Below, one piece after another: positions 1-64,000 of a DNA stretch of 64,000 nucleotides (position 1 is the stretch's first letter; every line of letters starts with the position of its first letter). A program made the position numbers and the translations under genes. Source of the stretch: an uncultured Duodenibacillus sp. (GTDB lineage: Bacteria; Pseudomonadota; Gammaproteobacteria; Burkholderiales; Burkholderiaceae_F); assembly GCA_944390745.1 (NCBI GenBank), contig CALXQK010000013.1, forward strand, positions 248,001 to 312,000, read 5' to 3'. The notes below the pieces were generated by a model. The model did not search any database, had not been told where the DNA came from, and saw only the letters and a list, made by a program, of their open reading frames with translations.

Positions 1-1040
1 AGCGCCTGCGCAAGCGCCTGCAGCCACTCCGGCATGAAGCCCTCGGCGTTGTCGACGATGATGCAGTCCCAGCAGTAGCGCTTCGCGGCAAGAGCGCGCA
101 TGAGCAGCTCCGAGCAGTAGGAAAAATAGTCCCGGGCCTGCTCGGGCGAGAGGGCTGCGACATCGCGCGTTCTTCCCTCGCACTCGCAGGCAAGCTCGTG
201 CCAGGTGCCCACAAAGCTTGCGCGCACGCCCGCACCGCTTTTGAGCATCGCCTCGGCCGGATTGCGCGAAAAGTTGAGATAAACGGCCTTTTCACGACGC
301 TCGCCCGCCTCGCGCAGCAGCCGCTGCGCAAGCAGCGTCTTGCCCGCACCGGCGGGCGCCTCAACCACAACAAGCGGCAGACTCGTGTGGATGCAGGGCA
401 CCCAGGAGGCGATGCCCGCGGCCTTGCGGCGGCGCGCCGCGGCAAGCGCATCGCAGATCGCACCGGCGTCCGGCCGATACGTGTAGTGCGAGACGAAGAA
501 GCGCTCGAGCGCCCGCGCGTCGACAATGACGCCCTCGGCGCGGGCCCTTTCATTGAGTGCGAGGATCGCCTCGCAAAGCGACTCCAGCCGCGTGCTGTCA
601 AACACCCGGCCCTCAAGGTGGTTGAGAACCTCGGCATGCGCCGAGAGCGTGCCGTTGGGCAGCACAAGAAAGTGCGAGAAGATCACCCGCTCGCCGAAGC
701 TCTTCATGCGCGAGGCAAGAATGGCGCCTTGGCGCGCGAGCTGCTCGGAGATGCTCTTGACGCCGTTTTGCGCCTCGTAGTGCCGCAGCAGCTCGCCCGA
801 GGCGGATTCCTCGGGACTGCCGGACTTCACCTCGAGCACGCACGCCGCGCCAAGCGGCGTGATGACGACAAAGTCAAGCTCGGTGAGCGCCCTTTCGCCG
901 CTGCGGTCGAGCACGGTCACCCCGCCGATGATGGTGTAGTCGTCCGGAAGTGCGCTGAGAAGCTCCTCCACATAGGCCTCGGCCAGGCTGCCGGCCGTTC
1001 GTCCCGCCGCTGCCGGCGACCTTTGCAATATGCGCGCCAT
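1..1040 (-). CDS. NERD-domain P-loop ATPase/helicase-like protein, 3' end outside window
   Basis: This minus-strand reading frame opens at the ATG at 1038-1040, behind a good Shine-Dalgarno (GAGGAA), and runs off the left edge. Only the first 346 or so residues are visible. Residues 15-75 look like a nuclease-related NERD domain, with acidic residues around E54/D56 followed by LEVKSG (E70, K72), the usual nuclease-fold E-x-K. A Walker A motif, APAGAGKT, ends near residue 235, and a Walker B-like CIIVDN lies near residue 328. NERD joined to a superfamily-I helicase-type ATPase is a known combination, implying an enzyme acting on nucleic acid. Which substrate, and whether it serves repair, plasmid control or defence, cannot be told. 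No partner gene is visible because the next gene is divergent. Confidence 0.8.
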   Translation of the reverse strand, partial: MARILQRSPAAAGRTAGSLAEAYVEELLSALPDDYTIIGGVTVLDRSGERALTELDFVVITPLGAACVLEVKSGSPEESASGELLRHYEAQNGVKSISEQLARQGAILASRMKSFGERVIFSHFLVLPNGTLSAHAEVLNHLEGRVFDSTRLESLCEAILALNERARAEGVIVDARALERFFVSHYTYRPDAGAICDALAAARRRKAAGIASWVPCIHTSLPLVVVEAPAGAGKTLLAQRLLREAGERREKAVYLNFSRNPAEAMLKSGAGVRASFVGTWHELACECEGRTRDVAALSPEQARDYFSYCSELLMRALAAKRYCWDCIIVDNAEGFMPEWLQALAQA

Positions 1041-1377
1041 GATTTCCTCTTTGTGCGTTCTGCCGCCGCAGCGTGCGGCGGGCCTGCGAAGATTTCCCTC
1101 GAAAGGGTCGCACTTTTTTCCCGGCGCCGCAAGAAGGCCGCCCGCGCACATGTCCGGGCATGCGGCAGAAGTCCTGAATCGACGACCCTTGCAGACGAAA
1201 TCCGCATTTTCCCCAGTCGCGAAAAAGAATCTTTTCCAGCGCAAAAAAGCCCCTCATCTCGTATGGGATCAACCACAGCAATCTCCTCTTTTCCGCTGGG
1301 TACAATTGTCTCGGCCGCTCTTAAGCTTTCCTTAAGAATGGCAGGCATACCGAAATACCACAGAGGAGAGGAACACC
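1041..1377 (+). promoter_or_regulatory. Divergent intergenic region with candidate promoter for the flavoprotein gene
   Basis: This non-coding stretch separates the NERD gene (minus) from the flavoprotein gene (plus). A -10-like TACAAT lies at 1301-1306, preceded by no clear -35. An inverted repeat, CTTAAG at 1320-1325 and again at 1331-1336, follows it and could be an operator or leader hairpin. The SD GAGAGGA sits just before the ATG at 1378. Nothing else is recognisable here. Confidence 0.4.
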
Positions 1378-3078
1378 ATGAACGATCTTTCCCGACGCAA
1401 CCTTCTGAAGACTGTTGCCGCCGGCGGCGTTGCCGCCTCGGCCGCTCCGCTGGCGCTTGCCGCCGGCGCCCCCAGGTTTGACGAGACCGCCGACGTCGTC
1501 ATCGTGGGCTTTGGCGGTGCAGGCGCGGCCACGGCCATCACGGCCGCCGACAACGGCGCGAGCGTCATCGTCATCGAGCGCCAGCCCGAGGCGACGCTGC
1601 GCTCGAACACTCGCATGTCGGGCGGCATCTTCCACTGCCCGAGCAAGACGGGCAACAAGGCCGCGCTCAAGGAATACGCCAAGGCCATGTTCTCGGGCGA
1701 AAACATCCCGGGCAAGCTCGAGGGCGAACAGCCCGAGGTGAGCGACGGTCTGGCGCAGGCCTGGGCCGACTACACGCCGGGGCTGCTCGACTGGATGAAG
1801 AGCCTCGACCCGAAGTTTCAGGCGTTCTCGACGCCGGGCTTCAAGGGCGCGGCCTTCCCCAACTTCCCGGGCGCCAAGGACTGCGGCTACCAGGTCTACC
1901 GCTCCTCGTACCCGGACCGCATTCCGCCGGGATTCAACGAACCGTGCTACGGCAAGCCCAAGGAGCAGGCCATCTCGGGCGAGGCCTTCTGGCAGTGCCT
2001 TGCCAACGGCGTCAAGACGCGCTCGGGCAAGATCAAGGTGATCTACGAAACCCGCGGCCGCGAGCTCGTCACCAATGACAAGGGCGAGGTGATCGGCGTC
2101 ATTGCCGAGCAGAAGGGCCGCAAGGTTGCCTACAAGGCGCGCAAGGCCGTCGTGCTCTGCTCGGGCGGCTACGAGTACCACAAGCCGATGCGCCAGGCCT
2201 TCCTTGAGGGCCCGGGCGTTGAAGGCTGGGCCTTCTACGGCACGATCTACAACGAGGGCGACGGCATCGTCATGGGCCAGAAGGTCGGCGCCGGCATCAT
2301 GAAGGCCGGCAAGGCCGCCTCGCGCATCATCATGCCCGCCCCGATCCGCCACAACGGCATGAGGCTCGGCATGATCACGCCCGCCGTGGGCTCGGGCCAC
2401 GCCATCGTCGTCAACAACTACGGCAAGCGCTACGCCGCCGAGCACAAGGTCACCAAGGATCCGAGCCGCTACTTCTTCTACAAGGAGGCCGTGAAGTTCG
2501 ACATCGACACGCTCGACTATCCGAACTCCCCGAGCTGGTTCATCTTTGATGAGAAGCTGCGCACCACCAAGCCGCTCGTCGGCCTGGGCATCTCGACGCC
2601 GGGCTACGGGTTTGTCGACTACGGCAAGGCTGACAACAGCGACGCCGTGCGCAAGGGGTGGATCCTGAAGGCCGACACGATCGAGGAGCTCGCCAAGAAG
2701 ATCGCCGCCACGAAGGACAACTCCGGACGCATGGATCCCAAGACCCTTGCCGAGACGGTCAAGAAGTACAACGAGGCCTGCGCCAGGGGAAAGGATGAGC
2801 TCGGACGCCTGAAGTCCACGCTGCAGCCCGTCTCCGAGGGACCCTTCTACGCGGCTCCGCTTGTTGCGGGCGGCCCCAACACCAAGGGCGGCCTTGCCTG
2901 CAACGCCAGGCGCGAGGTTCTTGACTGGGATCTCAAGCCCATCAAGGGTCTGTATGCCGTGGGCGAGATCGCCTCGGCGCTGAAGTTCGTCTATCAGGGC
3001 GGCGGCAACCTGACCGAGTGCCTGGTGTTCGGCCAGGTCTGCGGCAAGATCGTCGCCAAGCTGCCCAACCGCGCCTGA
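1378..3078 (+). CDS. Tat-exported FAD-dependent reductase (fumarate reductase flavoprotein family)
   Basis: The 566-residue protein starts with a twin-arginine signal (SRRNLLK at residues 5-11, then an alanine-rich h-region to about 30), so it should be folded with FAD and exported to the periplasm. A dinucleotide-binding motif, GFGGAGAA, follows at about residues 43-50. The C-terminal GLYAVGEI and the closing FAD-contact segment are typical of the soluble fumarate reductase/3-ketosteroid dehydrogenase flavoprotein family. The next gene encodes a tetraheme cytochrome c, so electrons probably arrive from the quinone pool through that cytochrome to an unidentified organic acceptor. The acceptor cannot be read from sequence, and fumarate itself is not demonstrated. 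A paralogue lies at 51967-53637. Confidence 0.9.
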   Translation: MNDLSRRNLLKTVAAGGVAASAAPLALAAGAPRFDETADVVIVGFGGAGAATAITAADNGASVIVIERQPEATLRSNTRMSGGIFHCPSKTGNKAALKEYAKAMFSGENIPGKLEGEQPEVSDGLAQAWADYTPGLLDWMKSLDPKFQAFSTPGFKGAAFPNFPGAKDCGYQVYRSSYPDRIPPGFNEPCYGKPKEQAISGEAFWQCLANGVKTRSGKIKVIYETRGRELVTNDKGEVIGVIAEQKGRKVAYKARKAVVLCSGGYEYHKPMRQAFLEGPGVEGWAFYGTIYNEGDGIVMGQKVGAGIMKAGKAASRIIMPAPIRHNGMRLGMITPAVGSGHAIVVNNYGKRYAAEHKVTKDPSRYFFYKEAVKFDIDTLDYPNSPSWFIFDEKLRTTKPLVGLGISTPGYGFVDYGKADNSDAVRKGWILKADTIEELAKKIAATKDNSGRMDPKTLAETVKKYNEACARGKDELGRLKSTLQPVSEGPFYAAPLVAGGPNTKGGLACNARREVLDWDLKPIKGLYAVGEIASALKFVYQGGGNLTECLVFGQVCGKIVAKLPNRA

Positions 3079-3204
3079 CCGAAACTCTGATGCTGCAAAG
3101 ACTGCGCGCGGCCGACAATGAGCCGCGCGCGCAGACGGCCGCCGAGCAGCCCCTGCGGCCGTCTGTCTTTTTCCCGACAACCGCATGTTCATCAGGAGAA
3201 AAAG

Positions 3205-3570
3205 ATGACCCCCGGAAAACTTCTTGTCTGCACCCTGGGCGCGCTTGCCGCGCTGTCGCTGTCGGCCGCCCAGGCCCAGGGCAAGTTTCTTGCCGACCGG
3301 CACGCCGACCGCGGCGTGAAGTGCGAGACCTGCCACTCGGACGTCGCCAAGGGCACGATGAAGCTTGACAAGGACCGCCACGAGGCCTGCGTGCAGTGCC
3401 ACGGCTGGTACGACGCCGTCGCCGAAAAGACCAAGCCCGCCGATCCTGAGGAAATGAACCCGCACAGCCAGCACGACGGCAACCTCCCCTGCTCGACCTG
3501 CCACAAGGGCCACAAAAAGGGCGTCAACTACTGCGGCAACTGCCACTACTACAACTTCAACGTTCCCTAG
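3205..3570 (+). CDS. Periplasmic tetraheme cytochrome c (cytochrome c3 / flavocytochrome c heme-domain type)
   Basis: The protein has 121 residues. A Sec signal ends at AAQAQ (about residue 25) and is followed by four CXXCH heme sites: CETCH (40-44), CVQCH (62-66), CSTCH (96-100) and CGNCH (110-114). The ATG at 3205 is chosen because AGGAG precedes it at the right distance. Size, heme number and histidine content match the small tetraheme cytochromes and the heme domain of flavocytochrome c fumarate reductases. It lies 126 bases after the Tat flavoprotein gene, so the pair probably forms a two-subunit version of flavocytochrome c, with the cytochrome feeding electrons to the FAD. Confidence 0.9.
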   Translation: MTPGKLLVCTLGALAALSLSAAQAQGKFLADRHADRGVKCETCHSDVAKGTMKLDKDRHEACVQCHGWYDAVAEKTKPADPEEMNPHSQHDGNLPCSTCHKGHKKGVNYCGNCHYYNFNVP

Positions 3571-3721
3571 CTGCGAAGCCGCGCCCGCCGCCTGCCGCCC
3601 CTGGCGCCGCGCCCCGGCATCCCCTTTCCCGGACGGCGCCGTGCGCGCCGCCTGCGGCCCTTCCCCTCCCTTTTTCCCGGCGTCCGTCGCCGCCGGCGCC
3701 GCCCCTCCCCCGTCACTTGGA

Positions 3722-3727
3722 TACAAT
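3722..3727 (+). promoter_or_regulatory. Candidate -10 element for the HNH/GntR pair
   Basis: TACAAT stands in an otherwise extremely C+G-rich gap (3571-3788), about 60 bases before the HNH gene. The same TACAAT or TATAAT element, in a similar setting, precedes several other genes in the window (1301, 17004, 33369, 53849). No convincing -35 is visible. Confidence 0.35.
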
Positions 3728-3788
3728 CCCCGAAGGCGCCCCGCGGCGCACCGGACGATCACAGACGACCACGACAGACGGACAGCCC

Positions 3789-4949
3789 ATGCAGCAGCTT
3801 TCGGCAGAAGACTTTCTTGACCGCATGCAGCAGCTCATCCTCAATTCGGCGATGAACAGCACCTACAAGCTGGCGCTCGTGCTCTCGATCACCGATGCGG
3901 CTGTTCTCAAGTGCGCCGATCCCGGCGCCGTCGGCGCCGACGGACTCTGCCGCATTGCCCTTGCCGATGTCGCCAGGGAATTTCTGCGCATCTACTGGCC
4001 GCAGCGGCTGGCCTATCCCGGCTCCCGACCCGGAGTCAAGCCCACGGTCCTGAGCCAGAGCTTCAACCGCCGCGGCGGCAGGGATTCGCGCGACGCCGTC
4101 TTCAATCTCATCGACAAGGCCGTCAAGGCGCTGCGCGTCAAGCGCCCCGCCGCGCGGCTTGAGACCTACGATCAGTTTGCCGCCGCCGACAAGCGCGCGG
4201 GCGATCAGCTCGCCTCCCGGTGCGCGACGCTCATTCGCAAGAATCCCCTGCGCTACATCGCGCGCGACGCGGCGTTTCTGTTTGAATCCGACGGCAGTCA
4301 GATCGTGATGGCCGCGTCAAGCCTGCGGCTTTTGGTGCGATTTCGCCCCATCATCAGCGAACTGGCGCAGACGCGCTGGATTTCGCACCTCTTTTCCCTG
4401 GAGAAGAACCGCGAGCTTCTGGGCGAGACGGCCGAGCTGCAGCTGCGCAGCTTTCTCTTTGCGCCCGAGCGCGACGCCCTGCTCGAGGGCATCCGCACCG
4501 CGCTCATTGAGGCCGCAGGCGACGAGCGCTGCTTTTACTGCGGCGCAAGCCTCAGAAACAAGCCCCAGCACGTCGACCACTTCCTGCCATTTTCCCGCTA
4601 CGCGCACACGCGCATCTTCAACTTCGTGCTGGCCTGCCCGCGCTGCAACTGCAGCAAGTCCAACTGGCTTGCCGACCTGCAGCATGTCGAGCACTGGGTG
4701 CGGCGCAACAGCGACCAGGGCCGCGAGCTCCTTGAGCTCTCAAGGGACACGGCGCCTGCCGGGGCGCTTGAGGTGGCCGACATGGCGCTCGCGCTCTACA
4801 GGCTCGCCGGCGGACACGCCGAGCCGCTCTGGAAAAAGAGCGGCGCAAGCGGCCTGACGTACGACCCCGGGCTGTATGCCGCGGAGATCGTTCCGCTTCT
4901 GCAGAACAACCGCGAGAACATGACCCGGCTTGCGGACGCCCGCCCCTGA
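3789..4949 (+). CDS. HNH endonuclease domain protein
   Basis: The product has 386 residues from the ATG at 3789; upstream in-frame codons lack homology-like sequence. The C-terminal half carries a complete HNH (beta-beta-alpha metal) site: CFYC near residue 247, then HVDH near 260, an asparagine in FNFVLACPRCN, and the second CXXC within CPRCNCSK. The paired CXXC motifs would bind a structural zinc, and the histidines and asparagine would bind the catalytic metal. The N-terminal 240 residues are of no family I recognise. The stop is 13 bases before the GntR regulator gene, suggesting co-transcription. It could be a restriction-like or defence nuclease; no methylase accompanies it. Confidence 0.8.
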   Translation: MQQLSAEDFLDRMQQLILNSAMNSTYKLALVLSITDAAVLKCADPGAVGADGLCRIALADVAREFLRIYWPQRLAYPGSRPGVKPTVLSQSFNRRGGRDSRDAVFNLIDKAVKALRVKRPAARLETYDQFAAADKRAGDQLASRCATLIRKNPLRYIARDAAFLFESDGSQIVMAASSLRLLVRFRPIISELAQTRWISHLFSLEKNRELLGETAELQLRSFLFAPERDALLEGIRTALIEAAGDERCFYCGASLRNKPQHVDHFLPFSRYAHTRIFNFVLACPRCNCSKSNWLADLQHVEHWVRRNSDQGRELLELSRDTAPAGALEVADMALALYRLAGGHAEPLWKKSGASGLTYDPGLYAAEIVPLLQNNRENMTRLADARP

Positions 4950-4962
4950 CCGATCAAACGCC

Positions 4963-5712
4963 ATGCCGAGTACCGCAAGCAAAAACCCCCTTTACGCCCA
5001 GGTGCACAAGATTCTTCTTGAGCGCATCCTCGCCGGCGAGTGGAAGCCCGGCGAGCGGCTTCCGTCCGAGACCGCGCTTGCGCAGCAAACGGGCGTCTCG
5101 CTCGGCACCCTGCGCCGCGCCATGGAGCTGCTTGCGGCCGAGAACGTGCTCGTGCGCCGAGAGGGCGTGGGCACCTTCGTGAGCACCTTCCGCACGGGCG
5201 GCTACTGGAACCGCTTCCAGCCCTTCGACACGGTCGAGGCAAGCGAGCGCTACGACATCCGCCGCTTCATCAGCCTCGACGAGGTCCCCGCGCCCCTGGA
5301 GGCGACGGGCGCCCTCGGACTGCCCCCCGAGGCCGTCATGATTCACATCGTGCGGCACATGATCCGCCTGGCGCCCGAAGGCGGCGAGACCATCATGAGC
5401 GTCGACGAGCTCTATCTGCGCCCGGATGTCTTCCGCGGCCTCAACGAGGCCATGCTGCTGACGCGCTTTCTGCCCTCGGACTCGCTCTACAAGTTCTACG
5501 ACCGGGAGTTCGGCGTGGTGGTCACGCGCCAGAAGTGCGCCGTCAGCTGCGAGGACCTCGCCGGCGACCTTGCCCGGCGCCTTCAGGTGCCCGAGCCCAT
5601 GCGCGTTCTTCGGCTTGACCGCATCTCCTACGCCTTTGCCTCCGAACCGGTCGAGTACCGCATCTACCGGTCCCGCGCCGAGAGCGCGCGCCTGATCTTC
5701 GACCTCAACTAG
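4963..5712 (+). CDS. GntR-family (HutC/UTRA-type) transcriptional regulator
   Basis: The 249-residue protein has an N-terminal winged helix of GntR type at about residues 8-75: PLYAQVHKILLERI, then GERLPSETALAQQTGVS, then the recognition helix TLRRAMELL, then the wing GVGTFV. The remainder, to VEYRIYRSRAE and RLIFDLN, matches a UTRA ligand-binding domain, which usually senses a small metabolite. The ATG at 4963 is preferred over an upstream TTG. It follows the HNH gene by 13 bases with no terminator between them. The effector and target are unknown. The pairing with a nuclease gene rather than a catabolic operon is unusual. Confidence 0.88.
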   Translation: MPSTASKNPLYAQVHKILLERILAGEWKPGERLPSETALAQQTGVSLGTLRRAMELLAAENVLVRREGVGTFVSTFRTGGYWNRFQPFDTVEASERYDIRRFISLDEVPAPLEATGALGLPPEAVMIHIVRHMIRLAPEGGETIMSVDELYLRPDVFRGLNEAMLLTRFLPSDSLYKFYDREFGVVVTRQKCAVSCEDLAGDLARRLQVPEPMRVLRLDRISYAFASEPVEYRIYRSRAESARLIFDLN

Positions 5713-6024
5713 AGCCGCCCCGGGCCCCCCCAAAAAAAAAGCGCCCGCCGCAACGGAAGGATTGGTCAACCTCAGTAACAAGATATTTCCAGAAAGCTCA
5801 TTTTGAAACATTTTGAAATGGTCGTTTGCGCTTTCCCTATCGGCAAAACCGGCCGGGGCATACAGTGGCATCAACAGAAGGAAATTTCATTGAAAACAAA
5901 GCCAGTCATTTGATTTTCAAGAAAATTCCTCTATTCCGACCTGCAAGGAAACCGCTTTTGAAAAACAGCCTCCCTGGCAGCCGCATCAAGTCACCGCTGC
6001 TCAAGCAGCATAAGGAGCAACACC
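5713..6024 (+). promoter_or_regulatory. A+T-rich leader region of the Spy-like gene
   Basis: This 312-base gap is markedly richer in A+T than its neighbours. It contains a perfect tandem 10-mer, CATTTTGAAA, at 5799-5808 and 5809-5818, which could bind a regulator. A 6-bp hairpin, GCTGCT/AGCAGC, lies at 5996-6009, directly before the SD AAGGAG (6012-6017). No coding sequence is seen. Confidence 0.4.
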
Positions 6025-6636
6025 ATGTTCGCGAAGACTTTTCTGACATCCGCCGCGGCACTGGCCGTCCTGTCGTTTACCGCTTCCATGCCCGCCTCCG
6101 CCCAGAAGGCGCCCAACAGGGGACCGGCTCCCGACGCCGCCGCCCTTTCCGCCGAGGTCCAGGAGGACTACAAGGACATGGGCGCCGAGCTCGGTCTCAA
6201 GGGCGATCAGCAGGCCGCCTTTGACCGCTACGCCCAGACCGTGGGCAAGGCCGCCCAGGACCACATGAAGTGGCACGAGGACAAGGGCTATGCGCCGCGC
6301 CGCGACCGCCAGGCCCGCTTTGAGTACCGCGCCGAGCACCAGAAGTTCCGTGCCGGCCAGCTTGACGCCATCGCCGGCGCCCGCGCCGCCCTCGTCAAGA
6401 CGCTCAACGCCGACCAGGTCGCGCTGCTCGACGACATGGAAAGCGGCTATCGCTTTGCTCCCTGCCCGAGAGCCGACGGCCGCGGCTACGGCTACGGCTG
6501 GCGCGGTCCCCGTCATCACCGCGGCTGGGACGGCCAGGGCTACGGCTATGGTCCCGGCTGCGGCTACGGTCCGGGCTGGGGTCACGGCTGGGGTCACGGC
6601 TGCGGCTACGGCCCGGGCGACTGCCCGTGGCGCTGA
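6025..6636 (+). CDS. Spy/CpxP-like (LTXXQ-type) periplasmic protein with Gly-Tyr-His-rich tail
   Basis: The product has 203 residues. A Sec signal (MFAKTFLTSAAALAVLSF) ends near ASAQ at residue 27. The middle, residues 40-140, is a charged helical region with two LTXXQ-like motifs, LGLKGDQ and LNADQVALL, as in the Spy/CpxP chaperone and metal-stress sensor family. The last 50 residues are unusual: a low-complexity tail of glycine, tyrosine, tryptophan and histidine with three cysteines, ending DCPWR, which could bind metal. The gene stands alone, with its own strong RBS and a terminator at 6776. Envelope stress or metal protection is the likely role, by family inference. Confidence 0.75.
   Translation: MFAKTFLTSAAALAVLSFTASMPASAQKAPNRGPAPDAAALSAEVQEDYKDMGAELGLKGDQQAAFDRYAQTVGKAAQDHMKWHEDKGYAPRRDRQARFEYRAEHQKFRAGQLDAIAGARAALVKTLNADQVALLDDMESGYRFAPCPRADGRGYGYGWRGPRHHRGWDGQGYGYGPGCGYGPGWGHGWGHGCGYGPGDCPWR
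6574..6597 (+). repeat. Perfect tandem 12-bp repeat in the tail of the Spy-like gene
   Basis: GGCTGGGGTCAC occurs twice in direct succession (6574-6585, 6586-6597) inside related GGCTACGG units. It encodes repeated Gly-Trp-Gly-His. The unit is a multiple of three, so slippage here would change tail length without a frameshift. Confidence 0.8.
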
Positions 6637-6775
6637 TTGACGCCAGACGCGACGGTGCGTCCCCCTGAGCCTTCAACGCCCTTTTCCTGAGTCTTTTTCA
6701 GGCCTTGCCGACTCCCGCAAGGGCGCACCGTCCGTGGACCACCCTGTTTCTCATCGATCTCCCATCCTCTTGAAT

Positions 6776-6812
6776 TCCGGCGGCGCACGCAAGCTTCCCG
6801 CCGGATTTTTTT
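6776..6812 (+). terminator. Intrinsic terminator after the Spy-like gene
   Basis: TCCGGCGG (6776-6783) pairs with CCGCCGGA (6798-6805) and is followed by seven T residues on the plus strand. It lies 140 bases after the stop of the Spy-like gene, with no gene between. Confidence 0.8.
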
Positions 6813-6841
6813 CGTCCCCCGCGCACTGCCCGCGGCCGGGC

Positions 6842-6873
6842 AAAAAAAAGGCCGGCATCCTCCCATAAGGATG
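6842..6873 (-). terminator. Candidate terminator of the ABC importer operon
   Basis: Read on the minus strand, CATCCT (6873-6868) pairs with AGGATG (6861-6856), and a run of eight T residues follows after a short G+C stretch. It lies about 70 bases beyond the permease stop codon. The stem is short, so confidence is moderate. Confidence 0.5.
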
Positions 6874-6941
6874 TCGACCTCAAAAATCTCCAGGCGGGCC
6901 CCTTTTTCCTGCGGCCCGGCCTGTTCATCTTGTGCCTGCGG

Positions 6942-7787
6942 CTACATTCCCGACCCCTTGAGCGTCCTCGAGGAGCTTGCCTGCGGCTGCCAGCGCATGG
7001 CGCGCCGCTCGACGATGCCCACCAGCCAGTCGAGCACCAGGGCAAAGGCGGTGAGCACCAGGATGCCCGCCATGACGGTGTTGATGTCAAAGACGCCCTC
7101 GGCCTGCAGAATCAGGTAGCCCACGCCATGGCTCGAGCCGAGGTACTCGCCCACGACCGCGCCGACGAAGGCCATGCCCACCGAGGTGTGCAGCGAGGAG
7201 AACACCCAGCTCATGGCCGAGGGCAGGTAGACGTTCTTGAGCAGCTGGTTGCGGCTCGCGCCAAGCATTCGCGCCGAGGCGAGCACGTTGGGGTTGACCT
7301 CCCGCACGCCCTGGTAGACGTTAAAGAAGACGATGAAAAAGACAAGCGTCACGCCCAGGGCCACCTTGCTCGCGATTCCCAGCCCGAACCACACGGCGAA
7401 GATCGGCGCGAGAATCACGCGCGGCATCGAGTTCAGGCCCTTGATGAAGGGATCGGCCACCGCGGCGGCAAACGGCGACAGGGCAAGCCACATGCCCGTG
7501 GCCCCGCCCGTGATGGTGCCCACCACAAAGGCGAGAATCGTCTCAACGAGCGTCGTCCACAGATGCGCATAGATGTCGGCGTTGCCGATGAACCAGTCCC
7601 AGATGCGCGAGAAGATCACGAGCGGCTCGCCGAAGAAGAAGGCCGCCTGGTTGTCATCGTCAAAGACGAAGGCCGGAATGAGCCCGGGCTTGGTGAGCGC
7701 CCACCAGACAATGAAGAGCCCCGCGAGCAGTCCGAACTGCCAGACGCGAAGCTTGAAGCGGTATTTCGTCACGTTGTTCATCGACAT
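6942..7787 (-). CDS. ABC importer permease, SsuC/TauC type
   Basis: The 281-residue integral membrane protein has about six predicted membrane segments. The EAA-type cytoplasmic loop appears as ARMLGASRNQLLKNVYLPSAM around residues 175-195. This is the permease of the sulfonate/taurine/nitrate/thiamine-precursor group of importers. It is the last gene of a three-gene minus-strand operon (binding protein, ATPase, permease), 38 bases after the ATPase gene. The FXFDDDNQ segment after the first membrane helix is a long periplasmic loop. The transported compound cannot be inferred from this subunit. Confidence 0.9.
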   Translation of the reverse strand: MSMNNVTKYRFKLRVWQFGLLAGLFIVWWALTKPGLIPAFVFDDDNQAAFFFGEPLVIFSRIWDWFIGNADIYAHLWTTLVETILAFVVGTITGGATGMWLALSPFAAAVADPFIKGLNSMPRVILAPIFAVWFGLGIASKVALGVTLVFFIVFFNVYQGVREVNPNVLASARMLGASRNQLLKNVYLPSAMSWVFSSLHTSVGMAFVGAVVGEYLGSSHGVGYLILQAEGVFDINTVMAGILVLTAFALVLDWLVGIVERRAMRWQPQASSSRTLKGSGM

Positions 7788-7825
7788 TTTGAAAACTCTC
7801 CCGAGAGCAATGGCTTTTCTTTCTT

Positions 7826-8647
7826 CTAGGGCTTGACCTTGGACTGCATCTGCGCGTAGCCCTTGAGCACCTCGTCGCGCAACACCGACCAGATGGCGGT
7901 GTGCAGCTCAATGAAGCGCGGCGTGACGCGCACTTCGCTCACATCGCGCGGTCTCGGAAGGTCGATGATGAACTCCCCGATCGGATGACTTTCGGGCCCG
8001 GCGCTCAGAACCACCACCCGGTCGCTCATCGAGATGGCCTCGTCAAGGTCGTGCGTGATGAAGAGCACCGCCTTTCTCTTGGCCTGCCAGAGGTTCAGGA
8101 GCTCGTTTTCCATGAGCTGCCGCGTCTGGATGTCAAGCGCCGAGAACGACTCGTCCATCAAAATGATGTCCGGATCCTTGATGAGGGTCTGGGCCATCGC
8201 CACGCGCTTTCTCATGCCGCCCGAAAGGTGGTGCGGGTAGCGGTCCTCGAATCCGGTGAGTCCCACGCGCGCGAGCCACTCGCGGGCGCGTTCGCGCGCC
8301 TGCTCAATCGGCACGCCCTCAAAGACCAGGCCCGCGGCGACATTGTCAAGGGCGCTCTTCCAGGGCATGAGGCTGTCGGCCTGGAACATGTAGCCCGCAC
8401 GCCGGTTCAGGCCGCTGAGCGGCTCGCCGAAGATCTTCACGCTGCCTTCGCTCGGTTCGAGCAGGCCTGCGCTCATGTTGAGCAGCGTGGACTTGCCGCA
8501 GCCCGTGGGGCCGACGACGCTGACGAATTCGCCGTCAGCCACCGTGAGGTTGACTCCCTTGACGGCCGTGTAGATGCTCGTCACGCCCGAGTCGCTGCTG
8601 ACGAACGTGCAGGCGAGATTGCTGAGTTCAATTGCCGGTTTGGACAT
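7826..8647 (-). CDS. ABC importer ATP-binding protein, SsuB/TauB type
   Basis: This is a 273-residue cytoplasmic ATPase. It has Walker A GPTGCGKST near residue 46, signature LSGGMRKR near 140, Walker B ILMDESFSALD near 160 and the switch histidine in FITHD. It energises uptake with the permease encoded downstream. The binding-protein gene lies upstream across a 139-base gap holding two strong hairpins. Sequence groups it with nitrate/sulfonate/taurine ATPases; that group does not fix the substrate. Confidence 0.92.
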   Translation of the reverse strand: MSKPAIELSNLACTFVSSDSGVTSIYTAVKGVNLTVADGEFVSVVGPTGCGKSTLLNMSAGLLEPSEGSVKIFGEPLSGLNRRAGYMFQADSLMPWKSALDNVAAGLVFEGVPIEQARERAREWLARVGLTGFEDRYPHHLSGGMRKRVAMAQTLIKDPDIILMDESFSALDIQTRQLMENELLNLWQAKRKAVLFITHDLDEAISMSDRVVVLSAGPESHPIGEFIIDLPRPRDVSEVRVTPRFIELHTAIWSVLRDEVLKGYAQMQSKVKP

Positions 8648-8715
8648 TTTCTTCGTGTTCTTCTTGTCGGGGTTGAAGGTTGATCAAAGTTGTATGGGCA
8701 ACACTGCTTGAACGG

Positions 8716-8765
8716 GAGGCCGTCCGGATGCGCCCGGACGGCCTCGCGGGTCATGCCGACCCGCG
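8716..8765 (-). other. Tandem hairpins between binding-protein and ATPase genes
   Basis: A perfect 12-bp stem (8716-8727 with 8734-8745, six-base loop) is followed at once by a perfect 8-bp stem, CGCGGGTC/GACCCGCG (8745-8752 with 8758-8765). There is no T-run. Such hairpins typically protect the 3' end of the binding-protein message from exonucleases, giving more binding protein than membrane components. That role is inferred. Confidence 0.65.
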
Positions 8766-8786
8766 GGAGGCTCCCTTGGGCGGCGG

Positions 8787-9812
8787 TCAGGCCGGATACT
8801 TCTTCCAGGCCTGCTCCACAAACGCATTGGTGAAGGTCGCCTTGAAGTCGGGCTTGAAGTTCCTGAGCTTGTCGTTGACGATGGTGAGCATCTTGAAGGA
8901 GATCTCGGGGGCATGCTCGGGAATGGCGCCGTCCTTGGAGAGGGCCGGACGGTTCTTGAGGAAGCCCTCGACGTAGATCTCCTTGTTGCCGAGGAAGTAG
9001 CTCTCGGGCACGGTCTTGACGATGTCATCGGCCGTGGCCTTCGCAAGCCAGCGGTCGGCGCGCACGACGGCGTTGGCAAGGCCCTGGACAATGTCGGGGT
9101 TGTCCTTGATGTAGCGCGTGGGGGCGTACAGGCACCCCGCCACGAGCGGGCCGCCGAAGAGCTTGTCGCTTTCCTCGACGACGCGGGTGTCGGCCACGAT
9201 CTTGATGATGTTGTCCTTTTGCAGCGTGGCGATCACCGGATCAAGATTCACGAAGGCGTCGATCTGGCCCGAGCGCATGGCGGCCACGGCCGCCGACGAG
9301 GAGCCCACGCCGATGAAGGAAACGTCGGCGGCCTTGAGGCCGGCCGTCGAGAGGATGTAGAGCGCGATGGCGTGCGAGCTCGAGCCCGGGGCGGTGACGC
9401 CGATCTTCTTGCCCTTCAGTTCGGCAATCGACTTGAAGCCGGGCATCGTCTTGTTGCTCACAGCAAAGACGCACTGCGGCGCACGGCCCTGCAGCACGAA
9501 GGCCTGCAGCGACTGGCGGCGCGCCTGCATGGCGATGGTGTGCTCAAAGGCGCCCGAGACGACGTCGGCCGACCCGCCCACCACGGCCTGCAGGGAGCGC
9601 GAGCCGCCCTGAAAGTCGATGATCTCCACGTCAAGCCCCTCGTCCTTGAAGTAGCCGAGTCTCTCGGCAATCGAGATCGGCAGGTAGTAGTAAAGCGCCT
9701 TGCCGCCCACGGCGATCTTCACGCTCTTGGGGGCGGCGAGCACCGAGGGGGCGGTGCCGACGGCGGCGGCCGCGGCGGCTGCAGCGATGAAATGGCGACG
9801 GGTCAACAGCAT
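8787..9812 (-). CDS. ABC importer substrate-binding protein, NMT1/SsuA-like
   Basis: The 341-residue protein starts at the ATG at 9812, preceded by GGAG. An in-frame extension to 10022 is rejected because it would read through the attenuator hairpin and lacks a signal peptide. The N-terminus, LTRRHFIAAAAAAA, is Tat-like and ends near SVLAAP. The mature part has the NMT1/THI5-like periplasmic binding fold (YYLPISIAERLGYFKDEGL, then GAFEHTIAMQA, then GKKIGVTAPGSSSH), as in nitrate, sulfonate, taurine and pyrimidine-precursor binding proteins. It is the first structural gene of the operon, and its expression is probably set by the leader upstream. The ligand is unknown. Confidence 0.9.
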   Translation of the reverse strand: MLLTRRHFIAAAAAAAAVGTAPSVLAAPKSVKIAVGGKALYYYLPISIAERLGYFKDEGLDVEIIDFQGGSRSLQAVVGGSADVVSGAFEHTIAMQARRQSLQAFVLQGRAPQCVFAVSNKTMPGFKSIAELKGKKIGVTAPGSSSHAIALYILSTAGLKAADVSFIGVGSSSAAVAAMRSGQIDAFVNLDPVIATLQKDNIIKIVADTRVVEESDKLFGGPLVAGCLYAPTRYIKDNPDIVQGLANAVVRADRWLAKATADDIVKTVPESYFLGNKEIYVEGFLKNRPALSKDGAIPEHAPEISFKMLTIVNDKLRNFKPDFKATFTNAFVEQAWKKYPA

Positions 9813-9830
9813 TTTCAATATCTCCGGATC

Positions 9831-9866
9831 AAAAAAAACGCACCGCCCCGCATGGGGAAGTGCGTC
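9831..9866 (-). terminator. Intrinsic terminator (attenuator) directly upstream of the binding-protein gene
   Basis: On the minus strand GACGCAC (9866-9860) starts a stem with GGTGCGT (9844-9838). CCCC/GGGG pairs extend it around an ATGC loop, and eight T residues follow (9838-9831). Only about 18 bases separate the T-run from the start codon at 9812, leaving no room for a promoter. Transcripts must therefore cross this terminator to express the operon, which makes it an attenuator. The 5' arm is also complementary to 10022-10016. Confidence 0.85.
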
Positions 9867-10006
9867 TGTTGGTGATTCTTTTGAAGGTTCCGCCGGGCGT
9901 GGTGTTCGGCCGCGCAGCGCGCACCTTCGAGGAGTCAGGATCTTTTGCTGGAGCGCCTCTGCCTGAGGCGCCTCGGAAGGCCTGAGCCCCTCCTTTTCGG
10001 GAGGAC

Positions 10007-10144
10007 TCATGCACCGACGCACCCGCGCATGCTCCTCCCGGCTCCTAGAGCTAGAGCTAGGGTTAGCATGCGCAACAGACCGCAGGCCTCCCGAAGGAGA
10101 CCTCTTCCGGCACTTCCGGAATAAACAGGTCTGCAGTGCGTCAT
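10007..10144 (-). CDS. Putative 45-codon leader peptide controlling the ABC importer operon
   Basis: This ORF begins at the ATG at 10144, seven bases after the SD-like AGGAAG (10157-10152) and about 40 bases after the predicted transcription start. It ends at TGA 10007-10009. The peptide begins MTHCRPVY and contains LTLALALG, in which leucine codons 27, 29, 31 and 33 are all CTA, a codon expected to be very rare at this base composition. Codons 2-3 contain segment 1 (GACGCAC), and codons 41-43 contain segment 2 (GTGCGTC), which can pair with either segment 1 or the terminator arm. This layout is that of a translation-coupled attenuator peptide such as those of leu or trp operons. It is not a known family. 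Confidence 0.6.
   Translation of the reverse strand: MTHCRPVYSGSAGRGLLREACGLLRMLTLALALGAGRSMRGCVGA
10025..10073 (-). other. Inverted repeat enclosing the CTA codons of the leader ORF
   Basis: GCGCATGCT at 10025-10033 is the exact reverse complement of 10065-10073, a 9-bp stem that encloses the CTA-rich part of the leader ORF. An inner TAGAGCTAGAGCTA tract is itself nearly self-complementary. It may act as a pause hairpin. Confidence 0.6.
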
Positions 10145-10192
10145 TTGGATTCTTCCTGATTGTTCGGGCGTTCCTCGAACGCCGTTTCGTGC

Positions 10193-10221
10193 AAGATAGC
10201 GCGCCGCCGATGTGTTGTCAA
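10193..10221 (-). promoter_or_regulatory. Sigma-70-type promoter for the leader and ABC importer operon
   Basis: Read on the minus strand, TTGACA (10221-10216) and TATCTT (10198-10193) are separated by exactly 17 bases. This is the best promoter match in the window. Transcription would begin near 10186, giving a leader of about 370 bases before the binding-protein gene. A 7-bp hairpin (10167-10183) lies close to the predicted 5' end. Confidence 0.75.
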
Positions 10222-10269
10222 TACGATGCACGCCCTAGTTTGACGCCTGCGATCAGGCGCAGGCGGGCC

Positions 10270-10869
10270 TTACCGGCGCTGCGCCACCGCTGCAGCCAGG
10301 GTGGCCGCATCGGTGTACTCAATTTCAACGCCGGACGGAAGTCCGCGCGCCAGGCGCGTGACGCGCACCTGCGGGTGGTGCTTCTTGATGACCGCCGCAA
10401 GCAGATGCGCGGTGGTCTCACCCTCGGCCGTGTAGCTTGTGGCAAGCACGACCTCGCGCACGGGCTCCCTTGCAAGCCGCTCAAGCAGCGCAGGAACGCC
10501 CAGGGCCTCGGGCCCCACCCCGCTCATCGGATTGACGCGCCCCATGAGTACGAAATATCCACCCTTGTAGGCCACCGAGTTCTCGATGGCCTCGAGGTCG
10601 GCCGGAGTCTCCACCACGCACACCACGCCCTCCTCGCGCGTCTTGTCACGGCAGATGCCGCACACGGGCTCGGTCGTCAGCGCATGGCAGCGCGGGCAGT
10701 GGTGCACGCGGCGCAGGGTCTCGGAGAGCGCCTCGCAAAGGCTGCGGGCCTCGTCGCGGCGCGTGGTGAGCAGCTCGGAAACAATGCGCGAGGCCGACCG
10801 CGGCCCGAGTCCGGGCAGGCCGGCAAAAAGCTCCTCGAGGCGGTGAATGTTTTCGTCAACGGCAGACAT
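10270..10869 (-). CDS. recR: Recombination protein RecR
   Basis: The product has 199 residues from the ATG at 10869; an upstream extension is low-complexity and is rejected. Order: helix-hairpin-helix LFAGLPGLGPRSA near residues 12-24; a four-cysteine zinc finger CPRCHALTTEPVCGIC near 55-70; a Toprim domain with VVCVVETPADLEAIE near 80; and the RecR C-terminal segment ATSYTAEGETTAHLLA. The length is as usual for RecR (about 200). RecR loads RecA on SSB-coated gaps with RecO and RecF. The expected upstream neighbours dnaX and ybaB are absent here. Confidence 0.96.
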   Translation of the reverse strand: MSAVDENIHRLEELFAGLPGLGPRSASRIVSELLTTRRDEARSLCEALSETLRRVHHCPRCHALTTEPVCGICRDKTREEGVVCVVETPADLEAIENSVAYKGGYFVLMGRVNPMSGVGPEALGVPALLERLAREPVREVVLATSYTAEGETTAHLLAAVIKKHHPQVRVTRLARGLPSGVEIEYTDAATLAAAVAQRR

Positions 10870-11169
10870 GGGGGCAGTGCGGGTGTCAAGGCAGAACGGG
10901 GGCCGAAGGGTTCCCCGGCGGCTTGATTTTAGAGCTCCCGCGGGCGGCATCGGCCCCTGGCGGACAAAAAAAAGGAGCCGCCGAGGCAGGTGCGGTTCGG
11001 CAGCCCAAGGGGACCCCCGGCTCGCAGAGCGTTCCGGGCCGAAGACAGGCGTGAGTCGCTTTCGGAGAGCTGCCTCGACCAAGGCCGCCTGTCAGCGGAT
11101 TCCGGAGGGCGGAGCTCGAAGGGAGAACTTCCTCACTCCGCCCGGGGTCCGGATTTGTCAACGATGGTT
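10870..11169 (-). promoter_or_regulatory. Intergenic region upstream of recR
   Basis: This 300-base gap separates the end of the molybdoenzyme operon from recR, both on the minus strand. It contains the operon's terminator (10966-11004). The remaining sequence must hold the recR promoter, but I see no strong -35/-10 pair. No gene is seen. Confidence 0.3.
10966..11004 (-). terminator. Terminator of the molybdoenzyme operon
   Basis: On the minus strand GCTGCCGA (11004-10997) pairs with TCGGCGGC (10984-10977), eight pairs including one wobble, followed by TCC and eight T residues (10973-10966). It lies about 165 bases past the membrane-anchor stop codon. Confidence 0.7.
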
Positions 11170-12048
11170 TTAGAAGATGATCGGCTCGTAGTAGCCGGCA
11201 AAGAGCACCGAGGCGCGCAGCATCAGGGCGCCGGCAAGACCGAGCACGGCGCTCACGACAAGCGCGGCGTGGTTGCGCGTCACGAGGTTGATCGACAGCG
11301 GAACGATCGAGCCGAAGACCACGACGCCCGCCCAGAACATCGTAGACCACGGGCCGCCGATGAGGGCCTCGGCGCCGACGCGGGCCGCGGCCGACGTGGA
11401 GCTCAGCGCCACGTGCACGAAGGCAAAGATCGTAAAGAGCTCGGCCACCTCAACCCAGAGCGCCGTGCGGCGGCTCCAGAAGACCTTCTCCTTGGGCAGC
11501 TTGCCCGAGACCATGAGGATTTCGATCGAGCTGATCGAGCTCGCCATGCCCGACATGATCCACAGCAGCGGAATGAGCGCCGTGTTCCAGAGCGTCACGC
11601 CCACGGCCTGGGTGAGCAGGAAGCCCGAGTAGATCGTCACGGCCACGCCCGCAACCGCCATCATGTGGTTGTAGCTGCTGCCGAGCACGAGCTTCTTGAA
11701 GCCCGGGAAGACGCCCGCCAGGGCCAGCGAGTAGAAGAGCGTTCCGATGCACTGGATCGAGAGCAGGCACATGCCGATCAGCATCCAGCTGCCGAAGTTG
11801 AGCGACCCGGCCAGCAGACTGTTGATGGCCGCCATCGGAAGGTTCGTCAGGCGCGCCAGGTGGCTCACCACAAGCAGCGTTCCGAGAAAGCTCGCCGCCG
11901 TGCAGACGTACACGAGCGCCTTCTCACGCACCCAGTTGTTGAGGAACATTCCCATGCCCGACAAGCCGACGAACCACAGGAAGAACGCGATACTCCAGCC
12001 CCAGTTTGCCGACTGGATCTGCGGCATAAGATTCGTGAATTCCATCAT
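11170..12048 (-). CDS. NrfD/PsrC-like membrane anchor subunit
   Basis: The 292-residue protein is almost entirely hydrophobic, with about eight transmembrane segments, and resembles NrfD/PsrC-type anchors that exchange electrons with quinols. Its ATG overlaps the stop of the iron-sulfur subunit gene by four bases, so translation is coupled. With the two upstream genes it completes a three-subunit molybdopterin oxidoreductase of the polysulfide/thiosulfate/tetrathionate reductase class. The direction of electron flow (quinol oxidation assumed) cannot be proven from sequence. Confidence 0.85.
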   Translation of the reverse strand: MMEFTNLMPQIQSANWGWSIAFFLWFVGLSGMGMFLNNWVREKALVYVCTAASFLGTLLVVSHLARLTNLPMAAINSLLAGSLNFGSWMLIGMCLLSIQCIGTLFYSLALAGVFPGFKKLVLGSSYNHMMAVAGVAVTIYSGFLLTQAVGVTLWNTALIPLLWIMSGMASSISSIEILMVSGKLPKEKVFWSRRTALWVEVAELFTIFAFVHVALSSTSAAARVGAEALIGGPWSTMFWAGVVVFGSIVPLSINLVTRNHAALVVSAVLGLAGALMLRASVLFAGYYEPIIF

Positions 12049-12620
12049 TTCTGCACCACTACGAAGAAGTTAGGCTTGGTTCCGTGGCTCTCAAGAAGCT
12101 TCTGAGACTTGGCCACGCTCAGCTTGACCGAGATGGGGCTGTTCGGGTCGTTGACGTCGCCGAACATGCGCGCCGAGACCGGGCAGGCCGACACGCACGC
12201 CGGCAGCAGTCCGTCATGGACGCGCTCAAGGCACCCCTCGCCCATGCACTTGGAGGGCAGTCCCGTGATCGGGTGCGACCAGCGCGCATCATACGGGCAC
12301 GAGGCGATGCAGTAGTTGCAGCCGATGCAGCGCTTGGGGTCGTTGCGCACGAGACCGTTCTCGTCGTAGTAGTTGGCTCCGAAGGGGCAGGTCTTCACGC
12401 ACGGGGCGTCCGCGCACTGCTGGCACTGCACGAGAATCTGGATCGGGCGGCGCGCCTTCTCGAGCGTGATGCGGCGGATGTTGCTCGCCAGCCAGTTCTT
12501 GCCCGGTACCTCGCGGCCGATCATCTCCGGATAGTTGGTTTCGTTGCAGGCCACGACGCAGGCCTGGCAGCCGATGCATTTGGTCGCATCAAAAAGATGC
12601 GCAAGTTGCTTTTTGGTCAT
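12045..12620 (-). CDS. Four-cluster ferredoxin-like subunit of molybdoenzyme (DmsB/PsrB/PhsB type)
   Basis: The 191-residue protein has four cysteine groups typical of electron-transfer subunits: CIGCQACVVAC near residue 15; CQQCADAPCVKTCP near 65; CIGCNYCIASCP near 98; and the split CMGEGC/CVSACP near 125-147. It should carry four [4Fe-4S] clusters and pass electrons between the NrfD-like anchor and the catalytic subunit. It starts 13 bases after the catalytic gene and overlaps the anchor gene. It has no signal peptide, as expected for a subunit exported together with its Tat-bearing partner. Confidence 0.93.
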   Translation of the reverse strand: MTKKQLAHLFDATKCIGCQACVVACNETNYPEMIGREVPGKNWLASNIRRITLEKARRPIQILVQCQQCADAPCVKTCPFGANYYDENGLVRNDPKRCIGCNYCIASCPYDARWSHPITGLPSKCMGEGCLERVHDGLLPACVSACPVSARMFGDVNDPNSPISVKLSVAKSQKLLESHGTKPNFFVVVQK

Positions 12621-12633
12621 CTTTTCCTACTCC

Positions 12634-15204
12634 CTAGACGCGCTTGATGCGAACCGAAACGTTGTTGGCCATGTTTCCGCACGAGACCTGGTTGATGCCG
12701 GTGGCGTACCAGTGCGTGTTGATGCCCTCGCGCACCCACTCGTACTCGGGCAACAGCTTCTTGGTGCGCACGCCCGAGGAGAAGCCGAAGGAGAAGAGCA
12801 CCCCGGGCATCACGCGGTTGGTGACGGTCACCTTGGTGCGGCCCTTGACCGGCAGGTCAAGACCCTCGACCTCGACGGTGTCGCCGTCGGCAATGCCGAG
12901 GCGCGCGGCGTCGACCGGGTTGATCCAGAGCGTCCTGTCGCCGACGTAGCGCGTCGGATAGGTAAAGAGCGTGACGCCCGCGCAGGATGAGGCGTTCTTG
13001 CCCGAGGCGATGATGAACTCATTGCTGTTGGGCTTGGGCTGCGTGTAGCTCTTGGTCTGGTAGTACTCGGGCAGGGGCATGATGCCCTTGGCCGAGGCGT
13101 TGTAGATCGTGTAGAAGCTGATGATCTCGCCCTTGCCCGTCGGACTCGTGAAGGGCGTCTTGTAGGGGGTCATGTCGTACTTCTTGGAGGCGACCTTCGA
13201 GAAGCCCTGCTTCTGGACCTCGGCGTTGATCCGGTCGCCCTCGCCCGGCTTGGCGGCGTTCTTCTTGGCGATGAACCCGGCCCAGGCGCGGTCGACAAGC
13301 CCTTCGTTGAACCACTTCTTCCACCCGGCGCGGTCCTTGATCTCCTCGGTGTAGCCCATGCGCGCGGCGCGCTCGGGATACATGCGGCGCAGAATCTCCA
13401 GGAACTGCCAGATGTCGTGGCGCGCCTCGACGCCCTCGGGCGGGTCGATGAGCGCATCGGACTTCTGCACCCAGCCCTCAAGCGCGTAGTTCACGCCCAG
13501 GTACTCGTGGTTCTCGATGAAGAAGGTGCTCGGCAGCACGTAGTCGGCCCAGTCGTTGGACTCCTGCGGCAGGATGTCCTGGCTCACGATGAGGTCAAGT
13601 CCCTTGAAGGCCTCGATCAGGCGCTCGGAGTTGGCCTCGCGATGGAACATCGAGCAGCCCGTCATGAACATGGCGCGGATCGGATAGGGCTTGCCGTTCT
13701 TGATGGCATCAAACGTCGACGAGAGCGTGCCGATGCCCTCCGGGAAGAAGAGCTTGTCCATGGGCTTGCCCGGGGCAACCTCCCAGGTCTCGCCCGTGGG
13801 GCCGGTGCACTTGGTGCCCGCCTTCTTGACGCCCGGGCCGCCGTAGCCCGCGCCCTGGGTGATGATGCAGCCGCCCTTGTGGTCAAAGCAGCCGGTGAAG
13901 AGATTGATGATGTTCATGAGCGCATAGCACTCGACGTCGTTGCCGTTTCTCGAGGAGTACCAGCCGTCGTCGCACACGCCGCCCAGACTGAAGAAGTCGC
14001 GCGCGGTCTCGATGATGCGCCAGGCGGGAATGCCCGTGAGCTTGCTCACCGCCTCGGGCGTGTACTTGGCGTTGACCTCCGAGAAGGCCGACAGCACGGT
14101 CCTTGCATGCACGCGGCTGCCGTCGGCAAGGATCACCTCGCCCTGCCAGAGCAGCGCGGGACGCACCTCGGGATCCTCATCAAAGCCGACCGGGGCGCCC
14201 TTTTCATTGAGCTTGGGTCCCTGGAAGCGCATCGCGCCCGTCTTTTCATCAATGACGGCAAACATGCGCTTGCGGCCGCCGGAATGCACCATCTCCTCAA
14301 CAATGGGGGTGAGATCGTCCTTCACAAGGCAGGGACCGTTGGTCCACTTGCGCACCCACTCAAGGTCGCAGAGGTTTTCCTTGAGGCCCACGTGAATGAG
14401 GGCGTGCAGGAAGGCTGCGTCGGTGCCCGGGCGAATCGGGATCCACTCGGACTCGCCGAGCGCGCCCTCGGGCATGCGCGGATCAACGAACACGAGCCGC
14501 GCGCCGTGCTCGCGGGCATAGGCCGCGGTGGAGAACACGCCCATGGCGCAGTTGAGCGTGCGGCCCACGAGCAGCAGGTAGCGCACATGGCTGTAGTCGG
14601 GCTCAACCTTGCCCAGACCCGAGAAGGTGGGTCCGAAAATCATGCGGCGGCCAAGCGTGGAGGCTGAGTTGCAGGTCGCGGAGTGGTTGACCACGTTGGG
14701 GGTTCCCAGCGGATGGGCAAACCAGTTCTGATAGGCCGTGAAGTTGTGGCTTGTGAGCAGCACGGAGCGCTCGCCGTGCTTTTCCACGATCGCCTTGAGC
14801 TTGGCGGCGATTTCGTTGAGCGCCTGATCCCAGGAGATTTCCTCAAATTCGCCGGAACCCCGCTCGCCCTTGCGCTTGAGGGGCTTCTTGATGCGCATCG
14901 GATGATCCCAGGCGTAGAGCGACTGCGCGCCGCGGCCGCAGTAGCCGCGCTGCGGATGGTCCGGATTGGGAAGGATGCGCAGCGTGGCGCGGCTCGGCTT
15001 TTCTCCCTCCCTGTGCATCGCCAGAAGTCCGCAGCGGGCGCCGCACACGCAGCAGGCCACGGGATGGGCCGTCCAGCCCTTTTTCTTCAGCGTCTCGACT
15101 TCCTGCTTGACCGCCGCCCAGCCCATCGAGGCCGTCGCCGCTCCGGCGCCGGCCGCACCAAGCAGCGTGCGTCGGGAGATTCGGGGAACGTTGAGGTCTG
15201 ACAT
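12634..15204 (-). CDS. Tat-exported molybdopterin oxidoreductase catalytic subunit (Psr/Phs/Ttr class)
   Basis: The product has 856 residues. The twin-arginine signal ISRRTLLGAAG spans residues 9-19. An Fe-S site is formed by C51, C54, C58 and C89 (CCVCGARC, then GYCGRG). The residue expected to ligate molybdenum is C178, in NHSATCNSAS, a cysteine as in polysulfide, thiosulfate and tetrathionate reductases rather than the serine of DMSO reductase. A C-terminal molydop-binding domain (LWINPVDAARLGIADGDTVEV) follows. The operon probably performs anaerobic reduction of an inorganic sulfur (or arsenic/selenium) compound; the substrate is unresolved. An HxlR-type regulator gene is divergent across a 646-base gap. 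Confidence 0.9.
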   Translation of the reverse strand: MSDLNVPRISRRTLLGAAGAGAATASMGWAAVKQEVETLKKKGWTAHPVACCVCGARCGLLAMHREGEKPSRATLRILPNPDHPQRGYCGRGAQSLYAWDHPMRIKKPLKRKGERGSGEFEEISWDQALNEIAAKLKAIVEKHGERSVLLTSHNFTAYQNWFAHPLGTPNVVNHSATCNSASTLGRRMIFGPTFSGLGKVEPDYSHVRYLLLVGRTLNCAMGVFSTAAYAREHGARLVFVDPRMPEGALGESEWIPIRPGTDAAFLHALIHVGLKENLCDLEWVRKWTNGPCLVKDDLTPIVEEMVHSGGRKRMFAVIDEKTGAMRFQGPKLNEKGAPVGFDEDPEVRPALLWQGEVILADGSRVHARTVLSAFSEVNAKYTPEAVSKLTGIPAWRIIETARDFFSLGGVCDDGWYSSRNGNDVECYALMNIINLFTGCFDHKGGCIITQGAGYGGPGVKKAGTKCTGPTGETWEVAPGKPMDKLFFPEGIGTLSSTFDAIKNGKPYPIRAMFMTGCSMFHREANSERLIEAFKGLDLIVSQDILPQESNDWADYVLPSTFFIENHEYLGVNYALEGWVQKSDALIDPPEGVEARHDIWQFLEILRRMYPERAARMGYTEEIKDRAGWKKWFNEGLVDRAWAGFIAKKNAAKPGEGDRINAEVQKQGFSKVASKKYDMTPYKTPFTSPTGKGEIISFYTIYNASAKGIMPLPEYYQTKSYTQPKPNSNEFIIASGKNASSCAGVTLFTYPTRYVGDRTLWINPVDAARLGIADGDTVEVEGLDLPVKGRTKVTVTNRVMPGVLFSFGFSSGVRTKKLLPEYEWVREGINTHWYATGINQVSCGNMANNVSVRIKRV

Positions 15205-15343
15205 CGTTGTCTTCTCCTACTTTCGTTGGTGTTGTCTGTCAGAGAAGAAGTACGAAGCCCGGGCGGCGGGCGGATGCATGTCACTCAAGGCCGGTCGCTG
15301 ACCGCGCTGGTCCGGCTCTCCGGCAGGGGAAGGGAAAGAACCC

Positions 15344-15422
15344 TCCGGGAGCCGCTCCCGGATTCTCCGCGCCGCCATCGGCGCGCCGTCCGGTGTTGTT
15401 GTCCGGCCCCGGAACCGGGGCC
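15344..15422 (-). other. Cluster of three strong hairpins in the presumed 5' leader of the molybdoenzyme operon
   Basis: TCCGGGAG/CTCCCGGA (15344-15351 with 15355-15362), GCGCCG/CGGCGC (about 15369-15384) and GGCCCCGG/CCGGGGCC (15405-15412 with 15415-15422) follow one another within 80 bases. None has a T-run, so they are not simple terminators. They lie 140-220 bases upstream of the start codon and would fold in the transcript leader. Confidence 0.45.
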
Positions 15423-15669
15423 GTGCTCTCCTTGGTGCGAATCCTTCCGGCGTGAACCTTCCTCGTGAGAAGGCGCGCCCTGCAGATGCGTGTTTTTTCT
15501 TTTCCTCTGCGCAGGCGCCCGTCGGCGGGACGTGAAAACCGGGGTTTTGCGGTCTTTCCCGTCACCGGGGGAATTCGTATCCTCATTTGACTCACGATCG
15601 ATTCTATTGGCCGAAAGGACTAGAAAGAAGACCTTCAGAAAAGAATGATTTACTCAGCAACTTCTGAGG

Positions 15670-15735
15670 ATCAATTGATACAAGGGGTTGTGAGGAACTA
15701 GGACATTCCCCCGAAAGTAGGAAATGGATATCCAT
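15670..15735. promoter_or_regulatory. Two palindromic candidate operators
   Basis: ATCAATTGAT (15670-15679) and ATGGATATCCAT (15724-15735) are perfect palindromes of 10 and 12 bases, with centres 55 bases apart (about five helical turns). Both lie upstream of the HxlR-type regulator gene. Binding by that regulator is inferred from position only. Confidence 0.4.
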
Positions 15736-15850
15736 ACCGCAAAACGGCGCAGTCAACTCAAGGGTAAACCCAGAGAAAACAGCGTATTCCCTGCAATTTT
15801 CCGGTGTTAAGCTCCCGACACCATGGTTTACCGCGGATCGCCTCTTTACG

Positions 15851-16249
15851 ATGTATCAGCCCAAGCTACCAAAGGATCTCCGCTGTCCGCTTGAACACGC
15901 CCTCGACTATGTCAGCGGCCGCTGGAAGTCGCGCATCCTGTGCCTGCTCTTCAGCGCCGGGGCGCTGCGCTACGGCGAGATCAAGAAAAACCTCGAGGGA
16001 ATCACCGACACGATGCTGACGGCCACGCTCAAGGAGATGATCAACGACGAGCTCATCCGGCGCGAGCAGTTTGCGGAAATCCCGCCGCGCGTGGAGTACG
16101 AGCTCGACGTCAAGGGCCGCGAGCTCGTGCCGTTTCTTCGGCAGATCTGCCGCTGGGCCGGGAACTACTACCGCCCCGGCGAGATGAGCGAGCAGGAGTT
16201 TGCGCACTGCAAGAACTGCGTGGTGCGCGCCGCCGGCATCAAGTCCTGA
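15851..16249 (+). CDS. HxlR-family transcriptional regulator
   Basis: The 132-residue protein has the HxlR/YodB winged-helix signature CPLEHALDYVSGRWKSRILCLL, then LRYGEIKKNLEGITDTMLTATLKEM, then RVEYELDVKGREL. An N-terminal cysteine (C12) sits where the redox- or electrophile-sensing cysteine lies in YodB/HypR relatives, and HCKNC near the C-terminus offers two more. It is transcribed divergently from the molybdoenzyme operon, so it is the obvious candidate regulator of that operon and of itself. The signal sensed is unknown. Confidence 0.9.
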   Translation: MYQPKLPKDLRCPLEHALDYVSGRWKSRILCLLFSAGALRYGEIKKNLEGITDTMLTATLKEMINDELIRREQFAEIPPRVEYELDVKGRELVPFLRQICRWAGNYYRPGEMSEQEFAHCKNCVVRAAGIKS

Positions 16250-16489
16250 GACGCCGAGCGGGCGTCCGGCCGCACGGGCCCTCCCGCACCCTTTGCGCAC
16301 GCCGCCGGAAACTTTGCGCAGACTTAGGGGGGACGCTATGGGAGCGCTAAGAGTGCTCCTTCACAATGCACATCAAGAAGAGGACATCCCCCGGGCCTGA
16401 TTTCCCGAAACAGGCTTCTGAACCGAATCAAGGGGAGCCCGGGATGCCTCGCCAGTTGTCGGGCACACTTTTTTTCAACGGAGAAACCC

Positions 16490-16855
16490 ATGCGTACTTC
16501 CAAGACCACGATTCTTGCCGCCGCCCTCTGCGCGGGCGTCGCCCTCTTTACCGCCACCGGCGCCAGCGCCCAGTTCGTGGGCGGCCCGAGCAAGGCCACC
16601 ACGGTCAAGAGCCTGCTTGCCAGCGGCCACGACGACCAGCTCGTGGTGCTCGAGGGCTACATCGTCGACCAGGTTCGCCATGAGGACTACACCTTCAAGG
16701 ACGCCACGGGCCAGATTCTGGTCGAGATCGACGACCGCGTCTTTGCCGGCCAGCGCGTTGATCCCAAGACCAAGGTCCGCATTGAGGGCGAATATGAAAA
16801 GGATCTCGTCGAGCCCAACAGCATCGACGTGCACCGCCTGACGATCGTTCGCTAG
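16490..16855 (+). CDS. YgiW/YdeI-type periplasmic OB-fold protein
   Basis: The 121-residue protein has a Sec signal ending near GASAQ (residue 27) and a single bacterial OB-fold (BOF) domain from residue 30 onward: FVGGPSKATTVKSLL, then VVLEGYIVDQVRHEDYTFKDATGQILVEIDDRVF, then VRIEGEYEKD. Family members help tolerate oxidative, acid or metal stress in the periplasm by an unclear mechanism. It appears monocistronic; the gap before it (16250-16489) shows no other feature. The length is normal for the family. Confidence 0.9.
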   Translation: MRTSKTTILAAALCAGVALFTATGASAQFVGGPSKATTVKSLLASGHDDQLVVLEGYIVDQVRHEDYTFKDATGQILVEIDDRVFAGQRVDPKTKVRIEGEYEKDLVEPNSIDVHRLTIVR

Positions 16856-17003
16856 CCGCTTCTTGCGCAGGATCCCGTCCGCCGGGACCGCGAAATTGCA
16901 CAGGGCTTCGCGCCGCAGCGCCGAAGCCCTTTTTTCCTGCTCCCACTGTTTGCCCGCCCCAAGAATTCCCGCACGGCGCGCACGCGCGGCTGCGGCGTTG
17001 GGA

Positions 17004-17009
17004 TACAAT
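17004..17009 (+). promoter_or_regulatory. Candidate -10 element for the KTSC gene
   Basis: TACAAT lies about 60 bases before the KTSC-domain gene, following a G+C-rich stretch. No clear -35 is seen. Confidence 0.35.
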
Positions 17010-17069
17010 CGACTCAGGCAACAGGGTCGGCTTCGGACAAAGATCAGCGCCGGCCCGGGAGTTCTTCAA

Positions 17070-17363
17070 ATGAAACGCAGACCCATCCACCGCGGCGGCA
17101 TCGTCTCCGCGGGCTACGACCCTGTCAACGGGTACCTCGACATCGAGTTCGACACCAAGCGGGTGCTGCGCTATGAAGACGTGGGCCAGGCGGCCGCCGA
17201 GCGGTTTCTCACCTCCGCCGAGCCCGCTGCGTACTACCACGACGTCATTGCCGAGGAATACACCGCCACCGAGCTGTCGGCCTCGGCGCTCAAGGAACCG
17301 GTTGAGCGCCCCGTCAGAAAGGGCATTCCCGACGAACTCAAGCGCCTCTTTGGAGACGCCTGA
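17070..17363 (+). CDS. KTSC domain protein
   Basis: This 97-residue protein starts at the ATG at 17070, eight bases after GGGAG. Residues 10-60 match the KTSC domain: SAGYDPVNGYLDIEFDTKRVLRYEDV, then AAERFLTSAEPAAYYHDVI. The domain is a small fold found alone or fused to lysyl-tRNA synthetase-like and other proteins and has been proposed to bind nucleic acid. Its function is not established. A charged C-terminal tail (RKGIPDELKRLFGDA) follows. Neighbours give no clue. Confidence 0.8.
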   Translation: MKRRPIHRGGIVSAGYDPVNGYLDIEFDTKRVLRYEDVGQAAAERFLTSAEPAAYYHDVIAEEYTATELSASALKEPVERPVRKGIPDELKRLFGDA

Positions 17364-17387
17364 CCCGTTTTTTCCCCGCACGCACAT

Positions 17388-17434
17388 AAAAAAGCCGCAG
17401 GCACCCCCGCCCTTGCAGGAAAGGGGCCTGCGGC
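17388..17434 (-). terminator. Terminator of the lipoprotein genes
   Basis: GCCGCAGGC (17394-17402) pairs with GCCTGCGGC (17426-17434). On the minus strand the stem is followed by six T residues (17393-17388). It lies just past the coiled-coil lipoprotein stop codon, between convergent genes. Confidence 0.75.
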
Positions 17435-17470
17435 CTTGTGCGCCTTTTTGCGCCTCCGCGGGCGCGGCTG

Positions 17471-17998
17471 CTATCGCGCAGAGGGTCCCGCGCCGCGCTG
17501 GTTCTCGATATAGACGTCGACGAGCTCGTTGGCGCGCTCAGCCTTGCGGTTGTCCACCGCCTCCTGCACCTTCACGGCGCTTTGCGCCTTGCGCACCTCG
17601 AGCCGCTTGAGCTCAAGGTCAAGCGCCCGCTGCTCGTCCTCATACTTTTCGTCGCGCTGTTGCTTGCGGGCGCGCTCCCTGGCCGCGGCGCGCCGCTCGG
17701 CGGCCTTGCTCGCCTCGGCGCGGGCGCGGGCCTCGCTTTCGGCCTGCGCCTTGCGCGCCTCGGCAGCCTTGCGCACATCAAGCTCGTGCTGGGCCTTGAT
17801 GCGCACCTCCTCGTAGTTGCGGCGCACGTTCTCAATCTGCGCCTGCATCGGATCAAGCGCGTAGGAGCCTGTGCCCGCAGCCTGCTGCGCAGGATAGTCA
17901 GGCGGCACCTGGCCCTGATAGGGCGGCTGCGTCTGCTGCGCCGCCGTCGAGCAGCCGGCCGCCGCAAGGACGGCGGCCACCAGGAGAAGCTTCTTCAT
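17471..17998 (-). CDS. Coiled-coil lipoprotein of unknown function
   Basis: The product has 175 residues from the ATG at 17998 (a GTG three codons earlier is possible). MKKLLLVAAVLAAAGCS gives a lipobox with Cys at residue 16. A proline/glutamine-rich linker follows. From about residue 50 to 160 an alanine-, arginine- and glutamate-rich segment (KAAEARKAQAESEARARAEASKAAE) should form a long coiled coil. No enzymatic motif is present. It lies 24 bases after the SlyB-like lipoprotein gene in the same orientation, so the two are probably co-transcribed. An envelope structural role is a guess. Confidence 0.7.
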   Translation of the reverse strand: MKKLLLVAAVLAAAGCSTAAQQTQPPYQGQVPPDYPAQQAAGTGSYALDPMQAQIENVRRNYEEVRIKAQHELDVRKAAEARKAQAESEARARAEASKAAERRAAARERARKQQRDEKYEDEQRALDLELKRLEVRKAQSAVKVQEAVDNRKAERANELVDVYIENQRGAGPSAR

Positions 17999-18022
17999 CT
18001 GTCTCACCCACCATTCAAAGCA

Positions 18023-18529
18023 CTACTTGCCGCAACCGTAGGGGTTGTTGGGCTGGATGCGCGTTTCATTGGGCGCGGGCGAAACCATGACGGCGTCGCC
18101 GACCCGGTACTCGCACACGCGGCCGACCTGGGCCGAGTTGTAGATTCTGTCGCCGTCGCGGAAGGTGATCTGCACGCCGTCGACAAGATTCTGCGCACGG
18201 CCGCTTGCCGCGCGGCCTCCAAGGCCGCCCAGGGCGCCGCCGGCAATCGTGCCCGCCACCACGGCGTCGGACGAGTCGCTCACGGCTGCACCGACCGCCG
18301 CGCCGGCAAGCGCGCCCAGAATGGCGCCGACCTGCATGCCTTCCGTTCTGTTCGAGGAGTTGCCCACCGCAACGCGCGCAGGCATCACGGAAATGATTTG
18401 CACCACCTTCACCTCCTGGGCCTGGTTGACCTGGGAGGTGCCGTAGACGTCGGAGCGGTACACCGATCCGTCGTTGGCGCAGCCCGCGAGAACAAGGGCT
18501 GAAAGCGTGCAGAGCATGAGCTTTTTCAT
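18023..18529 (-). CDS. SlyB-like glycine-zipper outer-membrane lipoprotein
   Basis: The product has 168 residues. A lipoprotein signal, MKKLMLCTLSALVLAGC, puts the lipidated Cys at residue 17. A glycine-zipper segment at about residues 65-105 (GAILGALAGAAVGAAV, then AGTIAGGALGGLGGRA) would insert in or associate with the membrane. The C-terminal part, DGVQITFRDGDRIYNSAQVGRVCEYRVGDAVMV, matches the SlyB/Pcp family, which stabilises the outer membrane and is often induced by low magnesium via PhoP. mgtE lies 2 kb away, but no shared regulation is shown. Confidence 0.85.
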   Translation of the reverse strand: MKKLMLCTLSALVLAGCANDGSVYRSDVYGTSQVNQAQEVKVVQIISVMPARVAVGNSSNRTEGMQVGAILGALAGAAVGAAVSDSSDAVVAGTIAGGALGGLGGRAASGRAQNLVDGVQITFRDGDRIYNSAQVGRVCEYRVGDAVMVSPAPNETRIQPNNPYGCGK

Positions 18530-18738
18530 TGTTGCCTTTCCTTTTGCGTGCCGGGAGAAAACACTTCGGCACTATGATTTCGATGTTCTTAAGGAAACTC
18601 TACAACGACCGGGGCGCTTTGTCTCACCCTTTTTGCACCTGTTGCAGCGCAGGCGCAGAAAATTCGCGCAATGATTTGCAACCGGCTGTTTCCCGTGCTG
18701 CACGATTTCCTGGCCCTTGTTGCGCGTCCCTGACCGAC

Positions 18739-20496
18739 ATGCCTTCCTTCCTGCACTTCCCGCGCCTGCGCGCCGCAGTCCGCCCCGGACGAGCCCGCCG
18801 AGAAAGGCGCCTGCGCATCCTCGCCGCACCGCTTCTTCTTGCGGGCGCCCTGCTCGCCGCGCAGGCCGCCGCCGGCAACGGCGGCGCCCCCTTTGAGCTC
18901 ACCGTCGTTCATACCAACGACACCCACAGCTACGCGGCCGGCAGCACCGCGCGCGGCGCTCCCTGCATCGATGCGCAAAAGTGCTTCGGCGGCTACGCGC
19001 GGATTGCCGCCTATGCCCTGGCCGAAAAAAGGCGCGCCGCAAACGTGCTCGTGCTCGACGCCGGAGACCTCTGGCAGGGGACTCTTTTTTTCAGCACCGG
19101 CCACGAGGCCTTTGCCAAGGCAATCGCCTCGGCCATGCCCTATGACGCGCTCACGCTCGGCAACCATGAGCTCGACCTCGGCTGCGAGACCGCCCGCGGC
19201 TACGTCGACGCGCTCGCGCGGGCGGGGCGCCCCGTGCTCTCGGCCAATCTCGTGCGCGACGAGGCCTGCCCGCTGGCGCGCTCGGCCCTCGCGCCCTGGG
19301 TCATCCGGCCGGTTGCGGGAGTGCCCGTGGGCATCATCGGGCTTTCAAACGACGAGGTGACCGAAATCTCCAGAGCCTGCCCCGAGACGCGCTTCATCGA
19401 GCGCCGCCGGGCGCTGCAATCGGCGGTGGACGCGCTCACGGCCCGGGGCGTGCGGCACATCATTGCGCTCACGCACCTGGGCTACGACGTCGATCAGAGA
19501 CTCGCGCGCGAGGTCCCGGGCGTGGACCTGATCGTCGGCGGCCACACGCACAGCGTGCTCGGCGCGCATCCCGCCTCCGAGGGCCCCTACCCGACCGTGG
19601 TCGCCGGCCCCGGCGGCAGCCGCACGCTCGTTGTCCAGGCGGGGCTTGCCGCCCGCTTTGCAGGGTCGGTCACGATGGTCTTTGACCGCGAGGGACGCGT
19701 GCGCGCCCACACGGGCGAGCTGCGCGAGCTCACCCCGGACATGCCCCGCGATCCGGCCGTCGAGGCGCTTGTGCAAGAGCAGGCGCACGCCGTTGAGGCC
19801 ATGCTGAGGGAGCCCCTGGCCCGGGCCCGGGACATGGGGGCTGACGGTCTTGACTACTGCCGCGAGGCGCAGTGCCCGGCCGGCATGCTCTCGGCCGACG
19901 CCTACCTGGCATTTGGAAAACGGTTCGGCGCCGTGGCCGCCATCCTCAACAGCGGCTCGATTCGCGCGGCGCTGCCTGCGGGCAGCATCAGCTACGCCGA
20001 CCTGCTCAACATTCATCCCTTCGGCAACAGGCTCGTCGTGGCCGACGTCAGGGGCTCCGAGCTCAGGGCCGCCCTCGAGCACGGCCTCTCGGACGAGGAC
20101 GTCTACGGCCCGCGTCTGCTTCAGGTTGCGGGCATCCGGTACCGCGTCGTCGACAACCCCCGCAGCGCCCCCGTGGGCGCGCGCCTTGCCGCGGCCGAGG
20201 TGCGCTCCGAAGCCGGCCGCTGGGAGCCGCTTCGCGACGAGGCCCTCTACCGGGTGGTGATGAACGACTATCTCGCGCAGGGCGGCGACAGGTTCAGCAT
20301 GCTTCGGGAGGCGTGCGAGCGCACGATGCGCGCAGGCTCCCGCAGCGGGGCGGCCGCCGCGGGCGAGTCCGGCGTCACCGACATCGCCGCCGTGGCGGCC
20401 TGGGTTCGCAGCGAGGCCGCCGCGCACGCAGGCCTTCTGCCGCCTCCCGAGGGCGGGCGCATTGCCGGCCTGCACGGCGTGGAGTGGGAGCCGTAA
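18739..20496 (+). CDS. Periplasmic 5'-nucleotidase (UshA/CpdB-like metallophosphoesterase)
   Basis: The 585-residue protein starts at the ATG at 18739; the in-frame extension upstream lacks homology. A positively charged n-region and long hydrophobic stretch (ILAAPLLLAGALLAAQAAA, about residues 31-49) form the signal peptide. Metal-binding motifs follow in order: HTNDTHS, DAGDLWQG, LGNHELD, LTHLGYD and GGHTHS. The C-terminal substrate domain carries ILNSGSIRAALPAGSISYAD and NIHPFGNRLVV. It would dephosphorylate nucleotides in the periplasm for scavenging. It is divergent from the lipoprotein pair and convergent with mgtE. Confidence 0.92.
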   Translation: MPSFLHFPRLRAAVRPGRARRERRLRILAAPLLLAGALLAAQAAAGNGGAPFELTVVHTNDTHSYAAGSTARGAPCIDAQKCFGGYARIAAYALAEKRRAANVLVLDAGDLWQGTLFFSTGHEAFAKAIASAMPYDALTLGNHELDLGCETARGYVDALARAGRPVLSANLVRDEACPLARSALAPWVIRPVAGVPVGIIGLSNDEVTEISRACPETRFIERRRALQSAVDALTARGVRHIIALTHLGYDVDQRLAREVPGVDLIVGGHTHSVLGAHPASEGPYPTVVAGPGGSRTLVVQAGLAARFAGSVTMVFDREGRVRAHTGELRELTPDMPRDPAVEALVQEQAHAVEAMLREPLARARDMGADGLDYCREAQCPAGMLSADAYLAFGKRFGAVAAILNSGSIRAALPAGSISYADLLNIHPFGNRLVVADVRGSELRAALEHGLSDEDVYGPRLLQVAGIRYRVVDNPRSAPVGARLAAAEVRSEAGRWEPLRDEALYRVVMNDYLAQGGDRFSMLREACERTMRAGSRSGAAAAGESGVTDIAAVAAWVRSEAAAHAGLLPPPEGGRIAGLHGVEWEP

Positions 20497-20503
20497 ATGA
20501 AAG

Positions 20504-20531
20504 GCGCCGCCTTCAGACAGAAAGGCGGCGC
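20504..20531 (+). terminator. Hairpin between 5'-nucleotidase and mgtE
   Basis: GCGCCGCCTT (20504-20513) pairs perfectly with AAGGCGGCGC (20522-20531). It follows the stop codon by 7 bases but has no T-run, so it is a weak or factor-assisted terminator between convergent genes. Confidence 0.5.
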
Positions 20532-20557
20532 ACGAGCCCCGCGGCCGCCGCAGGCGG

Positions 20558-22048
20558 CTACTTGAAAAAGATGGTGGCCAGACCCAGGAAGATCAGAAAG
20601 CCGCCCGAGTCGGTCATGAAGGTGAGAAGCACCGACCCGCCCATGGCCGGGTCCTTGCCGAAATACTTGAGCGCCAGGGGAACCGCCAGTCCCATGGCAG
20701 CTCCGAGCACGATGTTTAGAAGCATCGCCAGGGCCATCACGCCCCCGAGCAGCATGCCCTGCGGGCTGTCATAGTAGAGCGCCCAGGCGCACAGCCCTGC
20801 GATCGCCCCCCAGATGAGGCCGTTGAGCAGCGCCACCAGCAGCTCCTTGCGGATGAGCCGCATGGTGTTGGACTCGGTCACCTGGCCGATCGCCATGGAG
20901 CGCACCAGCAGCGTGAGGGTCTGGTTGCCGGAGTTTCCAGCCATGCCGGCCACCACGGGCATGAGCGCGGCCAGGGCGACCACGCGGGCGATCGTGCCGT
21001 CAAAGGCGCTGATCACGCGCGAGGCGAAGAAGGCCGTGCAGAGGTTCACGCCCAGCCACACCCAGCGGCTCTTGGCCGTATCCCAGACGCTGCCGAAGAT
21101 GTCCTGGTCCTCGTCCAGACCCACGGCCGCGTAGGCATCCTCCTCGCTTTCCTCGCGGATGACGTCGACCACCTCGTTGACCGTCAGGCGGCCGACAAGC
21201 CGGCCGGCCTCATCGACCACCGGGGCGCTCACCAGGTCGTAGCGCTCGAAGGCCTGGGCCGCATCCGAGGCGTCGTCAAGGGGGTTGAGCGTGAGGATGT
21301 CGCTCACAATCAGACTCTCAATCGAGGTCGAGGGATCGTGCACGAGAATCTGGCTCACCGGAAGCGATCCCTGGAACCGGCCCTGCCGGTCGACCACGAA
21401 CACCTGGTCGGTATGGTCGGGCAGCGTCTCAAAGCGCCGCAGGAAGCGAAGCACGATCTCAAGCGTTACGTCCTGGCGAATGGAGATCATCTCGAAGTCC
21501 ATGCGCGCGCCCACGCTGTCCTCCGGATAGCTCATGGCCGCGCGCAGCTGCGCGCGCTCCTCGTGCGACAGGCCTTCCTGAACCTCGGCCACCACGTCGG
21601 GCGGCAGATCGTCGACAAGGTCGGCGATCTCGTCGGTGTCGAGTCCCTCAACCGCGTCGACGAGGTCGTCGTGGTTCATGGTCTCGATCAGGGTCTCTCG
21701 CACGCCGTCGCCGACCTCGACGAGAACGTCGCCCTCCTGCTCGGGACGCACCACGCTCCAGACCGTCAGTCGCTCATCCTGCGGCAGCGCCTCAAGGACG
21801 TAGGCAATGTCGGCCGGGTGCAGCTCGGCGATGACCTCCCTTAACTCGGAAAGCCCGCGCGCATCGAGAGCCGCCGCATCCGGGTTGTCCGGATCGAGCT
21901 CGGGCTTATCTCCGCGCTCATCGGCCTCGCCGAAGATCTGCGTGATGCGCTCGAGCGCGCGGCTGGCCTCTTCGGGATCACGAGAAAGCAGATCGTCTGC
22001 ATCTTCGTGCTCGAAGTCGTCTTTTTCACGAGGATCGATGTCGCTCAC
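20558..22048 (-). CDS. mgtE: Magnesium transporter MgtE
   Basis: The product has 496 residues from a GTG at 22048, behind AAGGAAAG. Longer in-frame starts would translate a G+C hairpin and are rejected. The N-terminal helical domain (LREVIAELHPADIAYVLEAL, then VDAVEGLDTDEIADLVDDLP) is followed by two CBS domains (about residues 195-310) and five membrane helices with the conserved GNSGNQTLTLLVRSMAIGQV. MgtE forms a gated Mg2+ channel in the inner membrane whose cytosolic domains close when Mg2+ is plentiful. A terminator-like hairpin lies 30 bases upstream of the start. Confidence 0.95.
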   Translation of the reverse strand: MSDIDPREKDDFEHEDADDLLSRDPEEASRALERITQIFGEADERGDKPELDPDNPDAAALDARGLSELREVIAELHPADIAYVLEALPQDERLTVWSVVRPEQEGDVLVEVGDGVRETLIETMNHDDLVDAVEGLDTDEIADLVDDLPPDVVAEVQEGLSHEERAQLRAAMSYPEDSVGARMDFEMISIRQDVTLEIVLRFLRRFETLPDHTDQVFVVDRQGRFQGSLPVSQILVHDPSTSIESLIVSDILTLNPLDDASDAAQAFERYDLVSAPVVDEAGRLVGRLTVNEVVDVIREESEEDAYAAVGLDEDQDIFGSVWDTAKSRWVWLGVNLCTAFFASRVISAFDGTIARVVALAALMPVVAGMAGNSGNQTLTLLVRSMAIGQVTESNTMRLIRKELLVALLNGLIWGAIAGLCAWALYYDSPQGMLLGGVMALAMLLNIVLGAAMGLAVPLALKYFGKDPAMGGSVLLTFMTDSGGFLIFLGLATIFFK

Positions 22049-22076
22049 GATGCGCTTTCCTTGCGTGGAGGATGGG

Positions 22077-22106
22077 AAAAGGCGGCCCCTGCCTGCGGGG
22101 GCCGCC
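22077..22106 (-). promoter_or_regulatory. Terminator-like hairpin in the mgtE leader
   Basis: On the minus strand GGCGGCCCC (22106-22098) pairs with GGGGCCGCC (22089-22081), a perfect 9-bp stem, followed by TTTT then CCC. It lies only about 30 bases before the mgtE start codon. A TACAAT -10-like element sits further upstream (22257-22252). The hairpin could end an upstream transcript or act as an attenuator. The short T-run makes termination uncertain. Confidence 0.5.
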
Positions 22107-22311
22107 GGCTGCCGGTTGAATTTCTGCCGTGTCGGCGTGCCGTCGTCGAGGCGCCGGCGCCCGAAGTGTACGCGCCGTAAATGACAGCCCCTGACAGCCC
22201 TTTGATGGCGCGCCGGACGATCAAACTCGCGCCGGGCGCACACCGCGGCCGATTGTACCGCGAAACCGTCGTCCGGCCTCCTGATGCAGGGGTCGCGTCC
22301 CCTGGGGCGGA

Positions 22312-22668
22312 TCAGAACTCAAGCGCTCCGGTGAGATAGGCAACCAGAAGCACGAGCGCCACGAAGAAAAACTGCCCGATGCTCTTTCGGTCGCCCTTGA
22401 GCAGCTGCTCGACCAGATCCTCCCCGTACTCGTCGGAATTGCCGAATGCGTCGTAGGTCTCGTCGTCTCCGCTTGTGCCCTGAAGCACCACGTGCTGGGC
22501 ATCAAACCGCCGCAGAAGCCCCGGCCTGCGGAAAAAGAGCGCCTCGCCCTGCCCCGCTCCCGCAGCGGGGTCAATCCCGTAGACCTCGACGCAGGCCCCC
22601 GACTGAACGCAGCGCGTGATTCTTCGCTGCGCGGGCTGCCCGCGATCATCCTGGCGCATGGCTGTCAT
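22312..22668 (-). CDS. Small hypothetical protein with C-terminal membrane anchor
   Basis: The ORF encodes 118 residues if the ATG at 22668 is used; an ATG at 22659 or a later GTG is also possible. Residues 65-95 are acidic (SGDDETYDAFGNSDEYGEDL). The last 21 residues form one hydrophobic helix (IGQFFFVALVLLVAYLTG), so it may be a tail-anchored inner-membrane protein. No family is recognised. It lies between aroE and mgtE on the same strand. The G+C-rich N-terminus is less convincing than the C-terminus, so the true start is uncertain. Confidence 0.5.
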   Translation of the reverse strand: MTAMRQDDRGQPAQRRITRCVQSGACVEVYGIDPAAGAGQGEALFFRRPGLLRRFDAQHVVLQGTSGDDETYDAFGNSDEYGEDLVEQLLKGDRKSIGQFFFVALVLLVAYLTGALEF

Positions 22669-22832
22669 CCTGAGCGTTGAAGATTCGTGCGAAAAATCAA
22701 GAATTTTTTCCAAAAGACAAGGCCCCCGTCCGGGCGAGCGCCGCCTGGGCCTGCCTCAGGCCTGCAGGCGCAGCGTCCGAAAAAGGGGCCTTTGTGCAGA
22801 CAGGCGCACCAGGCCGTCACCGGCCGCAGCCT

Positions 22833-23630
22833 CTACCCGCGCAGCGCCGCATAGACGGGCTTCGTATCAGGACGGGCGCCAAGCCAGATGTGAAAGCTCT
22901 CGGCGGCCTGCTCAATGAGCATGCCCAGACCGTCCTCCACGCGCCGGCAGCCCGATTCGGAGGCAAACCGCATGAAGGGCGTCGGGGTCTTCGCGTAGAA
23001 GAGATCGCAGGCGATCTCGCAGTCCTTGAAGATCGTTCCCGGAACGGCGGGCGAGGCGTTGGAGAGTCCCGCGCTCGTGGCATTGATCACGATGTCGTAG
23101 CCCGTCGTGAGATCGGTGAAGGCCGCATAGTGCACGCCCATTTCATCGGCAAGGGCGATGGCCGCGCCAATCGTGCGGTTGCTCACGGTGATGCGCGCGC
23201 AGCCCTGCGAGCAGATCGCCGCGAGCACGCCGCGGGCCGCGCCGCCCGCACCGATCACGAGCACGCGCTTGCCGAGCAGCGAGACGCCGCAGCGGCCCGT
23301 GAGGTCGTTGACGAAGCCCGCGCCGTCGGTGTTGTCGCCGTAGACATGATTGCCCGAGAAGGTCATGGTGTTGACGGCCCCCGCCGAGCGGGCGCGCTCG
23401 GTGATCTCGGTGCAGTAGTCGGCCGCATCCCGCTTGAAGGGCAGCGTCACGTTGGCGCCCGCGGGATTCTCCTCAAGACGCAGGCGGCCGACGTAGTCAA
23501 TGAAGCCGCCGGGCTCGATGTCGTAGGTCCGGTAATCGATCTGCATATGGCACTGCTCTGCAAACATGCCGTGGATGCGCGGCGACAGAGAGTGCGAGAC
23601 AGGGTGACCGAGCAAGAAAAACTTCTTCAT
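22833..23630 (-). CDS. aroE: Shikimate dehydrogenase AroE
   Basis: The product has 265 residues from the ATG at 23630 (SD AGGAAG). The N-terminal substrate domain has GHPVSHSLSPRIH and the catalytic lysine in NVTLPFK. DNTDG follows, then the NADP-binding GAGGAARGVLAA and the SNRT motif that favours NADPH. It reduces 3-dehydroshikimate to shikimate in aromatic amino-acid synthesis. It is the last gene of the run mpl, yqiA, RNB exonuclease, aroE, 76 bases after the exonuclease. The mtgA gene that often follows aroE in related genomes is not present. Confidence 0.96.
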   Translation of the reverse strand: MKKFFLLGHPVSHSLSPRIHGMFAEQCHMQIDYRTYDIEPGGFIDYVGRLRLEENPAGANVTLPFKRDAADYCTEITERARSAGAVNTMTFSGNHVYGDNTDGAGFVNDLTGRCGVSLLGKRVLVIGAGGAARGVLAAICSQGCARITVSNRTIGAAIALADEMGVHYAAFTDLTTGYDIVINATSAGLSNASPAVPGTIFKDCEIACDLFYAKTPTPFMRFASESGCRRVEDGLGMLIEQAAESFHIWLGARPDTKPVYAALRG

Positions 23631-23706
23631 ACCGCTTCCTTTTTTCGTTTTTTCAAATTTCCTTCGGTTGCCGCCAAAGAACTTCAAGCAACAAAAATCA
23701 GAGATG

Positions 23707-25722
23707 TCAAACAGTCTCCTGCCGCACGGCATCGGGAGCGCCGCCGCAGGCCGGCCCGGAGGCGGCGTCTCCGGCGGCCTGCTCGGTGCCGGCGTCCTGC
23801 GGTGCCGCGACCTCCGCGGTCTCGGGCTCTCCCTCGCCCTCGTCGACCTCGTCGGTTTCGTCGAGCACCTCAAGCAGCCTTGTGTCGATCAGCAGCTCGA
23901 TGTAGTCCACGCCGAGGATCGCCAGGCGAATCTTCTGCCCGCGCTCGAGCTCGGGCAGCCCCGGGATGCGCTGCATGAAGGGCAGTCCGTCGATGCGCAC
24001 GAGTTCGGCCTTGACAACAACGGCCGTGATCTCGCGCAACCCCTCCTGCTCAATCCAGCGCAGCGACCAGTAGCGCTCCATGCGCCTCTGGAATTCATTA
24101 TAAGTTTCGTAGACTGTCTCAAACTGACTGACGATGGTGAAGAGGTCGGCGTCGTTGCCCTGAAACGCCGGCGCCCTTCCCTCGAGCGCGGCGATCATCT
24201 GGCGCTGGTTGACGAGGTCGACGTAGCGGCGCAGCGGCGAGGTCGACCAGGCGTAGCGCAGCACCCCGAGCCCGTCGTGCGGTCCCGGGATCGTGCTCAT
24301 GCGCACGCGCCCCATGCGCTGGCTGCGGTAGATGCCCGCCACCTTGTGCTCCTCCATCCACAGGCCCCAGGTCTCGTTGGCAAAGACCATGGCCTCCTCG
24401 ACGAGCAGATCGAGCGGCTCGCCGCGAATGCGGCCCTTGATGGTGATGGCGGCGTTCTCGCCCTCGCCGTCAAGCTCGATGTACCAGTCGACGCGGCGCT
24501 TCATTTCAGGCCGGCCGCGGCGCTGCTCGCGCAGCGCGCGCCGCGCCTTTGCAAAGCGCCACAGGTAGCCGATCTCATCGGCCCAGGGGAAGTCGTTTTC
24601 TGCCGCGAGCAGCCGCTGCTCGGTGATCACGTCCTGCAGCGCGTCGATGCGCAGGTTTTCCGTCACCGCCACGCGCTCAAGGCGCGTCTCGGTCGAGAGC
24701 ACCCCGAAGGTCTCGTCATCGACCACCGCATAAAGCGACAGGCACGGCACCGCGCGGCCCTCGTCGAGGCTTGCGGCGTGAATCCAGTTCTGCGGCAGCA
24801 TCGTGGTCTTCAGGCCCGGCGCGTAGACGGTCGACATGCGCGAGCGCGCAACCTTGTCCACGGGGCTGTCGCGATCAATGAAGAATGCCGGGGCCGCGAT
24901 GTGAATGCCGATGCGGGTGCGCCCATCGCCGAGGTGCTCGACGCTTGTGGCGTCGTCGATCTCCGTGGTCGACGAGTCGTCGATCGAAAACGCCCGCACG
25001 TCGGCCAGCGGCAGATCCCCTCCGATGTCCGCGGGCTCGGGCAGTCCCGCCGGAAAGCCGCGTCCGCGCGGGAAGTTCTCGATGTAAAACGACTCCACGT
25101 GCCAGTACCAGGGGCTGCGCACGGCCCCGAGGTCGAGCATCAGCCGCAGGGGCGAGCGGCGCGCCTCGGCCGCCGCATCGTTGAGCGCCTTCCACTCGAT
25201 GCTGTTCTTGTCCGGATGCAGCAGCAGCTCGTAGGTCTTTGCGGCAATCTCGGCGGGAAGCTTGCCCGCGACCATCTCCGCGGTCATCTGCCTGCGGCGC
25301 TCCTCGAGCGCCTTGCGCCGCTCGACGGCCTGCAGGGCGCGCTTGAGAATGTCCTCGGGCGCCCGGCGGTAGCGCCCGCGGCCCTTGCGGTAGAAGTACA
25401 CCGGGTTGCCGTGCAGCGCAATGAGCGCCGCCGCGCGGTCCACCGGCGTCGGGTTTGAGAAGTACTCGTCGGCGACGTCGCCGTAGGCAAACTCCTCCTC
25501 AGGCGCAACCTCCCAGAGAAAGGCCGGATCGATCTCAGCGGCCCCGGCGCCGGCCTGCGCCAGAAACTCGGCGGGAGCCGGAGACGAAAACTCAAAAAAC
25601 ACATGGCCGCCCTTGACCTTGACGCGCTTTCCCGTGGGAAGCTCGACCTGGTAGCTGTTGCCGTCCTGCTTGAGGATGACCCCGGCCTTGAAGGCGCCGT
25701 CTTCTTCAAAAAACAAATTCAT
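23707..25722 (-). CDS. RNB-family exoribonuclease (RNase II/R type)
   Basis: The 671-residue protein starts at the ATG at 25722 (MNLFFEEDG). The RNB catalytic segment is FSIDDSSTTEIDDATS, near residue 275, with the acidic residues that bind the two metals. IPGPHDGLGVLRYAWSTSPLRRYVDLVNQRQ, near residue 465, is the second conserved block of the nuclease domain. The N-terminus lacks clear tandem cold-shock domains, and the C-terminus ends in a glutamate/alanine-rich tail in place of a typical S1 domain. It degrades RNA 3' to 5'. It resembles the RNase II-like proteins found beside aroE in Burkholderiales. Confidence 0.85.
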   Translation of the reverse strand: MNLFFEEDGAFKAGVILKQDGNSYQVELPTGKRVKVKGGHVFFEFSSPAPAEFLAQAGAGAAEIDPAFLWEVAPEEEFAYGDVADEYFSNPTPVDRAAALIALHGNPVYFYRKGRGRYRRAPEDILKRALQAVERRKALEERRRQMTAEMVAGKLPAEIAAKTYELLLHPDKNSIEWKALNDAAAEARRSPLRLMLDLGAVRSPWYWHVESFYIENFPRGRGFPAGLPEPADIGGDLPLADVRAFSIDDSSTTEIDDATSVEHLGDGRTRIGIHIAAPAFFIDRDSPVDKVARSRMSTVYAPGLKTTMLPQNWIHAASLDEGRAVPCLSLYAVVDDETFGVLSTETRLERVAVTENLRIDALQDVITEQRLLAAENDFPWADEIGYLWRFAKARRALREQRRGRPEMKRRVDWYIELDGEGENAAITIKGRIRGEPLDLLVEEAMVFANETWGLWMEEHKVAGIYRSQRMGRVRMSTIPGPHDGLGVLRYAWSTSPLRRYVDLVNQRQMIAALEGRAPAFQGNDADLFTIVSQFETVYETYNEFQRRMERYWSLRWIEQEGLREITAVVVKAELVRIDGLPFMQRIPGLPELERGQKIRLAILGVDYIELLIDTRLLEVLDETDEVDEGEGEPETAEVAAPQDAGTEQAAGDAASGPACGGAPDAVRQETV

Positions 25723-25779
25723 GAAAAAACTCAACAGTCGGGGCGTCTGAACACTTCCTTCGGCGGGCCCCGTCCGCTT

Positions 25780-26397
25780 TCAACCCGCTTGGGCTGCCCC
25801 GGGGCCCACGGCCCCGGCGGCATCATCAAATAGAAAATGCATCACCGCCGGCGCGTGCTCCTCAAAGTCGCTCACGCCGTGGTCGCTGCCGTCAATGACA
25901 ATCGAGGGCGAGCCGGCGTAGAGCGCGGCCGCCTCGTGCCAGTCAAGAAGCTCGTCGCCCGTGGCCAGAACCAGAAGCACCCGCGAGGGGGCGTCGAAGG
26001 CCGGCGTTCGCAGGGCGACCAGCTCGGCCTCGTAGTCGGGCGTCACCAGGATGGTGCGCGTGCTGCCGTAGATCGTCTGCTCGCCCAGGTAGTTCTTCAC
26101 CACCGTCCAGGGCCGCACGGCCGGGTTGATGAGCGCGGCGCGCGCGCCGGTGCGCTGCGCAAGCCACGCGCCGTAAAAGCCGCCGAGACTTGACCCCGCA
26201 ATCGCCACCGCGTCGTGCTGCGCGGCAAGCCGCACGTAGGCTCTCTCAATGCGGCCGGCGGCCTCGAGCGGCGCAGCCGACAGATCGGGCGCCTCGAAGG
26301 CAATGCCGCGCCGCGCGCAGTGCCCGCGCATGATCTGCGCCTTCACCGAGGCCGGGCTGGAGCGAAAGCCGTGCAGATATAAAAGCGCCTGGCGCAT
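25780..26397 (-). CDS. yqiA: YqiA-like alpha/beta-hydrolase (esterase)
   Basis: The product has 205 residues from the ATG at 26397. It starts LLYLHGFRSSPASVKA, has the nucleophile elbow GSSLGGFYG (serine near residue 68), an acid in ATGDELLD and the histidine in DGSDHGVSDF. These form the triad of the YqiA/UPF0227 family, short esterases of unknown natural substrate. It begins 13 bases after mpl, so the two are co-transcribed. The symbol follows the family name only. Confidence 0.85.
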   Translation of the reverse strand: MRQALLYLHGFRSSPASVKAQIMRGHCARRGIAFEAPDLSAAPLEAAGRIERAYVRLAAQHDAVAIAGSSLGGFYGAWLAQRTGARAALINPAVRPWTVVKNYLGEQTIYGSTRTILVTPDYEAELVALRTPAFDAPSRVLLVLATGDELLDWHEAAALYAGSPSIVIDGSDHGVSDFEEHAPAVMHFLFDDAAGAVGPGAAQAG

Positions 26398-26410
26398 GAT
26401 CCGGTCCCTC

Positions 26411-27772
26411 TCAGGCCTTCCTGCCGCCGTGCAGCGCGCGCAGCGCCTCAAGAATCTTGCCGTGGATGCCCCCGAAGCTGCCGTTGCTCATGCACAGAAT
26501 CACGTCGCCCGGGCGGGCGTCGCCCGCAACCATCTTCGCAAGATCGTCGATGGCCCCGGCAAAGGTGTGCGCCTTCAGTCCGAGCGGCAGCAGCGCGGTG
26601 GCCGGATCCCAGTCCACGCCCGGGCCGCGGTAGCAGTACACGCGGTCGGCTGCGGCAAGCGCCTCGGGCAGGCGCGCCTTCATCGTGCCCAGCTTCATCG
26701 TGTTGCTGCGCGGCTCAAAGACCGCAATGATGCGCCGCCTGCCGCCCGTTTTCGAGCGCAGTGCGGCGATCGTCTCATGGATGGCGGTCGGGTGGTGCGC
26801 AAAGTCATCGATCACGTCGATGCCCGCGACGGTACCCTTGAGCTCAAGGCGGCGCTTGACGCCGGCAAAGCTTTCCATGGCCGCGATGGCCTGCGCGGGC
26901 TCAATGCCCGCGTCGCGCGCGGCGGCCACCGCCGCCAGGGCGTTGCTTGCGTTGTGCGCGCCGGGCGCCTGCATGCGAAGCACGCCGAGCTCCACGCCCG
27001 CCAGACGCACCACGCGCTGCTCATCGATGCTCCAGCCCGCCGGATCATTGAAGCGCTCAAGCCGGCTGAAGCAGCCGCGCCCGAGCACGCGCTCGAGCGC
27101 CTCGCTGCGCGCGTTGGAAATGACCAGCCCGTGCGAGGCAATGGTGCGCACCAGGTGATGAAACTGCTTTTCAATGGCCGCAAGGTTCTCGAAGATGTCG
27201 GCGTGGTCGTATTCCAGGTTGTTGAGCACGGCCGTCCAGGGGCGGTAGTGCACGAACTTGCTGCGCTTGTCGAAAAAGGCCGTGTCGTACTCATCGGCCT
27301 CGACCACGAACGCCTCGCCCGTGCCGAGCTGCGCCGAGACCTTCAGATCTTGGGGCACGCCGCCCACAAGATAGCCCGGATCCTGGCCGCAGGCCCTCAG
27401 AATATGCACGATCATCGCCGTCGTCGTGGTCTTTCCGTGGGTTCCGGCCACGGCAATCACGCGCCGCCCCCCGAGGACGTTCTCAGAGAGCCACTGCGGG
27501 CCCGAGGTGTAGGGGGCGCGGGCGTTCAGAATGGCCTCCAGAAGCGGATTGCCGCGCGAGATGGCGTTGCCGATCACCCAGACGTCGGGCGCAAGCGAAA
27601 GCGTCTCCTCGCGGTAGCCCTCGATGAGCTCGATGCCGGAGGCGCGCAGCTGCTCGCTCATCGGCGGATAGACGTGCGCGTCGCTTCCCGTCACGTGGTG
27701 CCCGGCGGCAAGCGCAAGCTGCGCGATGCCGCCCATGAAGGTGCCGCAGATGCCCAGAATATGTATATGCAT
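26411..27772 (-). CDS. mpl: UDP-MurNAc:L-Ala-gamma-D-Glu-meso-DAP ligase Mpl
   Basis: The 453-residue product starts at the ATG at 27772 (MHIHILGICGTFMGG), the usual Mpl start and length; a long upstream extension is rejected. The ATP-binding AVAGTHGKTTTTAM is near residue 105. EADEYDTAFFDKRSKFVHYRP and LNNLEYDHADIFENL are typical of Mpl, and DDFAHHPTAI marks the ligase domain. It recycles murein tripeptide by attaching it to UDP-MurNAc, complementing AmpD (43556-44227), which releases that tripeptide from anhydro-muropeptides. Confidence 0.95.
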   Translation of the reverse strand: MHIHILGICGTFMGGIAQLALAAGHHVTGSDAHVYPPMSEQLRASGIELIEGYREETLSLAPDVWVIGNAISRGNPLLEAILNARAPYTSGPQWLSENVLGGRRVIAVAGTHGKTTTTAMIVHILRACGQDPGYLVGGVPQDLKVSAQLGTGEAFVVEADEYDTAFFDKRSKFVHYRPWTAVLNNLEYDHADIFENLAAIEKQFHHLVRTIASHGLVISNARSEALERVLGRGCFSRLERFNDPAGWSIDEQRVVRLAGVELGVLRMQAPGAHNASNALAAVAAARDAGIEPAQAIAAMESFAGVKRRLELKGTVAGIDVIDDFAHHPTAIHETIAALRSKTGGRRRIIAVFEPRSNTMKLGTMKARLPEALAAADRVYCYRGPGVDWDPATALLPLGLKAHTFAGAIDDLAKMVAGDARPGDVILCMSNGSFGGIHGKILEALRALHGGRKA

Positions 27773-27941
27773 AGACCGATGCCGAAAATGCCGCAGCCTC
27801 CGGCCGCGGCCAACACAGAAAAACGCCCCGCCCGGAGGCTGGAGAAGGCAGAGTTCGGAAACCTGATCCCAGCCGCACCCCGGGCGCGGCGCGAATTGGT
27901 GTAGATTTTGCCGCAACCGATTGTACGCGAGCCGACTGTTC

Positions 27942-28586
27942 ATGCCTGATTTCGCACGTCTGCGTCTGGAAACGGCCCAGCGCATCGCCGCCGACATTGC
28001 CGAAAACGCCTCGGACTGGGCCTTCGCCCGGTCCCGCGCCCTCGACGACATCCGAAGAACCCTCGGAGCCGTCCCAGCCAACGCCGTGCCCTCCTCGGCT
28101 GAGATCGAGTCGGCCGTGCGCGAGCACTATGCCATCTTCTGCCCCGAGGAGCACGCCGAGCAGCTGCGCGGCAAGCGTCTGCTTGCGCTCGAGCTGCTCG
28201 ATGCGCTGGGCGACTTCGACGTCTATCTCACCGGAGCCGTGCTCAACGGCTGCGCACACGCCGACTCCAACATCGTGCTCGACGTGTTCTGCGACGACGT
28301 CAAGCGCTTTGAGGCCGCGCTGATGGACCGGGGCATCGCGTTTGAGCCGGTGGACGCGCCGCGCTCGGCGATGGGCGAGCCGCTTGAGTCGCTCGGCGCG
28401 CTCATCTACCCGCGGCGCAGCCGCGCCGCCGAGGGCGTGCGCTTTGACGTGCGCCCGACAACCGACCGCGGCCGCAACCCCTTTCGCCGCAGGCCGGACG
28501 CCCGTCAAAGGCCCTGGGAGGCGCAGGGCCGCATCAGCGCGCAGGAGCTTCGCGCGGCGCTGGAGGAAATGTCCGAAGGCGACTAG
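27942..28586 (+). CDS. Conserved betaproteobacterial protein encoded opposite mpl
   Basis: The 214-residue cytosolic protein starts at the ATG at 27942. Its N-terminal helix, FARLRLETAQRIAADIAENASDWAFARSRA, and the later YLTGAVLNGCAHADSNIVLDVFCDD resemble a conserved betaproteobacterial family usually encoded divergently from mpl and sometimes mislabelled as a muramate ligase. The GAVLNG-x-DSNI segment looks like a nucleotidyltransferase (GS-x-D-like) core, but the catalytic acids are not obvious. The function is unknown. The position suggests a link to murein recycling. Confidence 0.7.
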   Translation: MPDFARLRLETAQRIAADIAENASDWAFARSRALDDIRRTLGAVPANAVPSSAEIESAVREHYAIFCPEEHAEQLRGKRLLALELLDALGDFDVYLTGAVLNGCAHADSNIVLDVFCDDVKRFEAALMDRGIAFEPVDAPRSAMGEPLESLGALIYPRRSRAAEGVRFDVRPTTDRGRNPFRRRPDARQRPWEAQGRISAQELRAALEEMSEGD

Positions 28587-28615
28587 CCGCCGGCCGCTGC
28601 GGCAGGCCCTCGCGG

Positions 28616-29869
28616 TCACAGCACCCGTGCCAGGGCGTTGAGCCGCATGAAGCAGATCACCGCCGCAAGCTCCAGGGCGATGACGCAAAGGGAAACGCCC
28701 GCAGCGCCCGCGAGGTCGTAGCACGCGCCCATGACCCCCGCCCCGAGCAGGCAGCCCAGGCCGTAGACGACGTTGAAAATGCCGTAGGCCGTGCCGCGCT
28801 TGTGAAAGACCGTCAGATCGGCAATGGCCGAGCGCATGATCGTCTCATGGGTGCCGAGCACGACGCCGTAGAGCGCCATCCCCGCAACGACGCCCCAGGC
28901 GCTCTCCGAGAGCGCCAGAAAGGGCACCCCGAGCGAGCAGACCGGAATCACAAGAAGCGTGCGCAGGCCGGCCGTCTTCTGTCCCCGGCGCTCCTTGAAG
29001 ACGTCGTAGAGCCGCCCGATCACGAGCGCCGCCGCGGCATCAATGATCATTGCCGCCGCATAAAGCGTCGTAATCGCGCTGTCGGAGACCACCGCCTTCT
29101 GCTTCAGGTGAAAGCCGATGATCGAAAAGGCCACCAGCCCTGCCGAGGCAAAGAAGGTAAACGCCATGTAGGGCGGAAAAATCCTCGAGGGGCTCTCCTC
29201 GGCCCGCGCGCCCGCCCGGGCCTGCTCGAGCAGATTGAAGCGCGTCACGATGCGCCAGGCGGCGACGACGGCGACGATGACCAGCGCAGCGCCCGCAAAG
29301 AGAAGCCGGTAGCCGTGCTGATAGGCCGCCAGATCAGCCGCGCCGCTCTTGAGAAACACGAAGGTAAAGACAAGGGGCCCGGCAAAGGCTCCGAGCTGAT
29401 CGAGCGCCTCCTGAATGCCGAACACGAGCCCCGTGCCGATTCTTTTTTCCGACAGCTGCGAGAGCACCGCGTCCTTGGGCGGATTTCTGAGCGCCTTGCC
29501 TATGCGCTCGGTGAGAAAAAGCGCGCAGAGCACAAGAAGGTTGTCGGTGAGCCCCATGAAGGGCACGACGACAAGCGAGGCGTAGCCCGCAATGATGAGC
29601 GGCCAGGGCCTGCCCGTCGCGTCGCAGATGCGCCCCGAGACCAGACGCAGCGCGTAGCCCAGGAACTCCCCGATCCCGTAGAGCACGCCCATGAGCGTGG
29701 CGCTCGCCCCGAGAAGACTGAAGTACTGCCCGTTGGCGCTGCGCGCGCCCTCGTAGACCACGTCGCCAAAGCAGCTCACCAGGCCGAACAGAAGCACCAC
29801 CCAGATCAAGAGCCGCATCGGCCGGCACGCCGCTCCCGCGGCGCCATTTTCACCTTCGCGCATGTTCAT
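28616..29869 (-). CDS. Major facilitator superfamily transporter
   Basis: The 417-residue protein starts at the ATG at 29869, preceded by a strong GGAGGT. It has about 12 membrane segments in two halves. An MFS motif-A-like RLVSGRICDATGRPWP lies near residue 75 and a matching VIGRLYDVFKERRGQK in the second half. The central cytoplasmic loop (RAGARAEESPSR) is short. The substrate is unknown. It is divergent from the accB promoter region and convergent with the conserved gene beside mpl. Confidence 0.85.
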   Translation of the reverse strand: MNMREGENGAAGAACRPMRLLIWVVLLFGLVSCFGDVVYEGARSANGQYFSLLGASATLMGVLYGIGEFLGYALRLVSGRICDATGRPWPLIIAGYASLVVVPFMGLTDNLLVLCALFLTERIGKALRNPPKDAVLSQLSEKRIGTGLVFGIQEALDQLGAFAGPLVFTFVFLKSGAADLAAYQHGYRLLFAGAALVIVAVVAAWRIVTRFNLLEQARAGARAEESPSRIFPPYMAFTFFASAGLVAFSIIGFHLKQKAVVSDSAITTLYAAAMIIDAAAALVIGRLYDVFKERRGQKTAGLRTLLVIPVCSLGVPFLALSESAWGVVAGMALYGVVLGTHETIMRSAIADLTVFHKRGTAYGIFNVVYGLGCLLGAGVMGACYDLAGAAGVSLCVIALELAAVICFMRLNALARVL

Positions 29870-30410
29870 CGAGCACCTCCGGAAAAAACCAGGGGCCCCG
29901 CCCCCGGCATCAAGTGCGGACGGCAGAACGCCCCGGCCGCGGCGCGGAACCGTCTGCCGCCCGGCAGGCGTGCCGCCATTGTAAAAAGGCGTCGTGAAAT
30001 CTCCGTCGCAGCCCCTGATCTCGGATGCAATACCGAAAGAAAAGGGCGCGCCGGGCGCGCCTGAATCTCCCGGGACGCCGCCCCGGACTTCCGGGCGCTT
30101 CATCCGTCAGGATGATTTCGATCGAATGGATGCTTTTCCCTAGGTCATTTGACTTGCCAAGAAATGACAAAGTTATGACAATAGCGGGGAAAAGTTTCGA
30201 AATTAGGAACAGATAACAGCAAGTTCGTGACGAAAGCCGCCTCCGGGGCCATTTCGCGCGAATTTTTCCAGAGGATTTTCAAGACACTAGCAAAATCCCG
30301 CCCGGCGGCGGCGCCTCCCGGGCTGACTGTCTGCCGCGGCGTTTTTCTGACGCCGCCGCCCCGGCCGCGTCACGACGCACCGCATTCTTCATCTCAAGAG
30401 ACATACAAAA
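29870..30410 (+). promoter_or_regulatory. Intergenic region with candidate acc operon promoter
   Basis: This 541-base non-coding gap has an A+T-rich centre. TTGACT (30149-30154) and TTATGA (30173-30178), 18 bases apart, form a reasonable promoter pointing at accB and leaving a leader of about 220 bases. A G+C inverted repeat lies near 30049-30067. No small gene is supported. Confidence 0.4.
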
Positions 30411-30881
30411 ATGGACCTTCGCAAACTCAAGACGCTCATTGACCTCGTCAGCGAAAGCGGCGTTGCCGAACTCGAAATCACCGAAGGCGAGGACCACGTC
30501 CGCATCGTCAATCGCAAGGATCCCGCGGCGCCGGCCGCAGCCGTCGCCCCCGTCGTGCAGCCGCCGGCTGCCGCTGCCGCGCCCGCGGCCGCAGCCGCGG
30601 CGCCCGCCGCTGAAGCCCCCGCTCCCGCCCCGGCGCCGAGCGAAAACCGCAAGACCATCAACTCGCCGATGGTGGGCACGTTCTATCGCGCCCCGAGCCC
30701 CGGCGCCAAGCCCTACTGCGACGTCGGCCAGCGCGTGAAGGCCGGCGACACGGTCTGCATCATCGAAGCCATGAAGCTGCTCAACGAAATCGAGGCCGAG
30801 TCCGACGGCGTCATTCAGGAGATTCTCGTCGAGAACGGCGCGCCCGTTGAGTTCGGCCAGCCGCTCTTTGTCATTGCCTGA
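30411..30881 (+). CDS. accB: Biotin carboxyl carrier protein of acetyl-CoA carboxylase
   Basis: The 156-residue protein has an N-terminal segment, [23 protein letters not shown], an alanine/proline-rich flexible linker (residues 39-80) and a biotinyl domain with the biotinylated lysine in [12 protein letters not shown] near residue 122. It carries carboxybiotin between biotin carboxylase and carboxyltransferase in fatty-acid synthesis. It is the first gene of accB-accC-prmA. Confidence 0.97.
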
Positions 30882-30967
30882 TCCCTGGTGAGGCACGCCC
30901 GGGCGCCCCGGTCCATCCGGAGGGGCGCCCCTTCCTCTTTCGTTTTTTCAGCATTGCATTGAAGTCT

Positions 30968-32344
30968 ATGTTTGGAAAGATTCTGATCGCCAACCGCGGC
31001 GAGATCGCGCTGCGCGTCCAGCGCGCCTGCCGCACGATGGGCATCAAGACGGTGGCCGTGCACTCGACGGCTGACGCCGACGCCATGTACGTGCGCCTTG
31101 CCGATGAGAGCGTGTGCATCGGCCCCGCATCGTCCTCCGAGAGCTACCTCAACATCCCGGCCATCATTTCGGCGGCCGAGGTCACTGACGCCGAGGCCAT
31201 CCACCCGGGCTACGGCTTTTTGTCGGAGAACGCGGACTTTGCCGACCGCGTGGAGAAAAGCGGCTTTGCCTTCATCGGTCCGCGCGGCGACACCATCCGC
31301 CTCATGGGCGACAAGGTCAATGCCAAGAAGGCAATGATCGACGCCGGCGTCCCCTGCGTGCCCGGCAGCGACGGCGCGCTGCCCGAGGATCCCCAGGAGA
31401 TTCTCGCCATTGCCCGCCGCGTGGGATACCCCGTGCTCATCAAGGCAAGTGCGGGCGGCGGCGGCCGCGGCATGCGCGTGGTGCGCACCGAGGCCGCGCT
31501 CATCAACTCGGTCAACATGACCAGGACCGAGGCCAAGGCGGCCTTCGGCTCCGACAAGGTTTACCTTGAGAAGTTCCTCGAGAACCCCCGGCACATTGAA
31601 ATCCAGGTTCTGTCGGACAACTTCCAGAACGCCATCTATCTCGGCGAGCGCGACTGCTCGATGCAGCGCCGCAACCAGAAGGTGCTCGAGGAGTCTCCCG
31701 CGCCCGGCATCCCGAGAAAGCTCATCGAAAAGCTCGGCGCCCGCTGCGTGGAGGCCTGCCGGCGCATCGGCTACCGCGGCGCCGGCACCTTCGAGTTCCT
31801 CTATGAAAACGGCGAGTTCTACTTCATTGAGATGAACACCCGCGTGCAGGTCGAGCACCCGGTGACCGAACTTGTCACGGGTGTGGACATCATCGCCGAG
31901 CAGATCCGCATCGCCGCCGGCGAGCGTCTGACGCTGCGCCAGCGCGACATCGTCATGAACGGCGCGGCCGTGGAGTGCCGCATCAACGCCGAGGACAGCT
32001 TCACGTTTCGTCCCTCGCCCGGGCGCGTCACCCGCTGGCACATGCCGGGAGGTCCCGGCGTGCGCCTTGACAGCCATGTCTATGCGGGCTACACCGTTCC
32101 GCCCTACTACGACAGCATGATCGGCAAGCTCATCGTGCACGGCAAGACCCGCGAGGAGGCGCTCGCGCGCATGCGGGTGGCCCTCTCCGAGGTGCTCATC
32201 GAGGGCATCTCGACCAACATCACGCTGCACAAGCAGATTCTGTCGGACAGCGAGTTCAACAAGGGCGGCACGAGCATTCACTATCTGGAAAAGCGCCTCG
32301 GCGAGTGGCTGTCGATGCGCAAGGAGATCGAACGTGTTGCGTGA
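30968..32344 (+). CDS. accC: Biotin carboxylase subunit of acetyl-CoA carboxylase
   Basis: The product has 458 residues from the ATG at 30968 ([17 protein letters not shown]). The ATP-grasp motif [14 protein letters not shown] is near residue 160, [12 protein letters not shown] near 230 and the catalytic [14 protein letters not shown] near 290. It carboxylates the biotin on AccB using ATP and bicarbonate. Its stop overlaps the GTG start of prmA by 11 bases, giving translational coupling. Confidence 0.97.
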
Positions 32345-33242
32345 GGTCCGCTTTCTGTGCGATGAAAAAAGCGCCGAGGACTTCGGCGACCTGCTCCTTG
32401 ACGGGGGCGCGATGAGCGTCACCATTGAGGATGCCGACCGCGACCAGCCCGACGAGGCGCCACTTTACGGCGAGCCGGGCATGGAGCCCGAGACGCTCGC
32501 CTGGCGCCGCTCGCGCCTGAGCGTCCTGGTGCCCGAGGACTTCGACGCCGTCACGCACGCGGCGATTGCCGCCCGGGCGCTCGGCATTGAAACGCCGCAG
32601 CTTGAGTCCGACAGCGCCGTTCCCGATGAGAACTGGGTGAAGCTCACGCAGGCGCAGTTTTCACCCACGCGCGTCAGCGACCGGCTCTGGATCGTTCCCA
32701 CCTGGCACGAGCCGCCCTCGCCCGAGGCCATCAACATCCGGCTCGATCCGGGCGTGGCCTTCGGAACGGGCTCGCACCCGACCACGCACCTGTGCCTGAA
32801 GTGGCTCGACGCCCACATCAAGCCCGGCATGCACGTGCTTGACTACGGCTGCGGCACGGGCATTCTCGCCATCGCCGCCGCCAAGCTCGGCGCACAGCCC
32901 GTCGAGGGCACCGACATCGACCCGCAGGCCGTGGAGTCGGCCGGGGCCAATGCCGCGGCCAACGGCGTGAGCGCGCGCTTCGTGCTGCCCGGCGAGCTCG
33001 GCGACAAAACCTACGACGTGGTTGTCGCCAACATTCTCTCCAACCCCCTGAAGCTGCTTGCGCCCGCGCTGCTTGCGCGCGTCGCCCCCGGCGGCAGCCT
33101 CGTGCTCTCGGGCGTGCTCGCGCGCCAGGCCGAGGAGGTGATTGCGGTCTACCGCAAGGCCGATCCCGCCGTGGCGCTCGAGGTCTGGCAGACCGAGGAG
33201 GGCTGGGTGTGCATCGCCGGCAGCCGCGGCCCCGCCCGGTAG
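32334..33242 (+). CDS. prmA: Ribosomal protein L11 methyltransferase PrmA
   Basis: The product has 302 residues from a GTG at 32334, eight bases after AAGGAG inside the accC end. The N-terminal substrate domain ([27 protein letters not shown]) precedes a SAM-binding Rossmann fold with [19 protein letters not shown] near residue 165 and the NPP-like [12 protein letters not shown] near 225. [14 protein letters not shown] is also characteristic. It trimethylates L11. The accBC-prmA order is common in betaproteobacteria. Confidence 0.96.
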
Positions 33243-33267
33243 CTCGCGCTGGCTTGCGCCGCCCCGG

Positions 33268-33305
33268 AGGCGCCGTTCCTGAAGCTGCAGGGCGGCGCCT
33301 TTTTT
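33268..33305 (+). terminator. Terminator of accB-accC-prmA
   Basis: AGGCGCCG (33268-33275) pairs with CGGCGCCT (33293-33300) and is followed by a run of T (33300-33305). It begins about 25 bases after the prmA stop codon. Confidence 0.85.
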
Positions 33306-33368
33306 GCGCCCGCAGCCCCGGCATTCCGAGCGGTCCCGGGGGCGCCTCACAAGCTGCCGGCAAGCCGC

Positions 33369-33374
33369 TACAAT
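33369..33374 (+). promoter_or_regulatory. Candidate -10 element for the DUF3426 gene
   Basis: TACAAT lies about 115 bases before the zinc-ribbon gene and after the acc terminator, with a weak TCACAA-like -35 about 17 bases earlier. It suggests separate transcription from the acc genes. Confidence 0.35.
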
Positions 33375-33488
33375 CGGTGACCGGCCCCTTCAGATCCGGC
33401 TGTCCCGGTGCGTGATGCGCCGGGGCGGTCCTCCCCCCGGAGGCCTCCACGTTTTCCACGGCCTGCCCGTGCTCACACATCCGAAACT

Positions 33489-34874
33489 ATGGTCTTCGTT
33501 ACGCGCTGCCCCTACTGCGGCACCGTCTGGCTTCTTCCCGATCGTGAAACCGCTGAGCGCGGCCCCGTGAAGTGCTCGGCCTGCCTGCACAGCTTTGACG
33601 CCACAAGCGACATGCTACAGGTCTCTGAAGATCTCTTCCCGGACATGCCGCGTCCGCCCCGCCCCGACCCCGCGCCCGTGCCCGCTCCCGAGCCGCAGGC
33701 CGAGCCCGCCGCACGCGCACAGGCAGCCGCACCCGAAGCCGCCCCCGGGGCGCCCGCTGATGATCCGGCACCCCGGATGCAGGCGCCCGCAGGCGAAGGC
33801 AGGGTGAGCGGCGAGGCGGCGCCCCGGGAGAGCTCCCCCGACGTCCCCGCACAGGCCGCCTCCCAGGACGGCGCGAAGAATCCCGCCGAGGCGCCGGCCG
33901 CGCCCGGTCCGGAGAACGACACCCTTTCCGGCGAGGTCCGGCAGTCGTCCCGCGAGCCTGAGGAGCAGCCCGTGCTCCCGGCGATTCCTGCGGCAGTGCG
34001 CACGGCAGACCACCATCCCGCCCTTCCGGAGGACGGCGCGCACTCCGCGCCCGCGCATCCGCAGGGCGTGCCGCTGCACCATCACGCTGGCGGCATCGCC
34101 GGGCTCAAGGTTCCCGCGTCAGGAGAGCTGAAGCCTCTGGCCGCCGCGGGACTCAAGACCGAGCCGCGCCTTGGGGCGCTTCCCTCAAGCGGCCTGTCCA
34201 GGGACGAGCCGCATCTGAGCGTCGAGGGACTTGAAACCGCCGAAGAGGCGCTCAAGCGCCGCTCCGGCCCCAGGGCGCCCGGCGCCATCATCCCGGCGCA
34301 GAGCGCGCACACGGCCCAGGAGGTGAAGGTCTTCATGGCCGCGCCCGCGCCGGCCTCCGAGGACGCCGGACGCCGCTCAGGCGAGAGCCGCGGCGCGGGC
34401 GCTGCGAGCATCGTCACGGTCCTCGTGCTGCTTGTCATCCTGGCCGGGGTGCTTGCGGTCATCTTCAACCAGCGCATCCTTGCCGTTTTTCCCCAGACCG
34501 AGCAGCTCTTCGTGCAGGTCTGCGGCAAGGTGCCCTGCCCGGGGTTTTATCTGGCCGACGCCTCGGCCTTCGAGGTCTCGCGCACCAACCTTCGGGCCGT
34601 GGACGAGTCGGGCAACTATCTGCTTGAGATCACCGTCATCAACAAGTCGAACTTTGCGCAGGCCGTTCCCTCGCTTGACATCGTGCTTGTCGACGACGCC
34701 GACTCCCCGCTCATGCGGCGCACGCTTGAGCCGCGCGACTTCCTGGCCGATCCCGAGGGGACCGAGAGCATCGCCCCGGGCCGCTCGATGAGCGTGCGCT
34801 TCAGCCTGCAGACCAACGTCACGCCCGCGCGCTGCGTGGTGACGCCGACCTTCCCGAAAAAGGACGCCTCCTGA
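33489..34874 (+). CDS. Zinc-ribbon, single-span membrane protein with DUF3426 domain
   Basis: The product has 461 residues from the ATG at 33489. The N-terminus has an MJ0042-type zinc ribbon: CPYC at 8-11, then CSAC near 33. A long proline/alanine/glutamate-rich disordered region covers residues 55-300. One membrane helix, IVTVLVLLVILAGVLAVIF, lies near 312. A periplasmic DUF3426 domain (LRAVDESGNYLLEITVINKSNFAQAVPSLDIVL) follows. The function is unknown, and the place after prmA is conserved in betaproteobacteria. The disordered linker here is unusually long. Confidence 0.85.
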   Translation: MVFVTRCPYCGTVWLLPDRETAERGPVKCSACLHSFDATSDMLQVSEDLFPDMPRPPRPDPAPVPAPEPQAEPAARAQAAAPEAAPGAPADDPAPRMQAPAGEGRVSGEAAPRESSPDVPAQAASQDGAKNPAEAPAAPGPENDTLSGEVRQSSREPEEQPVLPAIPAAVRTADHHPALPEDGAHSAPAHPQGVPLHHHAGGIAGLKVPASGELKPLAAAGLKTEPRLGALPSSGLSRDEPHLSVEGLETAEEALKRRSGPRAPGAIIPAQSAHTAQEVKVFMAAPAPASEDAGRRSGESRGAGAASIVTVLVLLVILAGVLAVIFNQRILAVFPQTEQLFVQVCGKVPCPGFYLADASAFEVSRTNLRAVDESGNYLLEITVINKSNFAQAVPSLDIVLVDDADSPLMRRTLEPRDFLADPEGTESIAPGRSMSVRFSLQTNVTPARCVVTPTFPKKDAS

Positions 34875-34935
34875 GCGGGACCGATAAAATCTTCACCATC
34901 CAGAAAAATATCCGCTTCACCCGAGGAGTTTCATC

Positions 34936-35871
34936 ATGACCGTCATGATCAGCGGCTCGATCGCTTATGACAACATTCTTTCCTACAACGGCCGCTTCAG
35001 CGACCATCTGATCGCCGACAGTCTCGATCACATCAACCTCACCTTCGTCACCGAGAGCATGACCCGCAACTACGGCGGGTGCGCGGCCAACATCGCCTAT
35101 GCCCTCAAGCTGCTCGGAGGCGACCCGATCGTCGTGGGCGCCGTGGGCACCGACGGCAACGACTATCTGTACCGCTTCGAGGAGCTCGGCATCAAGACGG
35201 CCGTCTCGAAGTTCAACGACACCTTCACGGCGCAGTGCTTCATCACCACGGACACGACGGGCTCGCAGCTGGCGACCTTCAACCCCGGCGCCATGAACCT
35301 CGCGCACAAGCAGCCCTTCCCCGACAAGGAGGGCGTCACCTTCGCGCTCATCGCCCCCGACGGACGCGAGGCGATGCTGCAGCGCGTCGAGGAGTGCGTC
35401 TCCCGCCGCATTCCCTTTGTGTTTGACATCGGCCAGGGCGTGTCGCTCTTTAACGGCGAGGAAATCCGCAGCTTCATCGAAAAGGCCGACTTCCTGGCCG
35501 CAAGCGCCTATGAGATGGAGCTCATTGAGCGCGCCACGGGCTTGACGCGCGACGAAATCGCCTCGCGCCTCACGGGCCTGGTGATCACCCACGGGGCGGG
35601 CGGCTCGACCGTCTACACCGAGGGCACCACGATCACGGTTCCCGCCGTGCGCGTCTCCGACGACAGCGATCCGGTCGGCGCGGGCGACGCCTTCCGCGGC
35701 GGCATGCTCTACGGCCTGTCCGAGGGCTGGGACTGGACGAAGACCCTGCGGCTTGCCTCGACCGTGGCCTCCTTCAAGGTGCAGTGCCGCGGCGGCCAGA
35801 ACTACAAGCCCTCGCGCGAAGACATCGCCCGCCGCTACGAGGAGGCCTACGGCGAAAAGCTTGAGTTCTGA
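34936..35871 (+). CDS. PfkB-family carbohydrate/nucleoside kinase
   Basis: The 311-residue protein has the PfkB N-terminal glycine motif YGGCAANIAYALKLLGGDPIVVGAVG near residue 45 and the C-terminal ATP/anion-hole signature DPVGAGDAFRGGML near 248 with the catalytic aspartate. GSIAYDNIL at the start resembles adenosine kinase- and ribokinase-type members that are regularly found in this locus in betaproteobacteria. The phosphate acceptor (sugar or nucleoside) is not determinable. GAGGAG precedes the ATG. Confidence 0.88.
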   Translation: MTVMISGSIAYDNILSYNGRFSDHLIADSLDHINLTFVTESMTRNYGGCAANIAYALKLLGGDPIVVGAVGTDGNDYLYRFEELGIKTAVSKFNDTFTAQCFITTDTTGSQLATFNPGAMNLAHKQPFPDKEGVTFALIAPDGREAMLQRVEECVSRRIPFVFDIGQGVSLFNGEEIRSFIEKADFLAASAYEMELIERATGLTRDEIASRLTGLVITHGAGGSTVYTEGTTITVPAVRVSDDSDPVGAGDAFRGGMLYGLSEGWDWTKTLRLASTVASFKVQCRGGQNYKPSREDIARRYEEAYGEKLEF

Positions 35872-35905
35872 TCCTTTCCCAGGACTTGCTCCGGCACCTG
35901 ACGCC

Positions 35906-35942
35906 CGGCGCCCGTCCCCTTCTCGGGGCGGGCGCCGTTTTT
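35906..35942 (+). terminator. Terminator after the PfkB kinase gene
   Basis: CGGCGCCCGTCCCC (from 35906) pairs with GGGGCGGGCGCCG (to 35937), a long stem followed by five T residues. It lies 35 bases after the stop codon. The rest of the 300-base gap to 36171 is less G+C-rich and must hold the promoter of the next gene, which is not resolved. Confidence 0.85.
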
Positions 35943-36171
35943 CATGCGCCGGCACATGCCCGAAGCCATGGCGCGGCGGGCTCAGTTCGTGCGGTTTCCC
36001 TATGGGTCTGCGCAATTCATTCGTTTTTTCGATCCCCGCGCATCGAAATAAATCATTGGACGCCGGGGCGCCGCACGCATAGGATGCAAGACGCAAGCCC
36101 AACGACGCCCGGCTCCCCTGCCGGCGCGTCCGAGCCGGAATTTGGAAGATCTTTTCTTGAGGAAACTGGCA

Positions 36172-36957
36172 ATGAAGCGCAGACACGTTCTTCAGACAGC
36201 GGCCGGCGCCGCAATGCTTTCTCTCGTACAAGGACAAGCCATGGCAGCAAACCAGACAACGACGGCTCCGAACACGGAGGCCGAGGCCATTCTCTCCCTC
36301 CTGACCGACAGGGACATTCCGAAGATGGTCGCCTTTGATGCGCGCATGCGCACGCTGATTTCCATTGCGAGCCTCACCGCCCTGGGCGACGCCCGCGTTC
36401 TTGAAGGCGTCATCGCCTCCGGCCTCAAGACCGGCGTCAAGCCGCTTGAAATGCGCGAGGCAATGGTGCAGGCGATGGCCTACTCGGGACTGCCGAGCAC
36501 GATCCGGGCCCAGGACGTCCTGGCCGACGTTCTCAAGCGGGAGGGTCTGGAGTTCCCCGCCGAGAAGTCGGCGACGGTGACCGACACCACCCGCTTTGAC
36601 GACGGACTCAAGCTTCAGGTCGGCATCTTCGGGCAGGCCATCATCAACGGACACAAGGCGGCAAAGCCCGATGAGCGCGCCCTCACCGTCGATCTGCTCA
36701 CCGGATACTGCTTCGGCGACACCTACACCCGCACGGGCCTTACGTTGAAGGAGCGCGAGCTTCTGACCTTCGTCGTCATCACCTCCCTGGGCGGCTGCGA
36801 GCCGCAGGTGAAGGCCCACGCTGCTGGAAACATCGCCGTTGGACACACCCGCAGGGAGCTCATCGACGCCATCATCGTGATGCTGCCCTTCATCGGCTTT
36901 CCGAAGTCGCTCAACGCCCTGACGATGGTCAACGAGGCCGCCCCGGCAGGAAAGTAG
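36172..36957 (+). CDS. Exported carboxymuconolactone decarboxylase-like protein
   Basis: The product has 261 residues from the ATG at 36172 (SD GAGGA). KRRHVLQTAAGAAMLSLV is a Tat-like signal ending near QAMA (residue 25). Two carboxymuconolactone-decarboxylase/AhpD-type helical repeats follow: ISIASLTALGD-x-LREAMVQAMAYSGLP near 65-110, and LLTFVVITSLGGCEPQVKAHAAGNIAVG near 190-220. The AhpD CXXC pair is absent; only one cysteine (GGCEPQ) and one nearby histidine (AHAAG) are kept. The likely activity is a decarboxylase or hydroperoxide-type reaction on an unknown substrate. Export of such a protein is unusual. Confidence 0.8.
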   Translation: MKRRHVLQTAAGAAMLSLVQGQAMAANQTTTAPNTEAEAILSLLTDRDIPKMVAFDARMRTLISIASLTALGDARVLEGVIASGLKTGVKPLEMREAMVQAMAYSGLPSTIRAQDVLADVLKREGLEFPAEKSATVTDTTRFDDGLKLQVGIFGQAIINGHKAAKPDERALTVDLLTGYCFGDTYTRTGLTLKERELLTFVVITSLGGCEPQVKAHAAGNIAVGHTRRELIDAIIVMLPFIGFPKSLNALTMVNEAAPAGK

Positions 36958-36972
36958 GCCGGCGTCAGCCTC

Positions 36973-36999
36973 AAAAAAAAACTGCCGGACGCCCGGCAG
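36973..36999 (-). terminator. Candidate terminator of the pstSCA operon (minus strand)
   Basis: On the minus strand CTGCCGGG/CCGGCAG (36999-36982) is followed by nine T residues (36981-36973). It lies about 265 bases past the pstA stop codon. Further G+C hairpins with A-runs between 37057 and 37130 may contribute. The 305-base gap 36958-37262 holds nothing else. Confidence 0.7.
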
Positions 37000-37019
37000 G
37001 AAACGGCACGCAAACAAAC

Positions 37020-37057
37020 CCGCAGGGGGTGCGCACCGGCGCCCCTGCGGTTTTTTT
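37020..37057 (+). terminator. Terminator after the carboxymuconolactone decarboxylase-like gene
   Basis: CCGCAGGGG (37020-37028) pairs with CCCCTGCGG (37042-37050) and is followed by seven T residues on the plus strand. Confidence 0.85.
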
Positions 37058-37262
37058 GCGCCCCGGGGGCCGGGCAAAAAAAGAAGAAAAAAAACGCCGG
37101 GGAGGTTCTCGGACCAGCCCCGGCAAAACACCCGTGCTCAAACAGGTTCTGTAACCGCCGCCGCGGACTTTCTTTGATGAAGGTTCGCAACGGCAATGGG
37201 TTGTGGAGGCGCCGGCGCGGCGCATCAGGGGGCGCCCCGCCGCCGGCGCTGCGGCGCGCGCA

Positions 37263-38159
37263 TCAGGCCGTGCGGTTCTTCTGCATGCGGTCGCGGATGA
37301 GAATGGCCACGAAGTTCATGGCAAAAACAAGCAGCACCAGGAGCAGGCCCGTGCCGTACTGCATCGGACGGGTCTTTTCAATCTCGGTGCCCGCCGTGGC
37401 AAGCACGTACATGTGGTAGGGCAGCGCCATGACCGAGCTGAAGACGCTCTCGGGGAGCTTGGGCGTGTAGAACACGGCTGCGGTGAACATCACGGCCGAG
37501 GTTTCGCCGGCGGCGCGCGCCACGGCGAGAATGGCGCCCGTGAGAATGCCGGGCAGGGCCGCGGGCAGCACGATGCGGCCGATCGTCTGGCTCTTCGTCG
37601 CGCCGAGGGCAAGGCTTGCCTCGCGCCAGGCGCCGGGCACCTGCTTGAGAGCCTCCTCGGTGGTGTTGATGATCACGGGAAGCGTCAGAACGGCAAGGGT
37701 CAGGATGCCCGAGAGCAGGCTGACGTTGAAGCCCAGGGCAGTCACGAAGAACGCCAGGCCGAAGAGGCCGAACACGATCGAGGGAACGCCGGCGAGGTTG
37801 GCCACCGACAGGCGGACGATGTTGGTGATCGTGCCCTGCTTGCCGTACTCGTTGAGCCACACGGCGCAGGCCACGCCGAAGGGCAGGGCCAGCACGATGG
37901 CGCCGGCCGCGAGCAGGAACGTGCCGATCAGGCACGGGAAGACGCCGCCCTCGGTCATCATCTTTCGCGGCGAGTCAAACACGAAGTCCCAGCTCAGGGC
38001 ATCCACGCCGTTGACAAGCAGAAACACGCAGGCCGTCACGAGGGCCGCGCAGTTCACATAGGCTGCGATGCGCAGGGCCGCATACGAGGCCACCTGCGTC
38101 GCCCAGCGGCGGGGACGGGACTTTTCCTGGGCGCGTGCGCAAATACTTTTGGTCGTCAT
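37263..38159 (-). CDS. pstA: Phosphate ABC transporter permease PstA
   Basis: The product has 298 residues with six membrane helices. GGVFPCLIGTFLLAAGAIVLALPFGV, NLAGVPSIVFGLFGLAFFV and the EAA loop REASLALGATKSQTIGRIVLPAALPGI are characteristic of PstA. The N-terminal cytosolic extension (residues 1-30) is basic. It pairs with PstC in the inner membrane to import inorganic phosphate. It is the last gene of pstS-pstC-pstA. pstB is not downstream but divergent at 40490. Confidence 0.96.
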   Translation of the reverse strand: MTTKSICARAQEKSRPRRWATQVASYAALRIAAYVNCAALVTACVFLLVNGVDALSWDFVFDSPRKMMTEGGVFPCLIGTFLLAAGAIVLALPFGVACAVWLNEYGKQGTITNIVRLSVANLAGVPSIVFGLFGLAFFVTALGFNVSLLSGILTLAVLTLPVIINTTEEALKQVPGAWREASLALGATKSQTIGRIVLPAALPGILTGAILAVARAAGETSAVMFTAAVFYTPKLPESVFSSVMALPYHMYVLATAGTEIEKTRPMQYGTGLLLVLLVFAMNFVAILIRDRMQKNRTA

Positions 38160-38204
38160 TTCCTTACTTTCCTTTCATTCATGATTCAGTCAGCCGCAGT
38201 TCCG

Positions 38205-39083
38205 CTAGATGGCGGGCGTCTTGTAGCGCTGCGCGAGCCGGAAGGCGACGGCGTTGAAGATGAAGGTCATGATGAACAGCGCAATGCCGGTGGCAAAGAG
38301 CGCGTGGTAGTGCGGGCTGCCGAAGGGCGCCTCGGCCATTTCGGCGGCAATCGAGGCGGGCATCGGGCGGATCGGATCGAAGACCGACTCGGGCACGATG
38401 GCCGCGCCGCCGGCAACCATGAGCACGACCATCGTCTCGCCCAGGGCGCGGGACATGCCGAGCATGACGGCCGTGCCGACGCCCGAGAGGGCATAGGGGA
38501 AGGTGACGTTCTTGAGCGTCTCCCAGGGCGTGGCGCCCAGGGCAAGCGAGGCGTCCTTGAGTGCGCGCGGCACGGCGTGCAGGGCGTCCTCGGAGATTGA
38601 GCAGATGGTGGGCACGGCCATGAAGGCAAGCATCAGGGCCGCATTAAAGAGGTTCAGGCCCGTGGCAATGCCGAGCGAATTCTGCAGCCAGGGGGCGATG
38701 AGCACCATGCCGATGAAGCCGATCACCACCGAGGGAAGCGCCGCAAGCAGCTCGATGAAGGGCTTGACGATGCGGCGCGTGGTGTTGGAGGCCACCTCCG
38801 AGAGGTAGGCCGCGGTCATCAGTCCCAGGGGGACGGCGATGAGGCTCGAGAGCGCGGTCACAGCAAGCGAGCCGGCGATGAGCGAGCCGATTTCAAAGTC
38901 AGGCTGGTCTCCCACCGGATACCAGTCGGTGCCGAAGATGAAGTTCAGGGGGGTGAGGAACTTGAAGATCGGCAGCCCCTCCTTGAACAGATAAAAGACG
39001 ATGCCCGCCAGAACGGCGAGCGACAGCAGTGCGAGCACGGCAAGCGAGATCTCGACTGTTTTTTCCTTGAGATCCTTGGACAT
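38205..39083 (-). CDS. pstC: Phosphate ABC transporter permease PstC
   Basis: The product has 292 residues with six membrane helices. The periplasmic segment FLTPLNFIFGTDWYPVGDQPDFEIGSLIAGSLAVT and the loop LKDASLALGATPWETLKNVTFPYALSGVG identify PstC. It forms the phosphate channel with PstA. It starts 214 bases after pstS, across a hairpin-rich gap, and is followed by pstA after 45 bases. Confidence 0.96.
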   Translation of the reverse strand: MSKDLKEKTVEISLAVLALLSLAVLAGIVFYLFKEGLPIFKFLTPLNFIFGTDWYPVGDQPDFEIGSLIAGSLAVTALSSLIAVPLGLMTAAYLSEVASNTTRRIVKPFIELLAALPSVVIGFIGMVLIAPWLQNSLGIATGLNLFNAALMLAFMAVPTICSISEDALHAVPRALKDASLALGATPWETLKNVTFPYALSGVGTAVMLGMSRALGETMVVLMVAGGAAIVPESVFDPIRPMPASIAAEMAEAPFGSPHYHALFATGIALFIMTFIFNAVAFRLAQRYKTPAI

Positions 39084-39187
39084 TTCTCTTCTTGTTCTCT
39101 GGGTTCTCTACGCTTTTGCACGGGGAGCGCCTGCGGCGCATCTTCTCTATGCGCGCTGCGGCGCCAGCAAAGCTCTTGATGCAAACT

Positions 39188-39234
39188 TCCGCCGGGGGCC
39201 CTCAAAAGTCATCTCTCAGGGGCCGTCCGGCGGA
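39188..39234 (-). other. Large hairpin between pstS and pstC
   Basis: TCCGCCGG (39188-39195) is the exact reverse complement of CCGGCGGA (39227-39234), with inner GGCCC/GGGCC-type pairing. Additional G+C hairpins lie at about 39240-39290. There is no T-run. As between the other binding protein and its ATPase (8716-8765), it probably stabilises the pstS message or limits read-through. Confidence 0.5.
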
Positions 39235-39297
39235 TGCAGAAGGCGCGGCCTCGGGCCGCAAGGGGCGCTGCGGCCCCCTGCGCAAGCCCGGCGGCGA

Positions 39298-40104
39298 TTA
39301 CTTCAGGGGAACGAAGCCGGTCTCGGAGACGCACTTCTGGCCCTTGGCCGGATCAAGCATGAAGTCCACGAAGGCCTTGGCATCGCCCTGGGGCTGGCCG
39401 TTGGTGAAGAAGAACAGCTCGCGGGCAAGCGGCCACTCCTTGCTCTTGGCCGTGGCGGCCGTGGCAACCTTGCCGTCAACCGTCAGAGCCTTGGTCTGCT
39501 TGTCGAGGTAGCCGATGCCGATGTAGCCGATCGAGTTCTTGTTCTTGGAGACGGTCTGGACGACGGTGCCGTTGGAGGTCTGCAGCAGGGCGCGCGGGGT
39601 CACGCGGGCCTTCTTCATCACCAGCTCCTCCCAGGTCTCGAACGTGCCCGAGCTCGAGTCGCGGCTCACCACGACGATCGAGGCGTCAGCGCCGCCGACT
39701 TCCTTCCAGTTCTTGATCTTGCCCTCATAGATGCCCTTGAGCTGGGCCATCGTGAGGTTCTTGACAGGGTTGGCGTTGTTCACCACGGGGACGATGGCGT
39801 CCACGGCAACCGCGATGCGGTACGGAGCAACGTTGTTCTTCTTGGCGAGCTCGGTCTCGGAGGCCTTGATGTCGCGCGAGCTCATAGCGATCGTGGTCAG
39901 GCCGTCAACGAGAGCCTTGATGCCGTTGCCGGAGCCGCCGCCCGACAGGGAGATGCTCACCTGGGGATTTTCCTTGGAAAACGCTTCGGTCGCCTTCTGC
40001 ACGATCGGCAGCACCGTGGTCGAACCGTTGATCACGAGTTCGCCGGCAAAGCTCGATGCCGCAACGGTCATCATGGCGGCGGCAACACAAAGTTTCTTGA
40101 ACAT
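39298..40104 (-). CDS. pstS: Periplasmic phosphate-binding protein PstS
   Basis: The product has 268 residues from the ATG at 40104. A Sec signal (MFKKLCVAAAMMTVAASSFAG) is followed by the phosphate-binding loops INGSTTVLP, SGGGSGNGIKAL, SSRDIKASE and SRDSSSGTFETW. It captures phosphate for PstCA. The start is 170 bases downstream of the minus-strand Pho box at 40275-40292. Confidence 0.96.
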   Translation of the reverse strand: MFKKLCVAAAMMTVAASSFAGELVINGSTTVLPIVQKATEAFSKENPQVSISLSGGGSGNGIKALVDGLTTIAMSSRDIKASETELAKKNNVAPYRIAVAVDAIVPVVNNANPVKNLTMAQLKGIYEGKIKNWKEVGGADASIVVVSRDSSSGTFETWEELVMKKARVTPRALLQTSNGTVVQTVSKNKNSIGYIGIGYLDKQTKALTVDGKVATAATAKSKEWPLARELFFFTNGQPQGDAKAFVDFMLDPAKGQKCVSETGFVPLK

Positions 40105-40274
40105 GGGATGAATTCCTTCTATCAAAAATTCAAAAATTTCTTCCGCACTCTTAGGTTTTTCAAACTTCATCTTGCAATGAAAAAGCGCCTGCGGAAAAAA
40201 TTCGTTCTACGGGTTCTGCGCTTTTTTCAGGGCGCAATGTTGAGCCCTGTTTGTGACGTTCCTGCGAAGAATTC

Positions 40275-40292
40275 ATGACAAATTTGTGACAG
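40275..40292 (-). promoter_or_regulatory. Pho box upstream of pstSCA
   Basis: On the minus strand the sequence reads CTGTCAC AAAT TTGTCAT, two 7-base half-sites in direct repeat with a 4-base spacer, nearly identical to the enterobacterial PhoB consensus. A further CGTCACA lies about 20 bases downstream. Phosphate-starvation activation by PhoB is inferred. phoB itself is not in the window. Confidence 0.8.
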
Positions 40293-40319
40293 CGCCGAAC
40301 ATGTCGTCCCCTCCCCGGG

Positions 40320-40348
40320 CTGTCATCATTTCGTCATGATTCGTCCAT
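40320..40348 (+). promoter_or_regulatory. Pho box upstream of pstB
   Basis: Three half-sites in 11-base phase face pstB: CTGTCAT (40320-40326), TCGTCAT (40331-40337) and CGTCCAT (40342-40348). The 385-base gap 40105-40489 thus carries one Pho box for each direction. It is otherwise A+T-rich and non-coding. Confidence 0.75.
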
Positions 40349-40489
40349 CGAAATGACATGATCCATCCGTAGCATTCGCGCAGAATTTTTCTGTTTCACC
40401 CCGTCTCAAGCCGCCGCAGAACGCAGCAGCTCCCCGGTCAGCACCGGGCGCATTCAACAACAACGGCGGACGACTCCTAAAAAAGAACG

Positions 40490-41296
40490 ATGACTCAAAC
40501 TTTGAATCAACAGGCTGCGCAGTCGGCCGGCGACGCAGATCACGAGATCAAGATCCGCGCCGAACATGTGGACTTCTACTACGGCAAGCACCAGACGCTC
40601 TTTGACGTCAACCTGGAGTTCCGCGACCGCGAGGTGACGGCCCTGATCGGCCCCTCGGGATGCGGCAAGTCCACCTTCCTGCGCACGCTCTCGCGCATGA
40701 ATGAACTGATCGGCGACACCACGCTGACGGGAAAGATCACCCTCGACGGCGAGGACGTCTACGCCCGCGACTTCGACGTCGTGCAGCTGCGCCAGCGCGT
40801 GGGCATGGTCTTCCAGCGCCCGACGCCCTTTCCGAAGTCCATTTTTGAAAACGTGGCCTACGGCCTGCGCGTGGCCGGCATCAAGAGCCGCTCGATCATC
40901 TCCGACAAGGTTGAGGAAAGCCTGCGGCGCGCCGCGCTCTGGGAGGAGGTCAAGGACCGTCTCAACGACAGCGCCCTCGGTCTTTCGGGCGGCCAGCAGC
41001 AGCGCCTGTGCATTGCCCGCGCGCTTGCCGTCGAACCCGAGGTTCTGCTGATGGACGAACCGGCCTCGGCGCTTGACCCGATCGCCACGCAGCGCCTTGA
41101 GGAGAGCATCCTTGAGCTGCGCGACAACCTCTGCATCATCATCGTCACGCACAACATGCAGCAGGCCGCGCGCATCTCGGACAAGACCGCCTTCTTCTTC
41201 ATGGGCAAGCTCATCGAGTTCGACACGACCGACACGATCTTCAACCACGCCCACGAGCAGCGCACCCGCGACTACGTCAACGGCAACTTCGGCTAG
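40490..41296 (+). CDS. pstB: Phosphate ABC transporter ATPase PstB
   Basis: The product has 268 residues. Walker [10 protein letters not shown], signature [15 protein letters not shown], Walker [13 protein letters not shown] and the PstB-specific [23 protein letters not shown] are all present. It drives PstCA. In most genomes pstB follows pstA; here it is divergent from pstS, with its own Pho box and its own terminator, so stoichiometry depends on two promoters. No phoU follows. Confidence 0.97.
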
Positions 41297-41323
41297 ATTC
41301 CCCCCTGGGGAGAACCGGACACG

Positions 41324-41369
41324 AAAGGGCGGCGCACCGGACCACACCGGTACGCCGCCCTTTTTTTTT
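41324..41369 (+). terminator. Terminator of pstB
   Basis: AAAGGGCGGCG (41324-41334) pairs with CGCCGCCCTTT (41353-41363) and continues into a run of nine T residues. It lies between convergent pstB and the MscS gene and could serve both. Confidence 0.9.
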
Positions 41370-41411
41370 CATCCGGCTTTTTCCCGGGGCGCCCCCGGCG
41401 CCCCGGCGAAT

Positions 41412-42887
41412 TTATTTTCCGTCGCCAGCGGGTCTGACGAAGTCCGCGGCGTTCTTCACCGTCAGATCGAGCTTGTTGTAGGGGATCTCGATCTTTTCCT
41501 CGGCAAAGCGCCTGAGCACCTCGCGCAGAATGTTGCTCTTGAGCACGGCCGTGCCGTTTTCAGGGTTCGTCACCCAGAAGCCCGACTTGAGGGTGATGCC
41601 GCTTGCGGCAAGCTCGGAGACGACCACCCAGGGCTCGCGGGTCTTGAGCACGCGCGGCTGCGCCTTGATGCACTCGGAAAAGATCGCAAGCGCGCGGTCC
41701 ACGTCGCTTTCATAGGCGCAGGAGATCTCAAGCGTGGTGGCGCTCTCGCGCTCGGTGCGCGAATAGTTCATCACGGTGCCGGTGACGAAGTTTTCATTGG
41801 GCACGATCAGCTCCTGGCCGGAAATGTTGCTGATCACCGAGTAGCGCGTGTTGATCTGCGTGATGACGCCGGCAAAGTTGGCCACCTGCACGTAGTCGCC
41901 GAGCTTCACCGAGCGGTCAAAGAGAATGATGAAGCCCGAGATGTAGTTCGAGGCGATCTTCTGCATGCCGAAGCCGATGCCCACGCCCAGGGCGCCGCCG
42001 AAGACCGACAGAACCGTCAGGTCGATGCCCACGCTCGAGAGCGACACCAGCAGGGCCAGAACCAGCAGCGTCACGCGGCTCAGGCGGGCGAACACCACCC
42101 GCAGGTTCATCTCAAGGTCGGCCATCTTGAGGATGGCGCGCTCGGCCACGTCGGCAATCTTGTTGGCGATTCCCAGGCACACCAGCACCGTCGTCACGCC
42201 CACAAAGAGCGTCCAAAGCGTCAGGCTGTCGCCTCCCACGGGAAGCGTGTAGGTGCGCATCATGAGCACGACCTCGGGGAGAATGCCCATGATCTCCAGC
42301 GCGGCCAGCGACCAGAAGGCGCCGTAGATCACCTTGCGGATTCCGGGACCGAGCCGCTTTTTCCCGAGAAGCAGCTCGGCAACGCGCAGAATCACCAGCA
42401 GCAGCGCCCAGGCATAAAAAATCTGGTTGACGATGCTTACAAGAAGCAGGTCGGAGTTTGCGGCCACCAGCCCCAGCTTCTTGAGAATCGCCACGCACAC
42501 CGACAAAATGACGGCCGCCGTGAAGGAGAAGAACACCGCCCGGACCATGTCCGCGACAAAGGAGCCGAGCTGCCAGCGCCAGCTCTCCCGGTGCGAGGCG
42601 CAGCGATCGGAGATCGCCTCAAGGCGTCCGTCAAAGCCCCTTGCGAGGAAAAACGCCACGGCCGCGGCGGCTGCCACCGCGAGCAGCTGGTAGAGCATGT
42701 AGAGCGAGAAGAGCTCGGAAATCCATTCGGCCTCGGCGGAAAAGAGCGATCGAACCATCTCCTGAAAGCCTTCGGCGCCTCCCGGCGAGCCTTGCGCCGC
42801 ACCAACGGCCTGCGCGGCGTCCTGGGCAGCCTTCGCGGCCTCCTCGGCCGCCGCGGCCGCCTCTTGAATCGGCTTGATATCGGGCAT
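41412..42887 (-). CDS. MscS-family mechanosensitive channel
   Basis: The 491-residue protein has an alanine-rich N-terminal segment (residues 8-35), about six membrane helices and then the MscS core. The pore helix LSVFGGALGVGIGFGMQKIASNYISGFIILFDRSVKLGDYVQV, around residue 300, is followed by the beta-domain INTRYSVISNISGQELIVPNENFVTGTVMNYSR and the alpha/beta C-terminal domain. It would open under membrane tension to relieve osmotic downshock. It is longer than E. coli MscS because of extra N-terminal helices, as in the YkuT/YbdG-type subgroup. Confidence 0.92.
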   Translation of the reverse strand: MPDIKPIQEAAAAAEEAAKAAQDAAQAVGAAQGSPGGAEGFQEMVRSLFSAEAEWISELFSLYMLYQLLAVAAAAAVAFFLARGFDGRLEAISDRCASHRESWRWQLGSFVADMVRAVFFSFTAAVILSVCVAILKKLGLVAANSDLLLVSIVNQIFYAWALLLVILRVAELLLGKKRLGPGIRKVIYGAFWSLAALEIMGILPEVVLMMRTYTLPVGGDSLTLWTLFVGVTTVLVCLGIANKIADVAERAILKMADLEMNLRVVFARLSRVTLLVLALLVSLSSVGIDLTVLSVFGGALGVGIGFGMQKIASNYISGFIILFDRSVKLGDYVQVANFAGVITQINTRYSVISNISGQELIVPNENFVTGTVMNYSRTERESATTLEISCAYESDVDRALAIFSECIKAQPRVLKTREPWVVVSELAASGITLKSGFWVTNPENGTAVLKSNILREVLRRFAEEKIEIPYNKLDLTVKNAADFVRPAGDGK

Positions 42888-42958
42888 GGAAAAAATCCGT
42901 CAAAAGTTTTGGAGAACGCGCCGGCCGCCAGGACTGCGCGAAGCGGCGCACCTTCGTG

Positions 42959-43507
42959 CTAGAGCATCAGCAGTCCCATGCTTGCCGGCGTCAGAAGCCG
43001 CAGCACGATGCAAAGCAGGACAAAGAGCAGTCCGGGCGAGAAGTCCCACCCGGCAATGCGCGGCAGGATGCGGCGCACAGGCCTCAGAAACGGATCCACG
43101 AGCGTGGAGATCATGGCGCGATACCCGTAGTGCCGCGCGCCGAGAAAGCCCGCGATCACATACAGGATCAATCCCCAGATCAGGAGATTGATCGCCCAGC
43201 GCAGCACCAGCGCAAAGGGAGCCACGGCAAAGCCGAGCGGCGTCGCCGGAAAGCCGATCGCCTCGCGGCTGACGAGCACCTGCACGAGCGCCACGAGAAG
43301 CGCCGCGAGCAGGCACGACCACTCCCAGTTGCCGCGGGGCTTGACGACGTAGGCCACGGGATTCACAAGCCAGTCCGAGAGCTTCCAGAGCACGGCCACA
43401 AGCGGATCCCGGGGGCTGATGGCAAGCGTCCAGAGCCAGGCGCGCAGCAGCAAAACGGCCCCGAGCAGGCCCGTTGCAAACGTAAAGAGATCAAACAGCA
43501 GTCCCAT
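42959..43507 (-). CDS. YggT-family membrane protein
   Basis: The 182-residue protein has two YggT repeats, each a hydrophobic helix pair with a conserved DP motif: SPRDPLVAVLWKLSDWLVNPV near residue 31, and LVDPFLRPVRRILP near 137. YggT proteins are small inner-membrane proteins linked in some organisms to division or osmotic tolerance; the biochemical function is unknown. It lies 71 bases after the channel gene's start, on the same strand, and is probably an independent unit. Confidence 0.88.
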   Translation of the reverse strand: MGLLFDLFTFATGLLGAVLLLRAWLWTLAISPRDPLVAVLWKLSDWLVNPVAYVVKPRGNWEWSCLLAALLVALVQVLVSREAIGFPATPLGFAVAPFALVLRWAINLLIWGLILYVIAGFLGARHYGYRAMISTLVDPFLRPVRRILPRIAGWDFSPGLLFVLLCIVLRLLTPASMGLLML

Positions 43508-43555
43508 GGTTGAGATGACAATGCGCCCGGGCGGCGCCTTCGGTTTTCAGGGGGA

Positions 43556-44227
43556 TCAGACCGAAGGGCTGCGGCAGGCGGATGAGGAAACGAACGCTTC
43601 GGCCGCGGCCCCGGGGAATGCCGGGGTCCCGAAGCGCGCGGCATGCGCCTTTAAAAGCGCCCAGTCAAAATACGGCCCCGGGTCGGTCTTGCGCCCGGGC
43701 GCGATGTCGCTGTGTCCCACAATATACTGAAGTGAAAAGCGAGCATCAATGGCCGCAAGAAGCGACTCAAGCCGCGCGTACTGCACGGGCTCAAAGGGAA
43801 CGAAGTCGCTGCCCTCGAGCTCAATGCCGATCGAAAAGTCGTTGACGCGGGTGCGCCCCTGAAACGAACTCGCCCCCGCGTGCCAGGCGCGCGCGCAGCA
43901 GCTCACGAACTGCTCGATGCCGCCGCGGCGCGTGATCAGAAAGTGGCTCGAAACCCGCAGATCCCTCAGGGAGCGGACCCGCGCATCGGGCTCGCGGTCA
44001 AAGTCAAGCGTCCCGCAGAAGAACGCGCGCACCACGCCCGTGTGAAACATGTAGGGCGGCAGCGAAATGTTGTGCAGCACCGCCAGGTGCACGTCCTGCG
44101 GGTCGCCCGGGCGCGCATCAAAGTGCGGGCTCGGGTGCAGCGACACGGCGCCGCCCTCCGGCGCCCACCCGTCCGGGCCGATCACGACTGCGGGCGCGCC
44201 CGCGCCCCCACCGCGCAGGGCGCTCAT
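43556..44227 (-). CDS. ampD: 1,6-anhydro-N-acetylmuramoyl-L-alanine amidase AmpD
   Basis: The product has 223 residues from the ATG at 44227, overlapping the preceding stop by four bases; a longer ORF is rejected. Zinc ligands are expected in AVLHNISLPP (His near residue 54) and in GHSDIAPGRKTDPGPYFDW (His near 172, Asp near 182). SSHFLITRRGGIEQFVSCCARAWHAG and DFSIGIELEG are further AmpD signatures. It cleaves the peptide from anhydro-muropeptides in the cytosol, feeding Mpl (26411-27772) and usually controlling beta-lactamase induction. Confidence 0.93.
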   Translation of the reverse strand: MSALRGGGAGAPAVVIGPDGWAPEGGAVSLHPSPHFDARPGDPQDVHLAVLHNISLPPYMFHTGVVRAFFCGTLDFDREPDARVRSLRDLRVSSHFLITRRGGIEQFVSCCARAWHAGASSFQGRTRVNDFSIGIELEGSDFVPFEPVQYARLESLLAAIDARFSLQYIVGHSDIAPGRKTDPGPYFDWALLKAHAARFGTPAFPGAAAEAFVSSSACRSPSV

Positions 44228-44487
44228 TGCTGCGGGCGCTTCTGGCTGCGGCGGGCCGCCTTGCGGCAGCGCTCGGAGCAGTACGCCACCCCGTCGCCCA
44301 GAACCGCCTCGTCCTCGGGAAAGTGCGTGCCGCACTGCGGACACTCGATCATGGCCACGGGCGCGCGGGGATCCCTGCGGCGGCGCACCGCCGGGCGGCG
44401 CTCCTCGCGCGAGCGGCGGCTGCGTGCAAACACGACGGCCAGATAGACCACCACCGCAATGACCACCCAGAAAAGAATTTTCGACAT
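44224..44487 (-). CDS. PP0621-family small membrane zinc-ribbon protein
   Basis: The 87-residue protein starts at the ATG at 44487. One N-terminal membrane helix (ILFWVVIAVVVYLAVVFA) is followed by an arginine-rich stretch and a C-terminal zinc ribbon, CPQCGTHFPEDEAVLGDGVAYCSERC. This matches the PP0621 family, typically next to ampD in pseudomonads and betaproteobacteria. The function is unknown. It overlaps ampD by ATGA. Confidence 0.85.
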   Translation of the reverse strand: MSKILFWVVIAVVVYLAVVFARSRRSREERRPAVRRRRDPRAPVAMIECPQCGTHFPEDEAVLGDGVAYCSERCRKAARRSQKRPQQ

Positions 44488-44521
44488 GTCTCTTTGCCCA
44501 GAAAAACCCGCGGCGAGGCGA

Positions 44522-45358
44522 CTAGAGGATGAAGACCTCGATGACGAACCGGTAGATGAGGTAGGCGGCCGCAAGAACGAAAATGCCCGCCCAGAACCAG
44601 GAAAGCGCCTTCTTCTTGCGCCAGCCGAAGCCGTAGCGGCCGATGAGCAGCACCGCAAAGACGACCCAGCTCATCCAGGTCAGGATCGTCTTGTGGTCCC
44701 ACACAAAGGGAACGCCGTGGCTCTGCATCGTGGCGAACCCGCCCAGGATGAGCACCAGCGTCAGGCACGCAAACCCGCAGGCGACGATGCGAAAGAGAAT
44801 GCGCTCCATCGCCATCAGGTCGGGCATGTTCGTCAGAATTCCGCCCCGCGAGCCCGACTCGAGCGCCTGCATCGGATTTTTCAGCGCCCGGTCCATGCGC
44901 ATCAGGAAAATGGCCTGCACGACGGCAATCGTCATGAAGCTGTAGGCCGCAAGGGCCGCCAGAAGATGCACGCGAAAGAGCACCGACCAGGCATCGGTCG
45001 GATAGGTGACGCCGGGGAAAAGAACGGGAAGCACGCTTCCGGCGGCGGCCACGATGAGCACCGTGCCCGTAAGCGCATTGACGCGGTGCACGAAGCTCTC
45101 GACGAGCGTGATGCCCACCGCGATGAGCAGCATCGCCGAGGCGGCCATCCCGAAGCCGAAGTGAATCAGGTCGCCCAGAAACAGCTCGGCGGCCACGCCC
45201 GCAAAGTGCATCACCAGGCCCGCAAGCGCAAGCAGGCGCAGTCCCGAGGGCGCACGCGCGCCAGGCGCGCGCAGGGCGCGGAGGATGAAAATGCCGCTTG
45301 CTAGATAAGCAGCCGCGCCGATCAAAAGAAAAACGGCGCTCAACGTCATCTGATTCAT
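44522..45358 (-). CDS. CcsA/HemX-like cytochrome c assembly protein (YpjD family)
   Basis: The 278-residue protein starts at the ATG at 45358. It has eight membrane helices and the assembly-family features WSVLFRVHLLAALAAYSFMTIAVVQA and WDHKTILTWMSWVVF; the usual WGPK-like motif is WDHK. Relatives are placed beside ffh in many proteobacteria. It may help heme handling or c-type cytochrome maturation, relevant to the tetraheme cytochrome here, but a role is unproven. It is divergent from ffh. Confidence 0.85.
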   Translation of the reverse strand: MNQMTLSAVFLLIGAAAYLASGIFILRALRAPGARAPSGLRLLALAGLVMHFAGVAAELFLGDLIHFGFGMAASAMLLIAVGITLVESFVHRVNALTGTVLIVAAAGSVLPVLFPGVTYPTDAWSVLFRVHLLAALAAYSFMTIAVVQAIFLMRMDRALKNPMQALESGSRGGILTNMPDLMAMERILFRIVACGFACLTLVLILGGFATMQSHGVPFVWDHKTILTWMSWVVFAVLLIGRYGFGWRKKKALSWFWAGIFVLAAAYLIYRFVIEVFIL

Positions 45359-45717
45359 ATCAAGGAGCTGTCTCTTCGTTCCTGCCGATGCCGGCGGCAC
45401 GGGCTCGATTGCATTGCTCAACAAATCCTGGCGGTGCAGAATCCGGCCGGGGCGGCGTCCCTTCAGCGGAAGGTGCGCCTCAAGTTCGACTAAAATCAGC
45501 GAACTTCCCGAGCCTGCGCCCGCGGCGCAGTACGCCCCGTGCGCGGAGGCCTTTTTTTCTGCGCACGCAAGCAAGGGCCGATTTTAGACTGCCATGCTTG
45601 AGACGTATCTTAATACGCAGCCGCCCCCTTCCCCATCGCGGAAAGGGCGCCTTTTGCGCGGCGCCGCCGCCCGCGGCGCAGGTCCTCGTCCCACCATCCT
45701 TTCAGAGCCGTCTTCTC
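45359..45717. other. Divergent intergenic region between ypjD-like gene and ffh
   Basis: This 359-base gap shows no coding sequence. A G+C inverted repeat, GCGCCGCCGCCCGCGGCGC, lies near 45661-45679, shortly before ffh. I see no convincing promoter pair or recognised RNA. Confidence 0.3.
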
Positions 45718-47127
45718 ATGCTTGAAAACCTTAGCTCCCGTCTTTCGCGCGTCATCAAGACCATGCGCGGACAGGCCCGTCTGACCGAAGAAAACACCCG
45801 CTCGATGCTGCGCGAGGTGCGCCTGGCGCTGCTCGATGCCGACGTCGCGCTGCCGGTGGTGCGCGAGCTCGTCGCCCGCATCAAGGAAAAGGCAATGGGC
45901 GAGGAGGTCATCGCCAACCTCAACCCCGGGCAGGCGCTCGTGGGCGTCGTTGAGCGCGAGCTCACGCAGGTGATCGGCGGCGACCTGCCGCCTGAGGCGC
46001 GCCGCATCAACCTCTCGGTGCAGCCCCCGGCCGTGATTCTTCTGGCCGGCCTGCAGGGCGCGGGCAAGACGACCACCGCGGGCAAGCTTGCCAAGTGGCT
46101 CATCGAGTCCTCCAAGAAGAAGGTCCTCACGGTCTCGGCCGACGTCTACCGCCCGGCGGCCATCGAGCAGCTCAAGACCGTCACCGCCCAGGCGGGGGCC
46201 GACTTCTTCCCGAGCCAGACCGGACAGAAGCCCCTTGACATTGCGCGCGATGCGCTTGACCACGCGCGGCGCCGCTTCTACGACGTGCTCATCGTCGACA
46301 CGGCCGGCCGCCTTGCCGTCGACGAGGCGATGATGCAGGAGGTGAGCGACCTTGCGGCCTTCCTCAAGCCCGCCGAGACGCTCTTTGTGATCGACGCCAT
46401 GCTCGGCCAGGATGCGGTCAACACCGCCCGCGCCTTCAACGAGCGGCTTGACCTCACGGGCGTGATTCTCACCAAGCTCGACGGCGACAGCCGCGGCGGC
46501 GCGGCTCTCTCGGTGCGCATGGTCACCGGCAAGCCCATCAAGTTCGTCGGCGTGGGCGAGAAGCTCGACGGCTTCGAGCCCTTCAGCCCCGAGCAGATGG
46601 CCGGCCGCATCCTCGGCATGGGCGACATCGTCGCCCTCGTCAAGGACGTGCGCAAGGCCGTCGACCTCAAGGAGGCAGAGAAGCTCGCCAAGAAGATCAA
46701 GTCGGGCGAAAAGTTCGACCTTGAGGACTTCAAGGCGCAGATCTCGCAGATGAAGAACATGGGCGGACTCTCGGGACTCGTCGACAAGCTCCCCGCGCAG
46801 TTCCAGGAGGCCGCGGGCAAGGTCGACGACAAGCAGGCCGAGAGGACCCTGCGGCGCACCGAGGGCATCATCAACTCGATGACGCCGCTTGAGCGGCGCA
46901 ACCCCGGCATCATCAAGGCCAGCCGCAAGCGGCGCATCGCCGCCGGCGCGGGCGTCTCGGTGCAGGAGGTCAACCGTCTGCTCAAGCAGTTCGAGCAGAC
47001 GCGCGAGATGATGAAGAAAATGCAAAAGGGCGGCCTTGCCAAGATGATGCGCGCCCTGGGCGGTCTGGGCGGCATGAGCCGCCTGGCCGGCCGCTTCGGG
47101 GGCATGGGAGGCTTCGGGCGGCGCTAA
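45718..47127 (+). CDS. ffh: Signal recognition particle protein Ffh
   Basis: The 469-residue product starts at the ATG at 45718 (MLENLSSRLSRVIKTMRGQ). The N domain has the ALLDADVALPVV motif. The GTPase has GLQGAGKTTTAGKLA near residue 107, VDTAGR near 192 and TKLDGD near 248. The methionine-rich M domain closes with GMSRLAGRFGGMGGFGRR. It binds signal sequences and 4.5S RNA and docks with FtsY. No SRP RNA gene was recognised in the window. Confidence 0.97.
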   Translation: MLENLSSRLSRVIKTMRGQARLTEENTRSMLREVRLALLDADVALPVVRELVARIKEKAMGEEVIANLNPGQALVGVVERELTQVIGGDLPPEARRINLSVQPPAVILLAGLQGAGKTTTAGKLAKWLIESSKKKVLTVSADVYRPAAIEQLKTVTAQAGADFFPSQTGQKPLDIARDALDHARRRFYDVLIVDTAGRLAVDEAMMQEVSDLAAFLKPAETLFVIDAMLGQDAVNTARAFNERLDLTGVILTKLDGDSRGGAALSVRMVTGKPIKFVGVGEKLDGFEPFSPEQMAGRILGMGDIVALVKDVRKAVDLKEAEKLAKKIKSGEKFDLEDFKAQISQMKNMGGLSGLVDKLPAQFQEAAGKVDDKQAERTLRRTEGIINSMTPLERRNPGIIKASRKRRIAAGAGVSVQEVNRLLKQFEQTREMMKKMQKGGLAKMMRALGGLGGMSRLAGRFGGMGGFGRR

Positions 47128-47233
47128 ATCGGCTATCCTTGCCGTTTGACGGATCCGTCTCCGGCATTCCGCCCCTTCACCCTTCGTCCTCTTGACCACA
47201 ACGCCGACATTTCGGCGCTCAACACGCGCAACC

Positions 47234-48007
47234 ATGGCCCGCATCGTCGACTGGGAAACCTTTTTCGCCTCGGCCGCGGGCCAGACCGCAGCCCGCTGGG
47301 AGCACGGCGCCTACGCTCGCTTTGCAGCCGCCAAGACCGGCGACCGGGCGCTGCAGATCGGTCTGGCCGCCCACCTCAACCCGTTTGAAAAAAGTCCCGT
47401 GGCGCACCGCATCGTGCTCACCGAGGAGGTTGAGGCCGTGCCCGCCGACGACCTCCGGCTGCAGGTGCTCGGACTGCCCTGGCAGATTCCGCTGGCCGAC
47501 GACTGCTGCGACATCGTTGCCCTGCCCCACGCCTTCGACATGCATCCGGACAGAATCGACGCCGTGCTCGCGGAGACCTACCGTGTGCTCGCCCCCAACG
47601 GACTGCTCGTGACGACCTTCTTCAATTCAATCGGCTCCTGGAAGCTGCGCGAGGTTCTGCTGCGCTCCTCGCACATCCTGCCCGAGCGCTCCGCGACCAT
47701 TCCCATGTCGGCCGTCAAGGGCGCCATCCTTCACGCCGGGTTCAAGCTTGAGGGCGGCAACTTCGGCGTCTATGCCGTCGATCGCTCGCCGCACCCCGCC
47801 CGGGGAGGCGCCGAGGCCGTCTCACGGCTGCCGTCCTGGATTGACAAGGCCGGAGACCGCTGGTGGCCCACCCTGAGCAATGTCGTGCTCTTGTCGGCCC
47901 GAAAGCTTGCCGGCGGCATGACCCTCGTGGGCAAGGTGAACTTCTCGACGGCAAAGCCCGCCGCCCGCGCGCCTGCGGCGGTCTCCAACCGCAAGGAAGG
48001 CCTCTGA
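47234..48007 (+). CDS. SAM-dependent methyltransferase-like protein beside rnhA
   Basis: The 257-residue protein starts at the ATG at 47234. The fold is that of a class I methyltransferase (LPLADDCCDIVALPHAFDMHPD, then ETYRVLAPNGLLVTTFFN), but the glycine-rich SAM loop is degenerate (LQIGLAAHLN). Relatives (YafS-like) are encoded before rnhA and dnaQ in betaproteobacteria and enterics. The substrate is unknown. Loss of the glycine motif may mean weak or no SAM binding. Confidence 0.8.
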   Translation: MARIVDWETFFASAAGQTAARWEHGAYARFAAAKTGDRALQIGLAAHLNPFEKSPVAHRIVLTEEVEAVPADDLRLQVLGLPWQIPLADDCCDIVALPHAFDMHPDRIDAVLAETYRVLAPNGLLVTTFFNSIGSWKLREVLLRSSHILPERSATIPMSAVKGAILHAGFKLEGGNFGVYAVDRSPHPARGGAEAVSRLPSWIDKAGDRWWPTLSNVVLLSARKLAGGMTLVGKVNFSTAKPAARAPAAVSNRKEGL

Positions 48008-48066
48008 GCCCTCCCCCCAAAAAAACAGCAGACCCGATCCGGGTCCTGTCCCCTGATATTTTTCAC

Positions 48067-48531
48067 ATGACCGAACCCACCCAACTTCACATCTGGACGG
48101 ACGGCGCCTGCAAGCGCAATCCCGGCCCCGGCGGCTGGGGCGTGCTGATGCGCTGGGGCGAGCACGTCAAGGAGATGTGCGGCGGCTCCGTTCTCACCAC
48201 CAACAACCAGATGGAGCTCACGGCCGTGATCGAGGCGCTGCGCGCCATCCGCCGCCCCTGCCCGATCGTGATGCATCTGGACAGCGTCTACGTCAAGGAC
48301 GGCATCACGAGCTGGATCCAGGGATGGAAGAAAAAGGGCTGGAAGACGGCCGCCGGCAAGCCGGTGAAGAATGCCGATCTCTGGCGCGAGCTTGACCGCC
48401 TTGCCTGCGGCCGAGACATCACGTGGCTCTGGGTCAAGGGGCACGCCGGGGATCCCGGCAACGAGCGCGCCGATGCGCTTGCCAACGAGGGCGTCCGCAA
48501 GGCGCTCGCCGAGGGCGGCGCCGGCAGCTGA
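48067..48531 (+). CDS. rnhA: Ribonuclease HI
   Basis: The 154-residue protein has all RNase HI catalytic positions: D in WTDGACKRNPGPGGWG, E in NNQMELTAVIEAL, D in HLDSVYVKDGI, and H/D in VKGHAGDPGNERADALA. The basic protrusion, WIQGWKKKGWKTAAGKPVKN, matches the E. coli handle region. It removes RNA from RNA-DNA hybrids. It is followed by dnaQ after 40 bases. Confidence 0.97.
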   Translation: MTEPTQLHIWTDGACKRNPGPGGWGVLMRWGEHVKEMCGGSVLTTNNQMELTAVIEALRAIRRPCPIVMHLDSVYVKDGITSWIQGWKKKGWKTAAGKPVKNADLWRELDRLACGRDITWLWVKGHAGDPGNERADALANEGVRKALAEGGAGS

Positions 48532-48571
48532 AGCGCGGCGGCCCGCCCAACCTTACTGACTGAAGAAAACC

Positions 48572-49312
48572 ATGCGCCAGATTTGTCTTGATACCGAAAC
48601 CACGGGCCGGGACCCCGACAAGGGCGACCGCATCGTCGACATCGGCTGCGTGGAGATCGTCGGGCGCACGCTCTCGGACGATCCCGCGCACCACTATCAC
48701 GTCTACATCAACCCCGAGCGCGACGTCCCCGAGGACGCCTTTGCGGTGCACGGCCTGTCCACGGAATTTCTCTCGGACAAGCCGCTTTTTTCCGAGATTG
48801 CCGAGGAATTCCTCAATTTCGTCAAGGGCGCCGAGCTGCTCATTCACAACGCGCCCTTTGACGTCGGGTTTCTCAACATGGAGCTCGGGCGCCTCAAGCT
48901 CGGGCGCATCGAGGACTACTGCCCGCAGATCACCGATACCTATGAACTGGCGCGGCAGATGTTCCCGGGGCTGAGAAACTCGCTCGACGCCCTGTGCTCG
49001 CGCTTTGACATCGACAAAAGCGCCCGCGTGCTGCACGGCGCGCTTCTTGACGCGCGGCTGCTTGCCGAGGTCTATCTCGACATGACCCGCAAGCAGGGGT
49101 CGCTTCTGGGCGACGTCTACGACGCGGCCGAGGCGCTTGAAAAGCTGCCCGCGCCCGAGCGCTTCATCGCGGCCTCCATCCCTGCCGGGGAGCTTGCAGC
49201 GCACGAGCAGTTTCTGGCCATGATGGCCAAAAAGAGCAAGAAGGGCGTGCTCTGGACGCAGGCCGCGGAAAAGTCCTGCGGCGGCGACGCGCCCCGGGAG
49301 CCCGGCGCCTGA
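48572..49312 (+). CDS. dnaQ: DNA polymerase III epsilon subunit (proofreading exonuclease)
   Basis: The product has 246 residues. DEDDh exonuclease motifs: ICLDTETTG (D7, E9), HNAPFDVGFLNMEL near residue 90, and HGALLDARLLAEVYLDM near 155. The C-terminal part, with GVLWTQAAEK, carries the polymerase-binding tail. It proofreads replication. The arrangement with rnhA is typical of proteobacteria, here on the same strand instead of divergent as in E. coli. Confidence 0.97.
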   Translation: MRQICLDTETTGRDPDKGDRIVDIGCVEIVGRTLSDDPAHHYHVYINPERDVPEDAFAVHGLSTEFLSDKPLFSEIAEEFLNFVKGAELLIHNAPFDVGFLNMELGRLKLGRIEDYCPQITDTYELARQMFPGLRNSLDALCSRFDIDKSARVLHGALLDARLLAEVYLDMTRKQGSLLGDVYDAAEALEKLPAPERFIAASIPAGELAAHEQFLAMMAKKSKKGVLWTQAAEKSCGGDAPREPGA

Positions 49313-49335
49313 GACTGCAGGAGCGCCCCGAAATG

Positions 49336-49369
49336 AAAAGCCCCGCTCTTCATGCGCAGCGGGGCTTTT
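49336..49369. terminator. Bidirectional terminator between dnaQ and metI
   Basis: AAAAGCCCCGCT (49336-49347) pairs with AGCGGGGCTTTT (49358-49369) around a 10-base loop. The flanking A and T runs allow termination on both strands, matching the convergent genes. Confidence 0.92.
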
Positions 49370-49390
49370 CGTTCAAGGAGCGGCAGCCGG

Positions 49391-50044
49391 TCACTTGTGG
49401 CTCAGGCGCCGCACGACCCAGTCGCCCAGGCTCTGCATGACCTGCACGAACACGATGAGAATCACCACGACGGCGAGCATCACGTCGGGCATGAAGCGCT
49501 GATAGCCGTAGCGAATGCCCATGTCGCCCAGACCGCCGCCGCCGATGGCGCCCGCCATGGCCGAGTAGCCCACCAGGCTCACCAGGCTGATGGTAAGGCC
49601 GGCGACGATGCCCGGACGCGCCTCGGGCAGCAGCACCTTGCAGACGATCTGCAGATTGGTGGCGCCCATGGCCTGCGCGGCCTCCACAAGTCCCCGGTCA
49701 ACCTCCCGCAGGCTCGTCTCCACCAGCCGCGCGATGAAGGGCGCAACCGAAATGGTGAGCGGCACCACCGCCGCGGCCGTGCCGATCGACGTGCCTGCAA
49801 TCAGGCGCGTCAGGGGAATGATCGCCACCAGCAGGATGATGAAGGGCGTCGAGCGCACCGCGTTGATGATCCAGCCCAGGATCTTGTTGAACACGGGCAT
49901 GGGATGCACGCCGCCCGCATCTGTGACGTTGAGCAGAATGCCGAGCGGAATGCCGAAGAACGCGCCGATGGCGCCCGAGAGCCCCACCATGACGACCGTC
50001 TCGAGAAACGACTCCCAGAGCAGGCGGATGAGTTCAGAGGACAT
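49391..50044 (-). CDS. metI: Methionine ABC transporter permease MetI
   Basis: The 217-residue protein has five membrane helices. [52 protein letters not shown] and [26 protein letters not shown] are MetI signatures. It imports methionine with MetN. Its start overlaps metN by 11 bases. No metQ binding-protein gene follows, because dnaQ is convergent. Confidence 0.95.
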
Positions 50045-51086
50045 GATCGGTAATCTCCTCGACGGTGACGTTGTGCCGGCGCAGATAGTCGAGAAGTCCC
50101 GAGAAGACGTCGTTTGAGCAGGCGGTGAGCACGGTCAGCGTGCCGAACCCCCTGCCCTGGACCTCGTCGATCTGGCCGAGCAGGATGTTGAAATTGATGT
50201 TGTAGATGCGGCTTGCCTCGGAGATCACCGGCCGCGTGGCCTCGTCGCCCACAAAGGACAGGCGCAGCACGTGGGCGGGCTCGCCCGAGCCGCCGGCGCG
50301 CAGCTGCGCGCGCACCTGCTCGATCATGAAGGGCGGCAGCCTCTGGGCCATGATGTTGCCGATGAGCGCCTTCGTGGTTTCGCTCTGCGGGTGCCTGAAG
50401 ACTTCAATCACGCTTCCCTGCTCGACCACGCGGCCCTTGTTCATCACGGCGACCCGGTCGCAGACCTGCTTGACCACGTCCATCTGGTGGGTGATCATCA
50501 CGATGGTGAGCTTGAGCTCGCGGTTGATGCGCTTCAAAAGCTCGAGCGTGGCGACGGTCGTCTCCGGATCGAGCGCGCTGGTGGCCTCGTCGCTCAGGAG
50601 CACCTCGGGATCGTTGGCAAGCGCACGGGCGATGCCCACGCGCTGCTTCTGTCCTCCGGAAAGCTGCGAGGGGTACTTGTTGCGGTGCTCGGAAAGGCCC
50701 ACGAGGTCGAGCAGCGCGTCGACCTTGGCCCTGGCCGCACCCGCGTCCACGCCGGCAAGCTCGAGCGGAAAGACCGCGTTTTCAAACACGGTGCGCGACG
50801 ACAGCAGATTGAAGTGCTGAAAGATCATGCCGATCTTGCGGCGCGCCGCACGCAGCTGCGCCTCGCTCATGGTGTTGAGACACTTGCCGTCGATCACCAC
50901 CGTCCCCTCGGTGGGACGGTTCAGAAAGTTGATGCAGCGCACAAGCGTGGACTTGCCCGCCCCGGAGCGGCCGATGATGCCGAAGATTTCACCGGCTTCG
51001 ATGGTGAGCGACACGTCGTCGAGGGCAAGGAATTCACCCCCTTCCGGGGTGCGGTAGCGCTGCGTGATATGTTGCAGTTCGATCAT
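50034..51086 (-). CDS. metN: Methionine ABC transporter ATPase MetN
   Basis: The product has 350 residues. Walker [11 protein letters not shown], signature [15 protein letters not shown] and Walker [13 protein letters not shown] lie in the first 230 residues. The C-terminal NIL domain (residues 265-350, [35 protein letters not shown]) senses intracellular methionine and inhibits transport. The usual third gene metQ is absent from this locus, so the binding protein must be encoded elsewhere. Confidence 0.96.
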
Positions 51087-51681
51087 GTCACGCCAAAAAA
51101 CAACAGGAAGTGAGGCCCTGGGGCGCCAAGCAGGGCTGCGCCCAAGGGGACTGCCGCTGCGCAGATCCCCGGACGGGGCCCTGGGCTTGAGGCCGCCGTC
51201 CTTTTGCGCGCACGGATGCTGATTGTAGCGTCAAGCCCCGCCGCACAGGCCCGGATAGCAGCAAGGGCGCCTCAATTTTCGCCCGCATCTTGCGGTATTG
51301 CCTTTGCCCATGGCCGGAAGCTCCAAAAACCGCTCCGCACGCAGGGGATTGTGCATTTGCGCAACACGCGCCGCGCCGCAAGGCGCGCCCCGGGTTTGGC
51401 TCGAACTGCGCGCGAAGCCCCCCGCAGCCGCCCGCTCTTTTCCAGCGGCTCGTGCGAACCACCCTCTTGTTTTTATAGTGGAATCAACATGAAACAAATG
51501 ACAACCATTTCAAGGGTGGTTGCGCAGAAACAACATCAAAATTTTCCTGTCAAGTAGTATCATCCTCTGTGTTTTCAATGGGTTAAGCCTAATTCCGGAT
51601 GTCTCAACATGGATCAATCGTCGATAATATGCTATGTTGCGCGTATCCATAAAACAACAGCAAAAAGCGGAGACACCCTTG
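51087..51681. other. Intergenic region: G+C-rich metN leader and A+T-rich island before the antitoxin gene
   Basis: In this 595-base gap, 51087-51460 is G+C-rich and includes a TACAAT-type -10 for metN on the minus strand (51227-51222). From about 51460 to 51670 the composition changes abruptly to A+T-rich, unlike anything nearby, which suggests acquired DNA or a promoter-rich segment. A 22-codon ORF (51489-51557) without an SD lies there and is not called. TATGCT-like elements near 51630 may drive the antitoxin. Confidence 0.45.
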
Positions 51682-51876
51682 ATGACCACCATTACGAACC
51701 GTGAATTCAACCGCAATGTCTGCCGGGCCAAGCGCGCGGCGGCGTCCGGACCGGTGGTCATCACCAACCGGGGAAGCGAGGCGTTCGTTCTGATGACCTG
51801 GAGCGACTATCAGCGCATCACCGAAGCCAGAAAGGCCGCCGCTCGCAAGCCCAGAAAGCAGACGCAGGGCAGCTGA
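51682..51876 (+). CDS. Phd/YefM-family antitoxin without a visible toxin gene
   Basis: The 64-residue protein starts at the ATG at 51682 (GGAG ten bases before). It begins MTTITNREFNRNVCRAKRAA, then PVVITNRGSEAFVLMTWSDYQRI, the complete N-terminal DNA-binding domain of Phd/YefM antitoxins. The C-terminal tail, short and basic (EARKAAARKPRKQTQGS), is the part that would bind a toxin. The next gene is convergent and a terminator follows at once, so no Doc, YoeB or similar toxin is encoded next to it. It may be a solitary regulator or remnant. Confidence 0.8.
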   Translation: MTTITNREFNRNVCRAKRAAASGPVVITNRGSEAFVLMTWSDYQRITEARKAAARKPRKQTQGS

Positions 51877-51913
51877 GGCGCCGCGGTCTGCGCCGAACGT
51901 CCCGGCCAGCGAC

Positions 51914-51953
51914 AAAAAAATCCCGGAATACCGATGTATTTCCGGGATTTTTC
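51914..51953. terminator. Bidirectional terminator between antitoxin and flavoprotein genes
   Basis: AAATCCCGGAATA (from 51918) pairs with TATTTCCGGGATTT (to 51950) with one bulge. A-run before and T-run after give termination on both strands. Confidence 0.85.
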
Positions 51954-51966
51954 GTAGCCTGCGCGC

Positions 51967-53637
51967 CTATGACCGGGTCATCTCGCGCCCGCAGACAATT
52001 CCGAAGACGAGGCAGTCGGTGAGCATCGCTCCGCCGCGGTTGAGTCCGCAGGAAATCTCTCCGGCGGCGTACAGCCCGGCAATGGGACGCCCCGACCAGT
52101 CGGTCACCTCGCGGGCGGCCGTCGTGGACAGGCCGCCCTTGGTGTTGGAGCCGCCCGCAAACAGCGGAACAGCATAAAAGGGCGCCCTGGCAACGGGGCG
52201 CAGCGTCGAGCGGGCGCGGCCAAAGAGCTGGTCGCTTCCGGCAGCGCAGTCGTCGTTGAACTGCGCCACGGTCCGGGCCAGCACCTCAGGCTTCATGCGG
52301 GCGGAGTGCTCCCCGAGGCGCCCAATCTCGCGGGCAAGCTCCTCGATGCTGTCGGCCTTGAGAATCCACCCTCTGGCAAGCGCATCCTGATTGCTCTTGA
52401 AGTCGACGAAGCCGTAGCCCACGGTCGAGCGCGTGGTGTTGGCAAGCTCGCGCGCGTGAAACGCCTCATCGTCAAGCACAAGCCATGACGGCAGGTTGTC
52501 GTAGGTGAGCGTGGCAAGACTTTGCTCGGCGGCCTTCTCGTAGAAGCAGTTGTTGGTGATGCCGCCCGTGATCTGCAGCTCATTGGCAAAGCGGCGGCCG
52601 AGCGAATTGACGACGATCGAGCCCGGTGCTCCAATGCCGTTGGTCGTCACGCCGATGCGCATGCCGCCGGCATAAACGGGCGGAGCCCAGATCATTCGCG
52701 CGGCGCAGGAGCCGGCCTTGGTGAGCGCCGCTCCGACCTCCAGCCCCATGCGGATGCCGTCGCCCTCGTTGTAGGGCGTGCCGTAAAAAGCCCATCCGTC
52801 AACCCCGCGGCCGGCAAGAAAGGCCCTGCGCATCGACGCGCTGTACTCGTAGCCGCCGCAGCAAAGCGCCACGCCGCGCGCGGCGCCGATCAAAACCTCC
52901 CGGCCGCTGCGCAGGGCGCGCACCCCCGTCACGCGGCCGGTTTCGTCGCGCACAAGCTCCTGCACGCGGGTGTTGTCCAGAATCCGGATGCCGCGGCGCG
53001 CGCCGATGCCGTTGAGCAGGGCGCGGTGCAGCGCCTCTCCCTCGGTTGCCGCGGACTTCGGTCCCTGGTAGGTCGGCGTCTTGTTGTCGACCACGTCCCT
53101 GTAGGACGCCCGGTAGACGGCATAGCCGCAGGACCTTGCGCCGGGAAAGTTCACGTACTGCGCGCCGCCCATGGTCTTGAGCATCTTGAGCTCAGGGTCA
53201 AGCCCCTGAAGCCAGTCCACAAGTTGCGGCGTGATCTCGGTCCAGCAGCGCGCCATCTCCACGGAGATCTCATCCTGCTCCCCAACAGAGGGCAGCCCGT
53301 CGTAGGCGGCTGAAAAGAGCGCCTCGAAGTAGCCCTGCAGCGCCTTCTTGTCGCCGTTTTTGTCGGGACAGTGCACGTAGCCGCCCGAAAGGCGCGTATT
53401 CGAGCGCAGGGTTTCCAGCGGCTGGCGCTCGACGATGATGACGCTCGCCTTGCGGTCGGCGGCCGTAATGGCCGCGGCCGCACCCGCCGCCCCGAGGCCG
53501 ACCACGACGACGTCGGCCTGCTCATCGAAGCCCCGCGCCGCTGGGCGGGGCGCGGCCGGCACCTGCGCCGCACCGGCGCCAAGCGCTGTACCTGCGGCAA
53601 GCGTCTTGAGAAATGTCCGGCGATTCGTACCCGTCAT
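51967..53637 (-). CDS. Tat-exported FAD-dependent reductase, paralogue of the 1378-3078 protein
   Basis: The product has 556 residues from the ATG at 53637 (SD GGGAGG). The Tat signal TNRRTFLKTLAAG spans residues 4-16. The FAD loop GLGAAGAAAAITAADRKAS is near 48, with the shared ERQPLETLRSNTRLSGGYVHCPD. It aligns along its length with the flavoprotein at 1378, including the C-terminal GLYAAGEI and TDCLVFGIVCG. No cytochrome gene is adjacent. It could share the tetraheme cytochrome encoded at 3205 or use another donor. The electron acceptor is unknown. Confidence 0.9.
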   Translation of the reverse strand: MTGTNRRTFLKTLAAGTALGAGAAQVPAAPRPAARGFDEQADVVVVGLGAAGAAAAITAADRKASVIIVERQPLETLRSNTRLSGGYVHCPDKNGDKKALQGYFEALFSAAYDGLPSVGEQDEISVEMARCWTEITPQLVDWLQGLDPELKMLKTMGGAQYVNFPGARSCGYAVYRASYRDVVDNKTPTYQGPKSAATEGEALHRALLNGIGARRGIRILDNTRVQELVRDETGRVTGVRALRSGREVLIGAARGVALCCGGYEYSASMRRAFLAGRGVDGWAFYGTPYNEGDGIRMGLEVGAALTKAGSCAARMIWAPPVYAGGMRIGVTTNGIGAPGSIVVNSLGRRFANELQITGGITNNCFYEKAAEQSLATLTYDNLPSWLVLDDEAFHARELANTTRSTVGYGFVDFKSNQDALARGWILKADSIEELAREIGRLGEHSARMKPEVLARTVAQFNDDCAAGSDQLFGRARSTLRPVARAPFYAVPLFAGGSNTKGGLSTTAAREVTDWSGRPIAGLYAAGEISCGLNRGGAMLTDCLVFGIVCGREMTRS

Positions 53638-53971
53638 GCTGCCTCCCGGTCTTTCTGACCTGCTGCGGCATGCGCTGCCGTCAGGCAGGCCGCAGCGTGA
53701 ACTAATAAAACGCACCGGGCAAACAGGCGCGATCTCTGCGCGCCCCCGGCGAACCCTCCCGATGAGTGTAGCGCCAGCGTCCGGGCGCACCGCGCAGGGC
53801 GGGTTTACCCGTCCCGCCGCCGCTCAAAGGCCCCTGTCTGCGCCCTCCTATAATCGTTGAAGCCCCCTGCCGTCCCGCGGCAGGGCGACCCCCAAAGCCC
53901 CTTTCCAAAAACAGGCAGAGCCGGGCGGCGATCCTTCCCGAGCCACTGCCCAAAAAAAAAGAAGAAGAGAA
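53638..53971. promoter_or_regulatory. Divergent intergenic region with TATAAT element for the EFR1-like gene
   Basis: This 334-base gap separates two divergent genes. A perfect -10 TATAAT lies at 53849-53854 on the plus strand, but no good -35 is seen, suggesting activator dependence. A G+C inverted repeat sits near 53664-53697 on the flavoprotein side. No gene is seen. Confidence 0.45.
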
Positions 53972-54730
53972 ATGACCGTCTATTGCCTTTACTTCAGCCC
54001 GTGCGGCAGCTCGCGCGCCTGCGCGCAGGCCGCCGCCGGCGGCGTCTCCCGCGACTTCGTTGAAGTCAATCTCACCAACCGCACCGAGGAATTTCCCGCC
54101 GCAGGCAAGGGCGACATTCTCGTCGTCGCCGCGCCCGTCTACTCGGGCCGCATCCCCTCGCCGCTGGCGCAGAAGCTGCAGCGCGCCCGGCTCGACGGCG
54201 CCGTCTCCCTGGCGCTCGTGGTCTACGGCAACCGCGCCTATGAGGACGCCCTCATCGAGCTCACCGACCTTCTGGCCGCGGCAGGCGCTCCGAGCATTGC
54301 GGCAGGCGCCTTCATCGCGCGGCACGTCTTTGTGCCCGAGGTCGCCAAGGACCGTCCCAATGCGGCCGACCTGGCGCAACTCAAGGCGCTCGGCGAACGC
54401 ACGCGCCAGAAGCTTGAAGCCGGCGACGTCGCCGCCGTGACCGTTCCGGGCAACCGTCCCTACCGCGCCGCGCCTCCCGCCGCAGCCGTCCCCGTCGTCG
54501 ACGCCTCAAGCTGCCAGAAGTGCGGCCTTTGCGCCTTCAACTGCCCCACGGGCGCCATCAACCCAAAGAACCCCCACGAAACCGACATCGCGCTTTGCAT
54601 TGACTGCATGCGCTGCGTCAACTGCTGCCCCGAGGGCGCCAGGTCGCTGCCTGAAAAAATGCTCGCGCTCGTCACGCAGAAGCTCTCGCCGCTGGCCGCG
54701 GTCACAAGGGAAAACGAGTTCTTCTGCTAG
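53972..54730 (+). CDS. EFR1-like flavodoxin-ferredoxin fusion protein
   Basis: The 252-residue cytosolic protein has a flavodoxin-like N-terminal domain (residues 1-150) with the FMN phosphate-loop region YFSPCGSSRACA and VVAAPVYSGRIPSPLAQKL. Two [4Fe-4S] ferredoxin motifs follow: CQKCGLCAFNCPTGAI near 188 and CIDCMRCVNCCPEGARSLP near 213. This is the EFR1 family architecture, carrying low-potential electrons between partners. The flavoprotein gene 240 bases downstream may be functionally linked, but a terminator at 54763 separates the transcripts. Confidence 0.88.
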   Translation: MTVYCLYFSPCGSSRACAQAAAGGVSRDFVEVNLTNRTEEFPAAGKGDILVVAAPVYSGRIPSPLAQKLQRARLDGAVSLALVVYGNRAYEDALIELTDLLAAAGAPSIAAGAFIARHVFVPEVAKDRPNAADLAQLKALGERTRQKLEAGDVAAVTVPGNRPYRAAPPAAAVPVVDASSCQKCGLCAFNCPTGAINPKNPHETDIALCIDCMRCVNCCPEGARSLPEKMLALVTQKLSPLAAVTRENEFFC

Positions 54731-54762
54731 GGGGGGGGGCGATGCAGCACGCCCGCCGCCAG

Positions 54763-54798
54763 AAAGGCGCCTTCCCCGGACACGGGCAGGGCGCCTTT
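54763..54798 (+). terminator. Terminator of the EFR1-like gene
   Basis: AAAGGCGCC (54763-54771) pairs with GGCGCCTTT (54790-54798), with a T-run of four. A ten-G homopolymer (54730-54739) lies between the stop codon and this hairpin. Confidence 0.75.
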
Positions 54799-54966
54799 TG
54801 CATACTGTAAAACTCGACAATGCATCAATCGATCAAACCCTGAACGGAACCTTTTGGCGCGCTATTACAACAAAAGGAAATTTTGTGCACATTATCCGTC
54901 AGAAAAGAACCGCGACGCGCGGCCCGTCGCCGCGCGCCGCAACCAAGAATCGAGGAGATACAGCTT

Positions 54967-56466
54967 ATGCAGCAGAGCTTCAAGTTCACGCTGGCCGGAG
55001 CAGCCCTTGCCGCGGCCATGATGCCCGCCTTCGGCGCCGACAAGACCATGACCGCCGACATCGTCGTCATCGGCGCGGGCGCCTCGGGCACCGCCGCCGC
55101 GTGGGCCGCCGCCGAAAAGGGCTACAAGGTGATCACGCTTGAGAAGAAGGCCATCCCCGGCGGCACGGGCGCCTTCAGCGAGGGCATCTTCGCCGTCGAG
55201 TCCAAGATGCAGCGCGACTGGAACTACGGCCTTACCAAGGACCAGGCCTTCACGATGATCATGAACTACGGCCACTGGCGCGGCAACGCCCGCATGGTGC
55301 GCGCCTTCGTGGACCGCTCGGCCGACACGATCGACTGGATGATGAAAAACGGCGTGAAGTTCGAGAAGCTCTTCTCGAACTATCCCAACGGCCTGTACAC
55401 CTGGCACATCTATGAGGGCCGCGGCGCCGGCTGGATCAACCTCTTCCAGGACAAGTACAAGAAGGCCGGCCAGACGCTGCTCACCGAGACCTGGGGCCAG
55501 AAGCTCATCAAGGAAAACGGCCGCATCGTGGGCGTTGAGGCCACCAACAAGGCCGGCGACAAGATCACCATCCGCGCCAAGGCAACCATCATCGCCACGG
55601 GCGGCTTCTTTGACAACAAGGAGATGCGCGAGAAGTATCTGCGCTTCCCGAACGCCGACGGACTGGCCCAGACGGGCAAGACCGGCGACGGCATCCGCAT
55701 GGCCTGGGATGTGGGCGCCGGCAAGGAGGGCACCGAGGTGCAGGCCTCCTACCGTCCGGGTCCCCGCGGCGTGGGCACGACCAACCACGTGAGCGCCACC
55801 GCCAAGCAGCCCCATCTGTGGCTCACCCCGAAGGGAGAGCGCTTCTGCAACGAGATCATCATGCTCGAGTGGCCGTTCGCGGGCAACGCCCTGGAGCGCA
55901 TCGGCGGCACGATGTACGTCGTCTATGACCAGGCCACGCTCGACCACATGGTCAAGGACCAGGGCATCGACCTCGGCGTTGGCGTGATGGTTCCGGTCGG
56001 CACCAAGCTGTCGAACTTCTCCAAGGAGTGGGACGAGGCGGTCAAGGCCGGCTGGGCCTTCAAGGCCGACACGCTCGACGGCCTTGCCAAGGCCACCGGC
56101 ATGGATCCCGCCAAGCTCAAGAAGACGGTCGAGGCCTACAACGGCTTCTGCGCCGTGCGTCATGACGCCGAATTCGCCAAGGATCCGAAGTATCTGCGTG
56201 AAGTCAAGACCGGTCCCTTCTACGCCATCAAGTCCGTGGCGAGCACGCTCGGCACCCTGGGCGGCATCAAGGCCAACGAGCGCTTTGAGGTCGTCACCCA
56301 GAACGAGGATCCGATCCCGGGTCTGTACGCCGCCGGCAATGACGTGGGCGGCATGTACGGCGACAGCTACGATCTGCTGATGGCCGGCTCGACCGTGGGC
56401 TTTGCGGTGAACTCCGCACGCATCGCGGTGGACTCGGCCGCCGAGTACATCAAGACGCTCAAGTAG
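54967..56466 (+). CDS. Sec-exported flavocytochrome c-type flavoprotein reductase
   Basis: The product has 499 residues from the ATG at 54967 (SD GAGGAG). A Sec-type signal, FKFTLAGAALAAAMMPAFGA, is followed by the FAD loop GAGASGTAAAWAAAEKGYKV near 36 and GGTGAFSEG near 66. The closing part reads PIPGLYAAGNDVGGMYGDSYDLLMAGSTVGFAVNSARIA. It has no heme motif. It is a periplasmic member of the fumarate reductase flavoprotein family but of a different branch from the two Tat proteins (shorter, Sec signal). The substrate and donor are unknown. Confidence 0.88.
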   Translation: MQQSFKFTLAGAALAAAMMPAFGADKTMTADIVVIGAGASGTAAAWAAAEKGYKVITLEKKAIPGGTGAFSEGIFAVESKMQRDWNYGLTKDQAFTMIMNYGHWRGNARMVRAFVDRSADTIDWMMKNGVKFEKLFSNYPNGLYTWHIYEGRGAGWINLFQDKYKKAGQTLLTETWGQKLIKENGRIVGVEATNKAGDKITIRAKATIIATGGFFDNKEMREKYLRFPNADGLAQTGKTGDGIRMAWDVGAGKEGTEVQASYRPGPRGVGTTNHVSATAKQPHLWLTPKGERFCNEIIMLEWPFAGNALERIGGTMYVVYDQATLDHMVKDQGIDLGVGVMVPVGTKLSNFSKEWDEAVKAGWAFKADTLDGLAKATGMDPAKLKKTVEAYNGFCAVRHDAEFAKDPKYLREVKTGPFYAIKSVASTLGTLGGIKANERFEVVTQNEDPIPGLYAAGNDVGGMYGDSYDLLMAGSTVGFAVNSARIAVDSAAEYIKTLK

Positions 56467-56522
56467 GCGCGCTGCGCGCGGCCGTCCGGGCGGCTCGCCC
56501 GGCGCCCGCGCACGTCCTCCGG

Positions 56523-56553
56523 CACCCGGACATCACCTTGTCCGGGTGTTTTT
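56523..56553 (+). terminator. Terminator after the flavoprotein gene
   Basis: CACCCGGAC (56523-56531) pairs perfectly with GTCCGGGTG (56540-56548), followed by five T residues. Confidence 0.92.
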
Positions 56554-56579
56554 GCAGGCGCAGTCAAAGCCGTTATAAT
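56552..56579 (+). promoter_or_regulatory. Promoter of tRNA-Gly
   Basis: TTGCAG (56552-56557) and TATAAT (56574-56579) are 16 bases apart, placing the transcription start a few bases before the tRNA. Confidence 0.75.
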
Positions 56580-56591
56580 GCCCCTTTCGAT

Positions 56592-56665
56592 GCGGGCGTA
56601 GTTCAATGGCAGAACGAAAGCTTCCCAAGCTTTATACGAGGGTTCGATTCCCTTCGCCCGCTCCA
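56592..56665 (+). tRNA. tRNA-Gly (anticodon CCC)
   Basis: A 7-bp acceptor stem, GCGGGCG/CGCCCGC (56592-56598 with 56655-56661), is followed by T and an encoded CCA (56663-56665). The anticodon stem AAAGC/GCTTT encloses loop TTCCCAA with anticodon CCC at 56624-56626. The T-arm reads AGGGTTCGATTCCCTT. It reads GGG glycine codons. Confidence 0.95.
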
Positions 56666-56822
56666 GTTTCCAGCATGAACGGATCGCCTGCACCGCGATC
56701 CGTTTTGCATATCTGGCGGCCGTGCGCCGCGCCCGCCGTCCGCGGACGGCTCTCCGGGGCGCCCTGCGAAGGGGCGCCGTCCCGCCCCTTTTCCCGTTTT
56801 TTTGCCTTCACGCCCGCCGAAA

Positions 56823-57557
56823 ATGTCCGCCTCCGACCTGACGCCCGAACAACTCGAAGAGCTCAAGAAGCGCCACATCCGCAGCTACGTGCTGCGCCGC
56901 GGCCATATTTCGCATGCCCAGCAGCATGCCCTTGAGGAAATCTTTCCGCGCTACGAACTCGTCTACAAGACCGAGCCTCTTGATGCGGCCGCGCTCTTCG
57001 GGCGCGAGGCGCCCCTGGTGCTTGAAATCGGCTGCGGCATGGGCGAGACGACCGCGGCCATCGCCGCGGCGCACCCCGAGATCAACTTTCTGGGCTGCGA
57101 GGTCTTCGGCGCGGGCGTGGGCGCCCTGAGCAAGCGCATCGAGGAGATGGGACTTGCCAACATCCGCATCTGCCGCCACGACGCCATTGAGGTGGTGCGC
57201 GACATGATCCCTGAAAACAGCCTCGCGGGCGTGCACATCTTCTTTCCCGACCCCTGGCGCAAGGCCCGTCATCACAAGCGCCGCCTGATCCGGCCGGACT
57301 TCACGGCGCTTCTGGCCTCGCGCATCGCGCCGGGCGGATACCTGCACTGCGCCACCGACTGGGAGAACTACGCCGAGCAGATGCTCGAGGTGCTGCAGGC
57401 CGAGCCGCAGCTTGAAAACCTCCACGGCAGCGGCTTCTCCCCGGTCATGGCCAACCCCCTGTGCGAGCGCCCCTGCACGAAGTTCCAGGCCCGCGGCGAG
57501 CGGCTCGGCCACGGCGTCTGGGATCTGGTCTACACGCGCGTCGCCCCCGGGCAGTAG
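56823..57557 (+). CDS. trmB: tRNA (guanine-N7-)-methyltransferase TrmB
   Basis: The product has 244 residues from the ATG at 56823. It has [30 protein letters not shown] near residue 66, [19 protein letters not shown] near 140 and [11 protein letters not shown] near 180, the signature motifs of TrmB. It methylates G46 in the variable loop of tRNAs. Its N-terminal [18 protein letters not shown] is also typical. It follows the tRNA-Gly gene and ends at a strong terminator. Confidence 0.96.
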
Positions 57558-57561
57558 ACAC

Positions 57562-57600
57562 AAAAAAGCGCGGCGCCCACGAACGGGTCCGCGCTTTTTT
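57562..57600. terminator. Bidirectional terminator between trmB and hsp20
   Basis: AAAAAAGCGCGG (57562-57573) pairs with CCGCGCTTTTTT (57589-57600), serving both convergent genes. Confidence 0.93.
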
Positions 57601-57653
57601 TCCCGCGCTCCGCTGCCGGAGCGCGGCACCCCCGGCCCTGCCGGGGAAGATCA

Positions 57654-58097
57654 TCAGGCGATGGTGATGAGCTTGCGTTCCTCACGCTGGATGGCCGAGG
57701 CCTTCGGAACCTCCACCGTCAGGATGCCGTCGGCAAAGCTCGCCTTGCAGTCGTCCTCGCGAACGGCATCGCCCACGTAGAAGCTGCGCTGGCAGCTGCC
57801 GGTGTAGCGTTCGCGACGCAGCAGCTTGCCTTCCTCGGTCTTCTTCTCATCCTCAACATCCTTCTGGGCGGTGATCGTCAGATAGCCGTCCTTGAGCTCG
57901 GCGCTCACATTCTCCTTCTTGAAGCCGGGCAGGTCGATCTGGAACTTATAGGCCTTGTCGGTTTCATGAATATCAGTGCGCATGATGCGGTCGCCATGCT
58001 TGCCGAAGAGCGGATCGCGACGCTGCTGGAACTGCACGAACGGATCCCACACGCCAAACATGTCGTCATCATCAAAAAGACGCGGAAGCATTGCCAT
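57654..58097 (-). CDS. Hsp20/alpha-crystallin small heat-shock protein
   Basis: The 147-residue protein has an N-terminal phenylalanine-rich segment and an alpha-crystallin domain at about residues 38-140: RTDIHETDKAYKFQIDLPGFKKENVSAELKDGYLTITAQ, then SFYVGDAV-x-ASFADGILTVEVPKA. The C-terminal I-x-I-like anchor is LITIA. It holds unfolding proteins for refolding. The start at 58097 has GGAG upstream. A hairpin in its leader may matter for regulation. Confidence 0.93.
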   Translation of the reverse strand: MAMLPRLFDDDDMFGVWDPFVQFQQRRDPLFGKHGDRIMRTDIHETDKAYKFQIDLPGFKKENVSAELKDGYLTITAQKDVEDEKKTEEGKLLRRERYTGSCQRSFYVGDAVREDDCKASFADGILTVEVPKASAIQREERKLITIA

Positions 58098-58406
58098 TTT
58101 ATTTCTCCATGCCGCGCCCCAGGATTCTTAAAACCATTGACGAATCAATGATTTAAAGAACCTTGGCGGGGCGCTGCCCAAACATTTTCCAAAAGATCTC
58201 TGTTGGGAATTCTCTTCACATCCCCTTCTACAGGGCTATATGGAGGCAGCCTTCCCGCACCGTTATAGGATCAAACCCTTAGCTCACCCGTTCGTCGCCC
58301 CCTCCCCCTCTTTTTTCCCTTTTCCTCAGGAAAAAAAACAATCCCCGTCCGGGTCCGCCTGCGCGGTCCGCACGGGGATGCATGATCCGCAGCTTTCGCG
58401 GCGGAC
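58098..58406. promoter_or_regulatory. hsp20 leader/promoter region and his operon end
   Basis: In this 309-base gap, CATTGA/TCAATG (58135-58140 with 58145-58150) forms a 6-bp inverted repeat with A+T flanks, about 40 bases upstream of hsp20. It could be an operator or an RNA hairpin. I could not identify a clear sigma-32 promoter. The his operon terminator (58331-58379) lies at the far end. Confidence 0.4.
58331..58379 (-). terminator. Terminator of the his operon
   Basis: On the minus strand ATCCCCGT (58379-58372) pairs with ACGGGGAT (58348-58341), with extra GGACC/GGTCC-type pairing inside, then a T-run (58338-58331). It follows the hisI stop codon by about 28 bases. Confidence 0.85.
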
Positions 58407-58790
58407 TCAATGTCCATAGAGCTCTTCCGGGGGCGTGATCACCGGATCGACCGTCTCCCAGCCGTCCTTGCCAAGCCTGCGGAAAAAGCAGCTCTCGCGG
58501 CCGGTGTGGCAGGCCATGCCGCCGACCTGAACCACCTTGTAGAGCACCGCATCGCCGTCGCAGTCAAGCCGCACCTCCTGCACCTGCTGCACGTTGCCCG
58601 ACTCCTCGCCCTTGCGCCAGAGCCTGCCCCGCGAGCGCGAGAAGTAAACGCCCCGGCCGGTGCGCACGGTCTCCTCAAGCGCCTCGGCATTGGCCCAGGC
58701 GAGCATCAGCACGCGGCCGCTGCGAACGTCCTGGGCGATGACGGGAACAAGTCCCGCTGCGTCAAACTTCACCTGTTCAAGCCACTGCAT
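58407..58790 (-). CDS. hisI: Phosphoribosyl-AMP cyclohydrolase HisI
   Basis: The 127-residue protein has [52 protein letters not shown] and the zinc-binding LDCDGDAV and [11 protein letters not shown]. It opens the PR-AMP ring in histidine synthesis. The HisE pyrophosphatase domain is not fused and no hisE gene follows, so HisE is encoded elsewhere. It is the last gene of the operon, 17 bases after hisF. Confidence 0.96.
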
Positions 58791-58807
58791 GGCATCTCCC
58801 TCTCTAT

Positions 58808-59578
<771 letters not shown>

Positions 59579-59606
59579 GGTTCGGTATGACTCCGGGATG
59601 CGGGTT

Positions 59607-60368
59607 TCAGAAGCTGCGCGTCTGCTCGGCCTCGGTGCGGTTGACGAGCTCGAGCGCCTCGGCAAAGTCGATCGTCCCCTCGTAGAGGCTGCGGCCGAGA
59701 ACGGCGCCGAAGACGCCGTCGTTTTCCACGGCAAGCAGCGCGCGCACGTCATCGATCGTGTGCATGCCGCCCGAGGCGATCACCGGCACCGAGACCGCCC
59801 GCGCAAGCGCCGCGGTTGCCTCGGCGTTGACCCCCGAGAGCATGCCGTCGCGGCTGATGTCGGTGTAGAGAAACGCCTCGACGCCGTAGTCCTCGAAGCG
59901 CCGCGCCAGGTCGACGACGTCGTGCCCGGTGCTCTTGACCCAGCCGTCGGTGGCGACGATGCCGTCCCTGGCGTCGAGCGCGGCGATGATCTGCCCCGGA
60001 AAGGCCGAGCAGGCATCGCGCAGAAAGCCCGGCTGCTTGACGGCGGCCGTGCCGATCACGATGTAGTCCACGCCCGCGTCGATGTATTTTTCAATCTGCT
60101 CAAGGCTGCGGATGCCGCCCCCGAGCTCGATGTCGGCATCCTCGCCGATCTCCTCGATCATCTCGCCGATCAGGCGGGCGTTGGCGGGCTTGCCGGTGCG
60201 CGCGCCGTCAAGGTCGACGATATGGATGCGCTCGGCGCCCATGTCGGCCCACTGCGCGGCCTGATCGACGGCGTCCTCGTTGTAGACGGTGACGTTGTTC
60301 TGAAGGTCTCCCTGGCGCAGGCGCACGCAGCGGCCCTGCTGCAGGTCAATTGCCGGAATCAACAGCAT
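59607..60368 (-). CDS. hisA: PRFAR isomerase HisA
   Basis: The 253-residue TIM barrel starts [17 protein letters not shown] with the catalytic aspartate in [32 protein letters not shown] and ASGGMHT follow. It isomerises ProFAR to PRFAR. It lies 28 bases before hisF and 90 bases after hisH; the latter gap holds a G-rich repeat on the opposite strand. Confidence 0.97.
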
Positions 60369-60400
60369 GATGTCTTGAAACCTTTGCTTGAAGAAAAAAA

Positions 60401-60424
60401 GTTGGGGTTGGGGTTGAGGTTGGT
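60401..60424 (+). repeat. G-rich GGGGTT repeats between hisH and hisA
   Basis: The plus strand reads GTTGGGGTTGGGGTTGAGG followed by TTGG, four G-runs separated by TT-type spacers, which could form a G-quadruplex. The his transcript carries the complementary C-rich sequence. Confidence 0.6.
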
Positions 60425-60458
60425 GTCGGCAGGGCGCATCGTCCCGGGGGAAAAGGCC

Positions 60459-61100
60459 CTATGCCGGATCCCAGTTCACAAAGTTTGAGAAAAGCCGCAG
60501 ACCGTCTGCGGCGCTCTTTTCCGGATGAAACTGCGTGGCGAACACGTTGTCGCGGGCCACGGCGCAGACAAAGGGCAGCCCGTAGCTCGTGGTCGCCGCG
60601 GTGAGCGCGTCGTCAACGGGCGCAACGAAGTAGCTGTGCACGAAGTAAAACCAGGCGCCGTCCCCGATGCCCTCCCAGAGGGGATGGCTCTGGCGGCGGA
60701 TGATGGTGTTCCAGCCCATCTGGGGCACCTTGAGCCGGGTGCCGTCAGCCGTTTGAAGCGCCGCCTCGGGAAAGCGCAGCACCTTGCCGCGGTAGATCCC
60801 GAGTCCCGGGCAGTCGTTTTCGTCGCTGCGCTCAAAGAGCATCTGCATGCCGATGCAGATCGCAAGCACGGGCTTGCTCGCCAGAGCCTGCTCCACGACG
60901 CGGCGCAGGCCGCTTTGCTCAAGGTGGCGCATGCAGTCGCCCATGGCGCCCTGTCCGGGAAAGATCACGCGGTCGGCTGCGGCAATCCGGGCGGGCTCGC
61001 CCGTGACCAGCACATTGGCCCCGCCCGCCGCGGCATGCACGGCCTGGCTCACGCTTCGGAGGTTGCCTGTTCCGTAGTCCACGATGGCAATCGTGCTCAT
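60459..61100 (-). CDS. hisH: Imidazole glycerol phosphate synthase glutaminase HisH
   Basis: The 213-residue product has a class I glutaminase fold: the oxyanion segment FPGQGAMGDCM, the nucleophile cysteine in AICIGMQMLFE near residue 81, and His/Glu in TQFHPEKSA near 190. It supplies ammonia to HisF. It starts 76 bases after hisB. Confidence 0.97.
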   Translation of the reverse strand: MSTIAIVDYGTGNLRSVSQAVHAAAGGANVLVTGEPARIAAADRVIFPGQGAMGDCMRHLEQSGLRRVVEQALASKPVLAICIGMQMLFERSDENDCPGLGIYRGKVLRFPEAALQTADGTRLKVPQMGWNTIIRRQSHPLWEGIGDGAWFYFVHSYFVAPVDDALTAATTSYGLPFVCAVARDNVFATQFHPEKSAADGLRLFSNFVNWDPA

Positions 61101-61176
61101 CTGTCTTCCTTTGAAAGTCCCGCCGGCGGCCGGTGCGTCCGGCTGCTGCGGACGCAGGAGCCGGCGAAAGAGAGTG

Positions 61177-61764
61177 TTAGAGAACGCCCTTGGTGCTGGG
61201 GATCACGCCCGCCATGCGCGCATCGGGCTCAACGGCCATGCGCAGCGCGCGCCCGAAGGCCTTGAAGATCGTCTCGGCCTGATGGTGCGCATTCTCGCCG
61301 CGCAGGTTGTCGATGTGCGCCGTCATGGAGGCGTGATTGACAAGCGCCTGAAAGAACTCCCGCACGAGCTGCGCGTCAAGCGCGCCGATCATGGGCGCCG
61401 TGAAGCTGCAGGAAAACACAAGTCCCGGACGGCCCGAGAGATCGAGCACCACGCGGGAGAGCGCCTCGTCAAGCGGCACGCAGCTCATGCCGTAGCGCGT
61501 CACGCCCGACTTGTCGCCGAGCGCCTCGCGCAGCGCCGTCCCAAGGGCGATGCCCGTGTCCTCAACCGTGTGGTGGCCGTCAACCTCGAGGTCGCCTCGG
61601 GCCTCAATCGTCAGATCAATCAGGCCGTGGCGCGCGATCTGCTCGAGCATGTGGTCAAAAAATCCGATTCCGGTGTGAATCTCCCTGCGGCCGGAGCCGT
61701 CAAGATTGAGTTCCACCCGGATGTCGGTCTCTGCCGTGACGCGGTGAATCTGGGCCGTGCGCAT
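61177..61764 (-). CDS. hisB: Imidazoleglycerol-phosphate dehydratase HisB (monofunctional)
   Basis: The product has 195 residues from the ATG at 61764; a TTG six codons earlier is rejected. Metal-binding motifs are [46 protein letters not shown] and a terminal STKGVL. It lacks the N-terminal histidinol-phosphatase domain of enteric HisB, as is normal in betaproteobacteria. hisC is missing between hisD and hisB. Confidence 0.97.
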
Positions 61765-61819
61765 GGTCTGTCTGTGCTCCAATCTTGTTTGATGTGCCGG
61801 TCACCCCGAAGCCCGGGGC

Positions 61820-63124
61820 CTACTTTTCTTCCTTCAGACGGTAGCGGGCGCTCTGGGCGTGCGCCTGCAGGTGCTCGCCCATGGCCAGAACCGAGGCGAT
61901 GCGCCCGAGGTGCTGCACGCCCTGCTCGGAGACGTGAATCATGCTCGTGCGCTTCTGGAAGTCGTACACCCCGAGCGGCGAGGAGAACCGCGCGGTGCGG
62001 CTCGTGGGCAGCACGTGGTTGGGGCCGGCGCAGTAGTCGCCGAGCGCCTCCGAGGAGAAGCGCCCGAGGAAGATCGCCCCGGCGTGGTGAATGTGCTCGG
62101 CCCACTTCTCGGGCTCGTCGGTGCTCATCTCAAGGTGCTCGGGGGCGATCGTGTCGGCGATGCGGCACGCCTCAAGCAGGTCGCGCGTCACGATGATGGC
62201 GCCGCGGTTGGCAAGCGACTTGCGGATGATATCGCGGCGCGGCATCGCCTCGATCTGGCGGTCCATCGAGGCCTCGACCGCGTCGGCGAAGGCCGCGTCC
62301 GGCGTCAGCAGCACGGCCTGCGCGAGCTCGTCGTGCTCGGCCTGGCTGAAGAGGTCCATGGCAATCCAGTCGGGATTGGTCTTGCCGTCGCAGATCACGA
62401 GAATTTCCGATGGTCCGGCGATCATGTCGATGCCCACGCGCCCGAAGACGTAGCGCTTGGCCGCGGCCACGTAGGCGTTGCCCGGGCCCACGATCTTGTC
62501 GACCGACTCAATCGTCTCGGTGCCGTAGGCAAGGGCCGCCACGGCCTGCGCGCCGCCGATCGTGAAGGCCCGCGAGACGCCCGCAAGGCTTGCCGCGGCG
62601 AGCACGAGCTGGTTCTTCTCCCCGCCCGGGGTGGGAACCACCATTTCGATGCGGCTCACGCCTGCCACGCGCGCGGGCATGGCGTTCATCAGCACCGAGC
62701 TCGGATAGGCGGCCTTGCCGCCGGGCACGTACAGACCAACCGAGTCGACGGGCGTGACGCGCTGCCCGAGCACGCTGCCCATCGCGTCGGTCATCGAGAA
62801 GCTCTTCTCGAGCTCCTTTTCATGAAAGACGCGGATGCGCTCGGCGGCCTCCTCAAGCGCCCGGCGCTGCTCGTCGGGCAGCGTGACGAGCGCCTTGTGC
62901 ATCTCCTCGGCCGAGATCATCAGATCGGAAAGCGACGCGGCCTCAAGCCTGTCAAAGCGCGCCGTGTACTCAAGCACCGCGGCGTCGCCGCGCGCACGGA
63001 CGTCCTCGACAATGGCCTCGGCGCGGCGCGTGATCTCCGGGTTGACGCTGGCGTCGACGGCGACGAGTTCCCTGAACTTCTGCTGAAAGTCTGCATCGGC
63101 AGACGACAAGCGACGAATCTGCAT
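61820..63124 (-). CDS. hisD: Histidinol dehydrogenase HisD
   Basis: The product has 434 residues. [56 protein letters not shown], the zinc-ligand region [16 protein letters not shown] and [13 protein letters not shown] define HisD. It carries out the last two oxidations of histidine synthesis. It is 57 bases after hisG and 55 before hisB. Confidence 0.97.
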
Positions 63125-63181
63125 GACGAATTTGTCCTCTGTGAATTCAATAAAAATCGTGCGTTCTCAAAACTCTGCTTC

Positions 63182-63865
63182 TCAGGCTGCTGCTGCGGCG
63201 CACGCCGCAGCTTGCCGCTCACGGGCCTTCTGCTCGACGGCCTCGCGGATCTTCTCAATGATGGGGGAAAGCTCGCGCCGCTTGAGCTTCATCGAGGCCT
63301 GGTTGACGATGAGGCGCGAGGAGATGGGAGCAATCGTCCTGAGCTCGACCATATTGTTGGCGCGCAGCGTAGCGCCGGTTGAAACCAGATCGACGATGGC
63401 GTCGGCAAGGCCGGCAATGGGCGCAAGCTCCATCGAGCCGTAGAGCTTGATGAGGTCCACATGCACGCCCTCGCGGCCGAAGTAGTCGCGCGACCACTTC
63501 AGGTACTTCGTGGCGATTCGCAGGCGCGAGCCGCGGCGCACGTTGGCCTCCCAGTCAAACCCGCGCGGCGCGGCCACGCACATGCGGCAGCGCGCAATCT
63601 GCAGGTCGACCGGCACGTAAAGGCCGTTGCCGCCGTGCTCATAGAGCGTGTCCCAGCCGCACACGCCCATGTCCGCCGCGCCGTACTGCACGTAGGTGGG
63701 CACGTCGGTGGCGCGTAGCACCACGATGCGCAGATCCTCGCGGTTGGTGCCGATCATGAGCTTGCGCGAGTGCTCCGGATCCTCCAGGGGCACGATGCCA
63801 GCCGCCGCCAGAAAGGGCAGCAGCTCGGTGAAGATTCTCCCCTTGGAGAGTGCGAGCGTAATCAT
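63182..63865 (-). CDS. hisG: ATP phosphoribosyltransferase catalytic subunit HisG, short form
   Basis: The product has 227 residues, starting [51 protein letters not shown] and the PRPP loop [21 protein letters not shown] are all present. It lacks the C-terminal regulatory ACT-like domain, so it is the HisGS type that needs HisZ for activity. hisZ is not in the window. The C-terminus is alanine-rich (AAACAAAAA). Confidence 0.96.
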
Positions 63866-64000
63866 GTTGTCTCCCTAGTCTGTTCCCTTCGCCCACGGTC
63901 CCGGCGCATCTGCGCGCCGGTCTTTTTCATTTTTGTCAGTTCTCGTGCGTTCCGCGGGGCCCGGGATCCTTGTCTTGCATTGCGTCTTCGGGGCGTCTGT
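63866..64000 (-). other. Region upstream of hisG, truncated by window edge
   Basis: A G+C hairpin, CCGGCGC/GCGCCGG (about 63900-63920), lies before hisG. A minus-strand frame open from the edge to a TGA at 63936-63938, ending RGTHEN, could be the C-terminus of an upstream gene. Twenty codons are too few to decide. A 22-codon ORF overlapping the hisG start has no SD and is not called. Confidence 0.25.

Follow-up and report, generated by a model that had tools for sequence, protein, structure and literature searches.

A leucine-rich leader that very probably serves as a ribosome-mediated transcription attenuator was found in the window, the whole 64,000-nt stretch of Duodenibacillus DNA analysed here, between recR and a three-gene ABC importer. 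Judging from the comparison of related genomes, it would read the supply of leucyl-tRNA and control this importer, which is of the SsuA/NMT1 type. Leucine-rich leader ORFs are present upstream of the orthologous importer in six Sutterellaceae genera (29 leaders), most weakly in Sutterella. The comparison shows that a leucine run, the use of rare leucine codons, a predicted terminator and the predicted pairing of its 5' arm near the end of the ORF (segments 2 and 3 in Table 1) occur together across genera.

A translation-coupled attenuator had been proposed at this place in a first-pass annotation made from the letters alone, and this reading is supported by the relatives. The promoter, the AGGAAG sequence, the 45-codon ORF, the three complementary 7-mers and the terminator that it described are all present where it had placed them (Table 1). 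The leader ORF encodes the peptide MTHCRPVYSGSAGRGLLREACGLLRMLTLALALGAGRSMRGCVGA, and the ORF listing places it inside a longer GTG-started frame. TTGACA-17-TATCTT is the sole promoter-like site between 9000 and 11000 of the window, against a mean of 0.1 in shuffled sequences. The terminator hairpin (-21.0 kcal/mol) came from a wider scan and was absent from the first terminator scan. Further hairpins are predicted between the leader stop and the terminator (9879-10001, minus strand), in a region for which the nearest relatives give no alignment, and stems resembling the GGGAGGA...TCCTCCC hairpin were seen by eye in some relatives.

Table 1. Predicted parts of the leader and the importer genes that follow it, in window coordinates
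Feature	Position	Strand	Basis
Sigma70-type promoter TTGACA-17-TATCTT (TTGACA 10221-10216, TATCTT 10198-10193)	10193..10221	-	read in sequence
Shine-Dalgarno AGGAAG of the leader ORF	10152..10157	-	read in sequence
Leader ORF, 45 codons, ATG 10144 to TGA 10007	10007..10144	-	relatives have leucine-rich ORFs at this place
Segment 1, GACGCAC (1:2 partner)	10136..10142	-	paired to segment 2 in the window's predicted fold; unsupported as a class in relatives
Leucine run CTG TTG CGC ATG CTA ACC CTA GCT CTA GCT CTA	10046..10078	-	leucine and CTA enrichment
Segment 2, GTGCGTC, antiterminator 5' strand, 23 nt past the last leucine codon	10016..10022	-	
Local hairpin GGGAGGA...TCCTCCC around segment 2 and the stop codon	9999..10039	-	
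Segment 3, GACGCAC, common to antiterminator and terminator	9860..9866	-	
Intrinsic terminator, hairpin and eight T, 18 nt before the ATG at 9812	9831..9866	-	
Substrate-binding protein, SsuA/NMT1-type, close to PDB 3QSL	8787..9812	-	profile and structure matches
ABC importer ATP-binding subunit	7826..8647	-	profile matches
ABC importer permease	6942..7787	-	profile matches

The window leader folds more stably than its dinucleotide shuffles (z -5.0 over 379 nt and z -5.3 over 141 nt). Taken alone, its 2:3 pairing is modestly above shuffles (p 0.036) and its 1:2 pairing is no better than shuffles (p 0.56). With pairings this weak in a single sequence, the decision falls to the relatives and the proof is comparative. 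No known riboswitch was found at the leader, which has no credible Rfam match by gathering score or at E<=10. The nearest is Trp_leader on the terminator stem with 16.9 bits against a required 41, and there is no gathering-score match to the Rfam leucine leader family. In the whole window, a tRNA at 56592 alone reaches a gathering score. No plasmid copies were found at E 1e-5.

A total of 67 genomes of the family were compared. The binding protein was found at E 1e-40 in 47 of them, and the upstream stretches could be read in 46, which consist of 29 from the six leader genera and 17 from other genera, the latter used as controls. The leader genera are g1 (mostly Duodenibacillus, the window's genus), g7 (a Burkholderiaceae bacterium), g14 (Mesosutterella/Dakarella), g15 (Parasutterella), g16 (Sutterella) and g17 (Turicimonas). 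Turicimonas muris YL45, Parasutterella excrementihominis YIT 11859 and Duodenibacillus massiliensis are among the strains carrying the leader. G004 was left out throughout, its contig starting inside ssuA. The near duplicates G045 (of G044) and G046 (of G043) are counted in the terminator, leucine and 2:3 tallies; G045 is left out of the 1:2 test, and both are left out of the segment-distance and promoter comparison and of the 27-leader CTA tally. The codon comparison between leader and ssuA covers the leaders other than G005, G045, G046, G051, G054, G056 and G061. Only 227 nt lie upstream in G058, and the upstream stretches of L154 and L215 are misplaced cuts. ORF starts in the folding of RNA behind the leucine run, and segments in the pairing, distance and covariation tests, were chosen by hand.

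Leucine is the amino acid that sets the leaders apart. The maximum number of leucines per 12 codons averages 5.62 in the 29 leaders and 3.09 in 20 dinucleotide shuffles (sd 0.19), giving z 13.6, and the runners-up are alanine (z 4.4), threonine (4.2), cysteine (3.5) and glycine (3.2). The excess is absent from the 17 control homologues of other genera (z 0.5) and from the reverse strand of the leaders (3.07 per 12 codons). Arginine was considered as a co-signal and dropped, showing no enrichment over shuffles by the 12-codon measure (z 1.3). With the automatic ORF pick, at least five leucines in 12 codons are found in 21 of 29 leaders, including seven of the nine from the window's genus, versus one of 17 controls (G066), among which G042 yielded no ORF. 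The eight leaders below this number are G003, G009 and six of the nine from Sutterella; the automatic pick took another ORF in G009, so its ORF was picked by hand and has five. Among 87 loci outside the six genera, L183 reaches six leucines in 12 codons and a different locus, L201, has a T run near the gene, and none combines a leucine-rich ORF with a T run; L215 is miscut, L181 and L204 have short upstream stretches, and some of these genomes are shared with the 17 controls. The leader ORF is thus conserved in relatives as a leucine-rich ORF and not as a fixed peptide. The best promoter-like site within 160 nt has TTGACA with a spacer of 17 or 18 nt in all nine leaders of the genus, and its second hexamer is TATCTT in six and TACCTT, TACCCT or TATTCT in three.

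The CTA codons, on which a stall had been proposed without mention of the amino acid, encode leucine. They make up four of the eight leucine codons of the window leader. Only one leucine codon is rarer than CTA in the window (10/1627, 0.6%, in 45 ORFs selected for high GC3, a selection that in itself works against A-ending codons such as CTA), and CTA is used for none of the 257 leucines of eight hand-picked window genes. In eight of the nine leaders of the genus CTA accounts for 19/57 leucines versus 0/188 in ssuA (p 6e-14), and in 14 of the 20 leaders of the other genera for 12/97 versus 6/353 (p 3e-5). The codon CTC, common in the genus, shows the opposite trend (2/57 in leaders versus 60/188 in ssuA). 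Counted over 27 leaders, CTA holds 22/65 leucine codons in the genus and 13/122 elsewhere. The first-pass emphasis on CTA is upheld by enrichment in several genera despite the rarity of the codon in the window. Leucine is kept while the codons differ, with much TTG in Turicimonas and CTT in Sutterella. According to the accessible part of Elf and Ehrenberg 2005 (PMC1183508), CUA is the most suitable control codon of a leu attenuator for E. coli, the change of three CUA to CUG in the Salmonella leu attenuator lowered its sensitivity, and in theory UUG and UUA should be insensitive in E. coli. The TTG-rich leaders of g15 and g17 do not suit the last prediction, which counts against the leucine reading.

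In all 20 leaders outside Sutterella, the gene is preceded by a hairpin with a T tract whose end lies 14-43 nt away, and this distance leaves little room for another promoter. The 5' arm of the terminator pairs near the ORF end above shuffles in 15 of the 20, near duplicates G044 and G045 both included, and the five others are G002 (0.08), G007 (0.10), G009 (0.07), G043 (0.37) and G046 (0.31). Segment 2 lies 3-25 nt past a leucine codon, and its sequence differs among genera. The partners are GTGCGTC/GACGCAC in g1, of the ATCCGCC/GGCGGAT type in two g14 lineages, and of the GGACTGTTTTTG/CAAGAACAGTCC type in g7, g15 and g17, where 70 of 72 cells of the pairing group pair and five changes are one-sided. 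In g1 the core is exact in eight of nine leaders, and G007, outside this count, has a bulged form; an invariant core provides no covariation evidence within the genus. The antiterminator proposed in the first-pass annotation is supported by these counts and by the joint swapping of partners between genera. Covariation holds to the extent that arm and partner are replaced together between genera, and two-sided changes within genera are confined to two in g14. When the RNA behind the leucine run was folded alone, the antiterminator beat the whole terminator in four of five stretches holding both (G048, G050, G063 and G064), and the terminator was preferred in G033.

Two other elements of the original scheme are doubtful or need correction. 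Pairing of segments 1 and 2, proposed to permit the terminator, exceeds shuffles in four of 19 leaders (p<0.05) and is not supported as a conserved element of the class. The scheme also had segment 2 covered by a ribosome at the end of the ORF, and in five of 18 leaders none of segment 2 would be covered, given a ribosome footprint of the size generally accepted. The reason is that the stop codon shifts from leader to leader, whereas in the genus the leucine run keeps a spacing of roughly 23 nt from segment 2. In each of the 18 leaders tested, three to nine leucine codons lie 10-50 nt before segment 2. Within the genus, the nearest leucine codon that lies entirely ahead of segment 2 ends 23-25 nt before it in eight of nine leaders and 18 nt before it in G009, and the end of the stop codon ranges from 34 nt after the start of segment 2 (G005) to 19 nt before it (G003). 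It is the predicted distance between stall site and segment 2, not the stop position, that is conserved in the genus. A further leucine codon overlaps segment 2 in several leaders.

A model of the switch can be drawn from these parts. RNA polymerase would start just downstream of 10193, and a ribosome would translate the 45-codon leader. With ample charged tRNA-Leu, the ribosome would run through the CTA-rich run and over segment 2; covering segment 2 would leave segment 3 free, so that the terminator folds and transcription ends short of the importer. Under leucine shortage, the ribosome would stall in the leucine run and expose segment 2 about 23 nt downstream, which would pair with segment 3, prevent the terminator and allow the importer genes to be read. 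Leucine shortage thus probably lets the cell switch uptake on. Translation, stalling, read-through and the relief of leucine shortage by the importer are what we infer.

Three other explanations were weighed. The very stable multi-branch fold (z -5.3), closed by segments 1 and 2, could belong to a metabolite riboswitch in which the folded region 10142-10016 binds a ligand and the small ORF is incidental, and query positions 84-189 and 313-379 are the parts aligned with the nearest relatives. We regard this as very unlikely, since the leader has no Rfam match, its closing stem is unsupported in relatives, and the constancy of leucine across genera with varying codons, together with CTA enrichment, is a translational signature. 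Alternatively, a leucine- and arginine-rich arrest peptide, or any slowing of translation, might stall the ribosome, the signal then being a drug or stress rather than leucine. The bmrC/bmrD genes are a known ABC transporter under ribosome-mediated attenuation, as far as the accessible part of PMC4191407 describes, and LLRL-type stretches recur in several genera. Yet beyond the run the peptide shows no conservation from genus to genus and its end point varies, arginine is not enriched, rare leucine codons are over-used and the controlled gene is an importer, all of which make an arrest peptide improbable.

The leader might also be ordinary intergenic sequence, with the terminator belonging to recR, the ORF arising by chance and the importer expressed from read-through. 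It is true that recR lies just upstream in the window, that a RecR-like ORF was seen by eye upstream in eight of 80 loci, and that the window leader alone reaches no better than its modest 2:3 value. However, a promoter of the same type separates recR from the leader in all nine leaders of the genus, and in G073, a more distant relative in which an upstream frame looks RecR-like by eye, neither a leucine leader nor a T run is seen in the gap. Set beside the leucine, CTA and 2:3 data across genera, a chance arrangement is extremely improbable, and attenuation by leucyl-tRNA supply is the explanation we prefer.

The leaders of Sutterella are poorer in leucine, with three of nine reaching five per 12 codons. 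The terminator scan found none in six of the nine, and the hairpins of the other three are weak or distant (-3.5, -3.7 and -12.2 kcal/mol, 50-73 nt away from the gene). We guess that the Sutterella leader may be a Rho-dependent or translational version. At L030, L031, L036, L043, L045, L052, L060, L062 and L064, Sutterella shows ORFs with leucine/arginine runs, such as LLRLRLRVEDGI, and with a hairpin close to the stop codon or spanning it, and no strong terminator with a T run precedes the gene.

A general leucine regulon was also considered and rejected. Among 30 stretches upstream of leuA (9), leuC (5), ilvB (6) and brnQ (10), each taken as the last 500 nt and reaching into the gene, none shows a leader as strong as the one before the importer, and no ORF reaches six leucines in 12 codons. 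Ten of them reach four, three reach five (leuA of G033, leuC of G044 and brnQ of G047), and a loose scan gave terminator-like hairpins of -9 kcal/mol or better in 11. That the checked leucine biosynthesis genes have no equal leader would be odd if leucine is the signal, and it counts against the proposal. A five-per-12 ORF and a terminator-like hairpin coincide before leuA in G033 (L139) and before brnQ in G047 (L270), which are possible, weaker candidate leucine leaders. BrnQ, of a family of branched-chain amino acid carriers, occurs in many leader genomes, where its gene mostly has no such leader, a further point against the proposal; loss of BrnQ was discarded as the reason for the leader, its distribution being patchy and not tied to it. 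Two Sutterella genomes carry a BrnQ-type gene some 6 kb downstream from the gene for the binding protein (G051:C1:2587556-2588860, in L277, and G054:C273:10366-11670).

The binding protein passes the Pfam NMT1 profile (78.8 vs 20.5) and falls below the curated SsuA cut-off (TIGR01728, 106.8 bits vs 163.5). Its closest solved relative is PDB 3QSL (Bordetella bronchiseptica CAE31940; E 1.9e-106 over residues 1-340, 49% identity, TM 0.75), which is labelled a putative exported protein with no stated function or ligand, and no paper pairing '3QSL' with Bordetella was found in the open-licence literature. Foldseek ranks 3QSL ahead of Thi5, SsuA, thiamin, taurine, nitrate and PQQ binders, and the fold was set aside as a guide to the cargo, as it gave no decision. 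Around 146 binding-protein loci (many of them duplicates, Sutterellaceae included), a CaiB-type CoA-transferase flanks 19 and an HMG-CoA lyase five, and LeuC and LeuD neighbours occur at one. In that locus (G038, L261:5789-8966) the LeuC and LeuD homologues lie between binding protein and ATPase, with a CaiB-type CoA-transferase just upstream; in L263:3876-7177 the genes for the binding protein and a CaiB-type CoA-transferase are divergently oriented, and an HMG-CoA lyase comes after the CoA-transferase. Across the 146 loci, the leader genera contribute no CaiB, HMG-CoA lyase or LeuCD neighbour.

PF13458, the LivJ/LivK type, was found at E 1e-20 in none of 33 genomes of the six leader genera (three of which have no importer) versus 23 of 34 others. 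The 11 others in which it is missing include all nine genomes of g2, which also have no importer; the loss therefore extends beyond the leader genomes. In nine of the 29 leader genomes no acetolactate synthase was found, and these nine all carry leuA; some assemblies are incomplete. The corresponding profile, TIGR00118, had no match in nine of the 12 g16 genomes (with a weak fragment match in a tenth), in the nine of g2, or in G009 and G047, and leuA is present in most of the TIGR00118-negative genomes. The gene neighbours, the LivJ/LivK and acetolactate synthase gaps and the leucine control suggest, we think, uptake of a branched-chain carboxylate. Tentatively, these gut Sutterellaceae, where no LivJ/LivK-type importer was found, might attenuate the NMT1-type importer by leucine since it imports a leucine precursor or branched-chain acid, e.g. 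a branched hydroxy- or keto-acid, as a leucine-salvage route, with Sutterella using the same switch without an intrinsic terminator; this is possible but rather doubtful.

Classical amino acid attenuators sit on biosynthesis genes of known product, and the leu operon leader of E. coli and Salmonella is leucine-rich. The leader described here resembles the leu operon attenuator of Escherichia coli and Salmonella in its leucine-rich leader and its rare CUA control codons. The leu attenuator governs leucine biosynthesis, whereas the present one precedes an ABC importer and the leuA and leuC stretches checked have no leader of equal strength. Proteobacterial attenuators were reportedly the subject of a comparative study by Vitreschak in 2004. 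In Staphylococcus aureus, ilv-leu has a leucine-rich cis attenuator with leader peptide, terminator and antiterminator (PMC5794164, accessible part), thus the same leucine-responsive layout, but in a Gram-positive biosynthetic operon with CodY control besides; in the accessible part, no transporter is said to have an attenuator. The candidate leucine leaders known from Actinobacteria ('LEU element'; PMC1262725, accessible part) have similar leucine-codon runs, some with no obvious terminator as in Sutterella, and are located on ilvB, leuS and leuA, biosynthetic or synthetase genes unlike the importer here; the word 'transporter' is absent from the main text. The Bacillus subtilis bmrC/bmrD system likewise represents ribosome-mediated transcriptional attenuation of an ABC transporter, but a multidrug one that responds to antibiotics, and no leucine run is described in the accessible part of PMC4191407. 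The logic is that of known leu attenuators. In the open-licence literature (titles and abstract starts), no description of such a leader on an NMT1-type importer was found.

More is understood of the attenuator than of the gene under its predicted control, so the leucine signal would be a handle on the cargo of the 3QSL-type importer family. Because the leader is present in named gut strains, it can be tested by experiment. Leucine control would be the first clue to what the importer carries, and the leader bears on how these gut bacteria may obtain branched-chain carbon.
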